Assembly: GCA_949538625.1 (NCBI GenBank)
Contig: CATISD010000112.1
Span: 1 to 49,262 of the forward strand
Source of the DNA: Acidimicrobiales bacterium AG-410-I20
GTDB lineage: Bacteria > Actinomycetota > Acidimicrobiia > Acidimicrobiales > MedAcidi-G1
Reading direction: 5' to 3'
DNA length: 49,262 nucleotides
The position numbers and the translations under genes were made by a program. Position 1 is the first letter of the stretch; the number at the start of each line of letters is the position of its first letter. Shown here one piece after another: positions 1 through 49,262 of this stretch. The notes under the pieces are model-generated. The model saw nothing but the letters and a program-made list of their open reading frames with translations. It was not told the DNA's origin and did not search any database.

Positions 1-470
1 ATCGCTAGGCTTTTGTGTTTTACTACTTCTCGATCCTCTGCAGGCACTCGAGAGTAACCAGGTTGCTGTCCACGTTCTTCGGAATTTACTTCATAGTGAG
101 CGTTCTCGTAGTTTGTCCGGCTTCGTAGGCGGTTTGCTGTTTGGCGTCGTTTACTTTCAAAGCGTTTTCTTCTACGCCTCAGTCTTCTCGTTAGTTTCTC
201 AACAAGAAGATCGATTGCTTCACTCATTGAGTGACCGGCAGCATGTGCTCGGATGGGAGTACCATTTAGATCTAATGAAGCTTCAGCAATAGCCGGTAGT
301 TCTAATCTGGATTTTGAGCGAACTTTTAGTTTTACAACTGCGGCAAGTACTGGTTCGTGCCCTAATTCACATAGATGGCGGATCTTTGTTAGAACGATTT
401 CTCTATCTTTGGATCCAACTTCACCTTGAGTAAGAAGATCAATATCGCAAATGTCATGTGGCTTAACCAA
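1..470 (-). CDS. HPF/RaiA-type ribosome-associated protein, 3' end cut by the window
   Basis: About 156 codons are visible. The gene runs off the left edge. An N-terminal S30AE-like region (a beta strand rich in basic residues, then a helix ending in an Arg-rich stretch near residue 95) is followed by a linker. The window ends within a segment reading REVVKHKSLA, which resembles the start of the C-terminal sigma54-modulation/S30EA dimerisation domain. Proteins of this family bind the 30S subunit and drive ribosome hibernation. No ATG or GTG is in frame after the upstream stop. The best start is TTG at 470, with GGGGG just upstream as ribosome binding site. Assignment to the long actinobacterial HPF group is by recognition of the pattern. 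The start is the weakest part. Confidence 0.7.
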   Translation of the reverse strand, partial: MVKPHDICDIDLLTQGEVGSKDREIVLTKIRHLCELGHEPVLAAVVKLKVRSKSRLELPAIAEASLDLNGTPIRAHAAGHSMSEAIDLLVEKLTRRLRRRRKRFESKRRQTANRLRSRTNYENAHYEVNSEERGQQPGYSRVPAEDREVVKHKSLA

Positions 471-563
471 GTCATTCCCCCGTTTCTGACTTCGTGTTTA
501 GATTTAATTGATCTTCGCGTATTTATCCACCGATGTCATGTAAATCCAGTACAGACTGCATAG

Positions 564-1289
564 ATGAATTTGACGATGTCTGAAGCTCTTCAATTGTCTC
601 AGCGTGAAATGGTTTGTGCGGTAGGCGGAGGCGGGAAAACAAGTTTGGTTCTTTCACTCGCCTCAGAAGGGGAAGAGAAGAATTATCCGATCATCGTGAC
701 TACAACAACCAAAATGGGGTTAGAAGAAGAGAGAGGGTTCCTTACGGTAACAGGCGAAGAAATCCCGCCGACGGACCGGACTGTTCGATGGATAGGGGGC
801 ATTCAAGGAGAAAGAGTGCTTGGGAGAGACCCTGAAGAGGTGGACACTTGTTTTTCAGATTTTCATGGATGGGTTCTAGTAGAAGCAGATGGAGCTCGAA
901 GATGTCCGATAAAGGCACCAGCTAGGCACGAACCAGTAATACCTTCGCAGGCAACGTTAGTTGTACTCAATATTGGGTTAGATGCGGTTGAGAAGTCAAT
1001 TGGGGATGTGGCTCATCGGCCAGAATTGCTTGCAGAGATTTTAGGAGTAGGTAGAGAATCTTTAATTACACCTCAAATGGTTGCTTCTTTAGTTATTCAT
1101 AATGAGGGCGGACGAAAACGAATTCCAGATTCTTCAAGATTTATTCTTGCTTTGACGAAATGCACGGAAGAAAAAAGACAGGTAGCCAACCAAATTATTG
1201 AAGTGCTTTCGGAATATGAAAAAGCCCCCGAAAGAGTGGTTCTAGTTGGCCGACCAGGAGAAATTTTAGATTCAAGATGTCTTAGCTGA
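564..1289 (+). CDS. yqeC: YqeC-like P-loop protein (putative selenium cofactor accessory factor)
   Basis: This 241-residue protein has a glycine-rich P-loop, GGGGKTS, at residues 21-27. A VEADGAR segment follows near residue 106, then KAPA, an arrangement seen in the YqeC family. Members are linked by genomic context to selenium-dependent molybdenum hydroxylases, but their biochemistry is unproven. No selD, yqeB or molybdenum hydroxylase gene lies in this window, so the selenium link is family knowledge only. The start ATG has CAGACT six bases upstream and no Shine-Dalgarno sequence, and a second in-frame ATG lies four codons on. The 3' end overlaps the convergent fumarase gene by eight bases. 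Confidence 0.72.
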
Positions 1290-2931
1290 TTTTTACACTC
1301 GTAGTGACTTGGTTGTAAAAATCATTGCCTTTATCGTCAATGACGATAAAGGCAGGGAAGTCTTCTACCTCGATACGCCATATTGCTTCCATGCCTAGTT
1401 CCGGATATTCAAGCACTTCAACTTTCTTGATCGAATCTTTTGCTAGACGAGCTGCAGGCCCCCCAATTGATCCAAGATAAAAACCGCCATGCTGTGCACA
1501 AGAGTTAGTAACTTCGGCTGATCTATTGCCCTTAGCTAACATAATCAGACTGCCGCCGGCAGACTGAAAACGTTCAACATATGAATCCATACGGCCTGCT
1601 GTGGTTGGGCCAAAAGATCCTGATGCGTATCCCTCAGGAGTTTTAGCTGGGCCGGCGTAATAAATAGGGTGCTCCTTTAAGTAACTAGGCATCTCTTGGC
1701 CAGAGTCAAGCAACTCAGAAATTTTTGCATGTGCAATATCGCGTGCGACCACAAGAGTTCCTGTTAATGAAAGACGTGTAGTGACGGGGTGCTTAGATAG
1801 CTCTTCTTGTATTAGTGGCATTGGTTGGTCAAGGTCGATAGGGATAACTTCATCGGTTAATTCGCTATCAACTATTTCTGGAAGAAATTGTGCAGGGTCC
1901 TCTTCAAGGACTTCGAGAAAAATTCCCTCCCGAGTAATTTTTCCTAATGCCTGCCGGTCTGCAGAACAAGAAACGGCAATACCGACAGGATTTGAAGCCC
2001 CATGACGAGGAAGACGCACTACGCGAACGTCATGGCAGAAGTATTTGCCACCAAATTGCGCTCCAATACCAAAATGACGTGTCATCTCCAGAATACGATC
2101 TTCCCATTCTAAATCTCGGAAAGCATGACCTGAAGAACTTCCAGATGTTGGTAAGTGGTCAAGGTAATGTGCTGAAGCGTACTTGGCGACTTTCAGCGTG
2201 TGCTCTGCAGAGGTGCCGCCAATCACAACTGCAAGGTGATATGGAGGGCAGGCTGAGGTTCCGAGACTTCGAAGCTTTTCTTCAAGAAAAGAACTAAGGC
2301 TTTCCGGGTTCAATAAAGCTTTTGTCTCTTGATAAAGGAAACTCTTATTTGCAGAGCCTCCACCTTTTGCCATGAAAAGGAATTTGTATTCCTCTCCAGG
2401 AACAGACTCAATCTCAATTTGAGCCGGCAAGTTATTTTGTGTGTTCTCCTCAGTGAACATGTCAAGAGGTGCCAACTGTGAATATCTAAGGTTGCTTGTT
2501 TGGTAGGTGTCATGGATGCCAAGTGATATGGACTCCCGATCATCGCCTTTGGTAAGTATTTGTTGACCTTTCTTAGCGGAGACTATTGCTGTACCGGTAT
2601 CTTGACATGACGGCAGCACTCCACCGGCAGCGATACAGGCATTTTGTAGAAGTTCTATCGCTACAAAGCGGTCGTTTTTAGAAGATTCAGGGTCATCAAG
2701 AATTGCAGCGACTTGCGCTAAATGGCTTGACCTTAGGAGATGAGCTATATCTCGCATAGCAGTGGTCGTCAATAGACGAATTGCCTCGTCACTAACCTCA
2801 AGAAATGTTCTTTCCCCAGGCCCTTCAATTAACTGAATTCCATCTTCAGAAATTTTTCGGAAATCCGTTGTTGTATAGGGGTCACTAGTGAGAGGCAGTA
2901 AATCAGTGAAGTTAAACTCCGCTTCTTTCAT
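1282..2931 (-). CDS. fumA: Class I (iron-sulfur) fumarate hydratase
   Basis: This protein of about 549 residues converts fumarate and malate reversibly in the TCA cycle. It is a full-length FumA-type enzyme with the alpha and beta fumarase domains fused. Three cysteines in the segments [14 protein letters not shown] and VSCSADR match the three ligands of the catalytic [4Fe-4S] cluster. The C-terminal half carries the [11 protein letters not shown] segment typical of the beta domain. An in-frame GTG two codons upstream (2937) is an alternative start, and neither has a clear ribosome binding site. The gene converges on yqeC with an eight-base overlap. It lies 38 bases after the F420-type oxidoreductase gene on the same strand, so they may be cotranscribed. 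The fold assignment is secure. Confidence 0.95.
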
Positions 2932-2969
2932 AAACACAACGGTATCGCTGTGTTGGGCAACAAGGGGGG

Positions 2970-4007
2970 TTACTTAGCAGATAACTCTGAGACTATAGGA
3001 GCCCAGAAGTCCAAATTAAGGTGCCTCGCCACTGAATAAAAGGTCATTCTGTCAACACAATCGCCCCAACGAGCGGTAATTCGTGACGCTATCTGATCTG
3101 GTTCGCCGACAATCGCAAAAGTATCCAGTATGTCGTCATCAATAAGGTCACCCATGGCTACCCATTCACCTTTCTTTGAAAGAGTGTTGAGTTCTGTTTG
3201 AAGATCACCCCATCCATGCATGTCCAGAACAGGGCGATAAGCCGGAGTAGATGCGTAAAATGCGATTTGTTGACGTATCCCGCGAGCAGCATCTTCCATT
3301 TCTTCTTCATTCCGTCCAGTTACAACAAAACCTGGTCCCGATATTTCAAAATCTTCGAGGGTTCTCCCTGATGTCGCTAGTCCTCGTTCCAGAGCAGGCA
3401 GTGTAACTTCACGTAAATAAGCTTCAGTGGAGAAACTGTGGCAGACGATACCGTCGCAAACTTCTCCAGCTACTTCCGTCATCATTGGTCCTACAGCTGA
3501 AATGAAAATCTTTGGTGTGCCAGATGGATTAGGCCCAGGATTAAAGAATGGAGTCATGAGCGTGTGCTGATAGAAGTCCCCACGGAAGTTCAGTCGCTCG
3601 CCAGTTTCCCATGCATCCCAGATAGCTCTTGTTGCTAAAATCATTTCTCTCATTCGAGCAGCTGGACGTGACCACTCCATTGAGAAACGCTTCGTAATAT
3701 GAGGCTTAATTTGTGTACCCAAACCGAGAATAAATCGACCACCGCTGTACCGCTGTAAGTCATATCCAAGGTTCGCAAGAAGCATAGGGTTCCTAGCAAA
3801 CCCCACTGCAATCCCAGTTCCAAGTTCGATGTTTTCGGTATGTTCAGCAGCAATCATGTGAGGGAGGAAAGGGTCGTGACTTGTTTCCGCAGTCCACGCA
3901 CCTGCATAACCACCATCTTCAATTTTTTTAGCTGCTGCAGCAATTTCTGAGAACCCACCGCTATCAGAAGTGGGCAAAGCCATTGGTAATCCACTATCAA
4001 TCTTCAT
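2970..4007 (-). CDS. Luciferase-like (LLM class) F420-dependent oxidoreductase
   Basis: This is a 345-residue TIM-barrel protein of the bacterial luciferase-like family, resembling the MSMEG_2256-type F420-dependent group. Characteristic segments are [14 protein letters not shown] (about residues 70-83), the Gly-rich [11 protein letters not shown] and the C-terminal [12 protein letters not shown]. Such enzymes move hydride between F420H2 and organic substrates. The substrate here is unknown. The longer frame would begin at a TTG (4031). The ATG at 4007 is preferred because TATGGT sits exactly six bases before it and the family begins with a short MK-D-GLP segment. The histidine phosphatase gene diverges from it 46 bases away across a symmetrical promoter. 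Confidence 0.85.
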
Positions 4008-4013
4008 ACAAAA

Positions 4014-4019
4014 ACCATA
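4014..4019 (-). promoter_or_regulatory. Predicted leaderless -10 element of the F420 oxidoreductase gene
   Basis: TATGGT on the minus strand (preceded by GC) lies six bases before the ATG at 4007, so transcription should begin at or next to the start codon. It forms the left arm of a perfect inverted repeat whose right arm is the -10 candidate of the opposite gene. Confidence 0.6.
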
Positions 4020-4045
4020 GCGCAACGACAAACCGACGCTATGGT
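4014..4045. repeat. Perfect 9-bp inverted repeat forming a divergent promoter
   Basis: ACCATAGCG (4014-4022) and CGCTATGGT (4037-4045) are exact reverse complements separated by 14 bases. Each arm contains an outward-facing GCTATGGT. These are the -10 candidates of the two divergent genes. The dyad could be a symmetrical bidirectional promoter, an operator, or both. Confidence 0.65.
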
Positions 4046-4053
4046 CCGGACAT

Positions 4054-4674
4054 ATGGAACTTATTCTTATTCGACATGGTTTACCTATCAGGGTAGATAA
4101 TTCAGAAACTGGTGAAGAAGCCGACCCTTCTCTTTCGCCTTTAGGATTACGTCAAGCAGAAGCCCTTGCTGACTGGTTAATTCATGGACCGGCAGCAGAA
4201 AAAATAGATGCGGTTTATTCAAGCCCTAAAAAACGTGCGCTAGAGACAGTCCAACCTTTAGCCAAGGGTCTAGAACAACAAGTCATCATTGAGCCACGCA
4301 TCATTGAATATGATGCTGGTGAAACCTCGTACATTCCAATCGAAGAAATAAAAGGTGAACCTGAATGGTATGAAATGATACAAGCAGGCATACCTGACCC
4401 AAGAGCTTTTCAGGCTCAAGTAATTGAAGGGATCGAATCAATAATCTCAAATCATTCAGGTGGCCGAGTGGCGGTTGGCTGTCATGGCGGAGTTATAGCG
4501 GTATATCTCGCTCACCTTATGGGCGTTACTCAGCCCTTATTTTTTGAAGCACACTACACTTCAATGAACCGAGTGATGGCAGCTTCAACCGGTGAACGCA
4601 GCGTAGTTTCCATGAATGAACTTGCTCACTTACAAGTAGCCAGTGTGCCGCTTTCTTCCTATAAGAAGAATTAA
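4054..4674 (+). CDS. Histidine phosphatase family protein
   Basis: This 206-residue member of the phosphoglycerate-mutase-like superfamily has the catalytic LIRHG motif at residues 4-8. The SSPKKRALET segment supplies the second arginine and the CHGG segment the second histidine. Such enzymes remove phosphate from small metabolites or proteins. The substrate cannot be told from sequence. It is divergent from the F420 oxidoreductase gene and overlaps the convergent acetoacetyl-CoA synthetase gene by four bases at its 3' end. A TATGGT element lies eight bases before the ATG. Confidence 0.85.
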   Translation: MELILIRHGLPIRVDNSETGEEADPSLSPLGLRQAEALADWLIHGPAAEKIDAVYSSPKKRALETVQPLAKGLEQQVIIEPRIIEYDAGETSYIPIEEIKGEPEWYEMIQAGIPDPRAFQAQVIEGIESIISNHSGGRVAVGCHGGVIAVYLAHLMGVTQPLFFEAHYTSMNRVMAASTGERSVVSMNELAHLQVASVPLSSYKKN

Positions 4675-6596
4675 TTTAATTCAGGAAGATCCCTGAAATT
4701 CTCTAAAGAATCCGGATTAACAAGTGATTCAATATTAGTGACCGGAAGCCCTTGGATAACATTTTTTACAGCAAGTTCAACAAGTTTCCCTGACCTAGTG
4801 CGTGGAAGATCAGGAACACTCAAGATAATGGAAGGAACATGGCGAGGGGAGGCACCGTTTCGAATAGATAGGCACACCCTTTCTTTTAAATCATCGTCAA
4901 AAGAAAATCCATCAGCCATGACAACGAATAACACAATTCTGACGTCACCATTCCAATTCTGACCCACAGCAAGACTCTCTAAAACTTCATCAAATGCGTC
5001 TACTCGTCTATAAATCTCTGCAGTTCCAATACGGACCCCACCAGGATTAAGAGTTGCATCAGATCTACCGTGAATAATAAAGCCACCTTCCACAGTTTTT
5101 TCTGCGAAGTCTCCTTGATGCCAGAAACCTGGGAACTTTTCGAAGTAAGTGGCTTTATACCGAAGATCACCCGGATCTTCCCAGAAGCCAATTGGCATCG
5201 AAGGAAATGCAGACTTACAAACCAACTCTCCTGGAACACCAACATCGGCTGGACTCCCATTACTGTCCACCACATCCATATCTTGGCCCAAAATTGGTCC
5301 CTGTATCTGACCTGCGAAAACTGGACTAGTTGGATTACCTCCTACAAGACAACCACATAGATCTGTTCCTCCAGAAATAGACGCTAGATGAACATCGTTC
5401 TTCCAATCTCTATAAATATGACTAAAACTTTCAGGACTAAGCGGACTACCTGTAGAGCAAACTGTTCGTAAAGTTTTTAGTTCATGACTCTCAATAGGAC
5501 GTAAACCTGCTGAAGAGACAGAGTCAATAAATTTAGCAGAAACACCAAAGAGAGTTATTTGAGTTTCATCAATCAAATCAAACAACCGTGATGCATCCGG
5601 ATAAAAAGGCGATCCATCATAAAGTACAAGCGTTGCTTCAGCAGATAGGCCTGCTGCCAACCAATTCCACATCATCCAGCCGGCAGTAGTGAAATAAAAA
5701 AGCCGATCCCTAGAGCGAACATCGCAGTGTAAACGGTGCTCTACAAGGTGCTTCAAAAGCAAGCCACCTGCCCTATGGGCAATGCATTTAGGAGCTCCGG
5801 TAGTGCCAGAGGAATACAAGATATAAAGGGGATGATCAAAAGGAAGACTTACAAAATGAACCTCCTGAGCCTTCTGCTCACCATAAAAATCATTAAATGT
5901 TTCACAGTTTTTTAGCTGTGGAAGACTGTCTTCATCATCTGAGACAACAACAATTTTATTGATGGTCGGGAGCTCATTTACTACTTCAACTATTTTCTTA
6001 CCTAAGTCAAATTCACGTCCGCCATATTGGTAGCTACTAATTGTGAAAAGTATCTTTGGGTCAATTTGTTTAAAACGGTCAATAACTCCTCTGGAGCCAA
6101 AATCGGGCGACACTGAAGAAAAGACGGCACCTATAGAGGCGGAAGCAAGCATCACAGCATAAATTTCAATTCCATTAGGTAGCCATGCTGCGACACGGTC
6201 ACCTTTTCTAATACCGGAGGACAACAATGCCTGCTGTAGCTGAGATACAAGATTGTTTAACTCACCCCAAGAAACTTCTCTAGAAGTTTTGTTTTCTGAT
6301 TCAAAAATAAGAGCCGCTTCATGATCAGAACGCTTCAGTAAATTTTCAGCGTAATTTAATGAAGCTCCATTAAAGAATTCAGTTTGATATAACTCTGAAC
6401 CATCTGAAACTGAAGGTCCTTCACCACGTTCTCCAATAATTTGGAAGTAGTTCCAAACAAGATCCCAGAATTCTGCGGGATTCCTAATAGACCAATTATG
6501 CAACTCTGTTTCGGGGACATTAGCCGCAGTACAAAATGAACGCATCTGACTTGAACTTGTTTGTTCAAAAGAAGGTTTCCACAAATAATTATCCAT
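4671..6596 (-). CDS. Acetoacetyl-CoA synthetase
   Basis: This 641-residue ANL-superfamily adenylating enzyme has the size and N-terminal architecture of acetoacetate-CoA ligase. The AMP-binding motif YSSGTTGAPK lies near residues 264-273. The WMMWNWL segment is typical of the acetoacetyl-CoA synthetase branch. The C-terminal domain ends with the usual RTRSGKLVE lysine motif. The enzyme activates acetoacetate with ATP and CoA, feeding ketone bodies or polyhydroxybutyrate products into acetyl-CoA or anabolism. TACGCT lies eight bases upstream of the ATG. The MaoC-fold gene diverges 43 bases away, which would fit a shared role in acyl-CoA metabolism (inference). Confidence 0.93.
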   Translation of the reverse strand: MDNYLWKPSFEQTSSSQMRSFCTAANVPETELHNWSIRNPAEFWDLVWNYFQIIGERGEGPSVSDGSELYQTEFFNGASLNYAENLLKRSDHEAALIFESENKTSREVSWGELNNLVSQLQQALLSSGIRKGDRVAAWLPNGIEIYAVMLASASIGAVFSSVSPDFGSRGVIDRFKQIDPKILFTISSYQYGGREFDLGKKIVEVVNELPTINKIVVVSDDEDSLPQLKNCETFNDFYGEQKAQEVHFVSLPFDHPLYILYSSGTTGAPKCIAHRAGGLLLKHLVEHRLHCDVRSRDRLFYFTTAGWMMWNWLAAGLSAEATLVLYDGSPFYPDASRLFDLIDETQITLFGVSAKFIDSVSSAGLRPIESHELKTLRTVCSTGSPLSPESFSHIYRDWKNDVHLASISGGTDLCGCLVGGNPTSPVFAGQIQGPILGQDMDVVDSNGSPADVGVPGELVCKSAFPSMPIGFWEDPGDLRYKATYFEKFPGFWHQGDFAEKTVEGGFIIHGRSDATLNPGGVRIGTAEIYRRVDAFDEVLESLAVGQNWNGDVRIVLFVVMADGFSFDDDLKERVCLSIRNGASPRHVPSIILSVPDLPRTRSGKLVELAVKNVIQGLPVTNIESLVNPDSLENFRDLPELN

Positions 6597-6639
6597 CGCC
6601 GACGAGCGTAGTCAGACTTAAACGGGCCACAATAGACGA

Positions 6640-7131
6640 GTGAGCAAAAAAGCAGAATCTCTTGGTTTATGGTTTGAAGAATTACAGGTCGGTCTAGTCA
6701 TTCAGCACTCTATAAAGCACACAGTCTCGGAATCCGAGAATGAAGAGTTTTGTTTAATGACACATAATCCGCAACCTTTACATCTCGACCCAAGTTTTGC
6801 GGCAAAATCAGTTTTCGGACAACGAATAGTTAACAGTTTATTGACTCTGGGTTTAACAGTTGGAGTAAGTGTTGAAGACACCACCTTAGGAACTACTGTG
6901 GCCAATCTAGGATTTGAAGAGACCGTTTTCCCGAATCCAGTTTTCTTAAATGACACGTTAAATTTTGAAACTGAAGTTAAGCATTCTCGGATATCCGCAT
7001 CACGACCCGAAACCGGAATAGTCACCTTTGAACATCGTGCTTTCAAACAAAGTGGAGAGCTCGTTTGTCGCTGTCGACGAAATGCACTAATGCACTGCAT
7101 GCCCTCTGTGAACAAACAAAGTAATGAATAG
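6640..7131 (+). CDS. MaoC-family hotdog-fold hydratase
   Basis: This 163-residue MaoC-like protein has the Asp/His hydratase motif region. N-P-x-P-L-H-x-D is visible as NPQPLHLDPSFA (about residues 43-54), followed by the FGQRIVNSLL helix. Relatives hydrate enoyl-CoA esters. Single-domain members in actinobacteria often act on short or branched acyl-CoA, such as mesaconyl-type substrates. It starts at GTG, with CACAAT six bases before it and no Shine-Dalgarno sequence. The next gene begins eight bases after its stop, so these two probably share an mRNA. Confidence 0.85.
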   Translation: MSKKAESLGLWFEELQVGLVIQHSIKHTVSESENEEFCLMTHNPQPLHLDPSFAAKSVFGQRIVNSLLTLGLTVGVSVEDTTLGTTVANLGFEETVFPNPVFLNDTLNFETEVKHSRISASRPETGIVTFEHRAFKQSGELVCRCRRNALMHCMPSVNKQSNE

Positions 7132-7139
7132 AGAGTTTC

Positions 7140-7787
7140 ATGACAATTTATAATGATGCACATTTAACTAGTCTCAAAATAAATGATGACTCCAATAATT
7201 GGCGTGCAGCCGGATTCGATATTGTGGAATCAGATCAGGGAGTTTCAACCTCTCGCATCGGAAATGTGTTACTCCAATTTCAGAAAGAGCCTGCCGGTCA
7301 TGGAATCCATGCAATCGGGACAAACAATTTAGAGAGAGTTATTGACGGTCTTACATTTTTTGTTGATCCCTGGATAGAGAACAGAAATAACGATCAGTTC
7401 AATCATTCAAATCATGTAAGTCGGATTGATCACCTTGTGGTTACAACTTCTGATTGTGACCGAACAACGCAAGCTTTAGAAACAGTTGGCATTGAGGCTC
7501 GCAGAGTAAGGGCTTTCGGAAAAGAAGAGTCAAAGATGAGGCAAACATTTTTTTGGCTCGGAGATATCATTCTTGAGTTAGTTGGGCCCGACACGAAATC
7601 TGGTGATGAGCCAGCGAAAATTTGGGGTCTTGCTCTTATTTCAGAACAAATAGAAAAAACAGTTGATTTCTATGGAGAGGCAGCGACCCCATTAAAACCC
7701 GCAGTGCAACCCGGGAGATATATCACAACAGTGAAGACTAGAAATTTTGGCATTGCAGACGCTTTAGCGATTATGACACCAAACTAG
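7140..7787 (+). CDS. VOC/glyoxalase-like domain protein
   Basis: This 215-residue protein has a recognisable vicinal-oxygen-chelate half: SRIDHLVVTTSDCDRTTQALE near residue 97 and FFWLGDIILELVGP near residue 139. A second, less conserved half carries WGLALISEQIEKTVDFYG. The pattern of HLVV followed by an E in the beta strand is typical of metal-binding VOC modules. The reaction is not known. The gene follows the MaoC gene by eight bases with a GAGAG ribosome binding site and may work with it on CoA or keto-acid intermediates (inference). Confidence 0.75.
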   Translation: MTIYNDAHLTSLKINDDSNNWRAAGFDIVESDQGVSTSRIGNVLLQFQKEPAGHGIHAIGTNNLERVIDGLTFFVDPWIENRNNDQFNHSNHVSRIDHLVVTTSDCDRTTQALETVGIEARRVRAFGKEESKMRQTFFWLGDIILELVGPDTKSGDEPAKIWGLALISEQIEKTVDFYGEAATPLKPAVQPGRYITTVKTRNFGIADALAIMTPN

Positions 7788-7817
7788 AGCAAAAATGACC
7801 AATAACTTCTAACCTGT

Positions 7818-7837
7818 ATTCTCATTGATTCTCAATT
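7818..7837 (+). repeat. Tandem 10-bp repeat upstream of the fur-family gene
   Basis: ATTCTCATTG is followed directly by ATTCTCAATT, a direct repeat with a spacing of one helical turn. It covers the place where the -35 region of the promoter at 7842 should lie. It is a candidate operator, possibly for autoregulation. Confidence 0.5.
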
Positions 7838-7841
7838 AGTC

Positions 7842-7847
7842 TAAGGT
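7842..7847 (+). promoter_or_regulatory. Predicted leaderless -10 element of the fur-family gene
   Basis: TAAGGT sits six bases before the ATG at 7854. It could be read as an AAGG ribosome binding site, but the exact TANNNT-N6 spacing recurs throughout this window and favours a promoter reading. Confidence 0.55.
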
Positions 7848-7853
7848 TCTTAT

Positions 7854-8309
7854 ATGGAGCACTCTTATTCAGAAATAAATGAAATACATACCACGGTTGG
7901 TCGTCGGCTACATGTCGCAAATAAGCGATACAGCAAATCTCGTTACGCCGTGGTGAAAATTCTTCTAGAGGGTGGGCGACCAATGACGTTGCCAGAGATC
8001 CTAGAAGTTGGGGAAGCCATAGGTTTAGCACAGAGTTCCGCGTACCGAAATCTCAGTGAAATGTCAGAAATAGGGATAGTTCGACTTATTAACTCTGGGG
8101 ATGAACATAGCCGTTTTGAACTTGATGAGTCTTTAACAGGACACCATCATCATCTTGAATGTAGAAAATGTGGACGTTTAGAGGATTTTACTGTCACAGA
8201 AGAATTTGAAAAAATTGTAAAAAAAGTGATGGATAGAGTTGAAAAACAGGGATTTAAAGCCGGTAGTCACCGATTTGACATACTCGGTCAATGCGCGGAA
8301 TGTTTTTAA
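7854..8309 (+). CDS. Fur-family metal-responsive transcriptional repressor
   Basis: This 151-residue protein has the winged-helix DNA-binding domain first (LAQSSAYRNLSEM recognition helix near residue 67) and then the dimerisation and metal domain. The HHHHLECRKCG segment and the C-terminal CAECF give the two CxxC pairs of the structural zinc site. The histidine cluster supplies regulatory-site ligands. Whether it senses iron, zinc or peroxide cannot be decided from sequence. A tandem repeat over its own promoter suggests autoregulation. A Nudix gene starts three bases after its stop and is probably cotranscribed. Confidence 0.9.
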   Translation: MEHSYSEINEIHTTVGRRLHVANKRYSKSRYAVVKILLEGGRPMTLPEILEVGEAIGLAQSSAYRNLSEMSEIGIVRLINSGDEHSRFELDESLTGHHHHLECRKCGRLEDFTVTEEFEKIVKKVMDRVEKQGFKAGSHRFDILGQCAECF

Positions 8310-8312
8310 GCA

Positions 8313-8801
8313 ATGTCGCAAAAACGTCAAGCTGCGCGGGTGGTTCTTCTAAATAAGTCAAATGAAATTTTCCTCATTCATTCAGAAGATCCAATTGATC
8401 CTTTTAAACCTTCCTGGTGGGAAATACCAGGCGGTGGAATTGGTTGGGGAGAGGATTCTGCTACGGCTGCGGCAAGAGAACTATGGGAAGAAACTGGAAT
8501 ACAAGCAGAGATGGGGCCCGTTGTATGGACACAACAAGTCCAGTTTACTTTCGGGCCTTATTTTTTTGATAACGATGAAAAAATTCACATTGCATGGTGT
8601 GATGGAGGAGAGTACAGGCCGAAACATCTTGAAGCTTTAGAAGCGGCAGCGTTTATTGAAGCGCAGTGGTGGGCTGTGGAAGAACTTTTATCACAGGATT
8701 TCCCTGTTCTGCCCGAAAGACTTAGAGAGTTTTTACCCGACCTTGTAGAGGGAAAGATCCCGCCAACACCAGTAGATATTTCTCCTAAGAGTCTTGACTG
8801 A
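8313..8801 (+). CDS. Nudix hydrolase
   Basis: This 162-residue protein carries a complete Nudix box, from the glycine of GGGIGWGE to REL-WEE-TGI (about residues 41-63), which matches G-x5-E-x7-RE-U-x-EE-x-G-U. Such enzymes hydrolyse nucleoside diphosphates linked to another group, such as oxidised nucleotides or sugar nucleotides. The substrate is not identifiable. It follows the fur-family gene after three bases. Its last 17 bases overlap the convergent tetR-like gene. Confidence 0.9.
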   Translation: MSQKRQAARVVLLNKSNEIFLIHSEDPIDPFKPSWWEIPGGGIGWGEDSATAAARELWEETGIQAEMGPVVWTQQVQFTFGPYFFDNDEKIHIAWCDGGEYRPKHLEALEAAAFIEAQWWAVEELLSQDFPVLPERLREFLPDLVEGKIPPTPVDISPKSLD

Positions 8802-9396
8802 ACTCTTCGATCACACCCATTAGGCCGCGTGTGAGCATTTTCGAAGTCAAATGAGCCATATCTTCAACCGATTTTCTTTGTCCATCGTTCATCCAGTGGC
8901 GGAGCATCCCCACAAGTAAGCCAAAAGTTCCGGAAGCTGTAGCGACTGATTTTTCTAGATCGAGTGACTGCATATTTCTAGCCATACGAATAGTGAGGTT
9001 GTCTTGTAACTTCCGGAGTTCATGTCGAAGTTCTGCTTCTTGAATATCTGAAGCTCCAAAAAGAAAATTAAATGCATCTGGTTTATCTTCAAAGAACTTG
9101 AAGAATCCTAGTATTCCTAGCTCAGTCCATTCCAAAACATTGCTAGAAGACTCGCGACGCGAATCAATTGACTTTTGAAGTTGGTCAATAGTCTCACGCA
9201 GAACTAAGAAATACATTTCTTGTTTTGATTCGAAATGCTGATACAGGACAGGCTTTGTGACTCCAGCTTTCTTTGCGACATCATCCATTGAGGTTTGATG
9301 GAAACCCTGGCGAGCAATTACATGTAAAGCGGTCTCTAATAACTGTTCCCGACGCTCAGGTGCAGGAAGACGAGAGACAGTTGGAGTATCGGTCAT
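8785..9396 (-). CDS. TetR/AcrR-family transcriptional regulator
   Basis: This 203-residue protein has an N-terminal helix-turn-helix with the classic sequence TSMDDVAKKAGVTKPVLYQHF (about residues 35-55). A helical ligand-binding and dimerisation domain of no assignable specificity follows. TACGTT lies six bases before the ATG. The downstream gene on the same strand is absent (it converges on the Nudix gene), so it is a single-gene unit. The target is unknown. The upstream small membrane protein gene ends 45 bases before it on the same strand. Confidence 0.9.
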   Translation of the reverse strand: MTDTPTVSRLPAPERREQLLETALHVIARQGFHQTSMDDVAKKAGVTKPVLYQHFESKQEMYFLVLRETIDQLQKSIDSRRESSSNVLEWTELGILGFFKFFEDKPDAFNFLFGASDIQEAELRHELRKLQDNLTIRMARNMQSLDLEKSVATASGTFGLLVGMLRHWMNDGQRKSVEDMAHLTSKMLTRGLMGVIEEFSQDS

Positions 9397-9402
9397 ACCC
9401 GA

Positions 9403-9408
9403 AACGTA
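9403..9408 (-). promoter_or_regulatory. Predicted leaderless -10 element of the tetR-like gene
   Basis: TACGTT on the minus strand ends six bases before the ATG at 9396. No Shine-Dalgarno sequence is visible. Confidence 0.55.
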
Positions 9409-9441
9409 GCCACTTTAGAGGTAAAACTCCTTATCGGGCTT

Positions 9442-9693
9442 TTATTCCCTGTCCATATCTACCGCTGCTTTTACTGCATGATGTAGAACAATTGACGGGG
9501 CGAGAAGACAAGAACCGAGAATCAGCAGAACAATCAGGGTAATGGCTATTGCGTTTGTGAAACTTGTTGCAAAACCGATAATGAAAACGATTAGCGCAAT
9601 AAGGAAAGCGAAGTAACCACTACGTTGTCCTAACTTGGCCAAACGAGCCAGACGTTTTCGCCGAAGAAGGACAGGGTCTTCATGAAGAGACAT
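9442..9693 (-). CDS. Small two-helix membrane protein of unknown function
   Basis: This 83-residue protein has a basic N-terminus (RRKRLARLAKLGQR) and two hydrophobic segments, about residues 29-45 and 48-67, predicted to form a membrane hairpin. A short acidic tail follows. A longer frame begins at 9774 but would overlap the glycosyltransferase gene by 95 bases. The ATG at 9693, which overlaps that gene's end by only 14 bases, is preferred. It is probably translated from the same mRNA as the glycosyltransferase. No family is recognised. Confidence 0.6.
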   Translation of the reverse strand: MSLHEDPVLLRRKRLARLAKLGQRSGYFAFLIALIVFIIGFATSFTNAIAITLIVLLILGSCLLAPSIVLHHAVKAAVDMDRE

Positions 9694-10744
9694 GTATCCA
9701 GCCTGCCTCAATGATGAGGTTTGACAAACGCTGAGCCATTTTTTTGAAAGAAAGTTCTCGAGAAGCCACATCAAAATTGTGTATCAAGAGAGTGTTCAAA
9801 CCCTCTGTATCATTTAATCGTTCGTGCATCGCGTCAGTGTCTTCTGTAGCAAACCAATGAAATCCTAATCCTCTTAGTTCGTCTGCGACGGGGTAGTTTC
9901 CGACGAAAACAGGTCGGTGATATATCGCAGCTTCAATAGGTGGATTTCCAAAACCTTCCCATGTCGATGGGAAAGCTATTAGGTCAGCCGCTGCATAGAT
10001 ATCAGCGCGGTTCTCAAGGGAAAGGTGAATCACGGGGCAGCTTGCTGAGGATAGTTCTGAAACAAGCTGAGGGCCATAATTATCTTCGGCAGGACCAGAA
10101 ATCCAATAGGTTCCGCCAAGTTTTTCGGTGACTTCTATTGCCTTGTCTATTCCTTTACGTTCTATTGCACGCACCGGATGAGCGACAAGAAGTGTCTCTT
10201 CCGGAAGGCAAAGCCGTTCTCGTGTTAATTCACGATTCCCTGATTCAACGTCAACATTGAACCCGTTATAGATAGTGACTGCTTCAATGCCGCGAACAGA
10301 CATTTCCCGGCGGGTTAGTTCGTTGATAGTTACGTGCTTCCAAGCTGAATCGTCAACAGGAAGATCTTTAACATGGGAGTATTGCTCTCGCTGCCATGGG
10401 GGGTCGTGATGATGAATGATGGCAGGGCGTCCTCTCAGAACTTCAGCTGCTGCATGTGAGGCTGCAAGATTCAAAGGTATTGAGAGGAGGTTTTCAACAA
10501 TAACTAGGTCCTGTCCTTTAAGAGCATTATGAAGTTCGCTCAGATCGGGTGCTTGTTCATCTCCAATTCCAAGACCTTCAACTATTGTTGTTTCGCCGGG
10601 GCTTTTCCAGCCTGGCTCAAAGGAGCCTGCTACCCAAGAAACATCAAACCCAAGACCTGCAAGGACTTCAGCCCAGTTTTGGGCAACAACTGAGACTCCG
10701 TCAGTAGGTCCAAATCTAAATGATAAGAAAGAACATTTGGGCAT
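9680..10744 (-). CDS. GT4-family glycosyltransferase
   Basis: This 354-residue GT-B enzyme starts with FRFGPTDGVSVVAQNW, the acceptor-side loop. It has the nucleotide-sugar motif with E-x7-E in WEGFGNPPIEA (near residue 264) and a mid-region VAHPVRAIERKGID at the start of the second Rossmann domain. Retaining enzymes of this family transfer a sugar from a nucleotide donor. Donor and acceptor are not determined. Its start codon shares a CATG with the start codon of the divergent GH63-like gene. A TAGTCT element lies ten bases upstream, inside that gene. Confidence 0.88.
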   Translation of the reverse strand: MPKCSFLSFRFGPTDGVSVVAQNWAEVLAGLGFDVSWVAGSFEPGWKSPGETTIVEGLGIGDEQAPDLSELHNALKGQDLVIVENLLSIPLNLAASHAAAEVLRGRPAIIHHHDPPWQREQYSHVKDLPVDDSAWKHVTINELTRREMSVRGIEAVTIYNGFNVDVESGNRELTRERLCLPEETLLVAHPVRAIERKGIDKAIEVTEKLGGTYWISGPAEDNYGPQLVSELSSASCPVIHLSLENRADIYAAADLIAFPSTWEGFGNPPIEAAIYHRPVFVGNYPVADELRGLGFHWFATEDTDAMHERLNDTEGLNTLLIHNFDVASRELSFKKMAQRLSNLIIEAGWIHVSS

Positions 10745-11912
10745 GAATAACTCGAGACTATTTGATACTAATTTTAAGAATTCAGTTAACCAGATTATGA
10801 AAAAAAACTGGGTTACTGAAGGCTATGCCGCTCCAAATCAGAAGACGTACCCTTGGCAGTGGTTATGGGATTCTTCTTTTCATGCGCTCATCTGGAATGA
10901 ATTAGGAGAACCTGAACGCGCTCAACAAGAATTAAAAGAAATATTTCGGCCACAGTTTGATTCGGGTTGTGTGCCTCACATTAATTATGTGCGTGACCCA
11001 GACATCCATTTCGATCTTTGGGGGAGAAAAGGATGTTCTTCAATAACGCAACCTCCAATGTATGGACATGCCATATCTCACCTCAGCCAAACTGGAAATT
11101 GTCCGCCACAGGAAGTGCTGTCAGCAGCAACTGCAGGATTATCATTCTTGTTAAACCAGCGAGATCGTCATGAATCAGGATTAGTTCTTCTATGCCATCC
11201 CTGGGAATCAGGAGCAGATGACAGTTCTAGATGGGACTATTTTTGTTCCGGCGACTTCAATGTTGACCGTTGGAAAATAGAGAAGAATCGATTAGTAGGG
11301 ACAATAGAACGATCTAAAGATGGTTCTCCAATTCGAAATCCAGATTTCTTGGTTGCCTCAATAGGGTTCAACGCACTTCTAGCGTTCAACGCATTTGAAT
11401 TGGCTTCCGTCACAGGAGATGAAAGCATGCTTCACTCTGCAGAAGAGATAGTGAATGCGATAAATCAAAGATGGGATGAGTCTTATCTCACTTGGGTGGA
11501 TGCTGGAAGTCATGAATCTACTTCTGGGAAATGCCGGACCTTAGATGCGTTACTGCCTCTGCTAGTCATAAGTAGAGGGCAGATTTCAAAAAAAGTTCTG
11601 AAAGAACTGAGTTCTAACGATGCTTACAGAGCTCAATACGGGTTACGCGGAGTTCATAAATCCGAGCCAACATTTCACCCAACAAAATACTGGCGTGGCC
11701 CCGTTTGGCCGCAACTTGCGTATCTGGTTACTTTGGCCATACTTAGATTTGATGCTTCCTTGGCAAAGGAGGTTACCTTTCAAGTAGCTGAAGGAGCTCA
11801 TATTTCAGGATTCGCAGAATACTGGCACCCTGATACCGGAAAAGGCCAAGGCGCCATTCCTCAATCTTGGGCTGGTTTATCTCTTGTATCAGCGAAAAGA
11901 CTGTCTAACTGA
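10743..11912 (+). CDS. GH63/MGH1-like glycoside hydrolase
   Basis: This 389-residue (alpha/alpha)6-barrel enzyme has the signature WQWLWDSSFHA (about residues 38-48), containing the catalytic Asp region. Near the C-terminus it has KYWRGPVWPQ and a FAEYWHPDTGKG segment with the second catalytic acid. Relatives include glucosylglycerate and mannosylglycerate hydrolases and amylo-glucosidase-like proteins. A role in compatible-solute turnover is possible but not shown. An in-frame TTG lies two codons upstream. The ATG is preferred, with GAACAT six bases before it. The start is head to head with the glycosyltransferase gene, suggesting linked synthesis and breakdown of one glycoside (inference). 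Confidence 0.82.
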   Translation: MNNSRLFDTNFKNSVNQIMKKNWVTEGYAAPNQKTYPWQWLWDSSFHALIWNELGEPERAQQELKEIFRPQFDSGCVPHINYVRDPDIHFDLWGRKGCSSITQPPMYGHAISHLSQTGNCPPQEVLSAATAGLSFLLNQRDRHESGLVLLCHPWESGADDSSRWDYFCSGDFNVDRWKIEKNRLVGTIERSKDGSPIRNPDFLVASIGFNALLAFNAFELASVTGDESMLHSAEEIVNAINQRWDESYLTWVDAGSHESTSGKCRTLDALLPLLVISRGQISKKVLKELSSNDAYRAQYGLRGVHKSEPTFHPTKYWRGPVWPQLAYLVTLAILRFDASLAKEVTFQVAEGAHISGFAEYWHPDTGKGQGAIPQSWAGLSLVSAKRLSN

Positions 11913-12449
11913 TCCGATAATTTCAGAGCCATCGTCTTGGAATAAGTAGCAATGCACTCCTCGAAACTGTGCAATTTCATGCTCAAAATTTGTTCGATTA
12001 GGTGTTAGATAGTGAATCTCTAACACCGAAAGCTCATAAATTACCCCAACAAAGTCTTCAAAACTCTCGTAACACTGGCTAACTGCAAAAGCAGTCATTT
12101 CTTCATCTCCAGGCCAAACTGCACCATTTCGTGCTGGGTGTTGCACAAGTCGATAAATCTCAAATTGATGTGGCCCATTACAAGGAACTTGAGTGTTCAA
12201 TTCAATATGGCGGTCGTTGCTGACCCAGGCGTACATATTGAAACAATCACCCTGCGCCAAGTCATGCAAATTCACAGGCTCTCCAAACCAATCAGGCGCA
12301 TCTTCATCAACAAGTGACGGACGAGTCTCAATGACCGTTGTAGAAGAACGATTTTCTTCAGAACTCGCTTCAGAGGCATCTTGGTTTCCGCAACTTGATA
12401 ATAAGAAACTCATAAAAAATAGCAAACAAGAAAAACGATAAACGCTCAT
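11889..12449 (-). CDS. Lipoprotein with Septum_form-like domain
   Basis: The protein of about 186 residues has a lipoprotein signal peptide (hydrophobic stretch then LLSSC at about residues 15-19). The exported domain shows the pattern of the actinobacterial septum-formation (PF13845-like) family: GDCFN, a VPCNGPH motif, a CYESFEDFVG segment, and YLTPNR leading to HCYLF. Four conserved cysteines could form two disulfides. Function is poorly known in the family. The ATG at 12449 follows TACTCT by six bases. A longer frame from 12542 would run through ccmA and is rejected. The 3' end overlaps the GH63-like gene by 24 bases. Confidence 0.75.
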   Translation of the reverse strand: MSVYRFSCLLFFMSFLLSSCGNQDASEASSEENRSSTTVIETRPSLVDEDAPDWFGEPVNLHDLAQGDCFNMYAWVSNDRHIELNTQVPCNGPHQFEIYRLVQHPARNGAVWPGDEEMTAFAVSQCYESFEDFVGVIYELSVLEIHYLTPNRTNFEHEIAQFRGVHCYLFQDDGSEIIGSVRQSFR

Positions 12450-12455
12450 AAGGTT

Positions 12456-12461
12456 AGAGTA
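12456..12461 (-). promoter_or_regulatory. Predicted leaderless -10 element of the lipoprotein gene
   Basis: TACTCT on the minus strand lies six bases before the ATG at 12449. It is 14 bases from the opposite-facing ccmA -10 candidate. Confidence 0.55.
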
Positions 12462-12475
12462 GCCAGACTCGGCGC

Positions 12476-12481
12476 TACCGT
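12476..12481 (+). promoter_or_regulatory. Predicted leaderless -10 element of the ccm operon
   Basis: TACCGT is followed by six bases and the GTG of ccmA at 12488. No Shine-Dalgarno sequence is present, so the first gene of the operon is predicted to be translated from a leaderless mRNA. Confidence 0.55.
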
Positions 12482-12487
12482 GGCATC

Positions 12488-13147
12488 GTGGAAGTAATTC
12501 AGCTTCATGAAGCAATGGTTTTTTTAGGTCGATTTCCTGCACTTGCAGGAGTGAATTTGGTTGTTCACACTGGAGAAATTATCGCATTACAGGGAGCAAA
12601 TGGGGCAGGTAAAACCACTTTGCTTAAACTATGTGCTGGATTAATACCTTTAGATAAAGGATCAGGAAAAGTTCTAGGTCATAACTTAAATTCCGAACAA
12701 AAGTCAATTCGACGTTCGGTAGCAATGCTGGGTCATACGAGTGGCTTATATGAAGACTTGACAGTAGATGAAAATATTCTTTTTTGGGCTCAAGCCACTG
12801 GGCTAGATAAAGCAGCAGCTCACGACCGTCGAGACGATGCAATACAGAGAATGGGGATCGAAGAGCGGTTACGAAGATTACCGGTTTCCCGACTATCAGC
12901 AGGGCAAAAAAGAAGAACGTCGTTAGCTTCTCTCGCCGTACGACGCCCGCAACTTTGGCTATTAGACGAACCGCATTCTGGTTTAGATCAGGAAGGAAGA
13001 GAATCAGTTGATCTATTCATAAACGAAGTCGTTAAGGCAGGAGCAACTGTAGTTATAGCTTCTCATGAACTAGACCGAATCAACTCTCTTTCACCTCGCG
13101 TTATATCAATTACAGGCGGAGTTGTAGCAGATGGAGAGAGTCAGTGA
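12488..13147 (+). CDS. ccmA: Heme exporter ATP-binding protein CcmA
   Basis: This 219-residue ABC ATPase is the first gene of the cytochrome c maturation operon. Walker A is GANGAGKTT (about residues 36-44), the signature is LSAGQKRR (about 136-143), Walker B is LWLLDEP, and the switch histidine is in ASHE. With CcmB, CcmC and CcmD it powers release of the heme-loaded CcmE chaperone from the membrane complex. The start is GTG, and the stop overlaps the ccmB start by four bases (GTGA). Sequence alone could also fit a generic short ABC-2 type ATPase. The neighbouring genes make CcmA clear. Confidence 0.92.
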   Translation: MEVIQLHEAMVFLGRFPALAGVNLVVHTGEIIALQGANGAGKTTLLKLCAGLIPLDKGSGKVLGHNLNSEQKSIRRSVAMLGHTSGLYEDLTVDENILFWAQATGLDKAAAHDRRDDAIQRMGIEERLRRLPVSRLSAGQKRRTSLASLAVRRPQLWLLDEPHSGLDQEGRESVDLFINEVVKAGATVVIASHELDRINSLSPRVISITGGVVADGESQ

Positions 13148-13818
13148 AGCAGTTTGTTAATGACTTATTTTTAGTCACGACGAAAGATCTTCGTATAGAA
13201 ATCAGGTCTCGAGTGATCATAAATCAAGTCGCCCCTTTTGCTGTGCTGGTACTGGTCTTATTTGGTTTCGCTTTGGACGCAGACCAAAGAACTCTTCGTT
13301 TATTTGCACCAGGATTATTCTGGGTAGCGATCTTGCTCTGCTTGCTACTTGCAGTGCAACGCTCAGTTTCTCTTGAAGCAATAAATGATTCTTTATTGGG
13401 GCTCAAATTGGCCGGACTTTCTCCATCGTCAATTTTTCTTGGCAAAGCAATGGCAGTATTTGTTCAACTACTTTTCTTAGAACTCTTCCTTACAGGAGGA
13501 GTAATCATCTTTTATGGAGTATCAATAGATGATCTTGCATTATGGATAGTTTCAGGGCTTGTAGCTGCTTTAGCCTTATCCGCAACTGGTACTCTTTATG
13601 GAGCCTTGGCATCGGGATTAGAAGTACGAGAAACACTTTTACCAATCTTGCTACTTCCAGTGTTGGCTCCCGTGCTTATTGGGGCTACAAAGGCTTATAG
13701 TGGCGCTCTTGGAGAAACAGTAACAAACGGTTGGCAATGGACAGGACTTTTATCATTATTTGCGTTAGCTGCGCTAATGCTGGGTGCAATGGCTTACGGA
13801 GTTCTAGTAGAAGAGTAA
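13144..13818 (+). CDS. ccmB: Heme exporter permease CcmB
   Basis: This 224-residue membrane protein has about six hydrophobic segments and a cytoplasmic N-terminus carrying TKDLRIEIRSR, a typical CcmB opening. It partners CcmA in the heme-handling ABC complex of the inner membrane. The start is GTG, overlapping the ccmA stop by four bases, so translation is coupled. ccmC begins 17 bases downstream. Identity rests on both the sequence pattern and its place in a complete operon. Confidence 0.9.
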   Translation: MKQFVNDLFLVTTKDLRIEIRSRVIINQVAPFAVLVLVLFGFALDADQRTLRLFAPGLFWVAILLCLLLAVQRSVSLEAINDSLLGLKLAGLSPSSIFLGKAMAVFVQLLFLELFLTGGVIIFYGVSIDDLALWIVSGLVAALALSATGTLYGALASGLEVRETLLPILLLPVLAPVLIGATKAYSGALGETVTNGWQWTGLLSLFALAALMLGAMAYGVLVEE

Positions 13819-13835
13819 GACTTTAGAGAAGCAAA

Positions 13836-14633
13836 ATGAGTACAGGAAAAATTTTCAAACAAAACCGAGGCGCCACTAGCTCTCCGAAATCAAGGATATT
13901 AGGACTAGCCACCTTGTTAGGTTTAGTCACACTTTTTGTCTTTGCTTTTTTCCTCACAGATCCTGATGTGCGTCTTCATCCCATAACAGGAGATGAGATC
14001 GGCCAATTTGATGCCGTTCGGCTACTTTATCTTCACGTCCCAATGGCAATCATCGGTCCTTATATTGCCCCTCTAGTAGGTGCTGTCGCTTCGGTCGGTT
14101 ACTTAATCAAACGAACGCAATGGTGGGATGTAACTGCACATGCCGCGATTGAAGTAGGAACTATATTCTGCGGCTTAGTCCTTCTGACGGGCTCTATTTG
14201 GGGCCGACCCGTATGGAATACATGGTGGGAATGGGGAGATGTTCGATTAATGACCACCTTGATTCTCTTCTTAATGCTTCTTGGTTATTTAGCCCTTCGC
14301 CGTGTAGTTCCGGATGGCCAAAAGCAAGCTCGCAGATCAGCAATTGTGGCGATAGTAGCAGCAATAAATCTTCCGATTATTAATCGCTCCGTTGAGTGGT
14401 GGGAGAGTCGCACACTTCATCAAAAATCAACTTTAAGTGAACTAAAAATCGAAGATTTAACTTTTTTTACACTCATGATGGGAATCGTTGTCTTTTTAAT
14501 GCTATTCACGTGGCTTGTTTTACACCGATTTAGATTGGGATGGCTTGAAAAAGAATCTTTAGAACAAGATGCCCTAACAGCAATTGCAGAAAGAAGATCT
14601 GAGGCGACAACTAACGAAGAGGAAACATTATGA
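13836..14633 (+). CDS. ccmC: Heme exporter protein CcmC
   Basis: This 265-residue polytopic protein of the heme-handling family has about six transmembrane helices. The tryptophan-rich periplasmic motif is present as NTWWEWGDVRLM (near residue 128). Histidines in LHVP and in the later HQKS loop fit the heme ligands flanking that motif. CcmC presents heme to CcmE. An extra positively charged, Glu-rich C-terminal tail of about 30 residues is present. The stop overlaps the ccmD start by four bases. Confidence 0.93.
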   Translation: MSTGKIFKQNRGATSSPKSRILGLATLLGLVTLFVFAFFLTDPDVRLHPITGDEIGQFDAVRLLYLHVPMAIIGPYIAPLVGAVASVGYLIKRTQWWDVTAHAAIEVGTIFCGLVLLTGSIWGRPVWNTWWEWGDVRLMTTLILFLMLLGYLALRRVVPDGQKQARRSAIVAIVAAINLPIINRSVEWWESRTLHQKSTLSELKIEDLTFFTLMMGIVVFLMLFTWLVLHRFRLGWLEKESLEQDALTAIAERRSEATTNEEETL

Positions 14634-14779
14634 CGCATTTGGGATATCTGATTGCAGGTTGGGGGATAGCGTTAATAGTGTTCCTTACCTACGTGACTTC
14701 AATATTTCGACGAGCACGTTCCGCAGCCCCTCGAGTGCCTTCAGAGCGGCAAAGATGGATGACTTCTTCAGAGAAATAA
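14630..14779 (+). CDS. ccmD: CcmD-like small heme exporter subunit
   Basis: This 49-residue protein starts at the ATG that overlaps the ccmC stop (ATGA). One hydrophobic helix (about residues 5-25, beginning HLGYLIAGWGIAL) precedes a basic cytoplasmic tail with FRRARS. This matches the layout of CcmD: a short N-terminus, the Tyr/Gly-rich helix start, then a positively charged tail. CcmD stabilises the CcmABC-CcmE complex. The protein is too short for similarity alone to be decisive. Its position between ccmC and ccmE is the main support. Confidence 0.8.
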   Translation: MTHLGYLIAGWGIALIVFLTYVTSIFRRARSAAPRVPSERQRWMTSSEK

Positions 14780-14783
14780 AACC

Positions 14784-15302
14784 GTGACTGACGATCTTGC
14801 TCCACAACCGACTCGACCAGATAAATCACCGCGCCGCCGCGCTCCTCTTATCGCGACAGTTCTTTTACTACTCGGTGTAGGAGCAGTTTTGTTTGTAACT
14901 CTTGGTGATGCTGCCTTAATTTTTTATGAAGTAGACGAAGCAGTAGATAAAAGAGAAGATTTGGTTGAAAAACGATTCAGAGTTGTGGGTACACCACTAC
15001 CAGGAATAGTAGAGACAAGAATCGGAGGAGAGTCAACCGTTGTCTTCACATTCTGTGCTGGAGGAGTCTATGCAGACGTAGCTCATACTGGAGATCCGGC
15101 AGAACTATTCCAACCCGGAGTTCCAGTTGTTCTTCAAGGCAAATGGGTCACAGGATTTCTTGCAGAAATAGAGTCTCTTGAAAATTCTGCAAATGATGGA
15201 TGGTTTCTTTTAACAGACCACATGGTTGTAAAACACGACAACGATTATCGAACAGACAAAGATCGTGTAACGGATATTGCATCTTGTGCACTGAAAGAGT
15301 AA
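14784..15302 (+). CDS. ccmE: Periplasmic heme chaperone CcmE
   Basis: This 172-residue protein has a basic N-terminus, one membrane anchor (about residues 20-42) and the OB-fold periplasmic domain. The motif KHDNDY near residue 150 supplies the histidine that binds heme covalently and the tyrosine four residues later (HxxxY). This is therefore the classical His form, not the Cys variant found in archaea and some anaerobes. It shuttles heme from CcmC to CcmF. It starts with GTG four bases after ccmD. The C-terminal tail after the motif is short. Confidence 0.92.
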   Translation: MTDDLAPQPTRPDKSPRRRAPLIATVLLLLGVGAVLFVTLGDAALIFYEVDEAVDKREDLVEKRFRVVGTPLPGIVETRIGGESTVVFTFCAGGVYADVAHTGDPAELFQPGVPVVLQGKWVTGFLAEIESLENSANDGWFLLTDHMVVKHDNDYRTDKDRVTDIASCALKE

Positions 15303-15309
15303 AGATTCT

Positions 15310-17256
15310 GTGAACTCAGCCCTCGGTTCAGGTTTTGTAGCACTTGGTGTAGCCGCATCATTATTGGGTATTTCAACAATTGTTCATGGTTTCGTTACTG
15401 GCTCAAATAAATCGTTTCTTCGTGTTCGTTGGTTTGTTGTGTTACTTGCAACAGCAGCGGTTGGCCAATTCGTTGTGATGGAAATAGCTTTAATAACACG
15501 TGACTTTACCGTAGCTTTTGTCGCAGAACATGGAAGTTCACGAACCCCATCTCTATTCAACTTCGCCACACTCTGGTCAGCGTTAGAAGGCTCCATACTT
15601 TTGTGGGTATTGGTTCTTGTCGGTTACTTAGTTTTGGTTGTTTGGAGGTTTAGGAAACGCCTCATAGATCCGGTAGTTAGCTGGGCCCTGCTCGTTCTCT
15701 TAGCCATATGCTTGTTTTTCTTTTTACTTCTCGCAGGTCCAGCATTTCCTTTTCATACTTTTGAACCATGGGCAGGATATGACGGCCCAGGTCCTAACCC
15801 TCTGCTTCAGAATCATGTGCTTATGGCGTTTCATCCACCAGTGCTTTATCTCGGTTATGTCGGATTCTCAGTCCCCTTTGCTTTTGCAATTGCTCTACTC
15901 ATTACAAGGCGTCATGGAGAAGGCTGGCTTACAGAGACGAGAAGGTGGACTCTCACGGCTTGGGGCTGTCTGACAGTTGGAATTCTTCTTGGAGCATGGT
16001 GGTCATATGAAGTTCTTGGATGGGGCGGGTACTGGGCGTGGGATCCAGTTGAGAATGCCTCACTTCTACCTTGGCTAACCGGGACAGCCTATTTACATTC
16101 AGTAATGGTTCAAGAGCAGAAAGGAATGTTACGCGTATGGAACCTTTCGCTACTATGTTCCACTTTTGCTCTAACGATTCTTGGAACGTTTATTACTCGT
16201 TCCGGAGTTCTTGATTCCGTTCACGCATTTACAGAGTCCGGAATAGGGCCTATGCTCCTTGCTTTCTTTACTTTAGTTGTGATCGTTGTTCTTCTTTTGA
16301 TTTTTATAAGAGGCGGCGACATTCGCTCAGAAGGGTTAATCGAAACCCCTGTTTCAAGAACAGGTGCATTCTTAACAAACAATTTGCTCTTTGCTGGTTT
16401 CGCGTTTGTTGTTCTCTTAGGAACAGTCTTCCCGCTAATAGTTGAAGCAATAAATGGAAACCGTATTTCGGTTGGAAATCCTTATTTTGAACGAATGACA
16501 ATGCCAATTGGGTTTTTATTGCTGTTCTTGATGGCTATCGCTCCGGCCCTCCCGTGGGGGAGAACAGGTAGCGAACTTTTGTCCAAAAGGCTTTGGTGGC
16601 CGGCAGTGTTTGGAACACTGACAATAGTGTTGGGCGTAGCACTTGGTGCAAGAGGCTGGGCCCCCACCCTTGCAATTGGATTAGCAGGATTTGCTATAGG
16701 GGGAGCGGCCCGCCCTCTTGTTCTAGCGGTAAGGTCAAAAGGACCCACTGGTTTTTTTGGAAGATCAAGTGGCGGCATGGTTGTTCACATCGGGGTAGCA
16801 ATAGTTGCAGTCGCTCTTGCTGTGTCTTCTTCCTACCTACGACAAACTGAGTTTCGTTTTTCAGACATTGGAGATACAGCCACTTTCGCTGGTCATGAAC
16901 TTGTTTTCCAAGGAAATGTAGTTATAGAAAAACAAGAAAAAATTGAAACAGTGGTAAAAGTGGCTATTGATAAAAAAATCTTCACACCAGCAATAAGTAT
17001 CTTTCCATTCAGCGGCCAGCCCATAGGAACCCCGAGTACACGTTCAACATGGAAAGACGATGTTCAACTTTCCGTGTTAAAAGTGCCAGAAACATCAGAT
17101 GAATCAACAGTTGTACGAGTAACAGTGCAGCCAATGGTTTGGTGGTTGTGGGTAGGAGGTGCGGTAATGGCTGCTGGAACCATAATGGCGATTATTCCGG
17201 CCCGTCGTAAAAACAAAATAGGAATTCATGAAGATGTAGAAAAGGTCAACTCATGA
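15310..17256 (+). CDS. ccmF: Cytochrome c heme lyase subunit CcmF
   Basis: This 648-residue polytopic protein has about 13-15 hydrophobic segments. The heme-handling tryptophan motif reads GGYWAWDPVENAS (about residues 239-251), followed by the LPWL segment, as in all CcmF proteins. A large soluble loop of about 110 residues near the C-terminus (after SSSYLRQTEF) faces the outside before the last helix. CcmF receives heme from CcmE and ligates it to apocytochrome c together with CcmH. The start is GTG, seven bases after ccmE. The stop overlaps ccmG by four bases. Confidence 0.96.
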   Translation: MNSALGSGFVALGVAASLLGISTIVHGFVTGSNKSFLRVRWFVVLLATAAVGQFVVMEIALITRDFTVAFVAEHGSSRTPSLFNFATLWSALEGSILLWVLVLVGYLVLVVWRFRKRLIDPVVSWALLVLLAICLFFFLLLAGPAFPFHTFEPWAGYDGPGPNPLLQNHVLMAFHPPVLYLGYVGFSVPFAFAIALLITRRHGEGWLTETRRWTLTAWGCLTVGILLGAWWSYEVLGWGGYWAWDPVENASLLPWLTGTAYLHSVMVQEQKGMLRVWNLSLLCSTFALTILGTFITRSGVLDSVHAFTESGIGPMLLAFFTLVVIVVLLLIFIRGGDIRSEGLIETPVSRTGAFLTNNLLFAGFAFVVLLGTVFPLIVEAINGNRISVGNPYFERMTMPIGFLLLFLMAIAPALPWGRTGSELLSKRLWWPAVFGTLTIVLGVALGARGWAPTLAIGLAGFAIGGAARPLVLAVRSKGPTGFFGRSSGGMVVHIGVAIVAVALAVSSSYLRQTEFRFSDIGDTATFAGHELVFQGNVVIEKQEKIETVVKVAIDKKIFTPAISIFPFSGQPIGTPSTRSTWKDDVQLSVLKVPETSDESTVVRVTVQPMVWWLWVGGAVMAAGTIMAIIPARRKNKIGIHEDVEKVNS

Positions 17257-17780
17257 ACCCAATAAGAGTGACTGCCGTAGTTGTTGGAGTTGTAGTTCTC
17301 ATTCTTGTTGGTGTGCTGGCAACTAGAGATTCTGGTGATGACCGAATGGATACATACTTGATTGGCGAAGCTGCCCCACAGATTCTTGCTCAGACCTTTG
17401 AAGGTGAACTTTGGGATTTAGATAATCAACGCGGCCGATGGGTAATTGTTAACTTCTTCTCTACTACCTGTATCCCCTGTATTCAAGAGCATCCTCATCT
17501 TGTTAATTTTGCAGAGAGCCACAAGCAAGATGATGACGTTCGAATCGTTACTATTTCATTTTCTGATACTGAAACGGCAGTTCAAGAGTTCTTCCGCCTT
17601 AATGGAGGCGATTGGCCTGTCTTAACTTCTGGAACTGAACGCGTCGCTGTGGACTGGGGAGTAGTTGCAGTACCAGAGTCCTACTTGGTGTCACCGGCAG
17701 GGTTTGTAGCGGCAAAAGTTTTAGGAGGGGTAACACAAGACTATTTAGAGGACTTACTACTGGAAGCGAGAAGTAGATGA
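17253..17780 (+). CDS. ccmG: Thiol-disulfide reductase CcmG (DsbE-like)
   Basis: This 175-residue protein has an N-terminal signal anchor (about residues 5-24) and a thioredoxin-like domain with the redox pair TTCIPC (about residues 72-77). The cis-proline segment VAVPESYLV follows near residue 137. It reduces disulfides in apocytochrome c or CcmH so that heme can be attached. It overlaps ccmF and ccmH by four bases at each end, which implies coupled translation. Confidence 0.92.
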   Translation: MNPIRVTAVVVGVVVLILVGVLATRDSGDDRMDTYLIGEAAPQILAQTFEGELWDLDNQRGRWVIVNFFSTTCIPCIQEHPHLVNFAESHKQDDDVRIVTISFSDTETAVQEFFRLNGGDWPVLTSGTERVAVDWGVVAVPESYLVSPAGFVAAKVLGGVTQDYLEDLLLEARSR

Positions 17781-18994
17781 CTCGCTACCGTTGGATTTTG
17801 CTAGTAGCTGTTGTTTTTGGTGCAATAATTTTTTCAGAATTAGCAGAAAAACCCGCCCTTACTAATGCAGACAAAGTTCACCGAATCGCAGATGATTTGG
17901 CCTGTCCTGTTTGTGATGGTCAGTCGGTGGCTGAATCAGATGTTCCAATAGCAAAGGCTATAAGAACAGAGATAGCCAGAATGGTAGATGAAGGCCTTAC
18001 CGACAGTGCCATTAGAGCGGATCTTGTTTCTCGCTTTGGAGAAGATATTGATTACACGCCCAAGCGATCCGGCTTAACAGGTCTTGTATGGGTGACACCG
18101 ATTTTGGCTGGAATCTTAGCAATATTTTTGTTGGCATCGACTTTAAAGAAATGGCAGGGAGGCAAGCCATTCAAAGTAGTCACTATAAAAAACCGACGCT
18201 TGCCAGTTCTAGTATTCGTTTTGGGCGTTCCAGTAGCAGCTTGGATTCTCATTGCACAATTCACTGGGAATCGAGGTGTCAATGATTTTTCAACAGGAGA
18301 TATCCCTTCCTCAACTCGAACGCTATTAATTGAAGCACAGACTGCTTCAGATGAAAATAAAATACTTCTCTATAACGAAGTATTAGTTATCCAACCATCA
18401 AATGTGGAAGCTCTGACGTATCGAGGATGGACTTTTTGGAGAACAGGAAACTCTGAAGCCGCGCGAAATGATTTTTCGGCAGCAATAGAAATTGATCCGA
18501 CTTATCCTGATGTGCGAGTGTTTAGAGCCTCTCAGTTCTTTGCTGATGGCGACTATGAAGAAGCTTCTGAGAACGTAATTGCCCTTGATGCACTTGAGGC
18601 CCCACCAATTGTTTGGGATCTGCTATCCAATAGCAAGCTTAGGGAAAGAATTGCGTCGGCTTTAGCTGCGCAAGGAGAGCTTGTTGAAGCCTTAAAACTT
18701 CTTGACTCAGGGATCCTAAGAGATGACGAAGATGCGTCATTATTAGCTGAAAGAGGTTGGTTACTAGCTAACACATTCGAAACAAACTTGATAGAAGCAG
18801 CTGTGGAATCTTTAGATGCAGCATTAATTCTTGAACCAATGCACCCTAATGCTTTGGCCTATCGTGCTCTTGTGAGGTTCGTATTGTTGGAAGACCAACA
18901 AGGAGCAGAGTCTGATATAGAAAAATTCGAGGAATTAATCAATCCTCCAGAGTTGCTGGTTCAATTACTTCAAACTCAAGGGTTACTCAACTGA
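17777..18994 (+). CDS. ccmH: CcmH fused to a TPR (CcmI-like) domain
   Basis: This 405-residue protein has a signal anchor, then a CcmH domain with the redox motif LACPVCDGQS (about residues 42-51), and a membrane helix (about 105-120). A second hydrophobic helix (about 140-163) and a long C-terminal TPR region follow (repeats such as ALTYRGWTFWRTGNSEAARNDF). The family CcmH reduces apocytochrome thiols, while the TPR domain of CcmI holds the apocytochrome C-terminus. This gene joins both. The 3' end overlaps the convergent phosphatase gene by 12 bases. Confidence 0.88.
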   Translation: MTRYRWILLVAVVFGAIIFSELAEKPALTNADKVHRIADDLACPVCDGQSVAESDVPIAKAIRTEIARMVDEGLTDSAIRADLVSRFGEDIDYTPKRSGLTGLVWVTPILAGILAIFLLASTLKKWQGGKPFKVVTIKNRRLPVLVFVLGVPVAAWILIAQFTGNRGVNDFSTGDIPSSTRTLLIEAQTASDENKILLYNEVLVIQPSNVEALTYRGWTFWRTGNSEAARNDFSAAIEIDPTYPDVRVFRASQFFADGDYEEASENVIALDALEAPPIVWDLLSNSKLRERIASALAAQGELVEALKLLDSGILRDDEDASLLAERGWLLANTFETNLIEAAVESLDAALILEPMHPNALAYRALVRFVLLEDQQGAESDIEKFEELINPPELLVQLLQTQGLLN

Positions 18995-19465
18995 GCGACC
19001 GAATTCAAGAGGAGATGAAAAGTACGATCCAGACATTTGGCCTTCGTTAGAAGTAGACAGCACCCAAATAGAGCTTTCTGCGCAAGACCTCCCACCTCTA
19101 ATTTGAAGTCCTTCTTCGATTAGGTCACCTAAGATCTCAGGAATTACGTCACCATGACTGCAAGCAACCACATCATACGGATAACTGAAGAAACTCTTAA
19201 TTAAAGTAGTAGCGAAATCATGAGAGCCCTCAAAAAGGTTAGGTTCAATTTCTATTTCAAGGTTTAATTGGCGCGCTAAAGGCGCTATTGATTGCTGACA
19301 TCTAACAGCGCGGCTTGACATGATTTTTTTTATTGGTCTAGTCCTTAATGCTTCACTTATTTGCTGGGCTTCTTGCGACCCTCCCTCATCTAAGGGTCTA
19401 TCTGCGTCGTCTCCATCAAAGTCATATCTAGAGCCGGCGGAAGCATGTCTAATAAGGAAGATCAT
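18983..19465 (-). CDS. SixA-like histidine phosphatase
   Basis: This 160-residue compact histidine phosphatase has LIRHA at residues 4-8 (catalytic His), the SRAVRCQQS arginine segment and the CSHGD second histidine near residue 112. The short size and RHASAG start resemble SixA-type protein-phosphohistidine phosphatases. A function on small substrates is equally possible. GACTTT lies six bases before the ATG. It converges on the ccm operon with a 12-base overlap. Confidence 0.82.
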   Translation of the reverse strand: MIFLIRHASAGSRYDFDGDDADRPLDEGGSQEAQQISEALRTRPIKKIMSSRAVRCQQSIAPLARQLNLEIEIEPNLFEGSHDFATTLIKSFFSYPYDVVACSHGDVIPEILGDLIEEGLQIRGGRSCAESSIWVLSTSNEGQMSGSYFSSPLEFGRSVE

Positions 19466-19515
19466 TCAGAAAAAGTCCAATCTTTTAGCTGAAAGGTAAA
19501 CGATAAAAATTTCTA

Positions 19516-19530
19516 CGGTGCTAGGCACCG
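19516..19530 (-). terminator. Hairpin downstream of the SufR-like gene
   Basis: CGGTGC, a three-base loop and GCACCG make a perfect 6-bp stem. On the minus strand it follows the regulator gene by 37 bases and is followed by TAGAAATTTTTA, a loose U tract. It is plausible as an intrinsic terminator, though the T run starts five bases late. Confidence 0.45.
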
Positions 19531-19567
19531 GCAAGAAAATAAAAGAAACCTTTGAAATCATAGATAG

Positions 19568-20290
19568 TCAAACGTGTATATCAGTTATACAGACGTCGTC
19601 ACCCATAGGCAACGAAGAGGATAAGTCGGTTGTAGCTTCTCCATATAGAGAAGAAAGCATTCCTTTAACCAAACCTCGATCTACAGCACAGATCACCGGG
19701 TGCTCAATAGCTGTCACCCCAAAAGGACAATGTTCAGAAATGATCCTCAATTTTGAAGACTTGGTGTCTTTTTCAGCTCTTGCAGCAAACCCATGAGCGG
19801 TGAGGGCTTCTGCGATGGAGTGCAAAGCCGTATGAAATGACTGCTGTATTTCGTCGGGGCAAATGGTTTCCGCCATTGAACGCCCGACTTCAATACCAAC
19901 TTCTTCCGCCATTGATTCTGCTTCCGATGGCGGTAAAAGAGCAAGTGTGCGACCCAGCAAACTCACTAGTACTGAGTCTTGGCGAACAGGGAGTTCCAGA
20001 GAGGAGGGAAAGTCTTTGATTTTGTAAATCTTTGAAGGCCTACCGGCAGTAGATTCTGAACTTTTCTCAATAGAGACTTCCAAATAACCGCCTGCAGTTA
20101 GTTTGTCTAAATGATGACGAGCAACATTTGGGTGTAAATCAAAATGTGTGGCAGCAGTAGTAGCAGTTGTACCACTATTATGTTCACGAACGAATAGATA
20201 AATATCTCGACGTGTGGGATCGCCAAAAGCTCCTGTTATTGCAGTCACTGCTGAAGCAAACTCTGTAGGTGTTAGCGGTGGCTTGTCCAC
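19568..20290 (-). CDS. SufR-like helix-turn-helix regulator with cysteine-rich sensor domain
   Basis: This 240-residue protein has an N-terminal ArsR-type winged helix (FGDPTRRDIYLFV, then HPNVARHHLDKL and the wing TAGRPSKIYKI). The helical C-terminal domain ends with Cys188-x12-Cys201 and Cys234. This resembles the iron-sulfur sensor domain of SufR-type repressors, which share a C-x12-C spacing. Not all of the cysteines of cyanobacterial SufR are matched, so cluster binding is inference. The gene starts with GTG, with TAGGCT six bases before it. It is divergent from an Mrp-type Fe-S carrier ATPase, a fitting target. Confidence 0.75.
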   Translation of the reverse strand: MDKPPLTPTEFASAVTAITGAFGDPTRRDIYLFVREHNSGTTATTAATHFDLHPNVARHHLDKLTAGGYLEVSIEKSSESTAGRPSKIYKIKDFPSSLELPVRQDSVLVSLLGRTLALLPPSEAESMAEEVGIEVGRSMAETICPDEIQQSFHTALHSIAEALTAHGFAARAEKDTKSSKLRIISEHCPFGVTAIEHPVICAVDRGLVKGMLSSLYGEATTDLSSSLPMGDDVCITDIHV

Positions 20291-20296
20291 ACAGAT

Positions 20297-20302
20297 AGCC
20301 TA
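20297..20302 (-). promoter_or_regulatory. Predicted leaderless -10 element of the SufR-like gene
   Basis: TAGGCT on the minus strand ends six bases before the GTG at 20290. The same hexamer and spacing precede the sensor kinase gene at 21822. Confidence 0.55.
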
Positions 20303-20358
20303 GCGAACTTAAGGGTAATGCTCGTTAGAACAGAGAAACAGTTAAAGATAAAGAAGTT

Positions 20359-20364
20359 AGGAGA
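20359..20364 (+). promoter_or_regulatory. Ribosome binding site that fixes the mrp start
   Basis: AGGAGA lies four bases before the GTG at 20369 and supports that codon over the in-frame ATG at 20318. Confidence 0.6.
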
Positions 20365-20368
20365 CTTT

Positions 20369-21511
20369 GTGGCGTTAACTGAAGACCAAGTAATTAAAGC
20401 GTTAGAGCCAGTTCAGGATCCTGAACTAAGGCGAAGCATTGTTGAACTTGGAATGGTCCAACAGGTTTCAATTGAAGGCACAAAAGTTGACATATTAATT
20501 GCTCTTACAATTCCTGGCTGTCCACTAAAAGCTCAAATACAGGAATCAGTTGAACAAGCCCTTAGAACAACAGAAGAGGCGCTCGAAGTAAGAGTTGATT
20601 TTACTGTCATGTCTGATGAACAAAGAGAATCAGTTCGTCTTATGGTCCATGGAAATCCACAAGCTACAGCAGGCACGAATCCAGCACAGGGTCATGCGGA
20701 AGGTAGAGAAGTCCCATTTGGGCGACCTGGTAATAAAACTCGGGTCCTTCTCATTGCATCGGGGAAAGGCGGGGTTGGAAAATCTTCGGTAACTGCAAAT
20801 CTGTCTGTTGCGTTAGCTGCACGTGGTAAGGACGTAGCTGTAGTTGATGCTGACGTATGGGGATTTTCTATACCGAGAATGTTGGGAGTAAAGACTCCGC
20901 CAACGGTAATTGATGAGATGCTCATTCCGCCTGTTGCTCATGGAGTTCGCTGCATATCTATGGGGTTCTTCGCTGAAGAAGATCAACCAGTAATTTGGCG
21001 TGGCCCAATGTTACATAAAGCACTTGAACAGTTTCTCACGGATGTTTATTGGGATGACCCAGACTACTTGCTCGTTGATTTACCCCCAGGAACAGGGGAT
21101 ATTTCAATATCCTTAGCGGGTTTTCTTCCTACAGCAGAAATGATAGTTGTGACAACACCTCAACCAGCTGCTCAGAAAGTTGCACAGCGTGCGGCCTATA
21201 TGGCTGAGAAAGTAAGTGTTTCTGTAAATGGTGTTATTGAGAACATGTCATGGTTTACCGGAGATGACGGTACTCGCTACGAACTCTTTGGCGCAGGAGG
21301 AGGAGAAGAGCTTGCTAATCAACTAGACGTACCTCTTCTTGGCAGAGTCCCTCTAGTTCCGACACTACGAGAAGGAGGAGATACGGGCCATCCTGTAGCT
21401 GTAGATGCTTCAACCGAAGTCGGAAAAGTGTTTGCAGAATTAGCTCGCGTAGTAGATGAAGATCTCAAACCCACAAAACGTTCTCATCCAGAATTGAACT
21501 TACTGGGATAG
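20369..21511 (+). CDS. mrp: Mrp/ApbC-family iron-sulfur cluster carrier ATPase
   Basis: This 380-residue protein joins an N-terminal MIP18 (DUF59) domain (DPELRRSIVELGMV near residue 16) to a P-loop NTPase. The deviant Walker A GKGGVGKSS lies near residues 132-140, with DADVWG and LLVDLPPGTGD following. Mrp proteins deliver Fe-S clusters to apoproteins. The usual C-terminal CPxC pair after ENMS is replaced by TGDD, so any bridging cluster must use other ligands. An in-frame ATG 17 codons upstream exists. The GTG with a strong AGGAG site is preferred. The gene is divergent from the SufR-like regulator. Confidence 0.9.
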   Translation: MALTEDQVIKALEPVQDPELRRSIVELGMVQQVSIEGTKVDILIALTIPGCPLKAQIQESVEQALRTTEEALEVRVDFTVMSDEQRESVRLMVHGNPQATAGTNPAQGHAEGREVPFGRPGNKTRVLLIASGKGGVGKSSVTANLSVALAARGKDVAVVDADVWGFSIPRMLGVKTPPTVIDEMLIPPVAHGVRCISMGFFAEEDQPVIWRGPMLHKALEQFLTDVYWDDPDYLLVDLPPGTGDISISLAGFLPTAEMIVVTTPQPAAQKVAQRAAYMAEKVSVSVNGVIENMSWFTGDDGTRYELFGAGGGEELANQLDVPLLGRVPLVPTLREGGDTGHPVAVDASTEVGKVFAELARVVDEDLKPTKRSHPELNLLG

Positions 21512-21546
21512 TTTTTATCAATAACTAAATAAAGCAAGGAAGAAAA

Positions 21547-21777
21547 GTGGACATACGTATAGGGGTATCTGAAACCCCCAAGGAAATAACAATAGAGTTA
21601 TCAGACGACACGGACCTAAAGAAACTGAAAAAAGATATTGATGCGGCACTTTCTGGAGAAGTGAGCCTTTTTTGGCTAACTGACACGAAAGGTAGACAAG
21701 TAGGAGTTCCAACAAACAAAATAGCGTATGTGGATATTGGAGCAGCAGGATCTGGTAACCCTGTTGGTTTTAGTTGA
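21547..21777 (+). CDS. DUF3107 small protein
   Basis: This 76-residue acidic protein begins MDIRIGVSETPKEITIEL and ends with NKIAYVDIGA, the pattern of the actinobacterial DUF3107 family (mycobacterial Rv3208A/TB9.4 type). The function is unknown. It starts with GTG and has an AAGGAAG ribosome binding site, one of the few clear ones in the window. It follows mrp by 35 bases and may share its mRNA. Confidence 0.85.
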   Translation: MDIRIGVSETPKEITIELSDDTDLKKLKKDIDAALSGEVSLFWLTDTKGRQVGVPTNKIAYVDIGAAGSGNPVGFS

Positions 21778-21809
21778 TTTAACAACTTTTGTCTACAGCT
21801 AGTCGGCTC

Positions 21810-21815
21810 TAGGCT
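21810..21815 (+). promoter_or_regulatory. Predicted leaderless -10 element of the sensor kinase gene
   Basis: TAGGCT followed by six bases and ATG at 21822. No ribosome binding site is seen. Confidence 0.55.
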
Positions 21816-21821
21816 CAAACT

Positions 21822-23330
21822 ATGGCCACATTGACGGAACTTTGCAACAGCCACACAGAATTAGATGCTGATCAGATAGCGCATCTACAAAATCTGACGG
21901 CTATCTGGGGTCTATTAGCGGATCTTTCCTTCGCGGATCTTCTACTTTATGGAATTGATTCGTCTGAAGCAGAGAACTCTCTAGTCCTGCTTGGACATGT
22001 TCGACCTACAACCGGCACCACTCTTTACCGTGCAGACATGATTGGCCAAGTTTTTGAATCTCGCCACCGCCCGTTAATCACAGAATGTCTCGCTAAAGAA
22101 GAAAATACTCAAGGACTGATACAAACAGGTGGTGAACGTGAAATCTCTGTTCGTGCGACTCCAGTGAGGCTAGGAGGAAAAGTCATAGCAGTTCTCGCTA
22201 GAGAGCGCCTCTATTCCACAGATAGAGCTAGCAGTGTTCTTGAGAGAACCTACCGTCGGGTTTTCCGCCGATTCGTTGAAATGATAGAGCGCGGTGAATT
22301 CCCTTATCGTGAAGAAGAGCGTCTGCGGCATCGAACTCCTCGCGTAGGTGATGGTCTTTTATTGGTAGATCAGCAAGGTCGAATTGAGTTTGCTTCACCT
22401 AATGCGGTATCAGCGTTACACCGAATAGGGATGCACAGGGCAGCAGTTGGGTCGCGTCTTGAAGACACCAATCTGGGGGGAGTCATGCTAAGACAAGCTT
22501 TTGCGCGACGCACAGCTGTAATTGAAGAAATCAGTTATGGCAGTGAAGTTGTTGTCGTGTCCCATTGCTTACCCATACTTGATCAACGTTCAGCAACCGG
22601 TGCAATAGTTCTTCTACGTGATGTAACCGATCTAAGGCGTCGAGATCGAGAATTAGTTTCTAAAGACACAACGATTCGTGAAGTGCATCACAGGGTAAAA
22701 AATAATCTTCAAACGATCTCATCTCTTTTACGGTTACAAAGCCGGAGACTCAAAAGTGAAGAAGCAAGGGCAGCGGTACAAGAATCAGCACGTCGAGTTG
22801 GAGCGATTTCGGTTGTGCATGAAACGCTTGCTCAAAGCGCAGAAGACGATACAGAGTTCACTGAAATTGTAGGACTACTGGTCAAACTTGTGGAAGAAAC
22901 TGTTTCCTTACCAGAAAGGCCCTTACGTTTTAGCGTTGTTGGAGAAGGCGGAAAGCTGCCATCACAAACCACTACTACCTTGGCAGTAGTTATTACAGAA
23001 CTCTTACAAAACGCTGTAGATCATGGATATCCAGAATCGATAGTGGAAATGGAAAGTAATTCTGGGAAAGTAACTATAGAAATCGATCGAAAACCTGACA
23101 GCCTCAGTGTACGAGTAGTCGATGACGGAATTGGTCTACCCGAAGAGTTCGAGATTGAAACAGCACAAGGTCTTGGTCTAACGATTGTTCGCACTTTCGT
23201 TGAAACGGAATTAGATGGTGTTCTGACTCTAAGACCTGCGAAAAAGGGAAGCGGAACAGTAGCAGAAGTTCAGATTCCAGGAAATCGCTTGCTCGGGCCT
23301 TGGGATGATGCACAAGAGCCAGAAGTATAA
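21822..23330 (+). CDS. pdtaS: PdtaS-like soluble sensor histidine kinase
   Basis: This 502-residue protein has no membrane segment. An N-terminal GAF-like domain (about residues 1-130) is followed by a PAS domain (about 180-280). A HisKA_2 dimerisation helix comes next, with the phospho-acceptor in REVHHRVKNNL (His near residue 288). The HATPase domain has N box ELLQNAVDHG, DDGIGLP and GLGLTIV. Length and order match the PdtaS kinase of mycobacteria (Rv3220c), which phosphorylates the RNA-binding ANTAR protein PdtaR. No pdtaR lies in the window. Signal and output are therefore by analogy. Confidence 0.85.
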   Translation: MATLTELCNSHTELDADQIAHLQNLTAIWGLLADLSFADLLLYGIDSSEAENSLVLLGHVRPTTGTTLYRADMIGQVFESRHRPLITECLAKEENTQGLIQTGGEREISVRATPVRLGGKVIAVLARERLYSTDRASSVLERTYRRVFRRFVEMIERGEFPYREEERLRHRTPRVGDGLLLVDQQGRIEFASPNAVSALHRIGMHRAAVGSRLEDTNLGGVMLRQAFARRTAVIEEISYGSEVVVVSHCLPILDQRSATGAIVLLRDVTDLRRRDRELVSKDTTIREVHHRVKNNLQTISSLLRLQSRRLKSEEARAAVQESARRVGAISVVHETLAQSAEDDTEFTEIVGLLVKLVEETVSLPERPLRFSVVGEGGKLPSQTTTTLAVVITELLQNAVDHGYPESIVEMESNSGKVTIEIDRKPDSLSVRVVDDGIGLPEEFEIETAQGLGLTIVRTFVETELDGVLTLRPAKKGSGTVAEVQIPGNRLLGPWDDAQEPEV

Positions 23331-23357
23331 AGATTAGATAGGTTGCTTTAAACCAAT

Positions 23358-24077
23358 ATGAATAATCTTCAACTACCCACAAAACCACTGGTTGTCGCTC
23401 ACCGCGGCGCTTCTATTGAGCACTATGAAAATACTATTGAAGCTTTCTCAGCTGCCAAAGAACAAGGAGCAGACTGGGTGGAGTTAGACGTTAGAAGATC
23501 CAAAGATGGTGTCCTCGTCGTGCATCATGATGCTCATCTTGACGATGGGCGCCTCATCAGAGACATGGATTCAAAAGATCTTCCCGCTTTTATTCCCAGT
23601 CTTGCTGAAGCCTTTGAGTGCATGGAAGGACTTGGCGTAAACATTGAGGTTAAGAGTCTTCCGGGAGAACCAGATAGGGAAGATGTTGTGATGGTTTGTG
23701 AAGCAGTGGTTGGCCTTGCATTGGCGTATCGAACTAAGGAGTTCTTAAGGGTTTCCTCTTTTGATATCAGCACAGTAGACCGTATTAGTGCTGCTAATGA
23801 AGATTTACCAACCGGTTGGCTTGTTCTTGAACGAACAGGTTCAAATCAAATTTTAGATCGCGTTGTTAATCATGGTCATGGAGCCGTACACCCTTGGGAC
23901 GAACTCGTTGATAAAGCATTTATAAGCGAGGCGCATCAACGCGGTCTCAAGGTATTTGTTTGGACTGTTGATGATGAAGAACGAATAAAGGAACTTGCCT
24001 CATGGCAAACAGACGCAATAATAACTAATCGCCCTGGACTAGCTCGACAGATAATTGATCAACAATTTGGTCAGTAA
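23358..24077 (+). CDS. Glycerophosphodiester phosphodiesterase
   Basis: This 239-residue GDPD-family TIM barrel begins with VAHRGASIEHYENTIEAF, which holds the HR...E.N motif. It continues with WVELDVRRSKDGVLVVHHD, giving the metal-binding Glu and Asp and the catalytic His. It hydrolyses glycerophosphodiesters to glycerol 3-phosphate. No signal peptide is present, so it should act in the cytoplasm on recycled lipid head groups. It follows the sensor kinase gene by 27 bases and converges on the lipid kinase gene with a seven-base overlap. Confidence 0.92.
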   Translation: MNNLQLPTKPLVVAHRGASIEHYENTIEAFSAAKEQGADWVELDVRRSKDGVLVVHHDAHLDDGRLIRDMDSKDLPAFIPSLAEAFECMEGLGVNIEVKSLPGEPDREDVVMVCEAVVGLALAYRTKEFLRVSSFDISTVDRISAANEDLPTGWLVLERTGSNQILDRVVNHGHGAVHPWDELVDKAFISEAHQRGLKVFVWTVDDEERIKELASWQTDAIITNRPGLARQIIDQQFGQ

Positions 24078-25027
24078 ATGTCTCTAACTCCCAGAGGTAC
24101 AACAAGGTTCAAAGCCTCAGGTTCGTGGCGGAAGAAAAATTCTTTTTCTTTACCTAAATAGTCTCCATCCACTTGCCAAGGAACAGCGTCATATCCAGAA
24201 ATCGAGCCTTCAAAGACATTGACTTGGTAATCAATAATAGGACTTTCACTGACGCGGTTGTTTCCCAAACCTAACGAAGAGGCAAGTACCGGTAATAAGC
24301 GGTTCGGCGACAAAGATCTAAATGTTATTACCGTAAGAGGTGTTTGAAGAGTAGTTTCAGGCGAGAAAGAGATCTCGCGCGAACCAAGATAAGTGTACGG
24401 ATCCGTGTTCAAGCAAACCGCAAACATTCCGTCATTACCAGCTTCTGGCTCATTTGCATCTTTACTAACTGAGGAAATATGGAAAGAAGGGCGCTTGTGG
24501 TTGTAATGACGCAACCAAGTATTGATGGTTGCAGCTACAAATAAAGGATGACCGGCAAATCTTTTCAATAACCCGCCTTGGCGTTCAACCTGTTCAACAA
24601 CTGCTGCATCGAAACCTATTCCTGCATGAAATAGAAAATAACGATCATTCATAACTCCTAAACCAATTCGTTGAGTAGAACCTGCTTCAAGAGCGTCAAG
24701 TAAGGACCCAGTAGCTTCAACTGGATCATCCGGAAGTCCAATAGTTCTAGCAAAAACATTTGTAGAACCTCCCGGAAGAGCTGCGAGCGCTGTTTCCGTG
24801 CCAGCTAATCCGTTAGCGACTTCATTTAAAGTGCCATCCCCACCGAGGACTACGACAAGATCGAAGCCATCGTGTGCAGCACTTTGCGCAAGACGAGTTG
24901 CATGGCCGCGGCGACTAGTGGCGGCGACTTCAAGCCGGTGATCAGCAGAGAGCGCTTTCTGAATAACTATTCGGGTACGAGCTGTAACAGACGAAGCCGA
25001 TGGATTCACTACCAAAAGTAATTTCAT
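24071..25027 (-). CDS. Diacylglycerol kinase-like lipid kinase
   Basis: This 318-residue protein of the DagK/YegS family has an N-terminal catalytic domain with NPSAS (residues 8-12) and the nucleotide loop GGDGTLNEVANG (about 62-73). The LPGGSTNVFAR segment and a C-terminal beta sandwich complete the fold. It likely phosphorylates a lipid such as diacylglycerol or a related long-chain base. A GTG 14 codons upstream would add residues not seen in relatives, so the ATG at 25027 is chosen. TACTCT (25043-25038) and CTGACT (25066-25061), 17 bases apart, form a promoter whose -35 is overlapped by a palindrome. Confidence 0.88.
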   Translation of the reverse strand: MKLLLVVNPSASSVTARTRIVIQKALSADHRLEVAATSRRGHATRLAQSAAHDGFDLVVVLGGDGTLNEVANGLAGTETALAALPGGSTNVFARTIGLPDDPVEATGSLLDALEAGSTQRIGLGVMNDRYFLFHAGIGFDAAVVEQVERQGGLLKRFAGHPLFVAATINTWLRHYNHKRPSFHISSVSKDANEPEAGNDGMFAVCLNTDPYTYLGSREISFSPETTLQTPLTVITFRSLSPNRLLPVLASSLGLGNNRVSESPIIDYQVNVFEGSISGYDAVPWQVDGDYLGKEKEFFFRHEPEALNLVVPLGVRDIY

Positions 25028-25037
25028 TGCAATAACG

Positions 25038-25066
25038 AGAGTATCGCTGTAGGTGGCGCTAGTCAG
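25038..25066 (-). promoter_or_regulatory. Promoter of the lipid kinase gene
   Basis: On the minus strand, CTGACT (-35) is followed by a 17-base spacer and TACTCT (-10), ten bases before the ATG. The predicted leader is only a few bases long. Confidence 0.5.
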
Positions 25067-25080
25067 CACAAATGTGCTGA
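25063..25080. promoter_or_regulatory. 18-bp palindromic operator candidate
   Basis: TCAGCACA-AA-TGTGCTGA is an 8+8 perfect dyad with a two-base centre. It overlaps the -35 of the lipid kinase promoter, where a bound dimer would block RNA polymerase. It also lies 168 bases upstream of etfB. Confidence 0.55.
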
Positions 25081-25212
25081 AAGCTCAAAATTTATTTAGT
25101 TTGCAAAAATTTTCTCAAAGCTCTTCTTTTTGTTTTTCCCCACAAATAGGGGGATGTTTCACTAATTTCAATAAGTGACTAATGACCATTTACTAAAATT
25201 GCTCACGAATAG

Positions 25213-25240
25213 TTGTCAAACGTTCCTGATAAGGCAGAAT
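25213..25240 (+). promoter_or_regulatory. Candidate promoter of etfBA
   Basis: TTGTCA (25213-25218), a 16-base spacer and CAGAAT (25235-25240), seven bases before the etfB ATG, would give a leaderless transcript. The surrounding 25081-25247 stretch is AT-rich and contains no other clear gene or RNA. Confidence 0.4.
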
Positions 25241-25247
25241 AAGCGCC

Positions 25248-26027
25248 ATGAACATTGTTGTATGTGTAAAGCAAATTCCTGATCCAGCTGACCCTGGAGC
25301 ACTGGATCCAGAAACTAAAACTCTAAAACGAGACGTAAAACTCATCCTTGATGAGTCAGATTCTTATGGAGTTGAAATGGCTCTTCAACTTGTTGATGAA
25401 GCAGGAAGTGGTGAAGTCCGTTTGGTTTCGATGGCGCCAAATAATGAGATGAGTGGTTTACGAACCGCCCTTGCGATGGGAGCGGCCAGTGCTGTTCTTG
25501 TAAGCGATGACGCTTTAGCAGGATCAGATGCATTATCGACAGCTAAAGTCCTAGCTGCTGCCATTAATCGTTCAGAGCCCACACTTATATTGACTGCTAC
25601 AGAATCAAGTGACGGATATACAGGTACAGTTCCGGTTCAGATAGCTGAAATTCTTGATCTCCCTGCAGTTACGTTCGCAAAAGAAATCTCAGTAAACGGT
25701 GATGTAGTTTCAGTGAAACGTCAGACAGAAGAAGGCTATGACGAAGTTGAATGTCCGCTTCCATGTGTTGTATCAGTGACAGCAGGTGTAGTTGAACCGA
25801 GGTATCCATCATTCAAAGGAATCATGGCAGCAAAAAATAAGCCAGTAGAGGAACTTGATTTGGCAGGTTTAGGTATTGAAGAAGGAACTGTGGGCTGGGC
25901 GGGAGCTCGTCAAGAGATTACCGAAATAGCAGAAGCGCCAGAACGCGAAGCTGGAGAGATCGTTGTCGATGAAGGTGATGCTCATGAAAGAATCATGGCA
26001 TTTTTAGATGAACTTAAGGTTCTTTAG
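25248..26027 (+). CDS. etfB: Electron transfer flavoprotein beta subunit
   Basis: This 259-residue EtfB begins MNIVVCVKQIPDP and contains the adenine-nucleotide-binding region MALQLVDEAGSGEVRLVSMAP with AMGAASAVLV after it. The ECPLPCVVSV segment and the conserved RYPSFKGIMAAK motif that docks to acyl-CoA dehydrogenases follow. With EtfA it carries electrons from fatty-acid and amino-acid dehydrogenases to the quinone pool. etfA begins nine bases downstream. Confidence 0.96.
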   Translation: MNIVVCVKQIPDPADPGALDPETKTLKRDVKLILDESDSYGVEMALQLVDEAGSGEVRLVSMAPNNEMSGLRTALAMGAASAVLVSDDALAGSDALSTAKVLAAAINRSEPTLILTATESSDGYTGTVPVQIAEILDLPAVTFAKEISVNGDVVSVKRQTEEGYDEVECPLPCVVSVTAGVVEPRYPSFKGIMAAKNKPVEELDLAGLGIEEGTVGWAGARQEITEIAEAPEREAGEIVVDEGDAHERIMAFLDELKVL

Positions 26028-26031
26028 GAGG
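26026..26031 (+). promoter_or_regulatory. Strong ribosome binding site of etfA
   Basis: AGGAGG, overlapping the etfB stop codon and five bases before the etfA ATG. It is the best Shine-Dalgarno match in the window and contrasts with the leaderless starts elsewhere. Confidence 0.75.
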
Positions 26032-26036
26032 CGATT

Positions 26037-27005
26037 ATGGGCATCTCAACCATTTGGGTTTATGGTGAAGCAACAAACGGAGTGGTTTCAACTACAACGC
26101 TTGAACTAATTACTGGAGCTCGCCAATTAGCAGACACCGTAGAGGTGATTGTTCATGGTGATGCATCCTCCTTAGCTCCTCAACTTGGAGAATATGGAGC
26201 AGCAAGCGTCAAGTCAATCGGAGATCTCGGTGAGGCTTTAGCCGGCCCGCAGATCGCTGCCGCGATTGCTTCCGCTGTTTCAGAGGGCAACGGACCAGAA
26301 GCTGTTTTATGCGCGACAACATATGATGGGCGAGATGTAGCAGGCCGTCTATCAGCAAAATTAGACGCTCCCGTTATTACTAATGTTGTTGAACTAAAAG
26401 TAGAAGGTGACCGCCTACTAGGAGTTGAACCAGTATTTGGCGGAACAACAAATGTCACAACTGGTTTCACAGGATCCGGAACAGCAATATTTTTAGTCCG
26501 GCCAAAATCCTTTGAAGCAGAATCCTCAGGAGGGTCAGCAGCAAATGTTGACACAATTCAAGCAGGAGACACTGGTAACACCGATACATCAGTCGTAAAA
26601 GACAGATTTGTTGAAGAGACCACCGGACCAAAACTTGATGAAGCTGCAATAGTTGTTTCTGGAGGACGTGGGCTGGGAGAACCTGACAAATACGAAATGA
26701 TCGAAAGTCTCGCGAAGTTATTAAAAGGTGCACCTGGAGCTTCAAGGGCCGTTGTCGACTCAGGATGGGTTCCATATTCATACCAAGTTGGACAAACTGG
26801 AAAGGTCGTGAAGCCGACGGTTTATTTAGCTTGCGGAATTTCTGGAGCAACCCAACATCTGGTAGGAATGAAAGGTTCTGCAAACATCATCGCGATAAAT
26901 AAAGATGAAGAAGCTCCGATCTTTGGAGTCGCAGACCTTGGGATCGTTGGAGACGTGCATAAAGTTTTACCCGAACTTATTTCCGCACTTGAAGCAAGAG
27001 GCTAA
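26037..27005 (+). CDS. etfA: Electron transfer flavoprotein alpha subunit
   Basis: This 322-residue protein has the C-terminal FAD-binding domain well preserved. [15 protein letters not shown] starts it, then [11 protein letters not shown], the [11 protein letters not shown] loop and [13 protein letters not shown]. The N-terminal domain is more divergent, as usual. It forms the flavin-carrying half of the ETF dimer. Tight spacing to etfB and a strong ribosome binding site show one operon. No ETF-quinone oxidoreductase gene is in the window. Confidence 0.96.
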
Positions 27006-27043
27006 GACCTGCAGAGAATCGGTCTAATTCTTACTTATAAAAA

Positions 27044-28027
27044 CTACTCTCGAGTGTCTTCAGCACTCAACGCCCAAGACAGCCCATCTATCGGATCTTC
27101 AACTGCGATTCTTAAGTTCCACCCCTTAGTCAAAGAGTCATGATTCCATATCCACCAATTCATTTCAGTTAATGCATCCCCTAATTCATGAGTAAATGGC
27201 GGCCATATTTCTTCTTGATCTAAACCCGCTAGAGCCACAGCACACCACCAAGCTTCAAATCGCCCCTTTGCACAACCCGGTCGTCGACCGTAAGCACCTC
27301 CAGAAGAAGCAGCCCAAACCATGTGATTCCATATCTCTGAAATAGAAACCTCCTTAGCCTTAGCTTCAGTTACGCCCAAAGAAGAAATAGCTGTAGCCGC
27401 ATCTCCATAGACTCTCACTGCAGCAGAGCGCCCGTTTGATTGACTTGTCCAAGTTTGAACAAGACTACGTAGTGCTTGGGTCCCAGCATCATGGGTTACA
27501 ACGTCTGGTTTTGGCAAAGGAAAATAATCAAGACCGTTAATCGAAGGAGATGAATCATTAACCTCGTACTCTTTGATATCGGGTGTTTCTATCGATTTTT
27601 CCCAGCCAGTAAGGGCCAAGGGAATACCTAGAGGATCTTCAGTAATCTCAATTCCAGTTAGATCTTCTCCTCTAACTACTCTTTCGTGAATAACTAACGA
27701 GCGGAGAGGGCCAGCATTCAAATGGAGGTTCAGATCTTCCCAAGTATGAGAAGAAGCTGCCACCTCAGTTAATGGTGCTAAACCAAAAATTTGAGCATCA
27801 CGGTTAACCGCACGAGCGGCGAATTCTCCTGGCGCCTCAAGAGCCAATCTGTGTTCTGCATGATCACCGGCAGGCCATAATTGCTGACCTCTTTCGTTGG
27901 CTTGTCGAGACCTAATCGCAACATCTTCTAGAACAGACCAAGATCTGTCTTTACAGAGTTGATCAATAAGTCTTATAAGCTCATCAAGATCTCCGAGCTC
28001 AAGTAAATGGTCAAGATCTCTATTCAT
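27044..28027 (-). CDS. Conserved protein of unknown function, last gene of the phosphomutase/DUF3090/SCO1664 operon
   Basis: This protein has about 327 residues. It is soluble, rich in Trp and acidic residues, and has no signal or membrane segment. It has a helical N-terminus (MNRDLDHLLELGDLDELI, then RSRQANERGQQLWPAG), a middle with HTWEDL and VIHERVV, and a Trp-rich C-terminus (FEAWWCAVALAGL; NWWIWNHD). The ATG at 28027 overlaps the stop of the SCO1664-family gene by four bases. The longer frame from 28087 is rejected. I do not recognise the family. Strict translational coupling suggests it works with the three upstream products. Confidence 0.7.
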   Translation of the reverse strand: MNRDLDHLLELGDLDELIRLIDQLCKDRSWSVLEDVAIRSRQANERGQQLWPAGDHAEHRLALEAPGEFAARAVNRDAQIFGLAPLTEVAASSHTWEDLNLHLNAGPLRSLVIHERVVRGEDLTGIEITEDPLGIPLALTGWEKSIETPDIKEYEVNDSSPSINGLDYFPLPKPDVVTHDAGTQALRSLVQTWTSQSNGRSAAVRVYGDAATAISSLGVTEAKAKEVSISEIWNHMVWAASSGGAYGRRPGCAKGRFEAWWCAVALAGLDQEEIWPPFTHELGDALTEMNWWIWNHDSLTKGWNLRIAVEDPIDGLSWALSAEDTRE

Positions 28028-28779
28028 AGAAGCGGCCAAGGAACACGATACCCAGTCGCATCGTATGGCAAGGACCCTGCAGAACAAACCGCTTGCGCTC
28101 TCGTAATGAGAGCATCTATTTCCATGGGATTAAGAAGAGAAAGTAAAGATTCAGACGGTCCACTAGAAATAAACCCTTGCAGGTCTTCAACTAACTGAGA
28201 ATCAATAAATTCTCCAGCCCAGTCCCAAATAACTGTCCGAACTTTAAATTGATGGTGGAAACTTAGCGCATTGTCTATAGCCCAAATATTCCCATCTTTT
28301 CCTTCTAAAACGTGGCCTGCTTTTCGATCAGTATTATTTGAAACTAAGTCAAATACAGCAAGTTTCTTAAGGGTATTAACATACGAAGCGTTATCTCTGA
28401 GAGTGAAATAATGCTGCTCATAATCACAAGGTATGTATAACTGCAGAGAGCCTTCACCAAGTGGCCCAAGCCGCGAAATGGTTGGCGGAATCATCCCCCA
28501 ATTAAGTTGTTTTGCTAATTCCCAAGCTGCGACTTCACGCTTATAAATCTCAGGTGGAAAATCATGAAGGGGACGTTCACCAGAGAAAGGCTTATATACA
28601 CCTTGGATTAGTGTCCCGTTCAAACTGATATCCACCAAAAAGGTGGCATTTGAAGACCAAGGCATACGACCCAGAACCTCAATCTCACCTTCAATTAAAA
28701 ATTTGATTGCAAGAGAGTCTTCTAACGGCTCCCGATCTCTAAAAGGGTTAGAGGTATTAGAACTTTCGTCAGTTTTCAC
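28024..28779 (-). CDS. SCO1664-family kinase-like protein
   Basis: This 251-residue protein has a lipid-kinase-like (PI3/4K or HipA-like) fold. The signature is a VYKP lysine strand near residue 60 and EVAAWELA for the helix C glutamate. A catalytic-loop-like SNNTDRKAGHVL lies near residue 147, followed by IDNALSFH for the metal-binding Asp. The family is widespread in Actinobacteria next to a phosphomutase and DUF3090, and often near the mycothiol ligase gene mshC. Its substrate is unknown. The start is GTG inside the end of the DUF3090 gene (11-base overlap). Confidence 0.85.
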   Translation of the reverse strand: MKTDESSNTSNPFRDREPLEDSLAIKFLIEGEIEVLGRMPWSSNATFLVDISLNGTLIQGVYKPFSGERPLHDFPPEIYKREVAAWELAKQLNWGMIPPTISRLGPLGEGSLQLYIPCDYEQHYFTLRDNASYVNTLKKLAVFDLVSNNTDRKAGHVLEGKDGNIWAIDNALSFHHQFKVRTVIWDWAGEFIDSQLVEDLQGFISSGPSESLLSLLNPMEIDALITRAQAVCSAGSLPYDATGYRVPWPLL

Positions 28780-29269
28780 AAGGGCACCAACCCTGATTGG
28801 ATGGTTCTAGAGGGGCTTCACACCATGGGCATGGCGGCCTTCCTGAAGCAACGAGATCTCTTGCCTGACTAACAAAAGCTGCAACTTGTTGACGGTTTAG
28901 AGGAAATCTAGCTTGAGCAGGTACCGCATCTTCGTCACGAATTAACTCTTCCGCAAACAGGACTATTCGATCGTTGCTTTGCTGGTAAGTGACTCCGAGA
29001 CTTCCAACCACCCAAGCGGGTTCACCCGGTTCAATAAATAAATCTTCTAGGACTAAAGAACCTCCGGATTCAATCTCTGACGGAGGAAGGTCATCAAGCA
29101 TGCGATCTAAAAATTCCGCTAAACCAGATACCTGCTGCTTTTCAAGTTTGAGTGAAATCAACTCATTTATTCGTTGAGCTTGTAGGTAAAACACTCGTCG
29201 CCCTTGCGGGCCAGTCGTACCCGCAACAAAAATATCTGTGTCATCCCAATTGATTTCTGGCCGATTCAT
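28769..29269 (-). CDS. DUF3090 family protein
   Basis: This 166-residue protein begins with strand-rich FVAGTTGPQGRRVFYLQA. It ends with a small zinc-ribbon-like cluster, PPCPWCEAPLEP then WCPCEN, with four cysteines. The family has no known activity and is found in Actinobacteria in this same gene set. Its ATG overlaps the phosphomutase stop by four bases (ATGA). Confidence 0.88.
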   Translation of the reverse strand: MNRPEINWDDTDIFVAGTTGPQGRRVFYLQAQRINELISLKLEKQQVSGLAEFLDRMLDDLPPSEIESGGSLVLEDLFIEPGEPAWVVGSLGVTYQQSNDRIVLFAEELIRDEDAVPAQARFPLNRQQVAAFVSQARDLVASGRPPCPWCEAPLEPSNQGWCPCEN

Positions 29270-29907
29270 GATGTCACCACATTGGCAAGAGAGCCATTGT
29301 TGTTCATAGTTAAAACGATAGGCCGGTTATCTGTGTAGAGAACGGCACTTACAGAGCAAGGGCCAACAACAATTCTTTGAAATAAATCAAGAGGTGCACC
29401 TAATGCTGTAGCTAAAACAGCTTTAATAGGGTCAGCATGAGAGACACAAATAATGGTTTCGTTTGGATGTTTCAAAACAAGATCTGAAACTTGAGAGGTA
29501 ATACGAGCTTGCATTTCAGCGAAAGACTCTCCTCCTGGAAAACGAAATTGAGAAGGCTGTGATTGAACAGTACGCCAATCCTGCAATTTAAAAAGATCCT
29601 TTAATTTGCGTCCGGTCCACTTACCAAAATCACATTCGATAAGCCCTTCAGCTATTCGCACCCGTCGGCCAACTGCTTTAGCTATAGGAGCCGCAGTTTC
29701 TCTGGTTCTCTCCATTGGAGACGCGTAGACAGCAGAAACTTTCTTGCCAGTAAAAGATTCTTGGGCTTCTTTTATGTGTAGAGAGGCTGCTTCTGCTTGT
29801 TCTTTCCCCGATTCTGATAAGTGAAGATTCGCGGCACGTCCTGGTAAAACAGCCCCGGTAGTTGGGGTACGTCCGTGACGAATAAATAGAACAAGTGTGG
29901 AGTTCAT
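29266..29907 (-). CDS. MSMEG_4193-type phosphomutase/phosphatase
   Basis: This 213-residue histidine phosphatase has the catalytic LFIRHGRTPT (about residues 7-16), YASPMERTRETA (second Arg) and CVSHADPIKAVL (second His, near residue 160). It is the first gene of a four-gene overlapping operon. The actual reaction is unknown. The UDG gene diverges 25 bases away, so the two promoters share almost no space. TAGATT lies nine bases before its ATG. Confidence 0.88.
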   Translation of the reverse strand: MNSTLVLFIRHGRTPTTGAVLPGRAANLHLSESGKEQAEAASLHIKEAQESFTGKKVSAVYASPMERTRETAAPIAKAVGRRVRIAEGLIECDFGKWTGRKLKDLFKLQDWRTVQSQPSQFRFPGGESFAEMQARITSQVSDLVLKHPNETIICVSHADPIKAVLATALGAPLDLFQRIVVGPCSVSAVLYTDNRPIVLTMNNNGSLANVVTS

Positions 29908-29920
29908 GGCCTAATTAATC

Positions 29921-29926
29921 TACCCT
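29921..29926 (+). promoter_or_regulatory. Predicted leaderless -10 element of the UDG gene
   Basis: TACCCT is followed by six bases and the GTG at 29933. No ribosome binding site is present. Confidence 0.55.
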
Positions 29927-29932
29927 GCCAGA

Positions 29933-30610
29933 GTGGATCCGATTCGTACTTTAGAGAAAGTAAACAAAGAAGTAACAGTCTGTACTGCATGTCCGAGGTT
30001 AGTGAGTTGGCGAGAAAAGGTAGCAACTGAAAAAAGAGCGGCCTTCATTGATGAAGATTATTGGGGTAAAGGCGTTCCTGGGTTTGGAGATCCTAACGCA
30101 AGAATTCTTGTAGTGGGTCTTGCCCCAGCTGCTCATGGGGCGAACCGAACAGGCAGAGTTTTTACTGGTGATCGATCAGGAGATTTCTTATTTGCTGCAC
30201 TTCATCGAGTTGGTTTAGCTAACCAGCCTGAATCAATAAATCGAGGAGACGGATTGAAACTAAAAGATGTGTATATAACTGCTCCAGTCAAATGCGCTCC
30301 TCCAGCGAATAAACCAACTCCTCAAGAGAAAGCAAATTGTAAACCTTTCTTTGAAAGAGAATTAAAAGCTCTTAACCGAGTAAAAGTTATTTTGGTACTT
30401 GGTCAAATCGGATATCAATCAGTTACCACAGAACTTGGATTAAAACCGAAACCTAAGTTTGGGCATGGCGTTGAGGTCTCATTGTCTGATGGTCCTACAA
30501 TACTTTGCTCTTATCATGTCAGCCAGCAAAATACATTTACAGGAAAACTAACTGAACCTATGTTCGATTTAGTCTTAGATCGAGCGAAAGAACTGATCAA
30601 AGAACAATAA
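29933..30610 (+). CDS. udgB: Family 5 uracil-DNA glycosylase
   Basis: This 225-residue Fe-S glycosylase of the UdgB type has motif 1 GLAPAAHGANRTGRVFTGD (about residues 62-80), which lacks the polar catalytic residue of classical UDGs. Motif 2 includes the HVSQQNTFTG region. Four cysteines, CTACP near residue 17 and KCAPP ... NCKPF near 123-138, should hold a [4Fe-4S] cluster. It removes uracil and other damaged bases from DNA. It starts with GTG and is probably leaderless. Confidence 0.93.
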   Translation: MDPIRTLEKVNKEVTVCTACPRLVSWREKVATEKRAAFIDEDYWGKGVPGFGDPNARILVVGLAPAAHGANRTGRVFTGDRSGDFLFAALHRVGLANQPESINRGDGLKLKDVYITAPVKCAPPANKPTPQEKANCKPFFERELKALNRVKVILVLGQIGYQSVTTELGLKPKPKFGHGVEVSLSDGPTILCSYHVSQQNTFTGKLTEPMFDLVLDRAKELIKEQ

Positions 30611-30624
30611 ACCTGACAGATTGG

Positions 30625-30630
30625 TAGCAT
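30625..30630 (+). promoter_or_regulatory. Predicted leaderless -10 element of the small lipoprotein gene
   Basis: TAGCAT is followed by six bases and the GTG at 30637. Confidence 0.5.
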
Positions 30631-30636
30631 CTTCTT

Positions 30637-31014
30637 GTGAAAAAATTTGAACGTTCTCGCTTAACTTATTTATCAGGCCTCTTGGTTTCTTTATTATTTG
30701 TTGCAGGATGTGCTAATTCAGCTACTCCCAATAGTTGGGAAGAACAAGCCGTAGATGGACAGGGATTAGCAGAACGTAATTTCATTGAGTCTTGCCAAGC
30801 AGCAAATGAAGACTTAACTGAAATAGTTAGAGAAGATTTTTGTGGCTGTCTTCTAGATGGGATCAAGCAGGCAGTTACATTCAGTGAATTTAAAAAATTA
30901 GATGATCACATCAAAAAACACAGTAACGAAATAACCGAAACTGGGTTAGGTGACGCTTTCCCGTGGTTCATTGAGGTTAATGACAATTGTTCCGGTTCTG
31001 TGCCTCAGAACTAA
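30637..31014 (+). CDS. Small secreted lipoprotein of unknown function
   Basis: This 125-residue protein has a lipoprotein signal: basic start KKFERSR, hydrophobic core, then FVAGC (cysteine near residue 25). The mature part is about 100 residues and carries four more cysteines (ESCQAANE; DFCGC; NDNCSG), probably paired as disulfides on the cell surface. I recognise no specific family. The stop codon directly abuts the ATG of the DapA-family gene, so the two are likely cotranscribed. Confidence 0.75.
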   Translation: MKKFERSRLTYLSGLLVSLLFVAGCANSATPNSWEEQAVDGQGLAERNFIESCQAANEDLTEIVREDFCGCLLDGIKQAVTFSEFKKLDDHIKKHSNEITETGLGDAFPWFIEVNDNCSGSVPQN

Positions 31015-31941
31015 ATGGCACCACAGCAATTTCTGTTCCCGAGCGGAGTTCTCGCTCCCATAGTCACTCCACTTCATCAGAACTACAAAATACATACCGG
31101 TTTATTTGTAGATCATGCGTTTCAAGTTTTGGATGAAGGATGCGTAGGAGTAGTTCCATTCGGAACTACTGGTGAAGCGTTCTCAGTAGGTGTAAAGCAA
31201 CGAATGACAGCTCTGGAATCACTAGTTTCGGGTGGTGTTCATCCCTCACAGATACTGGTAGGTGCCGGGCAAACAAACTTAGGTGACACAATCAATCTCA
31301 CTCGACATGCGTTGGAAGTTGGAAGCTCAGGTGTGCTTGTCCTACCGCCGTTCTATTACAAAAATCCAAGCAGCCAAGGCCTTTATGAATATTTCAGTGC
31401 TTTCATTGATGAAGTATCAGATAGCCGACTGAAAATTGTTCTTTATCACATACCTCAAGTTGCTGGAGTTGGATTCCCAATTTCTGTCGTAAAAAAGCTG
31501 CATGAAGAATTTCCAGGGGTGATTGCGGGTATTAAAGATTCATCAGGTGATTGGGGCAACACAAAAGAACTTTTGGAAATCAAAGGATTAGATGTTTACC
31601 CAGGATCCGAACGTACATTACTTGACGCAATGCCACTAAATGCCCGTGGATGTATTACTGCCACAGCAAATGTTGCCGCCCCGATGTTGAGTAAAATCGT
31701 AAAGTCATACTTAGCAAAAGAGATTGAAGAAGCAGAAACCATTCATTCTTTAGTTATGGGTTTTCGCGAGGTTCTTGAAAAGCATCCTCCGATAGCGGCG
31801 ATTAAAGCTATCAAGCGAAAACAAGCGAGAGAAACAAACTGGAATCAAGTGTTTCCGCCATTAGAAACACTTTCGGATAGTGCTGCATCAGAGGTAAACG
31901 AAGCTTTCGAAAAAATGCAAAACTCGTTTAGCCTGCTCTAA
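31015..31941 (+). CDS. DapA/NAL-family aldolase (dihydrodipicolinate synthase-like)
   Basis: This 308-residue TIM-barrel lyase has the keto-acid-binding GTTGEA (about residues 50-55), the YHIPQ tyrosine segment near 143 and the Schiff-base lysine in AGIKDSSGD (near 171). Family members make dihydrodipicolinate for lysine or cleave 2-keto-3-deoxy sugars and N-acetylneuraminate. YHIPQ instead of the common YNxP leaves the substrate open. Lysine synthesis genes elsewhere in the window (lysA) do not prove this is DapA. It starts at ATG with no gap after the lipoprotein stop and converges with the FrhB-like gene (14-base overlap). Confidence 0.85.
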   Translation: MAPQQFLFPSGVLAPIVTPLHQNYKIHTGLFVDHAFQVLDEGCVGVVPFGTTGEAFSVGVKQRMTALESLVSGGVHPSQILVGAGQTNLGDTINLTRHALEVGSSGVLVLPPFYYKNPSSQGLYEYFSAFIDEVSDSRLKIVLYHIPQVAGVGFPISVVKKLHEEFPGVIAGIKDSSGDWGNTKELLEIKGLDVYPGSERTLLDAMPLNARGCITATANVAAPMLSKIVKSYLAKEIEEAETIHSLVMGFREVLEKHPPIAAIKAIKRKQARETNWNQVFPPLETLSDSAASEVNEAFEKMQNSFSLL

Positions 31942-33079
31942 CCTCAATTCCCAAACGTGGTTGAGGATTAGCCCAATCAGGCCAGCGGCTCCTACTTTTA
32001 GCTGACAGTTTATGCATGAGTGCAATAGCTCCTGGGTCGCTATCACCAGGCTTTCCTTCGATTACACCTTCTTCAAGCATTTTCATAATAATTTGTCGAC
32101 CTAACTCAGTTCGGACGATGGTCAAAGTCCAATCATTATTTTCGCCAATACCTCCAGTGGAAATGTCAGCATGTTCCGCTGCAAAGTCTGGACAATGATT
32201 GCAACCTTCTCTAGTCCATTCATGACATTCTTTTAAGTTGATCTCATGGTAGTCGCCATTTCTCATCCAGATTTGAAATACTCCTTTGATATTCATTTTG
32301 ACCATGTCTTCTTTTGCTAATCCGTATTTAGCCCAGAACAAGTCTTCAAAGATTGAGTCATCAAAAGATTTTGAGCAAAGAAGCCCAATATTTAATTTGA
32401 TTGGTTTGCCAGCTTTTCCAACACGACGGTGCCACATCACAGGCCCAATTGAAGTTTGGCAACTCATTCCTACCAAAGCGAGAGACTGTAAGTTCTTTTC
32501 ACGAGCTTCGTTAATGGCAAGAGTATTTGCAGAATATGTATAGCGACTGCCGGCTCCTGCTAATACTGACTCGCGGTCTGTAGCTAAAGCGGGCACGGCT
32601 TTCCAGTTTGTAATATCTTCGCTTTCACTTGCCTCAAGATGCGAAGTCAGAGCTCCATCAATAACATTATTTTCCAAACACCAGATAAGAATGGCAGAGA
32701 CAAGTCCTCCATCTTGACCTAATTGATGAACCGTGTCATCTGAAGCACGTGTTAAAAGAACATCTTTATAAATACCTGACATTTCATCGTCATTGCGGGG
32801 GCGTGCAAATAAGTGGTTGTCCGCCTCAGTTTCCCAATCCCTAAATCGCGGGCAAGCTCTCGTACAAGAAGTGCATCCTTTTTGTCCGTGGCCGCAATCG
32901 GAAAGACCTAACTCTTCTTCAAGGTGGAAAGGCTTATATGCACCAGGAGCATGTTCATATCCAATCACATCGTGTGGACAGGCAATTACGCAGCCTGCAC
33001 AACCCGTACAAAGACCTGAAGTGATGACTTCGTCATAAAGTTCTTTCCACTGAAACGTCCATTTTTTAGTTGTAGCCAT
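31928..33079 (-). CDS. FrhB/FdhB-like F420-linked iron-sulfur flavoprotein
   Basis: This 383-residue protein has two N-terminal [4Fe-4S] motifs: C24-x2-C27-x2-C30-x3-C34P and C62-x6-C69-x2-C72-x3-C76P. The FrhB/FdhB C-terminal domain follows, with the QDGGLVSAIL flavin segment near residue 122, VGMSCQTS, and REGCNHCPDFAAEHADIS near residue 290. Beta subunits of this type pass electrons between F420, FAD and Fe-S clusters. No hydrogenase or formate dehydrogenase partner is adjacent. TAGATT lies six bases before the ATG. It lies 31 bases downstream of tRNA-Arg on the same strand. Confidence 0.87.
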   Translation of the reverse strand: MATTKKWTFQWKELYDEVITSGLCTGCAGCVIACPHDVIGYEHAPGAYKPFHLEEELGLSDCGHGQKGCTSCTRACPRFRDWETEADNHLFARPRNDDEMSGIYKDVLLTRASDDTVHQLGQDGGLVSAILIWCLENNVIDGALTSHLEASESEDITNWKAVPALATDRESVLAGAGSRYTYSANTLAINEAREKNLQSLALVGMSCQTSIGPVMWHRRVGKAGKPIKLNIGLLCSKSFDDSIFEDLFWAKYGLAKEDMVKMNIKGVFQIWMRNGDYHEINLKECHEWTREGCNHCPDFAAEHADISTGGIGENNDWTLTIVRTELGRQIIMKMLEEGVIEGKPGDSDPGAIALMHKLSAKSRSRWPDWANPQPRLGIEVRAG

Positions 33080-33085
33080 ATCTAA

Positions 33086-33091
33086 AATCTA
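33086..33091 (-). promoter_or_regulatory. Predicted leaderless -10 element of the FrhB-like gene
   Basis: TAGATT on the minus strand lies six bases before the ATG at 33079, in the gap after the tRNA gene. Confidence 0.55.
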
Positions 33092-33110
33092 GTCCAATTT
33101 ATTCGTTAAG

Positions 33111-33182
33111 CGCCCCTGGCAGGACTCGAACCTGCGCTCACGGCTCCGGAAGCCGATGCTCTATCCGCTGAGCTACAGGGGC
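33111..33182 (-). tRNA. tRNA-Arg (anticodon CCG)
   Basis: On the minus strand a 72-base cloverleaf folds. The acceptor stem is GCCCCTG/CAGGGGC, followed by a D arm with GCTC/GAGC. The anticodon stem CGGC/GCCG encloses the loop TTCCGGA (anticodon CCG). The variable loop is GAGC, and the T arm is GCAGG-TTCGAGT-CCTGC, with discriminator G. No CCA is encoded. It reads CGG arginine codons. Confidence 0.95.
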
Positions 33183-33207
33183 TAGAAAATTTCTTTAATT
33201 AATAACG

Positions 33208-33594
33208 TTAACTACTCATAGAGATGATGATCGCTGCCGCTGAAGGTTTTTCGGAACCTTTTCGAAACCATTTACGAAAGTCAAAGTGGATGAGATAAGA
33301 CAAGAGTCCGTATTTGGCATTTATTGCATTTAAAACTCTCGTAAATTCATCACCAGTTATGACTTTGGCGGTACCGTGAAAAATTTCTGAGTTTTCTTTC
33401 ACGATTCCTCTGATGTTGCACGGTTGTAAAGTCACGTTGTGGTCGTTTGAGAGTCGCTTTACTTTCCAAGCATTCAAATCAGTTGTAAAACCACAGGTTC
33501 CGTCTCCTAAATCAGCTATCCAAACAGGCAATGACTTTGCTTTACCGGACCGAGTAAAAGTGGTGAATGAAACGTATTTCTCGTCAGTGATCAT
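33208..33594 (-). CDS. PPOX-class F420-dependent oxidoreductase
   Basis: This 128-residue split beta-barrel flavin/deazaflavin-binding protein of the pyridoxamine-oxidase-like fold resembles the small actinobacterial F420 group (Rv2061-like). Segments are YVSFTTFTRSGKAKSLPVWI at the start, the ...KVKRLSNDHNVTLQPC core, and FHGTAKVI. The C-terminus is short. The reaction is unknown. The ATG overlaps the ROK gene stop by four bases, so both are on one mRNA. Confidence 0.83.
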   Translation of the reverse strand: MITDEKYVSFTTFTRSGKAKSLPVWIADLGDGTCGFTTDLNAWKVKRLSNDHNVTLQPCNIRGIVKENSEIFHGTAKVITGDEFTRVLNAINAKYGLLSYLIHFDFRKWFRKGSEKPSAAAIIISMSS

Positions 33595-34541
33595 TTGTTA
33601 CCTTCTTCCATCTCGATAATTAATAGTCCGGCTCCAAGAGAACCAGCGTCTATGCCTAACTCGGCAAGGCGGACTGGTACCTTCGGGCGGTGCTTCCAGC
33701 CGAATACGAATTCCGGAAGCCATTTTTCTACCCCAGAGACTAATTGACTCCCGATTTGGACTAGTCCTCCTCCAAGGATGATTTGCTCTGTGTCCAAAAT
33801 GGTGATCAGGTTTGATATTCCAATAGCTACTTGGCGACAAAATTCATCAAAAATAACTAATGATTGTGGGTCTCCATTAAATACTCCCTCTGAAACATGA
33901 ATGCCGGTTATCCGTTCTTCTGAATTAGCCAACTCAAGCCCAAGAGCGAATCTTCCTTGTTGGGCAGCCTCTCTACCCAGCCGTCCTAGGGCATTGCCAG
34001 ATGCAAAGTATTCCCAAGACCCACTAAGACCAGTGATATGAGTTGGTCCATCTGATTGTGTAGTTGCATGACCTGCTTCACCAGCGAATCCGTGACCTCC
34101 TAAAACGATTTTTTTATTAACAACTAGTCCAGTCCCTATTCCTGTACCTAAGGCAACAAAAGCAAAATTGTCAATTTCTCGTCCAGCTCCTAATTTTGCT
34201 TCAGCCCAAGCTCCAGCTGTTGCATCATTTCCAACAAAGACTGGAAGGCCAGTTAAATCTTGTAGGCGTGCTCCGATTGGAAATTCAACAAGGTCTGGGA
34301 GATTAGGGGAGTAATGAACTACTCCGTCTCGACTAATAAGTCCAGCTATAGCAAGACCTACACCAGTTATTTCTTGTTCTGACTTTTCTGAAAAAGACTT
34401 AATTATGTTTGTGAGATTAGAGAGTAATTGGTCTCCATTGCCAGCACTTGATTCTTGACTCCTGTCAATAATCTCACCCGTATCTGGACGGATCAATAGA
34501 GCACGAATATTTGTGCCGCCTATATCTAAACCAACAATCAT
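33591..34541 (-). CDS. ROK-family sugar kinase (glucokinase-like) lacking the zinc cysteines
   Basis: This 316-residue protein has the phosphate-1 loop GLDIGGTNIRA (residues 4-14). GNDATAGAWAE contains the catalytic Asp (about residue 106), GTGIGTGL follows, and GEAGH supplies the histidine. In most ROK kinases a CxCGxxGC zinc knuckle follows. Here the same region reads HITGLSGSWEYFASG, with His, Thr and Ser in place of the three cysteines. Glucokinase is the likeliest activity, fructokinase or a regulator less so (there is no DNA-binding domain). TATCCT lies seven bases before the ATG. It is followed by the PPOX gene with a four-base overlap. Confidence 0.87.
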   Translation of the reverse strand: MIVGLDIGGTNIRALLIRPDTGEIIDRSQESSAGNGDQLLSNLTNIIKSFSEKSEQEITGVGLAIAGLISRDGVVHYSPNLPDLVEFPIGARLQDLTGLPVFVGNDATAGAWAEAKLGAGREIDNFAFVALGTGIGTGLVVNKKIVLGGHGFAGEAGHATTQSDGPTHITGLSGSWEYFASGNALGRLGREAAQQGRFALGLELANSEERITGIHVSEGVFNGDPQSLVIFDEFCRQVAIGISNLITILDTEQIILGGGLVQIGSQLVSGVEKWLPEFVFGWKHRPKVPVRLAELGIDAGSLGAGLLIIEMEEGNK

Positions 34542-34547
34542 TAAAAT
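34542..34547 (+). promoter_or_regulatory. Predicted leaderless -10 element of the EamA transporter gene
   Basis: TAAAAT starts right next to the ROK start codon. Six bases then lead to the ATG at 34554. Confidence 0.55.
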
Positions 34548-34548
34548 T

Positions 34549-34554
34549 AGGATA
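34549..34554 (-). promoter_or_regulatory. Predicted -10 element of the ROK/PPOX operon
   Basis: TATCCT on the minus strand lies seven bases before the ATG at 34541 and overlaps the start codon of the opposite gene. Confidence 0.5.
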
Positions 34555-35495
34555 TGGCTCTATTGAGTCATAGTTGCATCTATTGTGAATGCGTGATGCC
34601 TGTAGAAAAGTCTCCCCAATTAAATCTTGGACATTTGGCGACGATAGCGGCTGTATTTTGTTGGTCAGCGGGAAATGTAGTAGTTGCTGGGACGGATTTG
34701 CCAGGACTTCAAATAGCGTTCTGGAGGCTAGTTCTTGGGGGAGTTCTCTACTCAACAGTTTATTTCCTGACCGGGCGAAGAGTTAGTTTAAAAAAAATTC
34801 GACTGGTTGCTTTGCCCGGCATTCTCCTTGGTTTAGAACTAGCTGTATTTTTTACAGCACTTCGAAATACCACAGTTGCCAATGCAACCATGATTGGAAC
34901 TTTGCAGACAATAGTGCTTCTTGCTGTAGCCGCTAGACAGTTTAAAGAATCGGTTACTAGGTGGCTGATTGGAGCGTCGCTCGTGGCAATTGGAGGAGTA
35001 GCTCTAGTCATTCTAGGAGCTTCAGACGAACTGTCATGGAGTCCACGTGGCGATTTTCTGGCATTTGCCGCCATGATTTTATTTTCTGCTTACTTCGTTG
35101 CTGTAAAGAACGTACGAAGTGAAGTGGATACATTTACCCTCCAATCCGTTGCGATGCTTGTTGCATCAGTAACTGTTTTCCCAATAGTTGCGATAGAGGC
35201 AAACACGTTTGCGATTCCATTTCCATCGCTCAAAGAATGGGTATTGCTTTTTGTACTGTTAATGGTCCCAGGAACAGGTCATCTACTTATGAACTGGGCG
35301 CATTTACACGTGTCTCTTTCATTCGCTGGAGTAATTATGCTTGCCATCCCAGTGATTTCGAGTGTAGGTGCTTGGTTGTTTCTCGATGAACGCGTCACAA
35401 TCGTTCAAGTTTCTGGCATGTTTATCGTAATTTCTGTTTTAATTCTGGTAGTAAAACGAGAAGCACAGATGGCGGTTTCGGTGAGGAACAGTTAA
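34554..35495 (+). CDS. EamA/DMT-family transporter
   Basis: This protein of up to 313 residues has about ten hydrophobic helices in two EamA repeats. The first starts LATIAAVFCWSAGNVVVAG and the second GDFLAFAAMILFSAYFVAVK, with the typical FLDERVTIVQVSG near the end. Members export or import amino acids, nucleotides or other metabolites. The substrate is unknown. The ATG at 34554 is supported by TAAAAT six bases upstream. A second in-frame ATG lies 14 codons on and would remove an odd cysteine-rich lead. Confidence 0.85.
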   Translation: MALLSHSCIYCECVMPVEKSPQLNLGHLATIAAVFCWSAGNVVVAGTDLPGLQIAFWRLVLGGVLYSTVYFLTGRRVSLKKIRLVALPGILLGLELAVFFTALRNTTVANATMIGTLQTIVLLAVAARQFKESVTRWLIGASLVAIGGVALVILGASDELSWSPRGDFLAFAAMILFSAYFVAVKNVRSEVDTFTLQSVAMLVASVTVFPIVAIEANTFAIPFPSLKEWVLLFVLLMVPGTGHLLMNWAHLHVSLSFAGVIMLAIPVISSVGAWLFLDERVTIVQVSGMFIVISVLILVVKREAQMAVSVRNS

Positions 35496-35542
35496 GAAAA
35501 ATAAACTACGATCAAATGTACAAACATAGAAAGGAACAATAA

Positions 35543-35839
35543 ATGAGCATTGACGGCACATGGAACGTAACCCTTCAAAGCCCAATGGGGGCTCAAGAAG
35601 GAACCCTTACTCTCGCAACAGATGGTGATGCTTTGACTGGGACAATGTCTGGGCCCCAAGGAGCGTTAGAAATAGAAGACGGACAAGTGGGCGATGGGGT
35701 TTACACCTGGAAAGTAAACATTACGTCTCCAATGGCGATCACCATTGAATCAACAGCGACAGTAGATGGAGACACAATAAGCGGAGAGTCCAAATTAGGG
35801 GCATTCGGTACCGCAACTTTTACGGGATCAAGAGCTTAA
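35543..35839 (+). CDS. Small beta-rich protein of unknown function
   Basis: This 98-residue, secretion-signal-free, acidic protein has alternating strands: GTWNVTLQSPMG, GTLTLATDGDALTGTMSGP, TWKVNITSPMAITIES and GDTISGESKLGAFGTATFTG. The pattern predicts a small beta barrel of the lipocalin-like type. I recall similar short proteins in environmental bacteria, but no function is known. A clear AAAGGAAC ribosome binding site precedes the ATG, unlike most genes here, so it may be well expressed from its own leader. Confidence 0.75.
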   Translation: MSIDGTWNVTLQSPMGAQEGTLTLATDGDALTGTMSGPQGALEIEDGQVGDGVYTWKVNITSPMAITIESTATVDGDTISGESKLGAFGTATFTGSRA

Positions 35840-35901
35840 GTCAGTAAAAACTCTGCGTCCTCTTCTTTTAAAACCATACCCAGAGAGGGAGCCACTTCCG
35901 G

Positions 35902-35928
35902 TAATATCTGGATAGCAGTACAAACTGC
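35902..35928 (+). promoter_or_regulatory. Possible -10 box and 5' hairpin ahead of argS
   Basis: TAATAT at 35902-35907 resembles a -10. The transcript would begin near the small hairpin GCAGT-ACAA-ACTGC (35915-35928), followed by AATTTTCC. It could alternatively act as a weak terminator of the preceding gene. The rest of the gap 35840-35953 holds nothing else recognisable. Confidence 0.35.
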
Positions 35929-35953
35929 AATTTTCCTCAACTTTGGATTTTAG

Positions 35954-37594
35954 ATGAACGTACGCGACAGTCTGATTGAAGCTATTGAACAAGCTCTACA
36001 TGATTTAAAAGTGGACTTCTCCTCCCAGGAGATCAACTTGGAACGCCCTGCGAACACTGATCATGGAGATTGGTCTACAAACGTTGCTCTTGCAACTGCT
36101 AAAAACCTTAACCGCAATCCGCGCGATCTAGCCTCAGAAATTGTTGAAGCCTTAGAACAGCAATCCCCTGATTACGTTGAAGAAATCCAAATCGCAGGAC
36201 CCGGCTTCATCAATTTCAAACTAAATGACACTTGGCTTCATGAAGTTCTTATCCAAGTCGTTACTGCGGGTATAGATTCCTGGGCATCGCACAAAGTTGG
36301 TGAGAATCAAAGAGTCATAGTGGAATTTGTAAGCGCTAATCCCACCGGGCCGCTTCATGCAGGGCATGGAAGAGGAGCTTGCTTTGGGGATTCAGTAGCT
36401 CGTTTATACCAAAAATGTGGCTATTCAGTTCAACGTGATTTCTACATAAACGATCGAGGTACACAAATGAGGCTTTATGTGGAATCACTTTCAGCTAGAG
36501 CCTCTAATACAGAAATTCCCGAAGGCGGATACCACGGAGAGTATGTAAGAGAATGGGCAGCAGAAATGCCATCAGATGCCGATCCATTTGAATGGGGATA
36601 TCAACGAGCCTTAAGATCACATCGAGAAACATTGGAAGCGCTAAATATTCATTTTGATAATTGGTTCTCAGAAAGATCGATGGTTGATTCGGGGGCAATT
36701 GAATCAACGCTCAATGATTTACAAGCAGCTAATGCAGTATTTGAGTCAGATGGAGCAATGTGGCTCCAAAGTACCCAATGGGGAGATGACAAAGATCGAG
36801 TTTTAGTTAAATCCGATGGGGAATACACATACCTGCTCCCAGATATCGCTTATCACCGAGATAAATTTGAACGAGCGGATCTACTGGTAAATGTTTGGGG
36901 AGCCGATCATCACGGATACATCACTCGAATGCATGCAGCCATGTCTGCTTTAAATCACAAACCAGAAGACCTTCAAATAGCGATCACTCAGATGGTCCGT
37001 TTACAGCGTGACGGCGAAGAGGTAAAAATATCAAAACGCACTGGAGACATAGTTGAACTATCTGAAGTCACACAAGAAGTTGGTTCCGATGCCGCACGAT
37101 TCACTTATTTGCTGTTATCAGTTGACTCTTCACAAAATTTCGATCTAGAACTAGTGACTAAGCAAGTTAATGACAATCCTGTTTTTTATGTTCAATACGC
37201 ACATGCGAGAATTCATTCAATAATGAAAAAAGCAGATGAGGTTGGGGTAGTGCTCTCATCAATTGAAAAGGCAAATTTGTCTTTACTCAGTAACCCGCGT
37301 GAGTTGGCAATACTCCGGGCATTACAAGAACTACCTGAAACCGTTCTTCGTTCCACACAGGAAATCGCCCCACATCGAATAACCAATTGGGCACGAGATT
37401 TCGCATCTTTATTTCACAGTTTCTACCACGACTGTCGAATAATTGGGGAAGATGTAGACATTGAACTTACTGAAGCAAGATTATGGCTAGTTGAGGCATC
37501 ACGCATCGGATTAGCAATTTCGCTTGATCTCTTAGGTGTAAGCGCTCCGAAAGAAATGTGGAGAGAAACTGAGAATGGAGAATTAAATGGCTGA
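35954..37594 (+). CDS. argS: Arginyl-tRNA synthetase
   Basis: This 546-residue class I enzyme has an N-terminal additional (Add-1) domain and the HIGH-type motif NPTGPLHAGHGRG (about residues 130-142). The KMSKS position is KISKRTGD (near 357). The C-terminal helical anticodon-binding domain ends normally. It charges tRNA-Arg. It begins a block of genes in the same order as in Mycobacterium (argS-lysA-hom-thrC). The stop lies inside lysA (eight-base overlap). Confidence 0.97.
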   Translation: MNVRDSLIEAIEQALHDLKVDFSSQEINLERPANTDHGDWSTNVALATAKNLNRNPRDLASEIVEALEQQSPDYVEEIQIAGPGFINFKLNDTWLHEVLIQVVTAGIDSWASHKVGENQRVIVEFVSANPTGPLHAGHGRGACFGDSVARLYQKCGYSVQRDFYINDRGTQMRLYVESLSARASNTEIPEGGYHGEYVREWAAEMPSDADPFEWGYQRALRSHRETLEALNIHFDNWFSERSMVDSGAIESTLNDLQAANAVFESDGAMWLQSTQWGDDKDRVLVKSDGEYTYLLPDIAYHRDKFERADLLVNVWGADHHGYITRMHAAMSALNHKPEDLQIAITQMVRLQRDGEEVKISKRTGDIVELSEVTQEVGSDAARFTYLLLSVDSSQNFDLELVTKQVNDNPVFYVQYAHARIHSIMKKADEVGVVLSSIEKANLSLLSNPRELAILRALQELPETVLRSTQEIAPHRITNWARDFASLFHSFYHDCRIIGEDVDIELTEARLWLVEASRIGLAISLDLLGVSAPKEMWRETENGELNG

Positions 37595-38858
37595 TCCTAT
37601 TCTTCCGCGATTATTACCTGACAATACTACGATCGATGAAAATGGCCGCGGCTCCATAGGAGGGTGTGATCTAGGTGCGTTAGCAGAGGAATTTGGTACC
37701 CCTCTTTTTATTTACGACGAGAATCATTTGAGAGCCCGATGTCGAGAAGCTGTTGAGGCTTTCGGAGAAGGTGTTGCATACGCCGGAAAAGCCTTCTTAT
37801 GCGGTGCTATGTCTCGTCTCGTTGTAGAAGAAGGTATGAATATTGATGTAGCAACTGCTGGTGAGCTTTATATGGCTCTCCATGCAGGGGTAGATGGAAG
37901 TCGCTTGATTATGCATGGGAATAATAAAAGCGAACAAGAGTTACGAATGGCAATAGAAGCTGACGTTTCACGAATCATCGTTGACTCGTTTGACGAGCTA
38001 GATCGGCTACAAGTTCTTTATCAGGAAACAGGAATCTCCCCAAAAGTTTTGCTTCGCATTACTCCCGGTATAGAAGCGCATACACACGAATTTGTGTCAA
38101 CGGGTCAAGACGATTCAAAGTTTGGATTTACCGTCTCGACAGGAATCGCTTCTGAAGCCATAGAACGAGCTGCACAGACAGAAGCTGTAGAGCTGGTAGG
38201 TATCCACGCTCATATCGGCAGCCAAGTCTTTAAAGTGGACTCTTTTGTTCGGGCTGTCGAGGTTATGGCAGAATTCTCCAATCCTCTTAACTTGCCTGAA
38301 CTCTCTATAGGCGGAGGGCTTGGTGTTTCCTATTTAGAAGAAGACAATGCGCCCTCAATTACTGAATGGGGGAAAGCGGTAAAATCTGCCTGTTTGCAAT
38401 CCAACATAAAGGCCAAAGTCACAGCTGAACCTGGACGAGCTATTGCTGCGTCTGCAGCAGTTACTTTATACCGAGTAGGAACAATCAAACATCTTCAAGG
38501 ACTTCGAACGTATGTTGCCGTTGATGGAGGCATGAGCGACAATCCGCGCCCCGTTCTTTATGGCTCCGGTTACGAGACGTTCCTTCCCCGATCTATGAAT
38601 GCTGTTCGGGATCAATCAATTCGAGTAGTGGGGAAACACTGTGAGTCTGGCGACCTTCTAGTTCGTGAAGGATGGGTTCCATCCGATATGAAGGTCGGTG
38701 ATCTTATTGCAACACCAGTAACAGGCGCTTATGGCCACTCAATGGGATCAAATTACAATCAAATTTTGCGACCCCCTGTAGTTTTTGTAAAAGAGGGAGA
38801 AGCTAAAGAAGTTGTAGCCAGAGAAACTTTTGCGGACTTAGTTCGACGAGAACGTTAA
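37587..38858 (+). CDS. lysA: Diaminopimelate decarboxylase
   Basis: This 423-residue PLP enzyme has fold type III. The PLP lysine is in YAGKAF (Lys68), the HIGSQ segment follows, then GGGLGVSY (phosphate loop). EPGRA lies near residue 281 and CESGD near 351 holds the active-site cysteine from the partner subunit. It makes lysine from meso-diaminopimelate. It overlaps argS by eight bases and is followed after 42 bases by hom. Confidence 0.97.
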   Translation: MADPILPRLLPDNTTIDENGRGSIGGCDLGALAEEFGTPLFIYDENHLRARCREAVEAFGEGVAYAGKAFLCGAMSRLVVEEGMNIDVATAGELYMALHAGVDGSRLIMHGNNKSEQELRMAIEADVSRIIVDSFDELDRLQVLYQETGISPKVLLRITPGIEAHTHEFVSTGQDDSKFGFTVSTGIASEAIERAAQTEAVELVGIHAHIGSQVFKVDSFVRAVEVMAEFSNPLNLPELSIGGGLGVSYLEEDNAPSITEWGKAVKSACLQSNIKAKVTAEPGRAIAASAAVTLYRVGTIKHLQGLRTYVAVDGGMSDNPRPVLYGSGYETFLPRSMNAVRDQSIRVVGKHCESGDLLVREGWVPSDMKVGDLIATPVTGAYGHSMGSNYNQILRPPVVFVKEGEAKEVVARETFADLVRRER

Positions 38859-38900
38859 ATCGTACCCCATCAACCTATTTACAGGAGTACCGTTGTATCT

Positions 38901-40199
38901 ATGAAATCATCTTCAATTCATATAGGACTGCTTGGTTGTGGCACAGTCGGAGCCGCGCTTGTTCACTTATTAACGGAACAGCGCGATTCTGTTAAACATC
39001 GCACAGGTTTAGATCTAAGTATTGAAGCAATCGTTGTTAAAGACTTAAATAAAAAGCGCTCAATACCACTACCGGATGAAGTTTTAACCACTGATGCATC
39101 ATCCGTCATAGGTAATCCCGCAATTAACTTGATTGTTGAAGTAATGGGAAGCATTGAACCAGCCCGCGAACTCATACTTAATGCGTTAAATTCCGGTCAA
39201 CCTGTTGTAACGGCAAATAAAGAACTATTAGCGCAGCACGGAGCAGAACTTTATGCCGCTGCAGAAAAATCAGGAGTTGATTTACTCTTTGAAGCGGCAG
39301 TAGCAGGTGCTATTCCAGTAGTGAGGCCACTGCGTGAGTCATTGTCTGGGGAGCCAATTACTCGAATTCGCGGGATTATTAATGGCACAACAAACTTCAT
39401 ATTGACTCGTATGACGCAAGACGGTGTTTCTTTCGACGAGGCGTTATTAGAAGCACAGAATCTCGGATACGCAGAATTAGATCCAACTTATGATGTTGAA
39501 GGGTATGACGCGGGTGCGAAAATAGCGATCCTCGCAACGCTTGCGTTTGGAGCAGAAGTAACTTCTGGGGATGTTCAACATGAAGGCATTTCAGGAATAA
39601 CTGTTGAAGACATAAAGTTTGCTGATCGCTTAGGTCATTGCATCAAGCTATTGGCAGTCGCAGAGCAAAAAATAAACCAAGAAGAAAAGCCAGAAATTGG
39701 GGTAAGGGTTTATCCGGCATTAATACCTTTGGATCATCCTCTTGCAGCTGTCAATGGCAGCTTTAACGCTGTATTTATAGAAGGTGATGCTGTCGGTGAA
39801 CTTATGTTTTATGGACCAGGGGCTGGGGGAAGACCAACGGCATCTGCTGTGTTCGGTGATGTAATTGATGCCTCTGGGAATTTGCAGCGTAGCCATGGCT
39901 CATTAATTGGCGCACTTGATAGGCCCCTTATATGCCCATTGGAGAGTTTTGAATCATCGTTTTATTTAAATTTGAAAGTTGAAGATCAACCAGGTGTGTT
40001 AGCGCGGGTTGCGGAAGTTTTTGAAAATCATGGTGTCTCTATCCAATCTATGGAACAAGAAGGTATGGCTTCAGAGGCAAGACTAACTTTCATTACACAT
40101 TCAGTTCGTGAGAAAGACTTGCTTTCTACTCTTGAAAGCCTCAAAGCACTAGATGCTGTAAGCAATGTCGATAGTGTGTTACGAGTTGTTGGCGATTAA
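38901..40199 (+). CDS. hom: Homoserine dehydrogenase
   Basis: This 432-residue enzyme has the NAD(P) motif GLLGCGTVGAALV (about residues 9-21) and the catalytic region ANKELLAQHG. GIINGTTNFILTRM is the homoserine dehydrogenase signature. A C-terminal ACT domain (FYLNLKVEDQPGVLARVAEVF) is likely to mediate threonine feedback. It reduces aspartate semialdehyde to homoserine. AGGAG lies about 14 bases before the ATG, rather far. thrC starts two bases after the stop. Confidence 0.97.
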   Translation: MKSSSIHIGLLGCGTVGAALVHLLTEQRDSVKHRTGLDLSIEAIVVKDLNKKRSIPLPDEVLTTDASSVIGNPAINLIVEVMGSIEPARELILNALNSGQPVVTANKELLAQHGAELYAAAEKSGVDLLFEAAVAGAIPVVRPLRESLSGEPITRIRGIINGTTNFILTRMTQDGVSFDEALLEAQNLGYAELDPTYDVEGYDAGAKIAILATLAFGAEVTSGDVQHEGISGITVEDIKFADRLGHCIKLLAVAEQKINQEEKPEIGVRVYPALIPLDHPLAAVNGSFNAVFIEGDAVGELMFYGPGAGGRPTASAVFGDVIDASGNLQRSHGSLIGALDRPLICPLESFESSFYLNLKVEDQPGVLARVAEVFENHGVSIQSMEQEGMASEARLTFITHSVREKDLLSTLESLKALDAVSNVDSVLRVVGD

Positions 40200-40201
40200 C
40201 T

Positions 40202-41578
40202 ATGCGTTACATCAGTACCAGAGGTGCGGCTCCTGTCCTTGAGTTCAACGATGTTTTGCTCGAAGGTTTAGCAAGTGATGGGGGTCTTTATGTACCTGAA
40301 GTTTGGCCAAAGTTTTCTAATTCTGGAAATGGTGACTACGTAGAAACCGCAATTGAAGTCATGACGCCATTTATTGGATCTTCTATCCCTCAAAAAGTCT
40401 TTGAAGAAATAGTTTCTGATGCCTATTCAACTTTCCGTCACGAAGAGATAGCCCCACTTGTTGACATGGGCCAGGGTATTTATTTACTTGAATTATTTCA
40501 TGGTCCTACGCTCGCATTCAAAGATGTGGCTCTTCAATTGGTAGGGAAACTTTTTGAATATGAACTAGGTAAACGAAATAAGAAAGTAACAATAGTTGGA
40601 GCAACTTCTGGTGACACGGGTTCAGCAGCTATAGAAGCCTGTCGAGATCAAGAGAATGTTGAAATGTTCATTCTTCACCCCGCTGGACGTGTATCTGAAA
40701 TACAACGCCGCCAGATGACAACAGTTGAGTCAGCAAACATCCACAATATTGCTATCGAAGGGACGTTTGATGACTGTCAAGATCTAGTCAAAGAAATGTT
40801 CGCAGACATAGATTTCCGTCAACAAATGCAACTTTCTGCAATTAATTCGATTAATTGGGCCAGAGTAATGGCTCAGATTGTTTATTTCGTCGTAGCAGCA
40901 GAGAGATTGGGGGGGCGTCATTCATCTGTATCTTTTTCAGTGCCAACGGGAAATTTTGGAAACGTTTTTTCAGGGTACGCCGCTCGAAGAGGCGGCCTTA
41001 ATATAGACCAGTTAGTTGTGGGTTCAAATACAAATGATATTCTTACAAGGTTTTTTGAAAGTGGAACTATGAGAATAGATGAAGTGACACCAACTACTTC
41101 TCCGAGTATGGATATACAAGTTTCTTCAAATTTTGAGAGGCTTTTATTTGAGTTACTTGACCGCGAGGGCCCAAAAGTAGATGAGATACTCAAAAGATTC
41201 AGAAAAGAAAAAGAAATGAGTATTTCACCTGACCTGCATAATGAGTTAGCTAAAGAATGGAGTGGTGCTCGTTTTACTGACGACCAGGTAAAACAATGCA
41301 TACTTGAAGAGGCTGAGAATTCAGGAATTATTTTGGATCCGCATAGCGCTATTGGAGTTCTCGCTGGCCGTAAGTGTCGTAAAACCAAAAATATTCCAAT
41401 GATTGCTCTCGCGACTGCTCATCCGGCAAAATTCCCTGAAGCGGTAGAAGATGCCACTGGAGTGCGTCCAAAGTTGCCTCCTCACTTAAAGGATTTGATG
41501 GAACGACCAGAACAGTTCGACAAACAACCTAATGATTTACAAACAGTTCAGAATTACATTAAAGAGATGGTTAAATGA
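40202..41578 (+). CDS. thrC: Threonine synthase
   Basis: This 458-residue protein is of the longer class, with the N-terminal Thr_synth_N segment RYISTRGAAPVLEF. The PLP lysine is in HGPTLAFKDVA (near residue 107), GATSGDTGSAA is the phosphate-binding loop, and PTGNFGNVF comes later. It converts O-phosphohomoserine to threonine. The presence of this enzyme requires a homoserine kinase, and the following gene is the only candidate here. The stop overlaps that gene by four bases. Confidence 0.96.
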   Translation: MRYISTRGAAPVLEFNDVLLEGLASDGGLYVPEVWPKFSNSGNGDYVETAIEVMTPFIGSSIPQKVFEEIVSDAYSTFRHEEIAPLVDMGQGIYLLELFHGPTLAFKDVALQLVGKLFEYELGKRNKKVTIVGATSGDTGSAAIEACRDQENVEMFILHPAGRVSEIQRRQMTTVESANIHNIAIEGTFDDCQDLVKEMFADIDFRQQMQLSAINSINWARVMAQIVYFVVAAERLGGRHSSVSFSVPTGNFGNVFSGYAARRGGLNIDQLVVGSNTNDILTRFFESGTMRIDEVTPTTSPSMDIQVSSNFERLLFELLDREGPKVDEILKRFRKEKEMSISPDLHNELAKEWSGARFTDDQVKQCILEEAENSGIILDPHSAIGVLAGRKCRKTKNIPMIALATAHPAKFPEAVEDATGVRPKLPPHLKDLMERPEQFDKQPNDLQTVQNYIKEMVK

Positions 41579-42717
41579 AATACGTTGTATGCATTCCGGA
41601 TGGATGTGCGGATTTACCCGTTCCTGAATTGGGTGGACGCACGCCTCTCGAGGAAGCAAACACGCCTAATCTAGATGCGCTAGCGGCAAGAGGCACAGTA
41701 GGTCGTGCGCAAGTTATTCCAGAAGGTTTGCCGCCTGGCAGCGATGTAGGCAATATGTCTATTTTTGGTTTTGATCCTGCTCAATTTCATACTGGACGGG
41801 CCCCAATTGAAGCAGCAGCGTTAGGCCTTTCATTAGCAGATACTCAAATTGCGTTTCGCTGCAACTTAGTGACAGTGGAAAATGGCGTAATGATTGACTA
41901 TGCGGGTGGGAGCCCTAGTTCTGATTCTGCAGCAATAGTCATTAATCAGTTGAACGAAGAGTTAGGCAACGAAGAAGTTTCATTTCACCCTGGCGTGAGT
42001 TTCCGACATTCTTTGGTAGCGCCATCAGATTGGATTGAGGCCACTTGCATTCCTCCACACGACCTAACTGGAGATCCGCTTGTTTTGCCAACTGGTTCAG
42101 GATCAGACCCACTTATTCAAATCATGGAAGACTCAAAGCAAGTATTAGCAGAGTCAGATCTTCAGGCAACACAAGCTTGGTTGTGGGGGCAGGGGTTTAT
42201 GCCAAAGATGCCAAGCTTTTTTGAAATGTACGGCAAGTCAGCTGGCTTAGTTACTGCTGTTGATTTATTGCGTGGGATAGCAACGCTCACGGATGTTGAA
42301 GTCTGCAACATACCTGGAGCGACTGGACAATGTGACACTGACTATGAAGGTAAAAGAGATATTGCTCTGAAACGTTTACAAGAGGGATTAGATTTATTCA
42401 TCATTCATGTTGAAGCGACTGATGAAGCTGGCCATGCAGGTGATGTAGAAGCTAAAGTTCAAGCCCTTGAAAATTGGGATCAGCGAATTTTGAAAGATCT
42501 AATACCTGGGCTTGATGCTCTAGGGCCATGGAAAATGCTTTTACTGCCTGACCATGCAACTCCTTTAACTACTCGGACACATACTTCAGACCCAGTTCCA
42601 TACCTCTTGGTAGATTCACAAGAAGATGGTCCTGGGGGAGTCTTTACCGAAAATGGGGTTGCTGATACTCCTTTAGTTCGCGGCCATCACCTCTTGCCTT
42701 CCTTGTTAAAAATGTGA
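41575..42717 (+). CDS. ApgM-like phosphoglycerate mutase family protein, proposed homoserine kinase
   Basis: This 380-residue alkaline-phosphatase-superfamily protein of the archaeal-type, cofactor-independent phosphoglycerate mutase family starts with a metal-binding CIPDGCADLP. The nucleophile segment is GSDVGNMS (Ser56), and the C-terminal metal ligands are in HVEATDEAGHAGD and LLPDHATPLTTRTHT. A branch of this family has been proposed as a non-orthologous homoserine kinase. It sits between thrC and rho, exactly where thrB lies in Mycobacterium. It overlaps thrC by four bases. No GHMP-type ThrB is in the window. A role as phosphoglycerate mutase remains possible. Confidence 0.8.
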   Translation: MKYVVCIPDGCADLPVPELGGRTPLEEANTPNLDALAARGTVGRAQVIPEGLPPGSDVGNMSIFGFDPAQFHTGRAPIEAAALGLSLADTQIAFRCNLVTVENGVMIDYAGGSPSSDSAAIVINQLNEELGNEEVSFHPGVSFRHSLVAPSDWIEATCIPPHDLTGDPLVLPTGSGSDPLIQIMEDSKQVLAESDLQATQAWLWGQGFMPKMPSFFEMYGKSAGLVTAVDLLRGIATLTDVEVCNIPGATGQCDTDYEGKRDIALKRLQEGLDLFIIHVEATDEAGHAGDVEAKVQALENWDQRILKDLIPGLDALGPWKMLLLPDHATPLTTRTHTSDPVPYLLVDSQEDGPGGVFTENGVADTPLVRGHHLLPSLLKM

Positions 42718-42740
42718 ACAAGTTGTCGGGGGCAAATAAA

Positions 42741-42761
42741 GCAAGTTGTAAGACATCTTGC
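42741..42761 (+). terminator. Possible weak terminator between the threonine operon and rho
   Basis: GCAAG ... CTTGC pairs over 5 bp, then a mismatch, then TGT/ACA around an AAG loop, followed by ATTTGTTG. The stem is AT-rich and the T run weak. It lies just before the rho promoter. Confidence 0.3.
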
Positions 42762-42766
42762 ATTTG

Positions 42767-42796
42767 TTGTGTGGAAAACAAATTTTTCGCTAGAAT
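42767..42796 (+). promoter_or_regulatory. rho promoter
   Basis: TTGTGT (42767-42772), an 18-base spacer and TAGAAT (42791-42796) form the best sigma70-type promoter in the window. Transcription from about 42803 gives a leader of about 175 bases before rho. Confidence 0.65.
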
Positions 42797-42802
42797 GGTG
42801 AA

Positions 42803-42979
42803 GTATCAGACCGAAGCCGGCGAAATCGGCTGACGAAACCCTTCGTTTCAAACGAAATCTGTGTCAATTCTTCTTAGACTTGTTCACACTTCGCCATTTG
42901 ATCCATACGGACCAAACTGTCCTGATCAATCCTGATGAGGACATCCAACCGGGCACTTGCCCTCGACAGACCAAGGTGT
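42803..42979 (+). promoter_or_regulatory. Structured 5' leader of rho
   Basis: The leader contains AGCCG-loop-CGGCT (42815-42831). Two mutually exclusive pairings follow: GAAAC (42835-42839) with GTTTC (42845-42849), and TTCGTTT (42842-42848) with AAACGAA (42850-42856). A C-rich, loosely structured stretch comes next. Rho genes are commonly autoregulated by termination in the leader, so this is a candidate region. Confidence 0.45.
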
Positions 42980-44590
42980 ATGAGCATGGACTCCACCCAA
43001 TTAGAACGCGAAGCATTGGAAACAAAAGATCGCGATGAACTTGTAACAATAGCTACAGCACTTGGCGGTAAGCCAGGTTCGCGAGCGCGCAAAGCAGAGA
43101 TAGTTGATTTAATTCTTGAAATGACAGCAGGATCCAAAGGGACATCAAATGGGTCCTCGGCTAAATCGACTGAAAAGGCAGAAGAAACAGAAGAGGAGCC
43201 TTTAGCAGAGTGGGAAATCGAAGTAGCCACCGAAGAGGCCACTGAAGAAGTTACCGAAGAGGCCAAAAAGTCCAATAAAGAAAAGACCGAGAGTTCTGAT
43301 GAAAAGAAAGAAGATGATTCTGAAGAACGCGGTTCAAGAAATCAAACAACACAAAATCGACAGAACGACCAAGCAGGGCCAGGCAACCGGCGTCGACGTA
43401 GACGCGGGGGTCGTGATCAGGCATCCGATGAACCTTGGGATGGCGAACCTGTTCCCGTTGAAGGTTACGTTGACCTACGTGATGAGGGATACGGATTTTT
43501 AAGAACAACTGGGTTTAAACCTTCTAAGACAGATGCCTACATATCTGTAAAACAAGTTCGCCAACTAAACCTTCGTAAAGGGGATTATTTAGTCGGAGGT
43601 TCACGCCCACCTAATCGAAGTGAAAAAAATCCAGCATTGCTAAGAATCGATACGATAAATGGGGGAGACCCAGAAGCTATAAAAGATCGTCCAAAGTTTG
43701 AAGATCTCACTCCTCTTTTCCCTGACGAAAAACTCACAATGGAAATTGCGGATGACCCTGGGAATATGACAGCTCGAATAATCGATCTTCTTTCACCAAT
43801 CGGGAAAGGACAGCGCGGACTTATCGTTTCTCCTCCTAAAGCAGGGAAAACTACGATTATGAAACAGGTCGCCCGTTCAATCGAAACAAACAATCCTGAA
43901 GTGAAGCTTATTGTTTTGCTGGTAGACGAGCGCCCCGAAGAAGTCACAGATATGCAGCGGTGGCTCGCGAAGGGGGAAGTAGCGGCTTCTACTTTCGATC
44001 GACCTAGCGAAGAACATACGCAAATCGCTGAATTGACAATAGAACGTGCAAAACGCATGGTTGAAAATGGAGAGGACGTAGTGATTATTCTTGATGGGAT
44101 CACTCGCTTATCAAGGGCCTATAACCTGGCGGCCCCAGCGACTGGAAGAATTATGTCCGGTGGTGTTGACAGTGGGGCTTTATACCCGCCAAAACGGTTC
44201 TTCGGAGCGGCTCGAAATGTTGAAGAGGGAGGATCTCTGACTATCCTCGCTACAGCATTAGTGGAAACAGGTTCCAAAATGGATGAAGTTATCTTTGAAG
44301 AATTCAAGGGGACGGGCAATATGGAACTTCGTTTAGATAGGCGAATAGCTGAGCGGCGTATCTATCCGGCGATAGACGTAGATGCATCTTCAACCCGGCA
44401 TGAAGAGCTCTTATTTGAACGCAAACAACTTAATCAAGTTTGGAAATTGCGGCGAGTCCTAAATGGGCTAGCAACAGATACTGGAGGGGCGGCAGCTGGG
44501 TTAGAGCTTCTCACTGATCGCTTAAAAACATTTAATAATAATGAAGAGTTTTTAGCTGAAGTAGCTAAAGGCCCAAATATGGGAGCATAA
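42980..44590 (+). CDS. rho: Transcription termination factor Rho
   Basis: This 536-residue hexameric RNA helicase has an N-terminal Rho_N helix domain ([18 protein letters not shown]). A long low-complexity insertion of about 120 residues (acidic Glu/Thr blocks, then Asn/Gln/Arg with RRRRRRGGR) follows. Next come the cold-shock-like RNA-binding domain ([10 protein letters not shown]) and the ATPase, with Walker A PPKAGKTT near 284 and [10 protein letters not shown] near 367. Insertions of this kind are typical of actinobacterial Rho. ATG at 42980, after AAGG, is chosen. The frame is open back to 42935. Confidence 0.97.
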
Positions 44591-44653
44591 ATAAAGAAAA
44601 TCAAGACCTTACAGGTTGGCGATATTCATTCTTCCTCGCAGACTGGACCAGTT

Positions 44654-44908
44654 ATGAAAACAGATATTCACCCAAACTATCGACCAGTAGTTTTTCAAGA
44701 TTTGACCGATGGAACTCATTTTCTTATCCGGTCAACAATTGAAACTTCTGAAACCATCACTCTTGACGATGGCATTGAATACCCGTTGGCTAAAGTAGAA
44801 ATTACCTCAGCTAGTCACCCATTCTTCACAGGGACCATGAAGATTATTGATACTGCTGGACGAGTAGAACGCTTTGAACGCCGTTATGGGTCACGTCGTA
44901 AAGGCTAA
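44654..44908 (+). CDS. rpmE: Ribosomal protein bL31, cysteine-free (type B-like)
   Basis: This 84-residue protein begins [17 protein letters not shown] and ends [27 protein letters not shown]. It lacks all of the zinc-binding cysteines and has the insertion typical of type B bL31. It sits directly downstream of rho, the usual place of the housekeeping rpmE. Cells with such a zinc-free L31 avoid zinc demand in this ribosomal protein. No clear ribosome binding site is visible. Confidence 0.94.
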
Positions 44909-44959
44909 GTTTTTTAAATTTGAACAAAGCTAGTTTTATCTACTGACTACAGGTGTACT

Positions 44960-45961
44960 TTGTCTATTGAACCCGAGCGGCGCGCTGAACTCCTTAGAGG
45001 AAAACTCCTAGCCATAGTCGAATCAGCCGGGTATGAGATAGCGGATTCAGATGACAAAAATCAAACACATGATTCTGCGCTGCTTACAAAAGACAACTGT
45101 TGGTTGTTGGTAAATGATGAAACTCCGCAGTCCGCTTTAGGTAAAGGAATTCTCTTACTTTCACGTCATCCACACCTAGAACTGTGCTTGATATTTGAAG
45201 ACGCGATATCAGCAGGGGTAGCTGCACGTCAGGCCGCAGGGCTAAATATCAGATGTAAAGTCATGCTTTTGCATAATCAAACACTCACACAAGTGGACCC
45301 TTCTTCTTTCCCTAAACCATTTGAAATTATTCCGATAAGTGAAGAATTCCTCAGTGTATGTGAAGCTGCAGGAGTATCAGTAATTTGCGAAAATGGAACT
45401 TGGAGAGGTGAGATTCTGGGGCTTGAAGTTGTTCGGTTAGAAGGAGAAAATATTCAAATTGGTGTAGGGAGGTTTGATCGGGAAGCTGGCGAACTTTTAA
45501 ATTATGAAAGGTCGCTATTCGATCAACTAGTTTCAGCGTCAAACCAAATTCGTTCACAACGCAATGCAGAGGCAGGGTCTCACCCTTTAGCTACTTTGGC
45601 GAGAGAAAGGTGGCTTAGGCATAGTTTGCTAGAAGACCCATCAGTTGTTGGGTTAAAAGATGTGGAACCTATTGATTCAGTTCACGAAAGAGAAAATTTA
45701 AGAGACCCTTTCCCTGCAGCAGCTATAGGAAAAGATGAAGATCAAAAAAAAGTTTTAGTCGTATGCTCGGTAGGAGTTGATATTGCATTAGTTCCTTTAA
45801 CAGCGGAACTATCGCAGATACATCTTCCGGACCGCATCGTTATTGTTCTTCCACCTAAAGATCTTCTTCCTGTAATTCATACAATAAGTGAATTCTTAAA
45901 AGTCCCTTCTTCCCTCATTGGTATAGAGGGGGAATGGGCCTGCCCCACAGGAAGCGAATAG
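44960..45961 (+). CDS. Unknown protein between rpmE and prfA
   Basis: This 333-residue soluble protein starts at TTG after an AGGTG ribosome binding site. An N-terminal alpha/beta region (ELLRGKLLAIVESAGYEI, LLTKDNCWLLVND) resembles a restriction-endonuclease-like or response-regulator-like small fold only loosely. The centre has RGEILGLEVVRLEGENIQIGVGRFDREA and a helical LATLARERWLRHSL segment. The C-terminus has a Rossmann-like VLVVCSVGVDIALVPL. I do not recognise the family. It is absent from the equivalent Mycobacterium gene order. It ends 17 bases before prfA. Confidence 0.75.
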   Translation: MSIEPERRAELLRGKLLAIVESAGYEIADSDDKNQTHDSALLTKDNCWLLVNDETPQSALGKGILLLSRHPHLELCLIFEDAISAGVAARQAAGLNIRCKVMLLHNQTLTQVDPSSFPKPFEIIPISEEFLSVCEAAGVSVICENGTWRGEILGLEVVRLEGENIQIGVGRFDREAGELLNYERSLFDQLVSASNQIRSQRNAEAGSHPLATLARERWLRHSLLEDPSVVGLKDVEPIDSVHERENLRDPFPAAAIGKDEDQKKVLVVCSVGVDIALVPLTAELSQIHLPDRIVIVLPPKDLLPVIHTISEFLKVPSSLIGIEGEWACPTGSE

Positions 45962-45966
45962 AGCGG

Positions 45967-45972
45967 TACCCT
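45967..45972 (+). promoter_or_regulatory. Predicted leaderless -10 element of prfA
   Basis: TACCCT is followed by AATTTT and the ATG at 45979. It supports that start over the longer frame at 45934, and suggests an internal promoter within the block. Confidence 0.5.
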
Positions 45973-45978
45973 AATTTT

Positions 45979-47058
45979 ATGAAGGAACAGATTTTAAATC
46001 TTGAAAAAGAGCTAGGAGAAGCTGAAAAGCAGTTATCTGATCCTGATGTCATAGGGGATCCTTTGCTCTTAGAGAAAGCCGGGAAACGCTTAAAAGAGCT
46101 TGGGGACATACTAGAAGTAGGTCGGCCATTAAAGAGAATGTATGACGATCTTGAAGCAGCCAAAGAACTTGTTGAAATTGCAGATGATGAAGATAGGCAA
46201 CAGTTACGTCAAGAAGTTGAAGATCTGGAATTAAAAATTCCAGACTTTGAAGAGCAACTAAGACTTTTACTGCTGCCAAAGGATCCGAATGATGGAAGAA
46301 ATGTAATTCTTGAAATCAGAGGAGCAGAGGGTGGGGAAGAAGCAAACTTATTTGCAAGAGATTTACATGATATGTATTTGGGTTTTGCAAGTTTACATAA
46401 GTGGAAAGTTGAATCTTTAGGAACACAAGAATCCGATATGGGTGGTTATAGCGAAGTTTCGATTCTTATTAGTGGGGGAACTGCTTGGACGAGACTAAAA
46501 CATGAAGGTGGGGTTCATCGAGTTCAAAGAGTACCAGTCACTGAATCTCAGGGCAGAGTGCACACTTCATCTGCCACTGTGAGTGTTCTCCCTGAAGCTC
46601 AAGAAGTAGATATTGACATCTCAGATAATGATCTTCAAATAGATGTTTATCGTTCATCAGGGCCTGGAGGGCAATCAGTCAACACTACGGATTCAGCTGT
46701 AAGAATCACTCACCTGCCAACAGGCTTAGTTGTCGCTATGCAGGATGAGAAAAGCCAGTTACAGAACAAAGCGAAGGCGCTGAGAGTTCTGCGCTCCCGC
46801 CTGTTACAAAACGAACAGGACAAGCAGCAAGCTGAGGCGTCTGCGGCCCGGAAGGGTCAAGTAGGGACGGGCGGGCGATCAGAAAAAATAAGAACGTATA
46901 ACTTCAAAGAAAATCGGGTAACAGACCATCGAATAGGGCTCACTCTTCATAAATTGGAACGAATTCTGACCGGAGACCTCGACGAAGTCGTAGATGAACT
47001 ATTAACAACCGAGCGCTCAGAGCAATTAATGAAAAAAACAGAAACAGATAGTTCATGA
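45979..47058 (+). CDS. prfA: Peptide chain release factor 1
   Basis: This 359-residue RF1 has a helical N-terminal domain, the codon-recognition region around RVPVTESQGRVHTS (PxT motif PVT), and the GGQ motif in SSGPGGQSVNTT (near residue 230). It releases peptides at UAA and UAG. The start at 45979 gives the usual RF1 length. The frame extends to 45934 but would overlap the previous gene. The stop overlaps prmC by four bases. Confidence 0.97.
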   Translation: MKEQILNLEKELGEAEKQLSDPDVIGDPLLLEKAGKRLKELGDILEVGRPLKRMYDDLEAAKELVEIADDEDRQQLRQEVEDLELKIPDFEEQLRLLLLPKDPNDGRNVILEIRGAEGGEEANLFARDLHDMYLGFASLHKWKVESLGTQESDMGGYSEVSILISGGTAWTRLKHEGGVHRVQRVPVTESQGRVHTSSATVSVLPEAQEVDIDISDNDLQIDVYRSSGPGGQSVNTTDSAVRITHLPTGLVVAMQDEKSQLQNKAKALRVLRSRLLQNEQDKQQAEASAARKGQVGTGGRSEKIRTYNFKENRVTDHRIGLTLHKLERILTGDLDEVVDELLTTERSEQLMKKTETDSS

Positions 47059-47924
47059 AATCTGACTCTGTAAAGTCGGCAGTTTCTTGGCGAACTTTAC
47101 TTGATGAAGCGATTCAGAACTTGAGTGAAACTGGATTCTCTGAAATGGAAGCGCGCTGGATCACAGAAGAAGCAGCAGGGTGCCAGTTAATGGGTGCTTC
47201 TCTTGAAGCGCTAGTCACAAATAGAGCAATGGCACATTATGACAACCTCATAAGCCGACGTCTAAATGGCGAACCTCTTCAATATGTTCTGGGACACTGG
47301 CAATTTCGAAAATTGGATCTAATGGTAGATCAACGTGTTCTGATTCCACGCCCAGAAACCGAAGTCTTAGTAAATCATGCTTTGGAAGAGATCGATCGGC
47401 AGGGAAATGAGGTTCTTGTAGCAGATTTGGGCACTGGATCTGGCGCCATAGGACTTTCAATTGCCGTTGAAAGAATCTCTACTCAAGTCTGGTGCACAGA
47501 TCTCTCAGAAGAAGCCTTAATGGTTGCGAGAGCCAACCTTGCAGGACTCGGTCAACCTGCAAAAAGAGTAAGTTTATGTCAAGGCTCATGGTTTGAAGCA
47601 CTACCAAAGTCCCTTCAAGGAAAACTTGGATTAGTAGTTTCCAACGCTCCATATATTCCAACTTCAGAAACTCTTCCGCCGGAGGTCAAGGACTGGGAGC
47701 CTTCCATAGCTTTATACGGAGGCAAAGAAGGAACAGATTATCTCCAGAAACTCATTCAAGAATCTCCCTCCTGGCTGGCTCCAAAAGGAGCGCTCATTTT
47801 AGAAATGTCACCAGAACAAACAGAAAGTATGTCTAGTTTGGCTTTATCCAAAGGTTTCAATGAGGTTCTTATAGGTTCAGATCTTGCTGACAAACCCCGA
47901 CTGCTAGTAGCCCGCAAGTCATGA
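47055..47924 (+). CDS. prmC: Release factor glutamine methyltransferase PrmC
   Basis: This 289-residue protein has a helical RF-binding N-terminus (ARWITEEAAG; LQYVLGHWQFRKLDL) followed by an AdoMet Rossmann domain. DLGTGSGAIGLS lies near residue 123. The catalytic motif is SNAPYIP (near 196), the NAPY form of the usual NPPY that also occurs in other actinobacteria. It methylates the glutamine of the GGQ motif in RF1 and RF2. Overlaps of four bases with both prfA and sua5 show coupled translation. Confidence 0.95.
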   Translation: MKSDSVKSAVSWRTLLDEAIQNLSETGFSEMEARWITEEAAGCQLMGASLEALVTNRAMAHYDNLISRRLNGEPLQYVLGHWQFRKLDLMVDQRVLIPRPETEVLVNHALEEIDRQGNEVLVADLGTGSGAIGLSIAVERISTQVWCTDLSEEALMVARANLAGLGQPAKRVSLCQGSWFEALPKSLQGKLGLVVSNAPYIPTSETLPPEVKDWEPSIALYGGKEGTDYLQKLIQESPSWLAPKGALILEMSPEQTESMSSLALSKGFNEVLIGSDLADKPRLLVARKS

Positions 47925-48538
47925 CGAACCGGATCCTGAACATCAAAGAAAACTGGGAATTAGCAAAGTCTGAAACGATTAGAGAGTTACAACTAGGAAA
48001 TCAAGTGATTCTGCCTACAGACACGGTTTACGGGATAGCGGCGCTTTCATCAGATATTGAAGCCGTAAACGGAATTTTTGAAATCAAAGGACGATCTTTT
48101 AACCAGGCATTACCTGTACTTGTTGCCGACTTTGATCAAGCCAACCAAATAGTAGCTAAAGACTCAATACCTGAAGGAGTAAAGAACTTTTGGCCAGGAC
48201 CCTTAACTGTCGTTGTTCCCCAACATCCTGAAACACCTATTTATGTTGGATCAGAGAAACATACTGTGGGAGTCCGATGCCCAGATCATGATTTCGTAAG
48301 GAGCATTGCCGCGGAAATTGGATCGCTGACTGTTACTTCTGCAAACCTTTCTGGCGTACCTACGCCAGAAACAGCGCCATTAGTGGCTAAACAACTAGGT
48401 AAAGACCTACTTGTATTAGATGATGGGCCTTGCTCGGGTGAGCCCTCAACGCTTATAGACCTTTCCTCATTAAATCCAAAAATTCTCCGCTTAGGAGAAA
48501 TTAAAGAAGAAGATCTTTCCGAAGCAGGGCTTATTTAA
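47921..48538 (+). CDS. ywlC: L-threonylcarbamoyladenylate synthase (Sua5/YrdC/YwlC)
   Basis: This 205-residue YrdC-domain protein has LPTDTVYGIAAL (about residues 31-42), the KGRSFNQALPVLV segment that binds threonine and ATP, and SANLSGVPTPE. It makes the threonylcarbamoyl-AMP used for the t6A37 modification of tRNAs reading ANN codons. It lacks the extra Sua5 C-terminal domain. It overlaps prmC by four bases, in the same order as in Mycobacterium. Confidence 0.94.
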   Translation: MTNRILNIKENWELAKSETIRELQLGNQVILPTDTVYGIAALSSDIEAVNGIFEIKGRSFNQALPVLVADFDQANQIVAKDSIPEGVKNFWPGPLTVVVPQHPETPIYVGSEKHTVGVRCPDHDFVRSIAAEIGSLTVTSANLSGVPTPETAPLVAKQLGKDLLVLDDGPCSGEPSTLIDLSSLNPKILRLGEIKEEDLSEAGLI

Positions 48539-48547
48539 CTAAGAGGA

Positions 48548-48553
48548 TAAAAT
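48548..48553 (+). promoter_or_regulatory. Predicted leaderless -10 element of rpiB
   Basis: TAAAAT is followed by six bases and the ATG at 48560. An AGAGGA lies further upstream at a distance too long for a normal ribosome binding site. Confidence 0.55.
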
Positions 48554-48559
48554 CCTGAT

Positions 48560-49129
48560 ATGACTACTATTGCTGTTGGCTGTGATCATGCCGGATACAA
48601 CTTAAAAACTCATTTAGCAGAACACTTGAAGTCACGTGGTTATGAAGTTCTTGATCTTGGTTCTTACTCGGCAGATCGTGTTGATTACCCAGAATATGGA
48701 GCAGCAGTCGGTCGCGCTGTTGCTAGTGGGGAAGCGAAGTATGGCGTATGTGTTTGCGGATCTGGTGTTGGAATTTCTATAGCAGCAAACAAGATTTCTG
48801 GAGTAAGGGCAGCGCTCGTTAGTGACGCTGCATCAGCAGAATTAAGCCGCCAACACAACGACGCTAATGTTCTTTGTTTCGGTGAAAGATCAACCGAATT
48901 TGAAGCGGCAGAAACTGCTTTAATGGCATGGTTAAACGCAGAATTTGAAGGCGGACGACATCTGGCAAGAGTTGAAAAGCTTAATGATTTGAACAAACTT
49001 AATGATTGGGATGTTTTAACTCCTCGTGAGGCTTCGGGTAGACCTAGAAGCCCTAGCCGAAGAGCAGCTGACCGAGTTCGTGGCGCAGTTGAAGGTGTTC
49101 GTGCCAGACTTCGTGCTCGTAGAGGTTAA
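48560..49129 (+). CDS. rpiB: Ribose-5-phosphate isomerase B with a basic tail
   Basis: This 189-residue protein has the RpiB start GCDHAGYNLKTHLAEHL, VDYPEYG, and the active-site loop CVCGSGVGISIAANK. DAASAELSRQHNDANVLCFG follows. It interconverts ribose 5-phosphate and ribulose 5-phosphate in the pentose phosphate pathway. The conserved domain ends near residue 150. A further 30-40 residues are very arginine-rich (RPRSPSRRAADRVRG ... RARLRARRG), which is unusual for the family. The core identity is secure. Confidence 0.93.
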   Translation: MTTIAVGCDHAGYNLKTHLAEHLKSRGYEVLDLGSYSADRVDYPEYGAAVGRAVASGEAKYGVCVCGSGVGISIAANKISGVRAALVSDAASAELSRQHNDANVLCFGERSTEFEAAETALMAWLNAEFEGGRHLARVEKLNDLNKLNDWDVLTPREASGRPRSPSRRAADRVRGAVEGVRARLRARRG

Positions 49130-49147
49130 TGAGGAACCCCCACCTAC

Positions 49148-49262
49148 ATGCTTGAACCACTCACAACCACACCCACAGTTGTTGAACCTGAAACGAGTGA
49201 AAGCGAAGGGGATCATGATCGGTTTGCTCACTATGCTCGAAAATCGGACATCCTTAAATCCG
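49148..49262 (+). CDS. DUF3039 family protein, 5' part only
   Basis: Thirty-eight codons are visible before the window ends. The opening MLEPLTTTPTVVEPE, then a GDHDRFAHYARKSDIL segment, matches the N-terminus of the short actinobacterial DUF3039 proteins, which normally continue into a cysteine-containing zinc-binding domain. AGGA lies about ten bases upstream of the ATG. The function is unknown. Confidence 0.75.
   Translation, partial: MLEPLTTTPTVVEPETSESEGDHDRFAHYARKSDILKS

Follow-up and report, generated by a model that had tools for sequence, protein, structure and literature searches.

The window, by which we mean the whole 49,262-nucleotide stretch of DNA that was analysed, lies on contig C112 of a MAG of 1.50 Mb (85% complete, 149 contigs), the relatives of which are Acidimicrobiales of the MedAcidi-G2B type. 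It contains a conserved gene cluster, entirely on the forward strand, that begins with argS (arginine-tRNA ligase, 35954-37594), lysA (diaminopimelate decarboxylase, 37587-38858), hom (homoserine dehydrogenase with an ACT domain, 38901-40199), and thrC (threonine synthase, 40202-41578). These are followed by an intact open reading frame (ORF) of 380 amino acids (aa), hereafter named X (41575-42717), whose ATG lies within the stop codon of thrC (ATGA), confirming the four-base overlap claimed previously. Downstream are rho (transcription termination factor, 42935-44590), an 84-aa rpmE-like ORF (ribosomal protein L31, 44654-44908), prfA (45934-47058), prmC (47055-47924), and sua5 (47921-48538), where the conserved cluster ends. 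X was characterized by family models, tree, alignment, and predicted structure; the other genes were assigned using NCBIfam/Pfam, except for the rpmE-like ORF, the translation of which was read by eye. The earlier note had equated this gene order with that of Mycobacterium, X being the sole difference. The order stands, but X is not the sole difference because thrC is here of the long type (Thr_synth_N and THR4_C, 458 aa), whereas the thrC adjoining thrB in Actinomycetes is of the short type. In addition, a 333-aa ORF between rpmE and prfA (44960-45961, forward strand) had been missed. This ORF has no Pfam match, and its position is kept across the family, with ∼40% identity beyond the genus and ∼30% in other Acidimicrobiales.

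The arrangement around X is far from chance. Among 80 named relatives, thrC is directly 5' of X in 75, and rho comes next in 67 of these 75. The closest named relatives by X identity are Acidimicrobiales AG-410-I20 (95%) and the marine actinobacterium MedAcidi-G2B (84%). As assessed by NCBIfam/Pfam, X matches ApgM-type models and no GHMP kinase, which agrees with the earlier description of an ApgM-like metalloenzyme, rather than a GHMP-type ThrB, between thrC and rho. X scores above the cut-off of NF003242 (PRK04200; 435.6 vs 426 bits, over residues 1-378) and of TIGR00306, which covers apgM in the wide sense (403.6 vs 320 bits), but below that of PRK04024, which covers true ApgM (223.8 vs 489 bits). 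It also falls short of TIGR02535, named "proposed homoserine kinase" (416 vs 446.3 bits), a cut-off that lies above the scores of all 40 X proteins of the order; X may work like the TIGR02535 family although it lies outside that model's cut-off. Neither TIGR00191 (the ThrB GHMP homoserine kinase) nor TIGR02137 (ThrH) gave a match to X. The linkage to threonine genes by which the NF003242 clade is recognized is present, since X overlaps thrC and the linkage is kept in relatives. The AlphaFold2 model of X is confident (pLDDT 94.9), and its best PDB matches found by Foldseek are the ApgM structures 2zkt (E 1.8e-31), 3idd, and 3kd8.

Alignment of 63 rows from the ThrB2 clade, to which X belongs, with 11 rows from the ApgM group shows a shared catalytic core and a set of clade-wide substitutions. 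Both groups have the same nucleophile and metal-binding residues (S56, D9, D283, H287, D326, H327, and H336), among them the metal ligand D9 (codon at 41599-41601) and S56 (41740-41742), which is at the position of the serine that accepts phosphate in this superfamily. Within the metal motif HxExxDxxGH, E280 (42412-42414) is Glu in 63/63 ThrB2-clade rows, whereas all 11 ApgM-group rows have Lys (HxKxxD). Similarly, in the W202-L203-W204 stretch (42178-42186), position 202 is invariably Trp in the ThrB2 clade vs Leu/Ile/Thr in the ApgM group (Leu in 9/11), and position 204 is Trp/Phe in 63/63 rows vs Arg/Lys. Pro160 is found in every ThrB2-clade row where all 11 ApgM-group rows have Asp, position 109 is Tyr/Phe/His instead of the Arg seen in 9/11 ApgM-group rows, and D230 is specific to the ThrB2 clade (63/63). 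Judging from their place within the catalytic motifs, some of the clade-specific residues may contact the substrate.

The tree placement proposed previously was carried out with the same 74 rows, in a quick analysis in which several ApgM rows are long-branched and the ThrB2 part outside Actinomycetota consists of only two Bacteroidota proteins. These stand in for the studied Bacteroides protein BT2402, being homologues from the same genus (Bacteroides finegoldii) and the same order (Parabacteroides distasonis), both encoded as thrA-X-thrC. X proteins of Actinomycetota group with them within the ThrB2 clade, apart from the ApgM group (SH-aLRT 100). Furthermore, X proteins of Acidimicrobiia, including that of G076, which lies outside the order and has a short thrC as well as X, form a single clade (SH-aLRT 100). 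X thus looks old in the class.

We searched the source genome for homoserine kinases and for other phosphoglycerate mutases. No ThrB was detected with TIGR00191, although control searches were positive in 14/14 genomes, and neither a diverged ThrB query (from G042) nor TIGR00938 identified a homoserine kinase in this genome. ThrH (TIGR02137) had no match among any of its proteins. A GpmA-type phosphoglycerate mutase is present (222 bits over 163 model positions), truncated by the end of contig C90 and full-length in several sister species, and X is therefore dispensable for glycolysis. Matches to GpmI (TIGR01307) were weak superfamily cross-matches and were discarded. The earlier note had named a true thrB elsewhere, together with the absence of any other phosphoglycerate mutase, as the outcome that would speak against it, and the opposite was found on both counts.

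The same pattern extends across the family. X is present in 35 of its 37 genomes, and ThrB in none (0/37); the two MAGs without X have no complete thrC either, so that what they lack is the locus as a whole. In a sample of 61 genomes of the order, 40 have X, 15 have ThrB, and six have ThrH above its cut-off, and X never occurs together with ThrB or ThrH. Of the 25 families in this sample, six have X, 18 have ThrB and/or ThrH, and one has none that we found (X vs ThrB/ThrH by family, Fisher p = 4e-5, assuming independence of the families, which holds only in part). Three of the four genomes first counted as having neither ThrB nor X proved to have ThrH. The exception, G054 (L088, Acidimicrobiales, 96% complete), encodes hom and a long thrC, with an ABC-transporter-like gene pair between thrC and rho; ThrB, X, and ThrH were not found in it, making it a candidate carrier of yet another homoserine kinase.

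Across the phylum (296 genomes, counted per genome and not per independent event), X occurs without strong ThrB, which we defined as E ≤ 1e-25, in 55 genomes and with it in eight, one of them borderline. ThrB occurs without X in 200, and 33 have neither, nine of which have ThrH; X and ThrH were found together in 0/296. Because X and strong ThrB co-occur in seven genomes from two deep families, four of which have thrC-X-thrB in one operon, X is not a strict either/or partner of ThrB. Two side observations were made. Several public records labelled Bifidobacterium breve, Thermoanaerobacterales, or Acidobacteria (L165, L184, L185, L206, L169) encode X proteins 63-67% identical to that of the window; their titles look wrong, the loci resembling Acidimicrobiia. 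Two deep Actinomycetota loci (L247, L249) encode a further ApgM-like group whose best model is PhpG (phosphonoformyl transferase), with scores of 446 and 415 bits, below the 545-bit cut-off.

What occupies the position after thrC differs between relatives. In Actinomycetes, the order is hom-thrC-thrB-rho (L268-L270, L272). In one deep family (f38), three states follow argS-lysA-hom: short thrC-thrB (L237-L241), long thrC-X (L242-L245), and long thrC-X-thrB (L217-L220, in G206, G301, G079, and G106). These states can naturally be read as the arrival of a thrC-X cassette, with thrB retained for a while and then lost, an order of events that we infer from the states observed. In three further genomes (G190, G223, and G243; L221, L255, and L256), X is divergent from thrC and ThrB is also present; in G190, ThrB is next to hom inside the main argS-lysA-hom cluster. 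The X protein of G190 has altered motifs, reading SSSAAC and WPFWPG. Within Acidimicrobiales, G052, which has neither ThrB nor X, displays thrC-thrH-rho, with a 200-aa ThrH (L087, positions 6755-7357 on the reverse strand of G052:C122) that scores above both curated cut-offs (PRK13582, 259 vs 133 bits; TIGR02137, 242 vs 223.4 bits). The ThrH of Pseudomonas aeruginosa has been characterized as a phosphoserine:homoserine phosphotransferase (PMC3910706 and PMC5764234, citing Singh et al. 2004). At the 13 loci inspected in ThrB-bearing Acidimicrobiales, thrB is elsewhere, not adjoining hom, thrC, or rho, and wherever hom-thrC-rho was seen (L092 and L093) it is closed up. A single slot can thus hold three unrelated proteins, two of which are from homoserine-phosphorylating families, and nothing else argues as strongly for the proposed function of X. 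These findings bear on the earlier proposal that thrB was displaced in place. Indeed, X occupies the kinase slot, ThrB is absent genome- and family-wide, and the slot is swapped between ThrB, X, and ThrH in relatives. A local replacement in this lineage is unsupported, however, because X is old in the class, forming one clade across Acidimicrobiia, it follows thrC in many deep Actinomycetota, and the thrC of the window is itself of another type.

Threonine synthase (ThrC) requires O-phosphohomoserine as its substrate, and an intact hom-thrC pair would be pointless without a supply of it. We propose, with a probability of roughly 0.83, that X makes O-phosphohomoserine for the threonine synthase whose gene it overlaps, standing in for ThrB. 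This proposal is based on genomic position, the absence of ThrB and ThrH, clade membership, the conserved catalytic core, and the clade-wide substitutions; substrate, donor, and phosphoenzyme step are deduced, the last from the superfamily. Two metal ions, bound by D9, S56, D326, and H327 and by D283, H287, and H336, would activate S56. This residue would be phosphorylated by a metabolite, not necessarily ATP, with PEP, a phosphoglycerate, and phosphoserine as candidates. The phosphate would then pass from S56 to homoserine, in a pocket where Glu280 and Trp204 would replace the Lys and Arg/Lys of ApgM. We counted against the proposal the missed TIGR02535 cut-off, the co-occurrence of X with ThrB, the incompleteness of the MAG, and the negative complementation result for BT2402 described below. 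A fuller version, to which we would give somewhat less than even odds, is that X is a homoserine phosphotransferase acting via a phosphoserine intermediate with a central metabolite rather than ATP as donor, that much of Acidimicrobiia makes threonine in this way, and that the slot after thrC is an exchange site of ThrB, ThrB2, and ThrH, the thrC-X-thrB tandems having been caught midway.

The most serious competitor, although an unlikely one, would leave X a place in threonine synthesis but give it a different task, for example as a threonine kinase for the cobalamin side chain, as has been proposed for CbiU of Dehalobacter, or as a partner of ThrC or of the handling of phosphohomoserine. The thrC-X-thrB tandems fit such a role, as do the families in which thrC and X are separate from hom-thrB. 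So does a TIGR02535 protein in a Dehalobacter corrinoid operon, for which threonine kinase activity was proposed (PMC4285132), and so does the failure of BT2402 to complement E. coli thrB, a personal communication that PMC7311316 cites. Against this, and in favour of our own proposal, BT2402 mutants of B. thetaiotaomicron need threonine in minimal medium (PMC7311316), the same slot can hold ThrH, a known homoserine phosphotransferase, and ThrC would be left without a source of substrate in genomes that have only X.

Less probable still, X could be a cofactor-independent phosphoglycerate mutase of the ordinary kind, lying in a threonine operon by chance while some other enzyme phosphorylates homoserine. 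That is the name NCBI gives to NF003242 ("cofactor-independent phosphoglycerate mutase"), and both the TIGR00306 score and the nearest solved structures, which are ApgM proteins, would suit it. However, the genome already has GpmA, the X clade has lost the invariant Lys and other residues of ApgM, it adjoins or follows thrC across phyla, and ThrB and ThrH are absent exactly where X occurs. That a true thrB was simply missed, as 85% completeness and 149 contigs might suggest, is very improbable considering that none of the 36 family relatives, many of them more than 90% complete, has ThrB, and that the sequence of the slot is complete and shows X there. Taken over hundreds of genomes, the comparison makes X very probably a homoserine-phosphorylating enzyme of an already proposed type.

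The idea of ThrB being replaced by this family has already been published (TIGR02535; PMC7311316 and PMC9026213), in line with the earlier note's statement that one branch was proposed as an alternative homoserine kinase. The proposal came from TIGRFAM curators (PMC7311316), and the 300 gut genomes with a predicted ThrB2 in PMC9026213 were all from Bacteroidetes or Firmicutes. Our literature search, which covered few subscription journals, found no biochemical proof of ThrB2 activity, no PhpG-type precedents, no case of ThrB2 in Acidimicrobiia, and no slot exchange between ThrB, ThrB2, and ThrH. X resembles the TIGR02535/ThrB2 proteins of Bacteroides (BT2402), Firmicutes, and deep Actinomycetota in sharing a clade with the Bacteroides/Parabacteroides thrA-X-thrC protein, adjoining thrC, having a distribution complementary to that of ThrB, and showing the same substitutions at ApgM sites. 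It differs in its lower TIGR02535 score, its length (380 vs ∼400 aa), and its setting in an actinobacterial argS-lysA-hom-thrC-rho cluster. With ApgM it has in common the fold and the Ser/Asp/His core, but neither the clade nor the residues discussed above. Genomic slot and proposed product are the same as for ThrB, although the folds are unrelated. ThrH, an HAD protein, is likewise comparable in its proposed product, possibly in using a metabolite rather than ATP as the phosphate donor, and in its slot in G052, but has an unrelated fold and a different nucleophile (Asp in HAD enzymes). The shikimate-kinase-like homoserine kinase DvMF_0971 of Desulfovibrio, demonstrated by complementation of E. 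coli thrB (PMC5764234), is also a non-orthologous replacement of ThrB, from a different family.

Gaps at ThrB are among the commonest in automated annotation of amino-acid pathways, and ThrB2 is still labelled "proposed", with records that read phosphoglycerate mutase. Comparison of the slot with ThrB and ThrH, together with the clade-wide residues E280, W202, W204, P160, and D230, provides independent support for the homoserine-phosphorylating function proposed for X, as well as targets for mutation. Many marine Acidimicrobiia should accordingly be scored neither as threonine auxotrophs nor as carriers of a second phosphoglycerate mutase.
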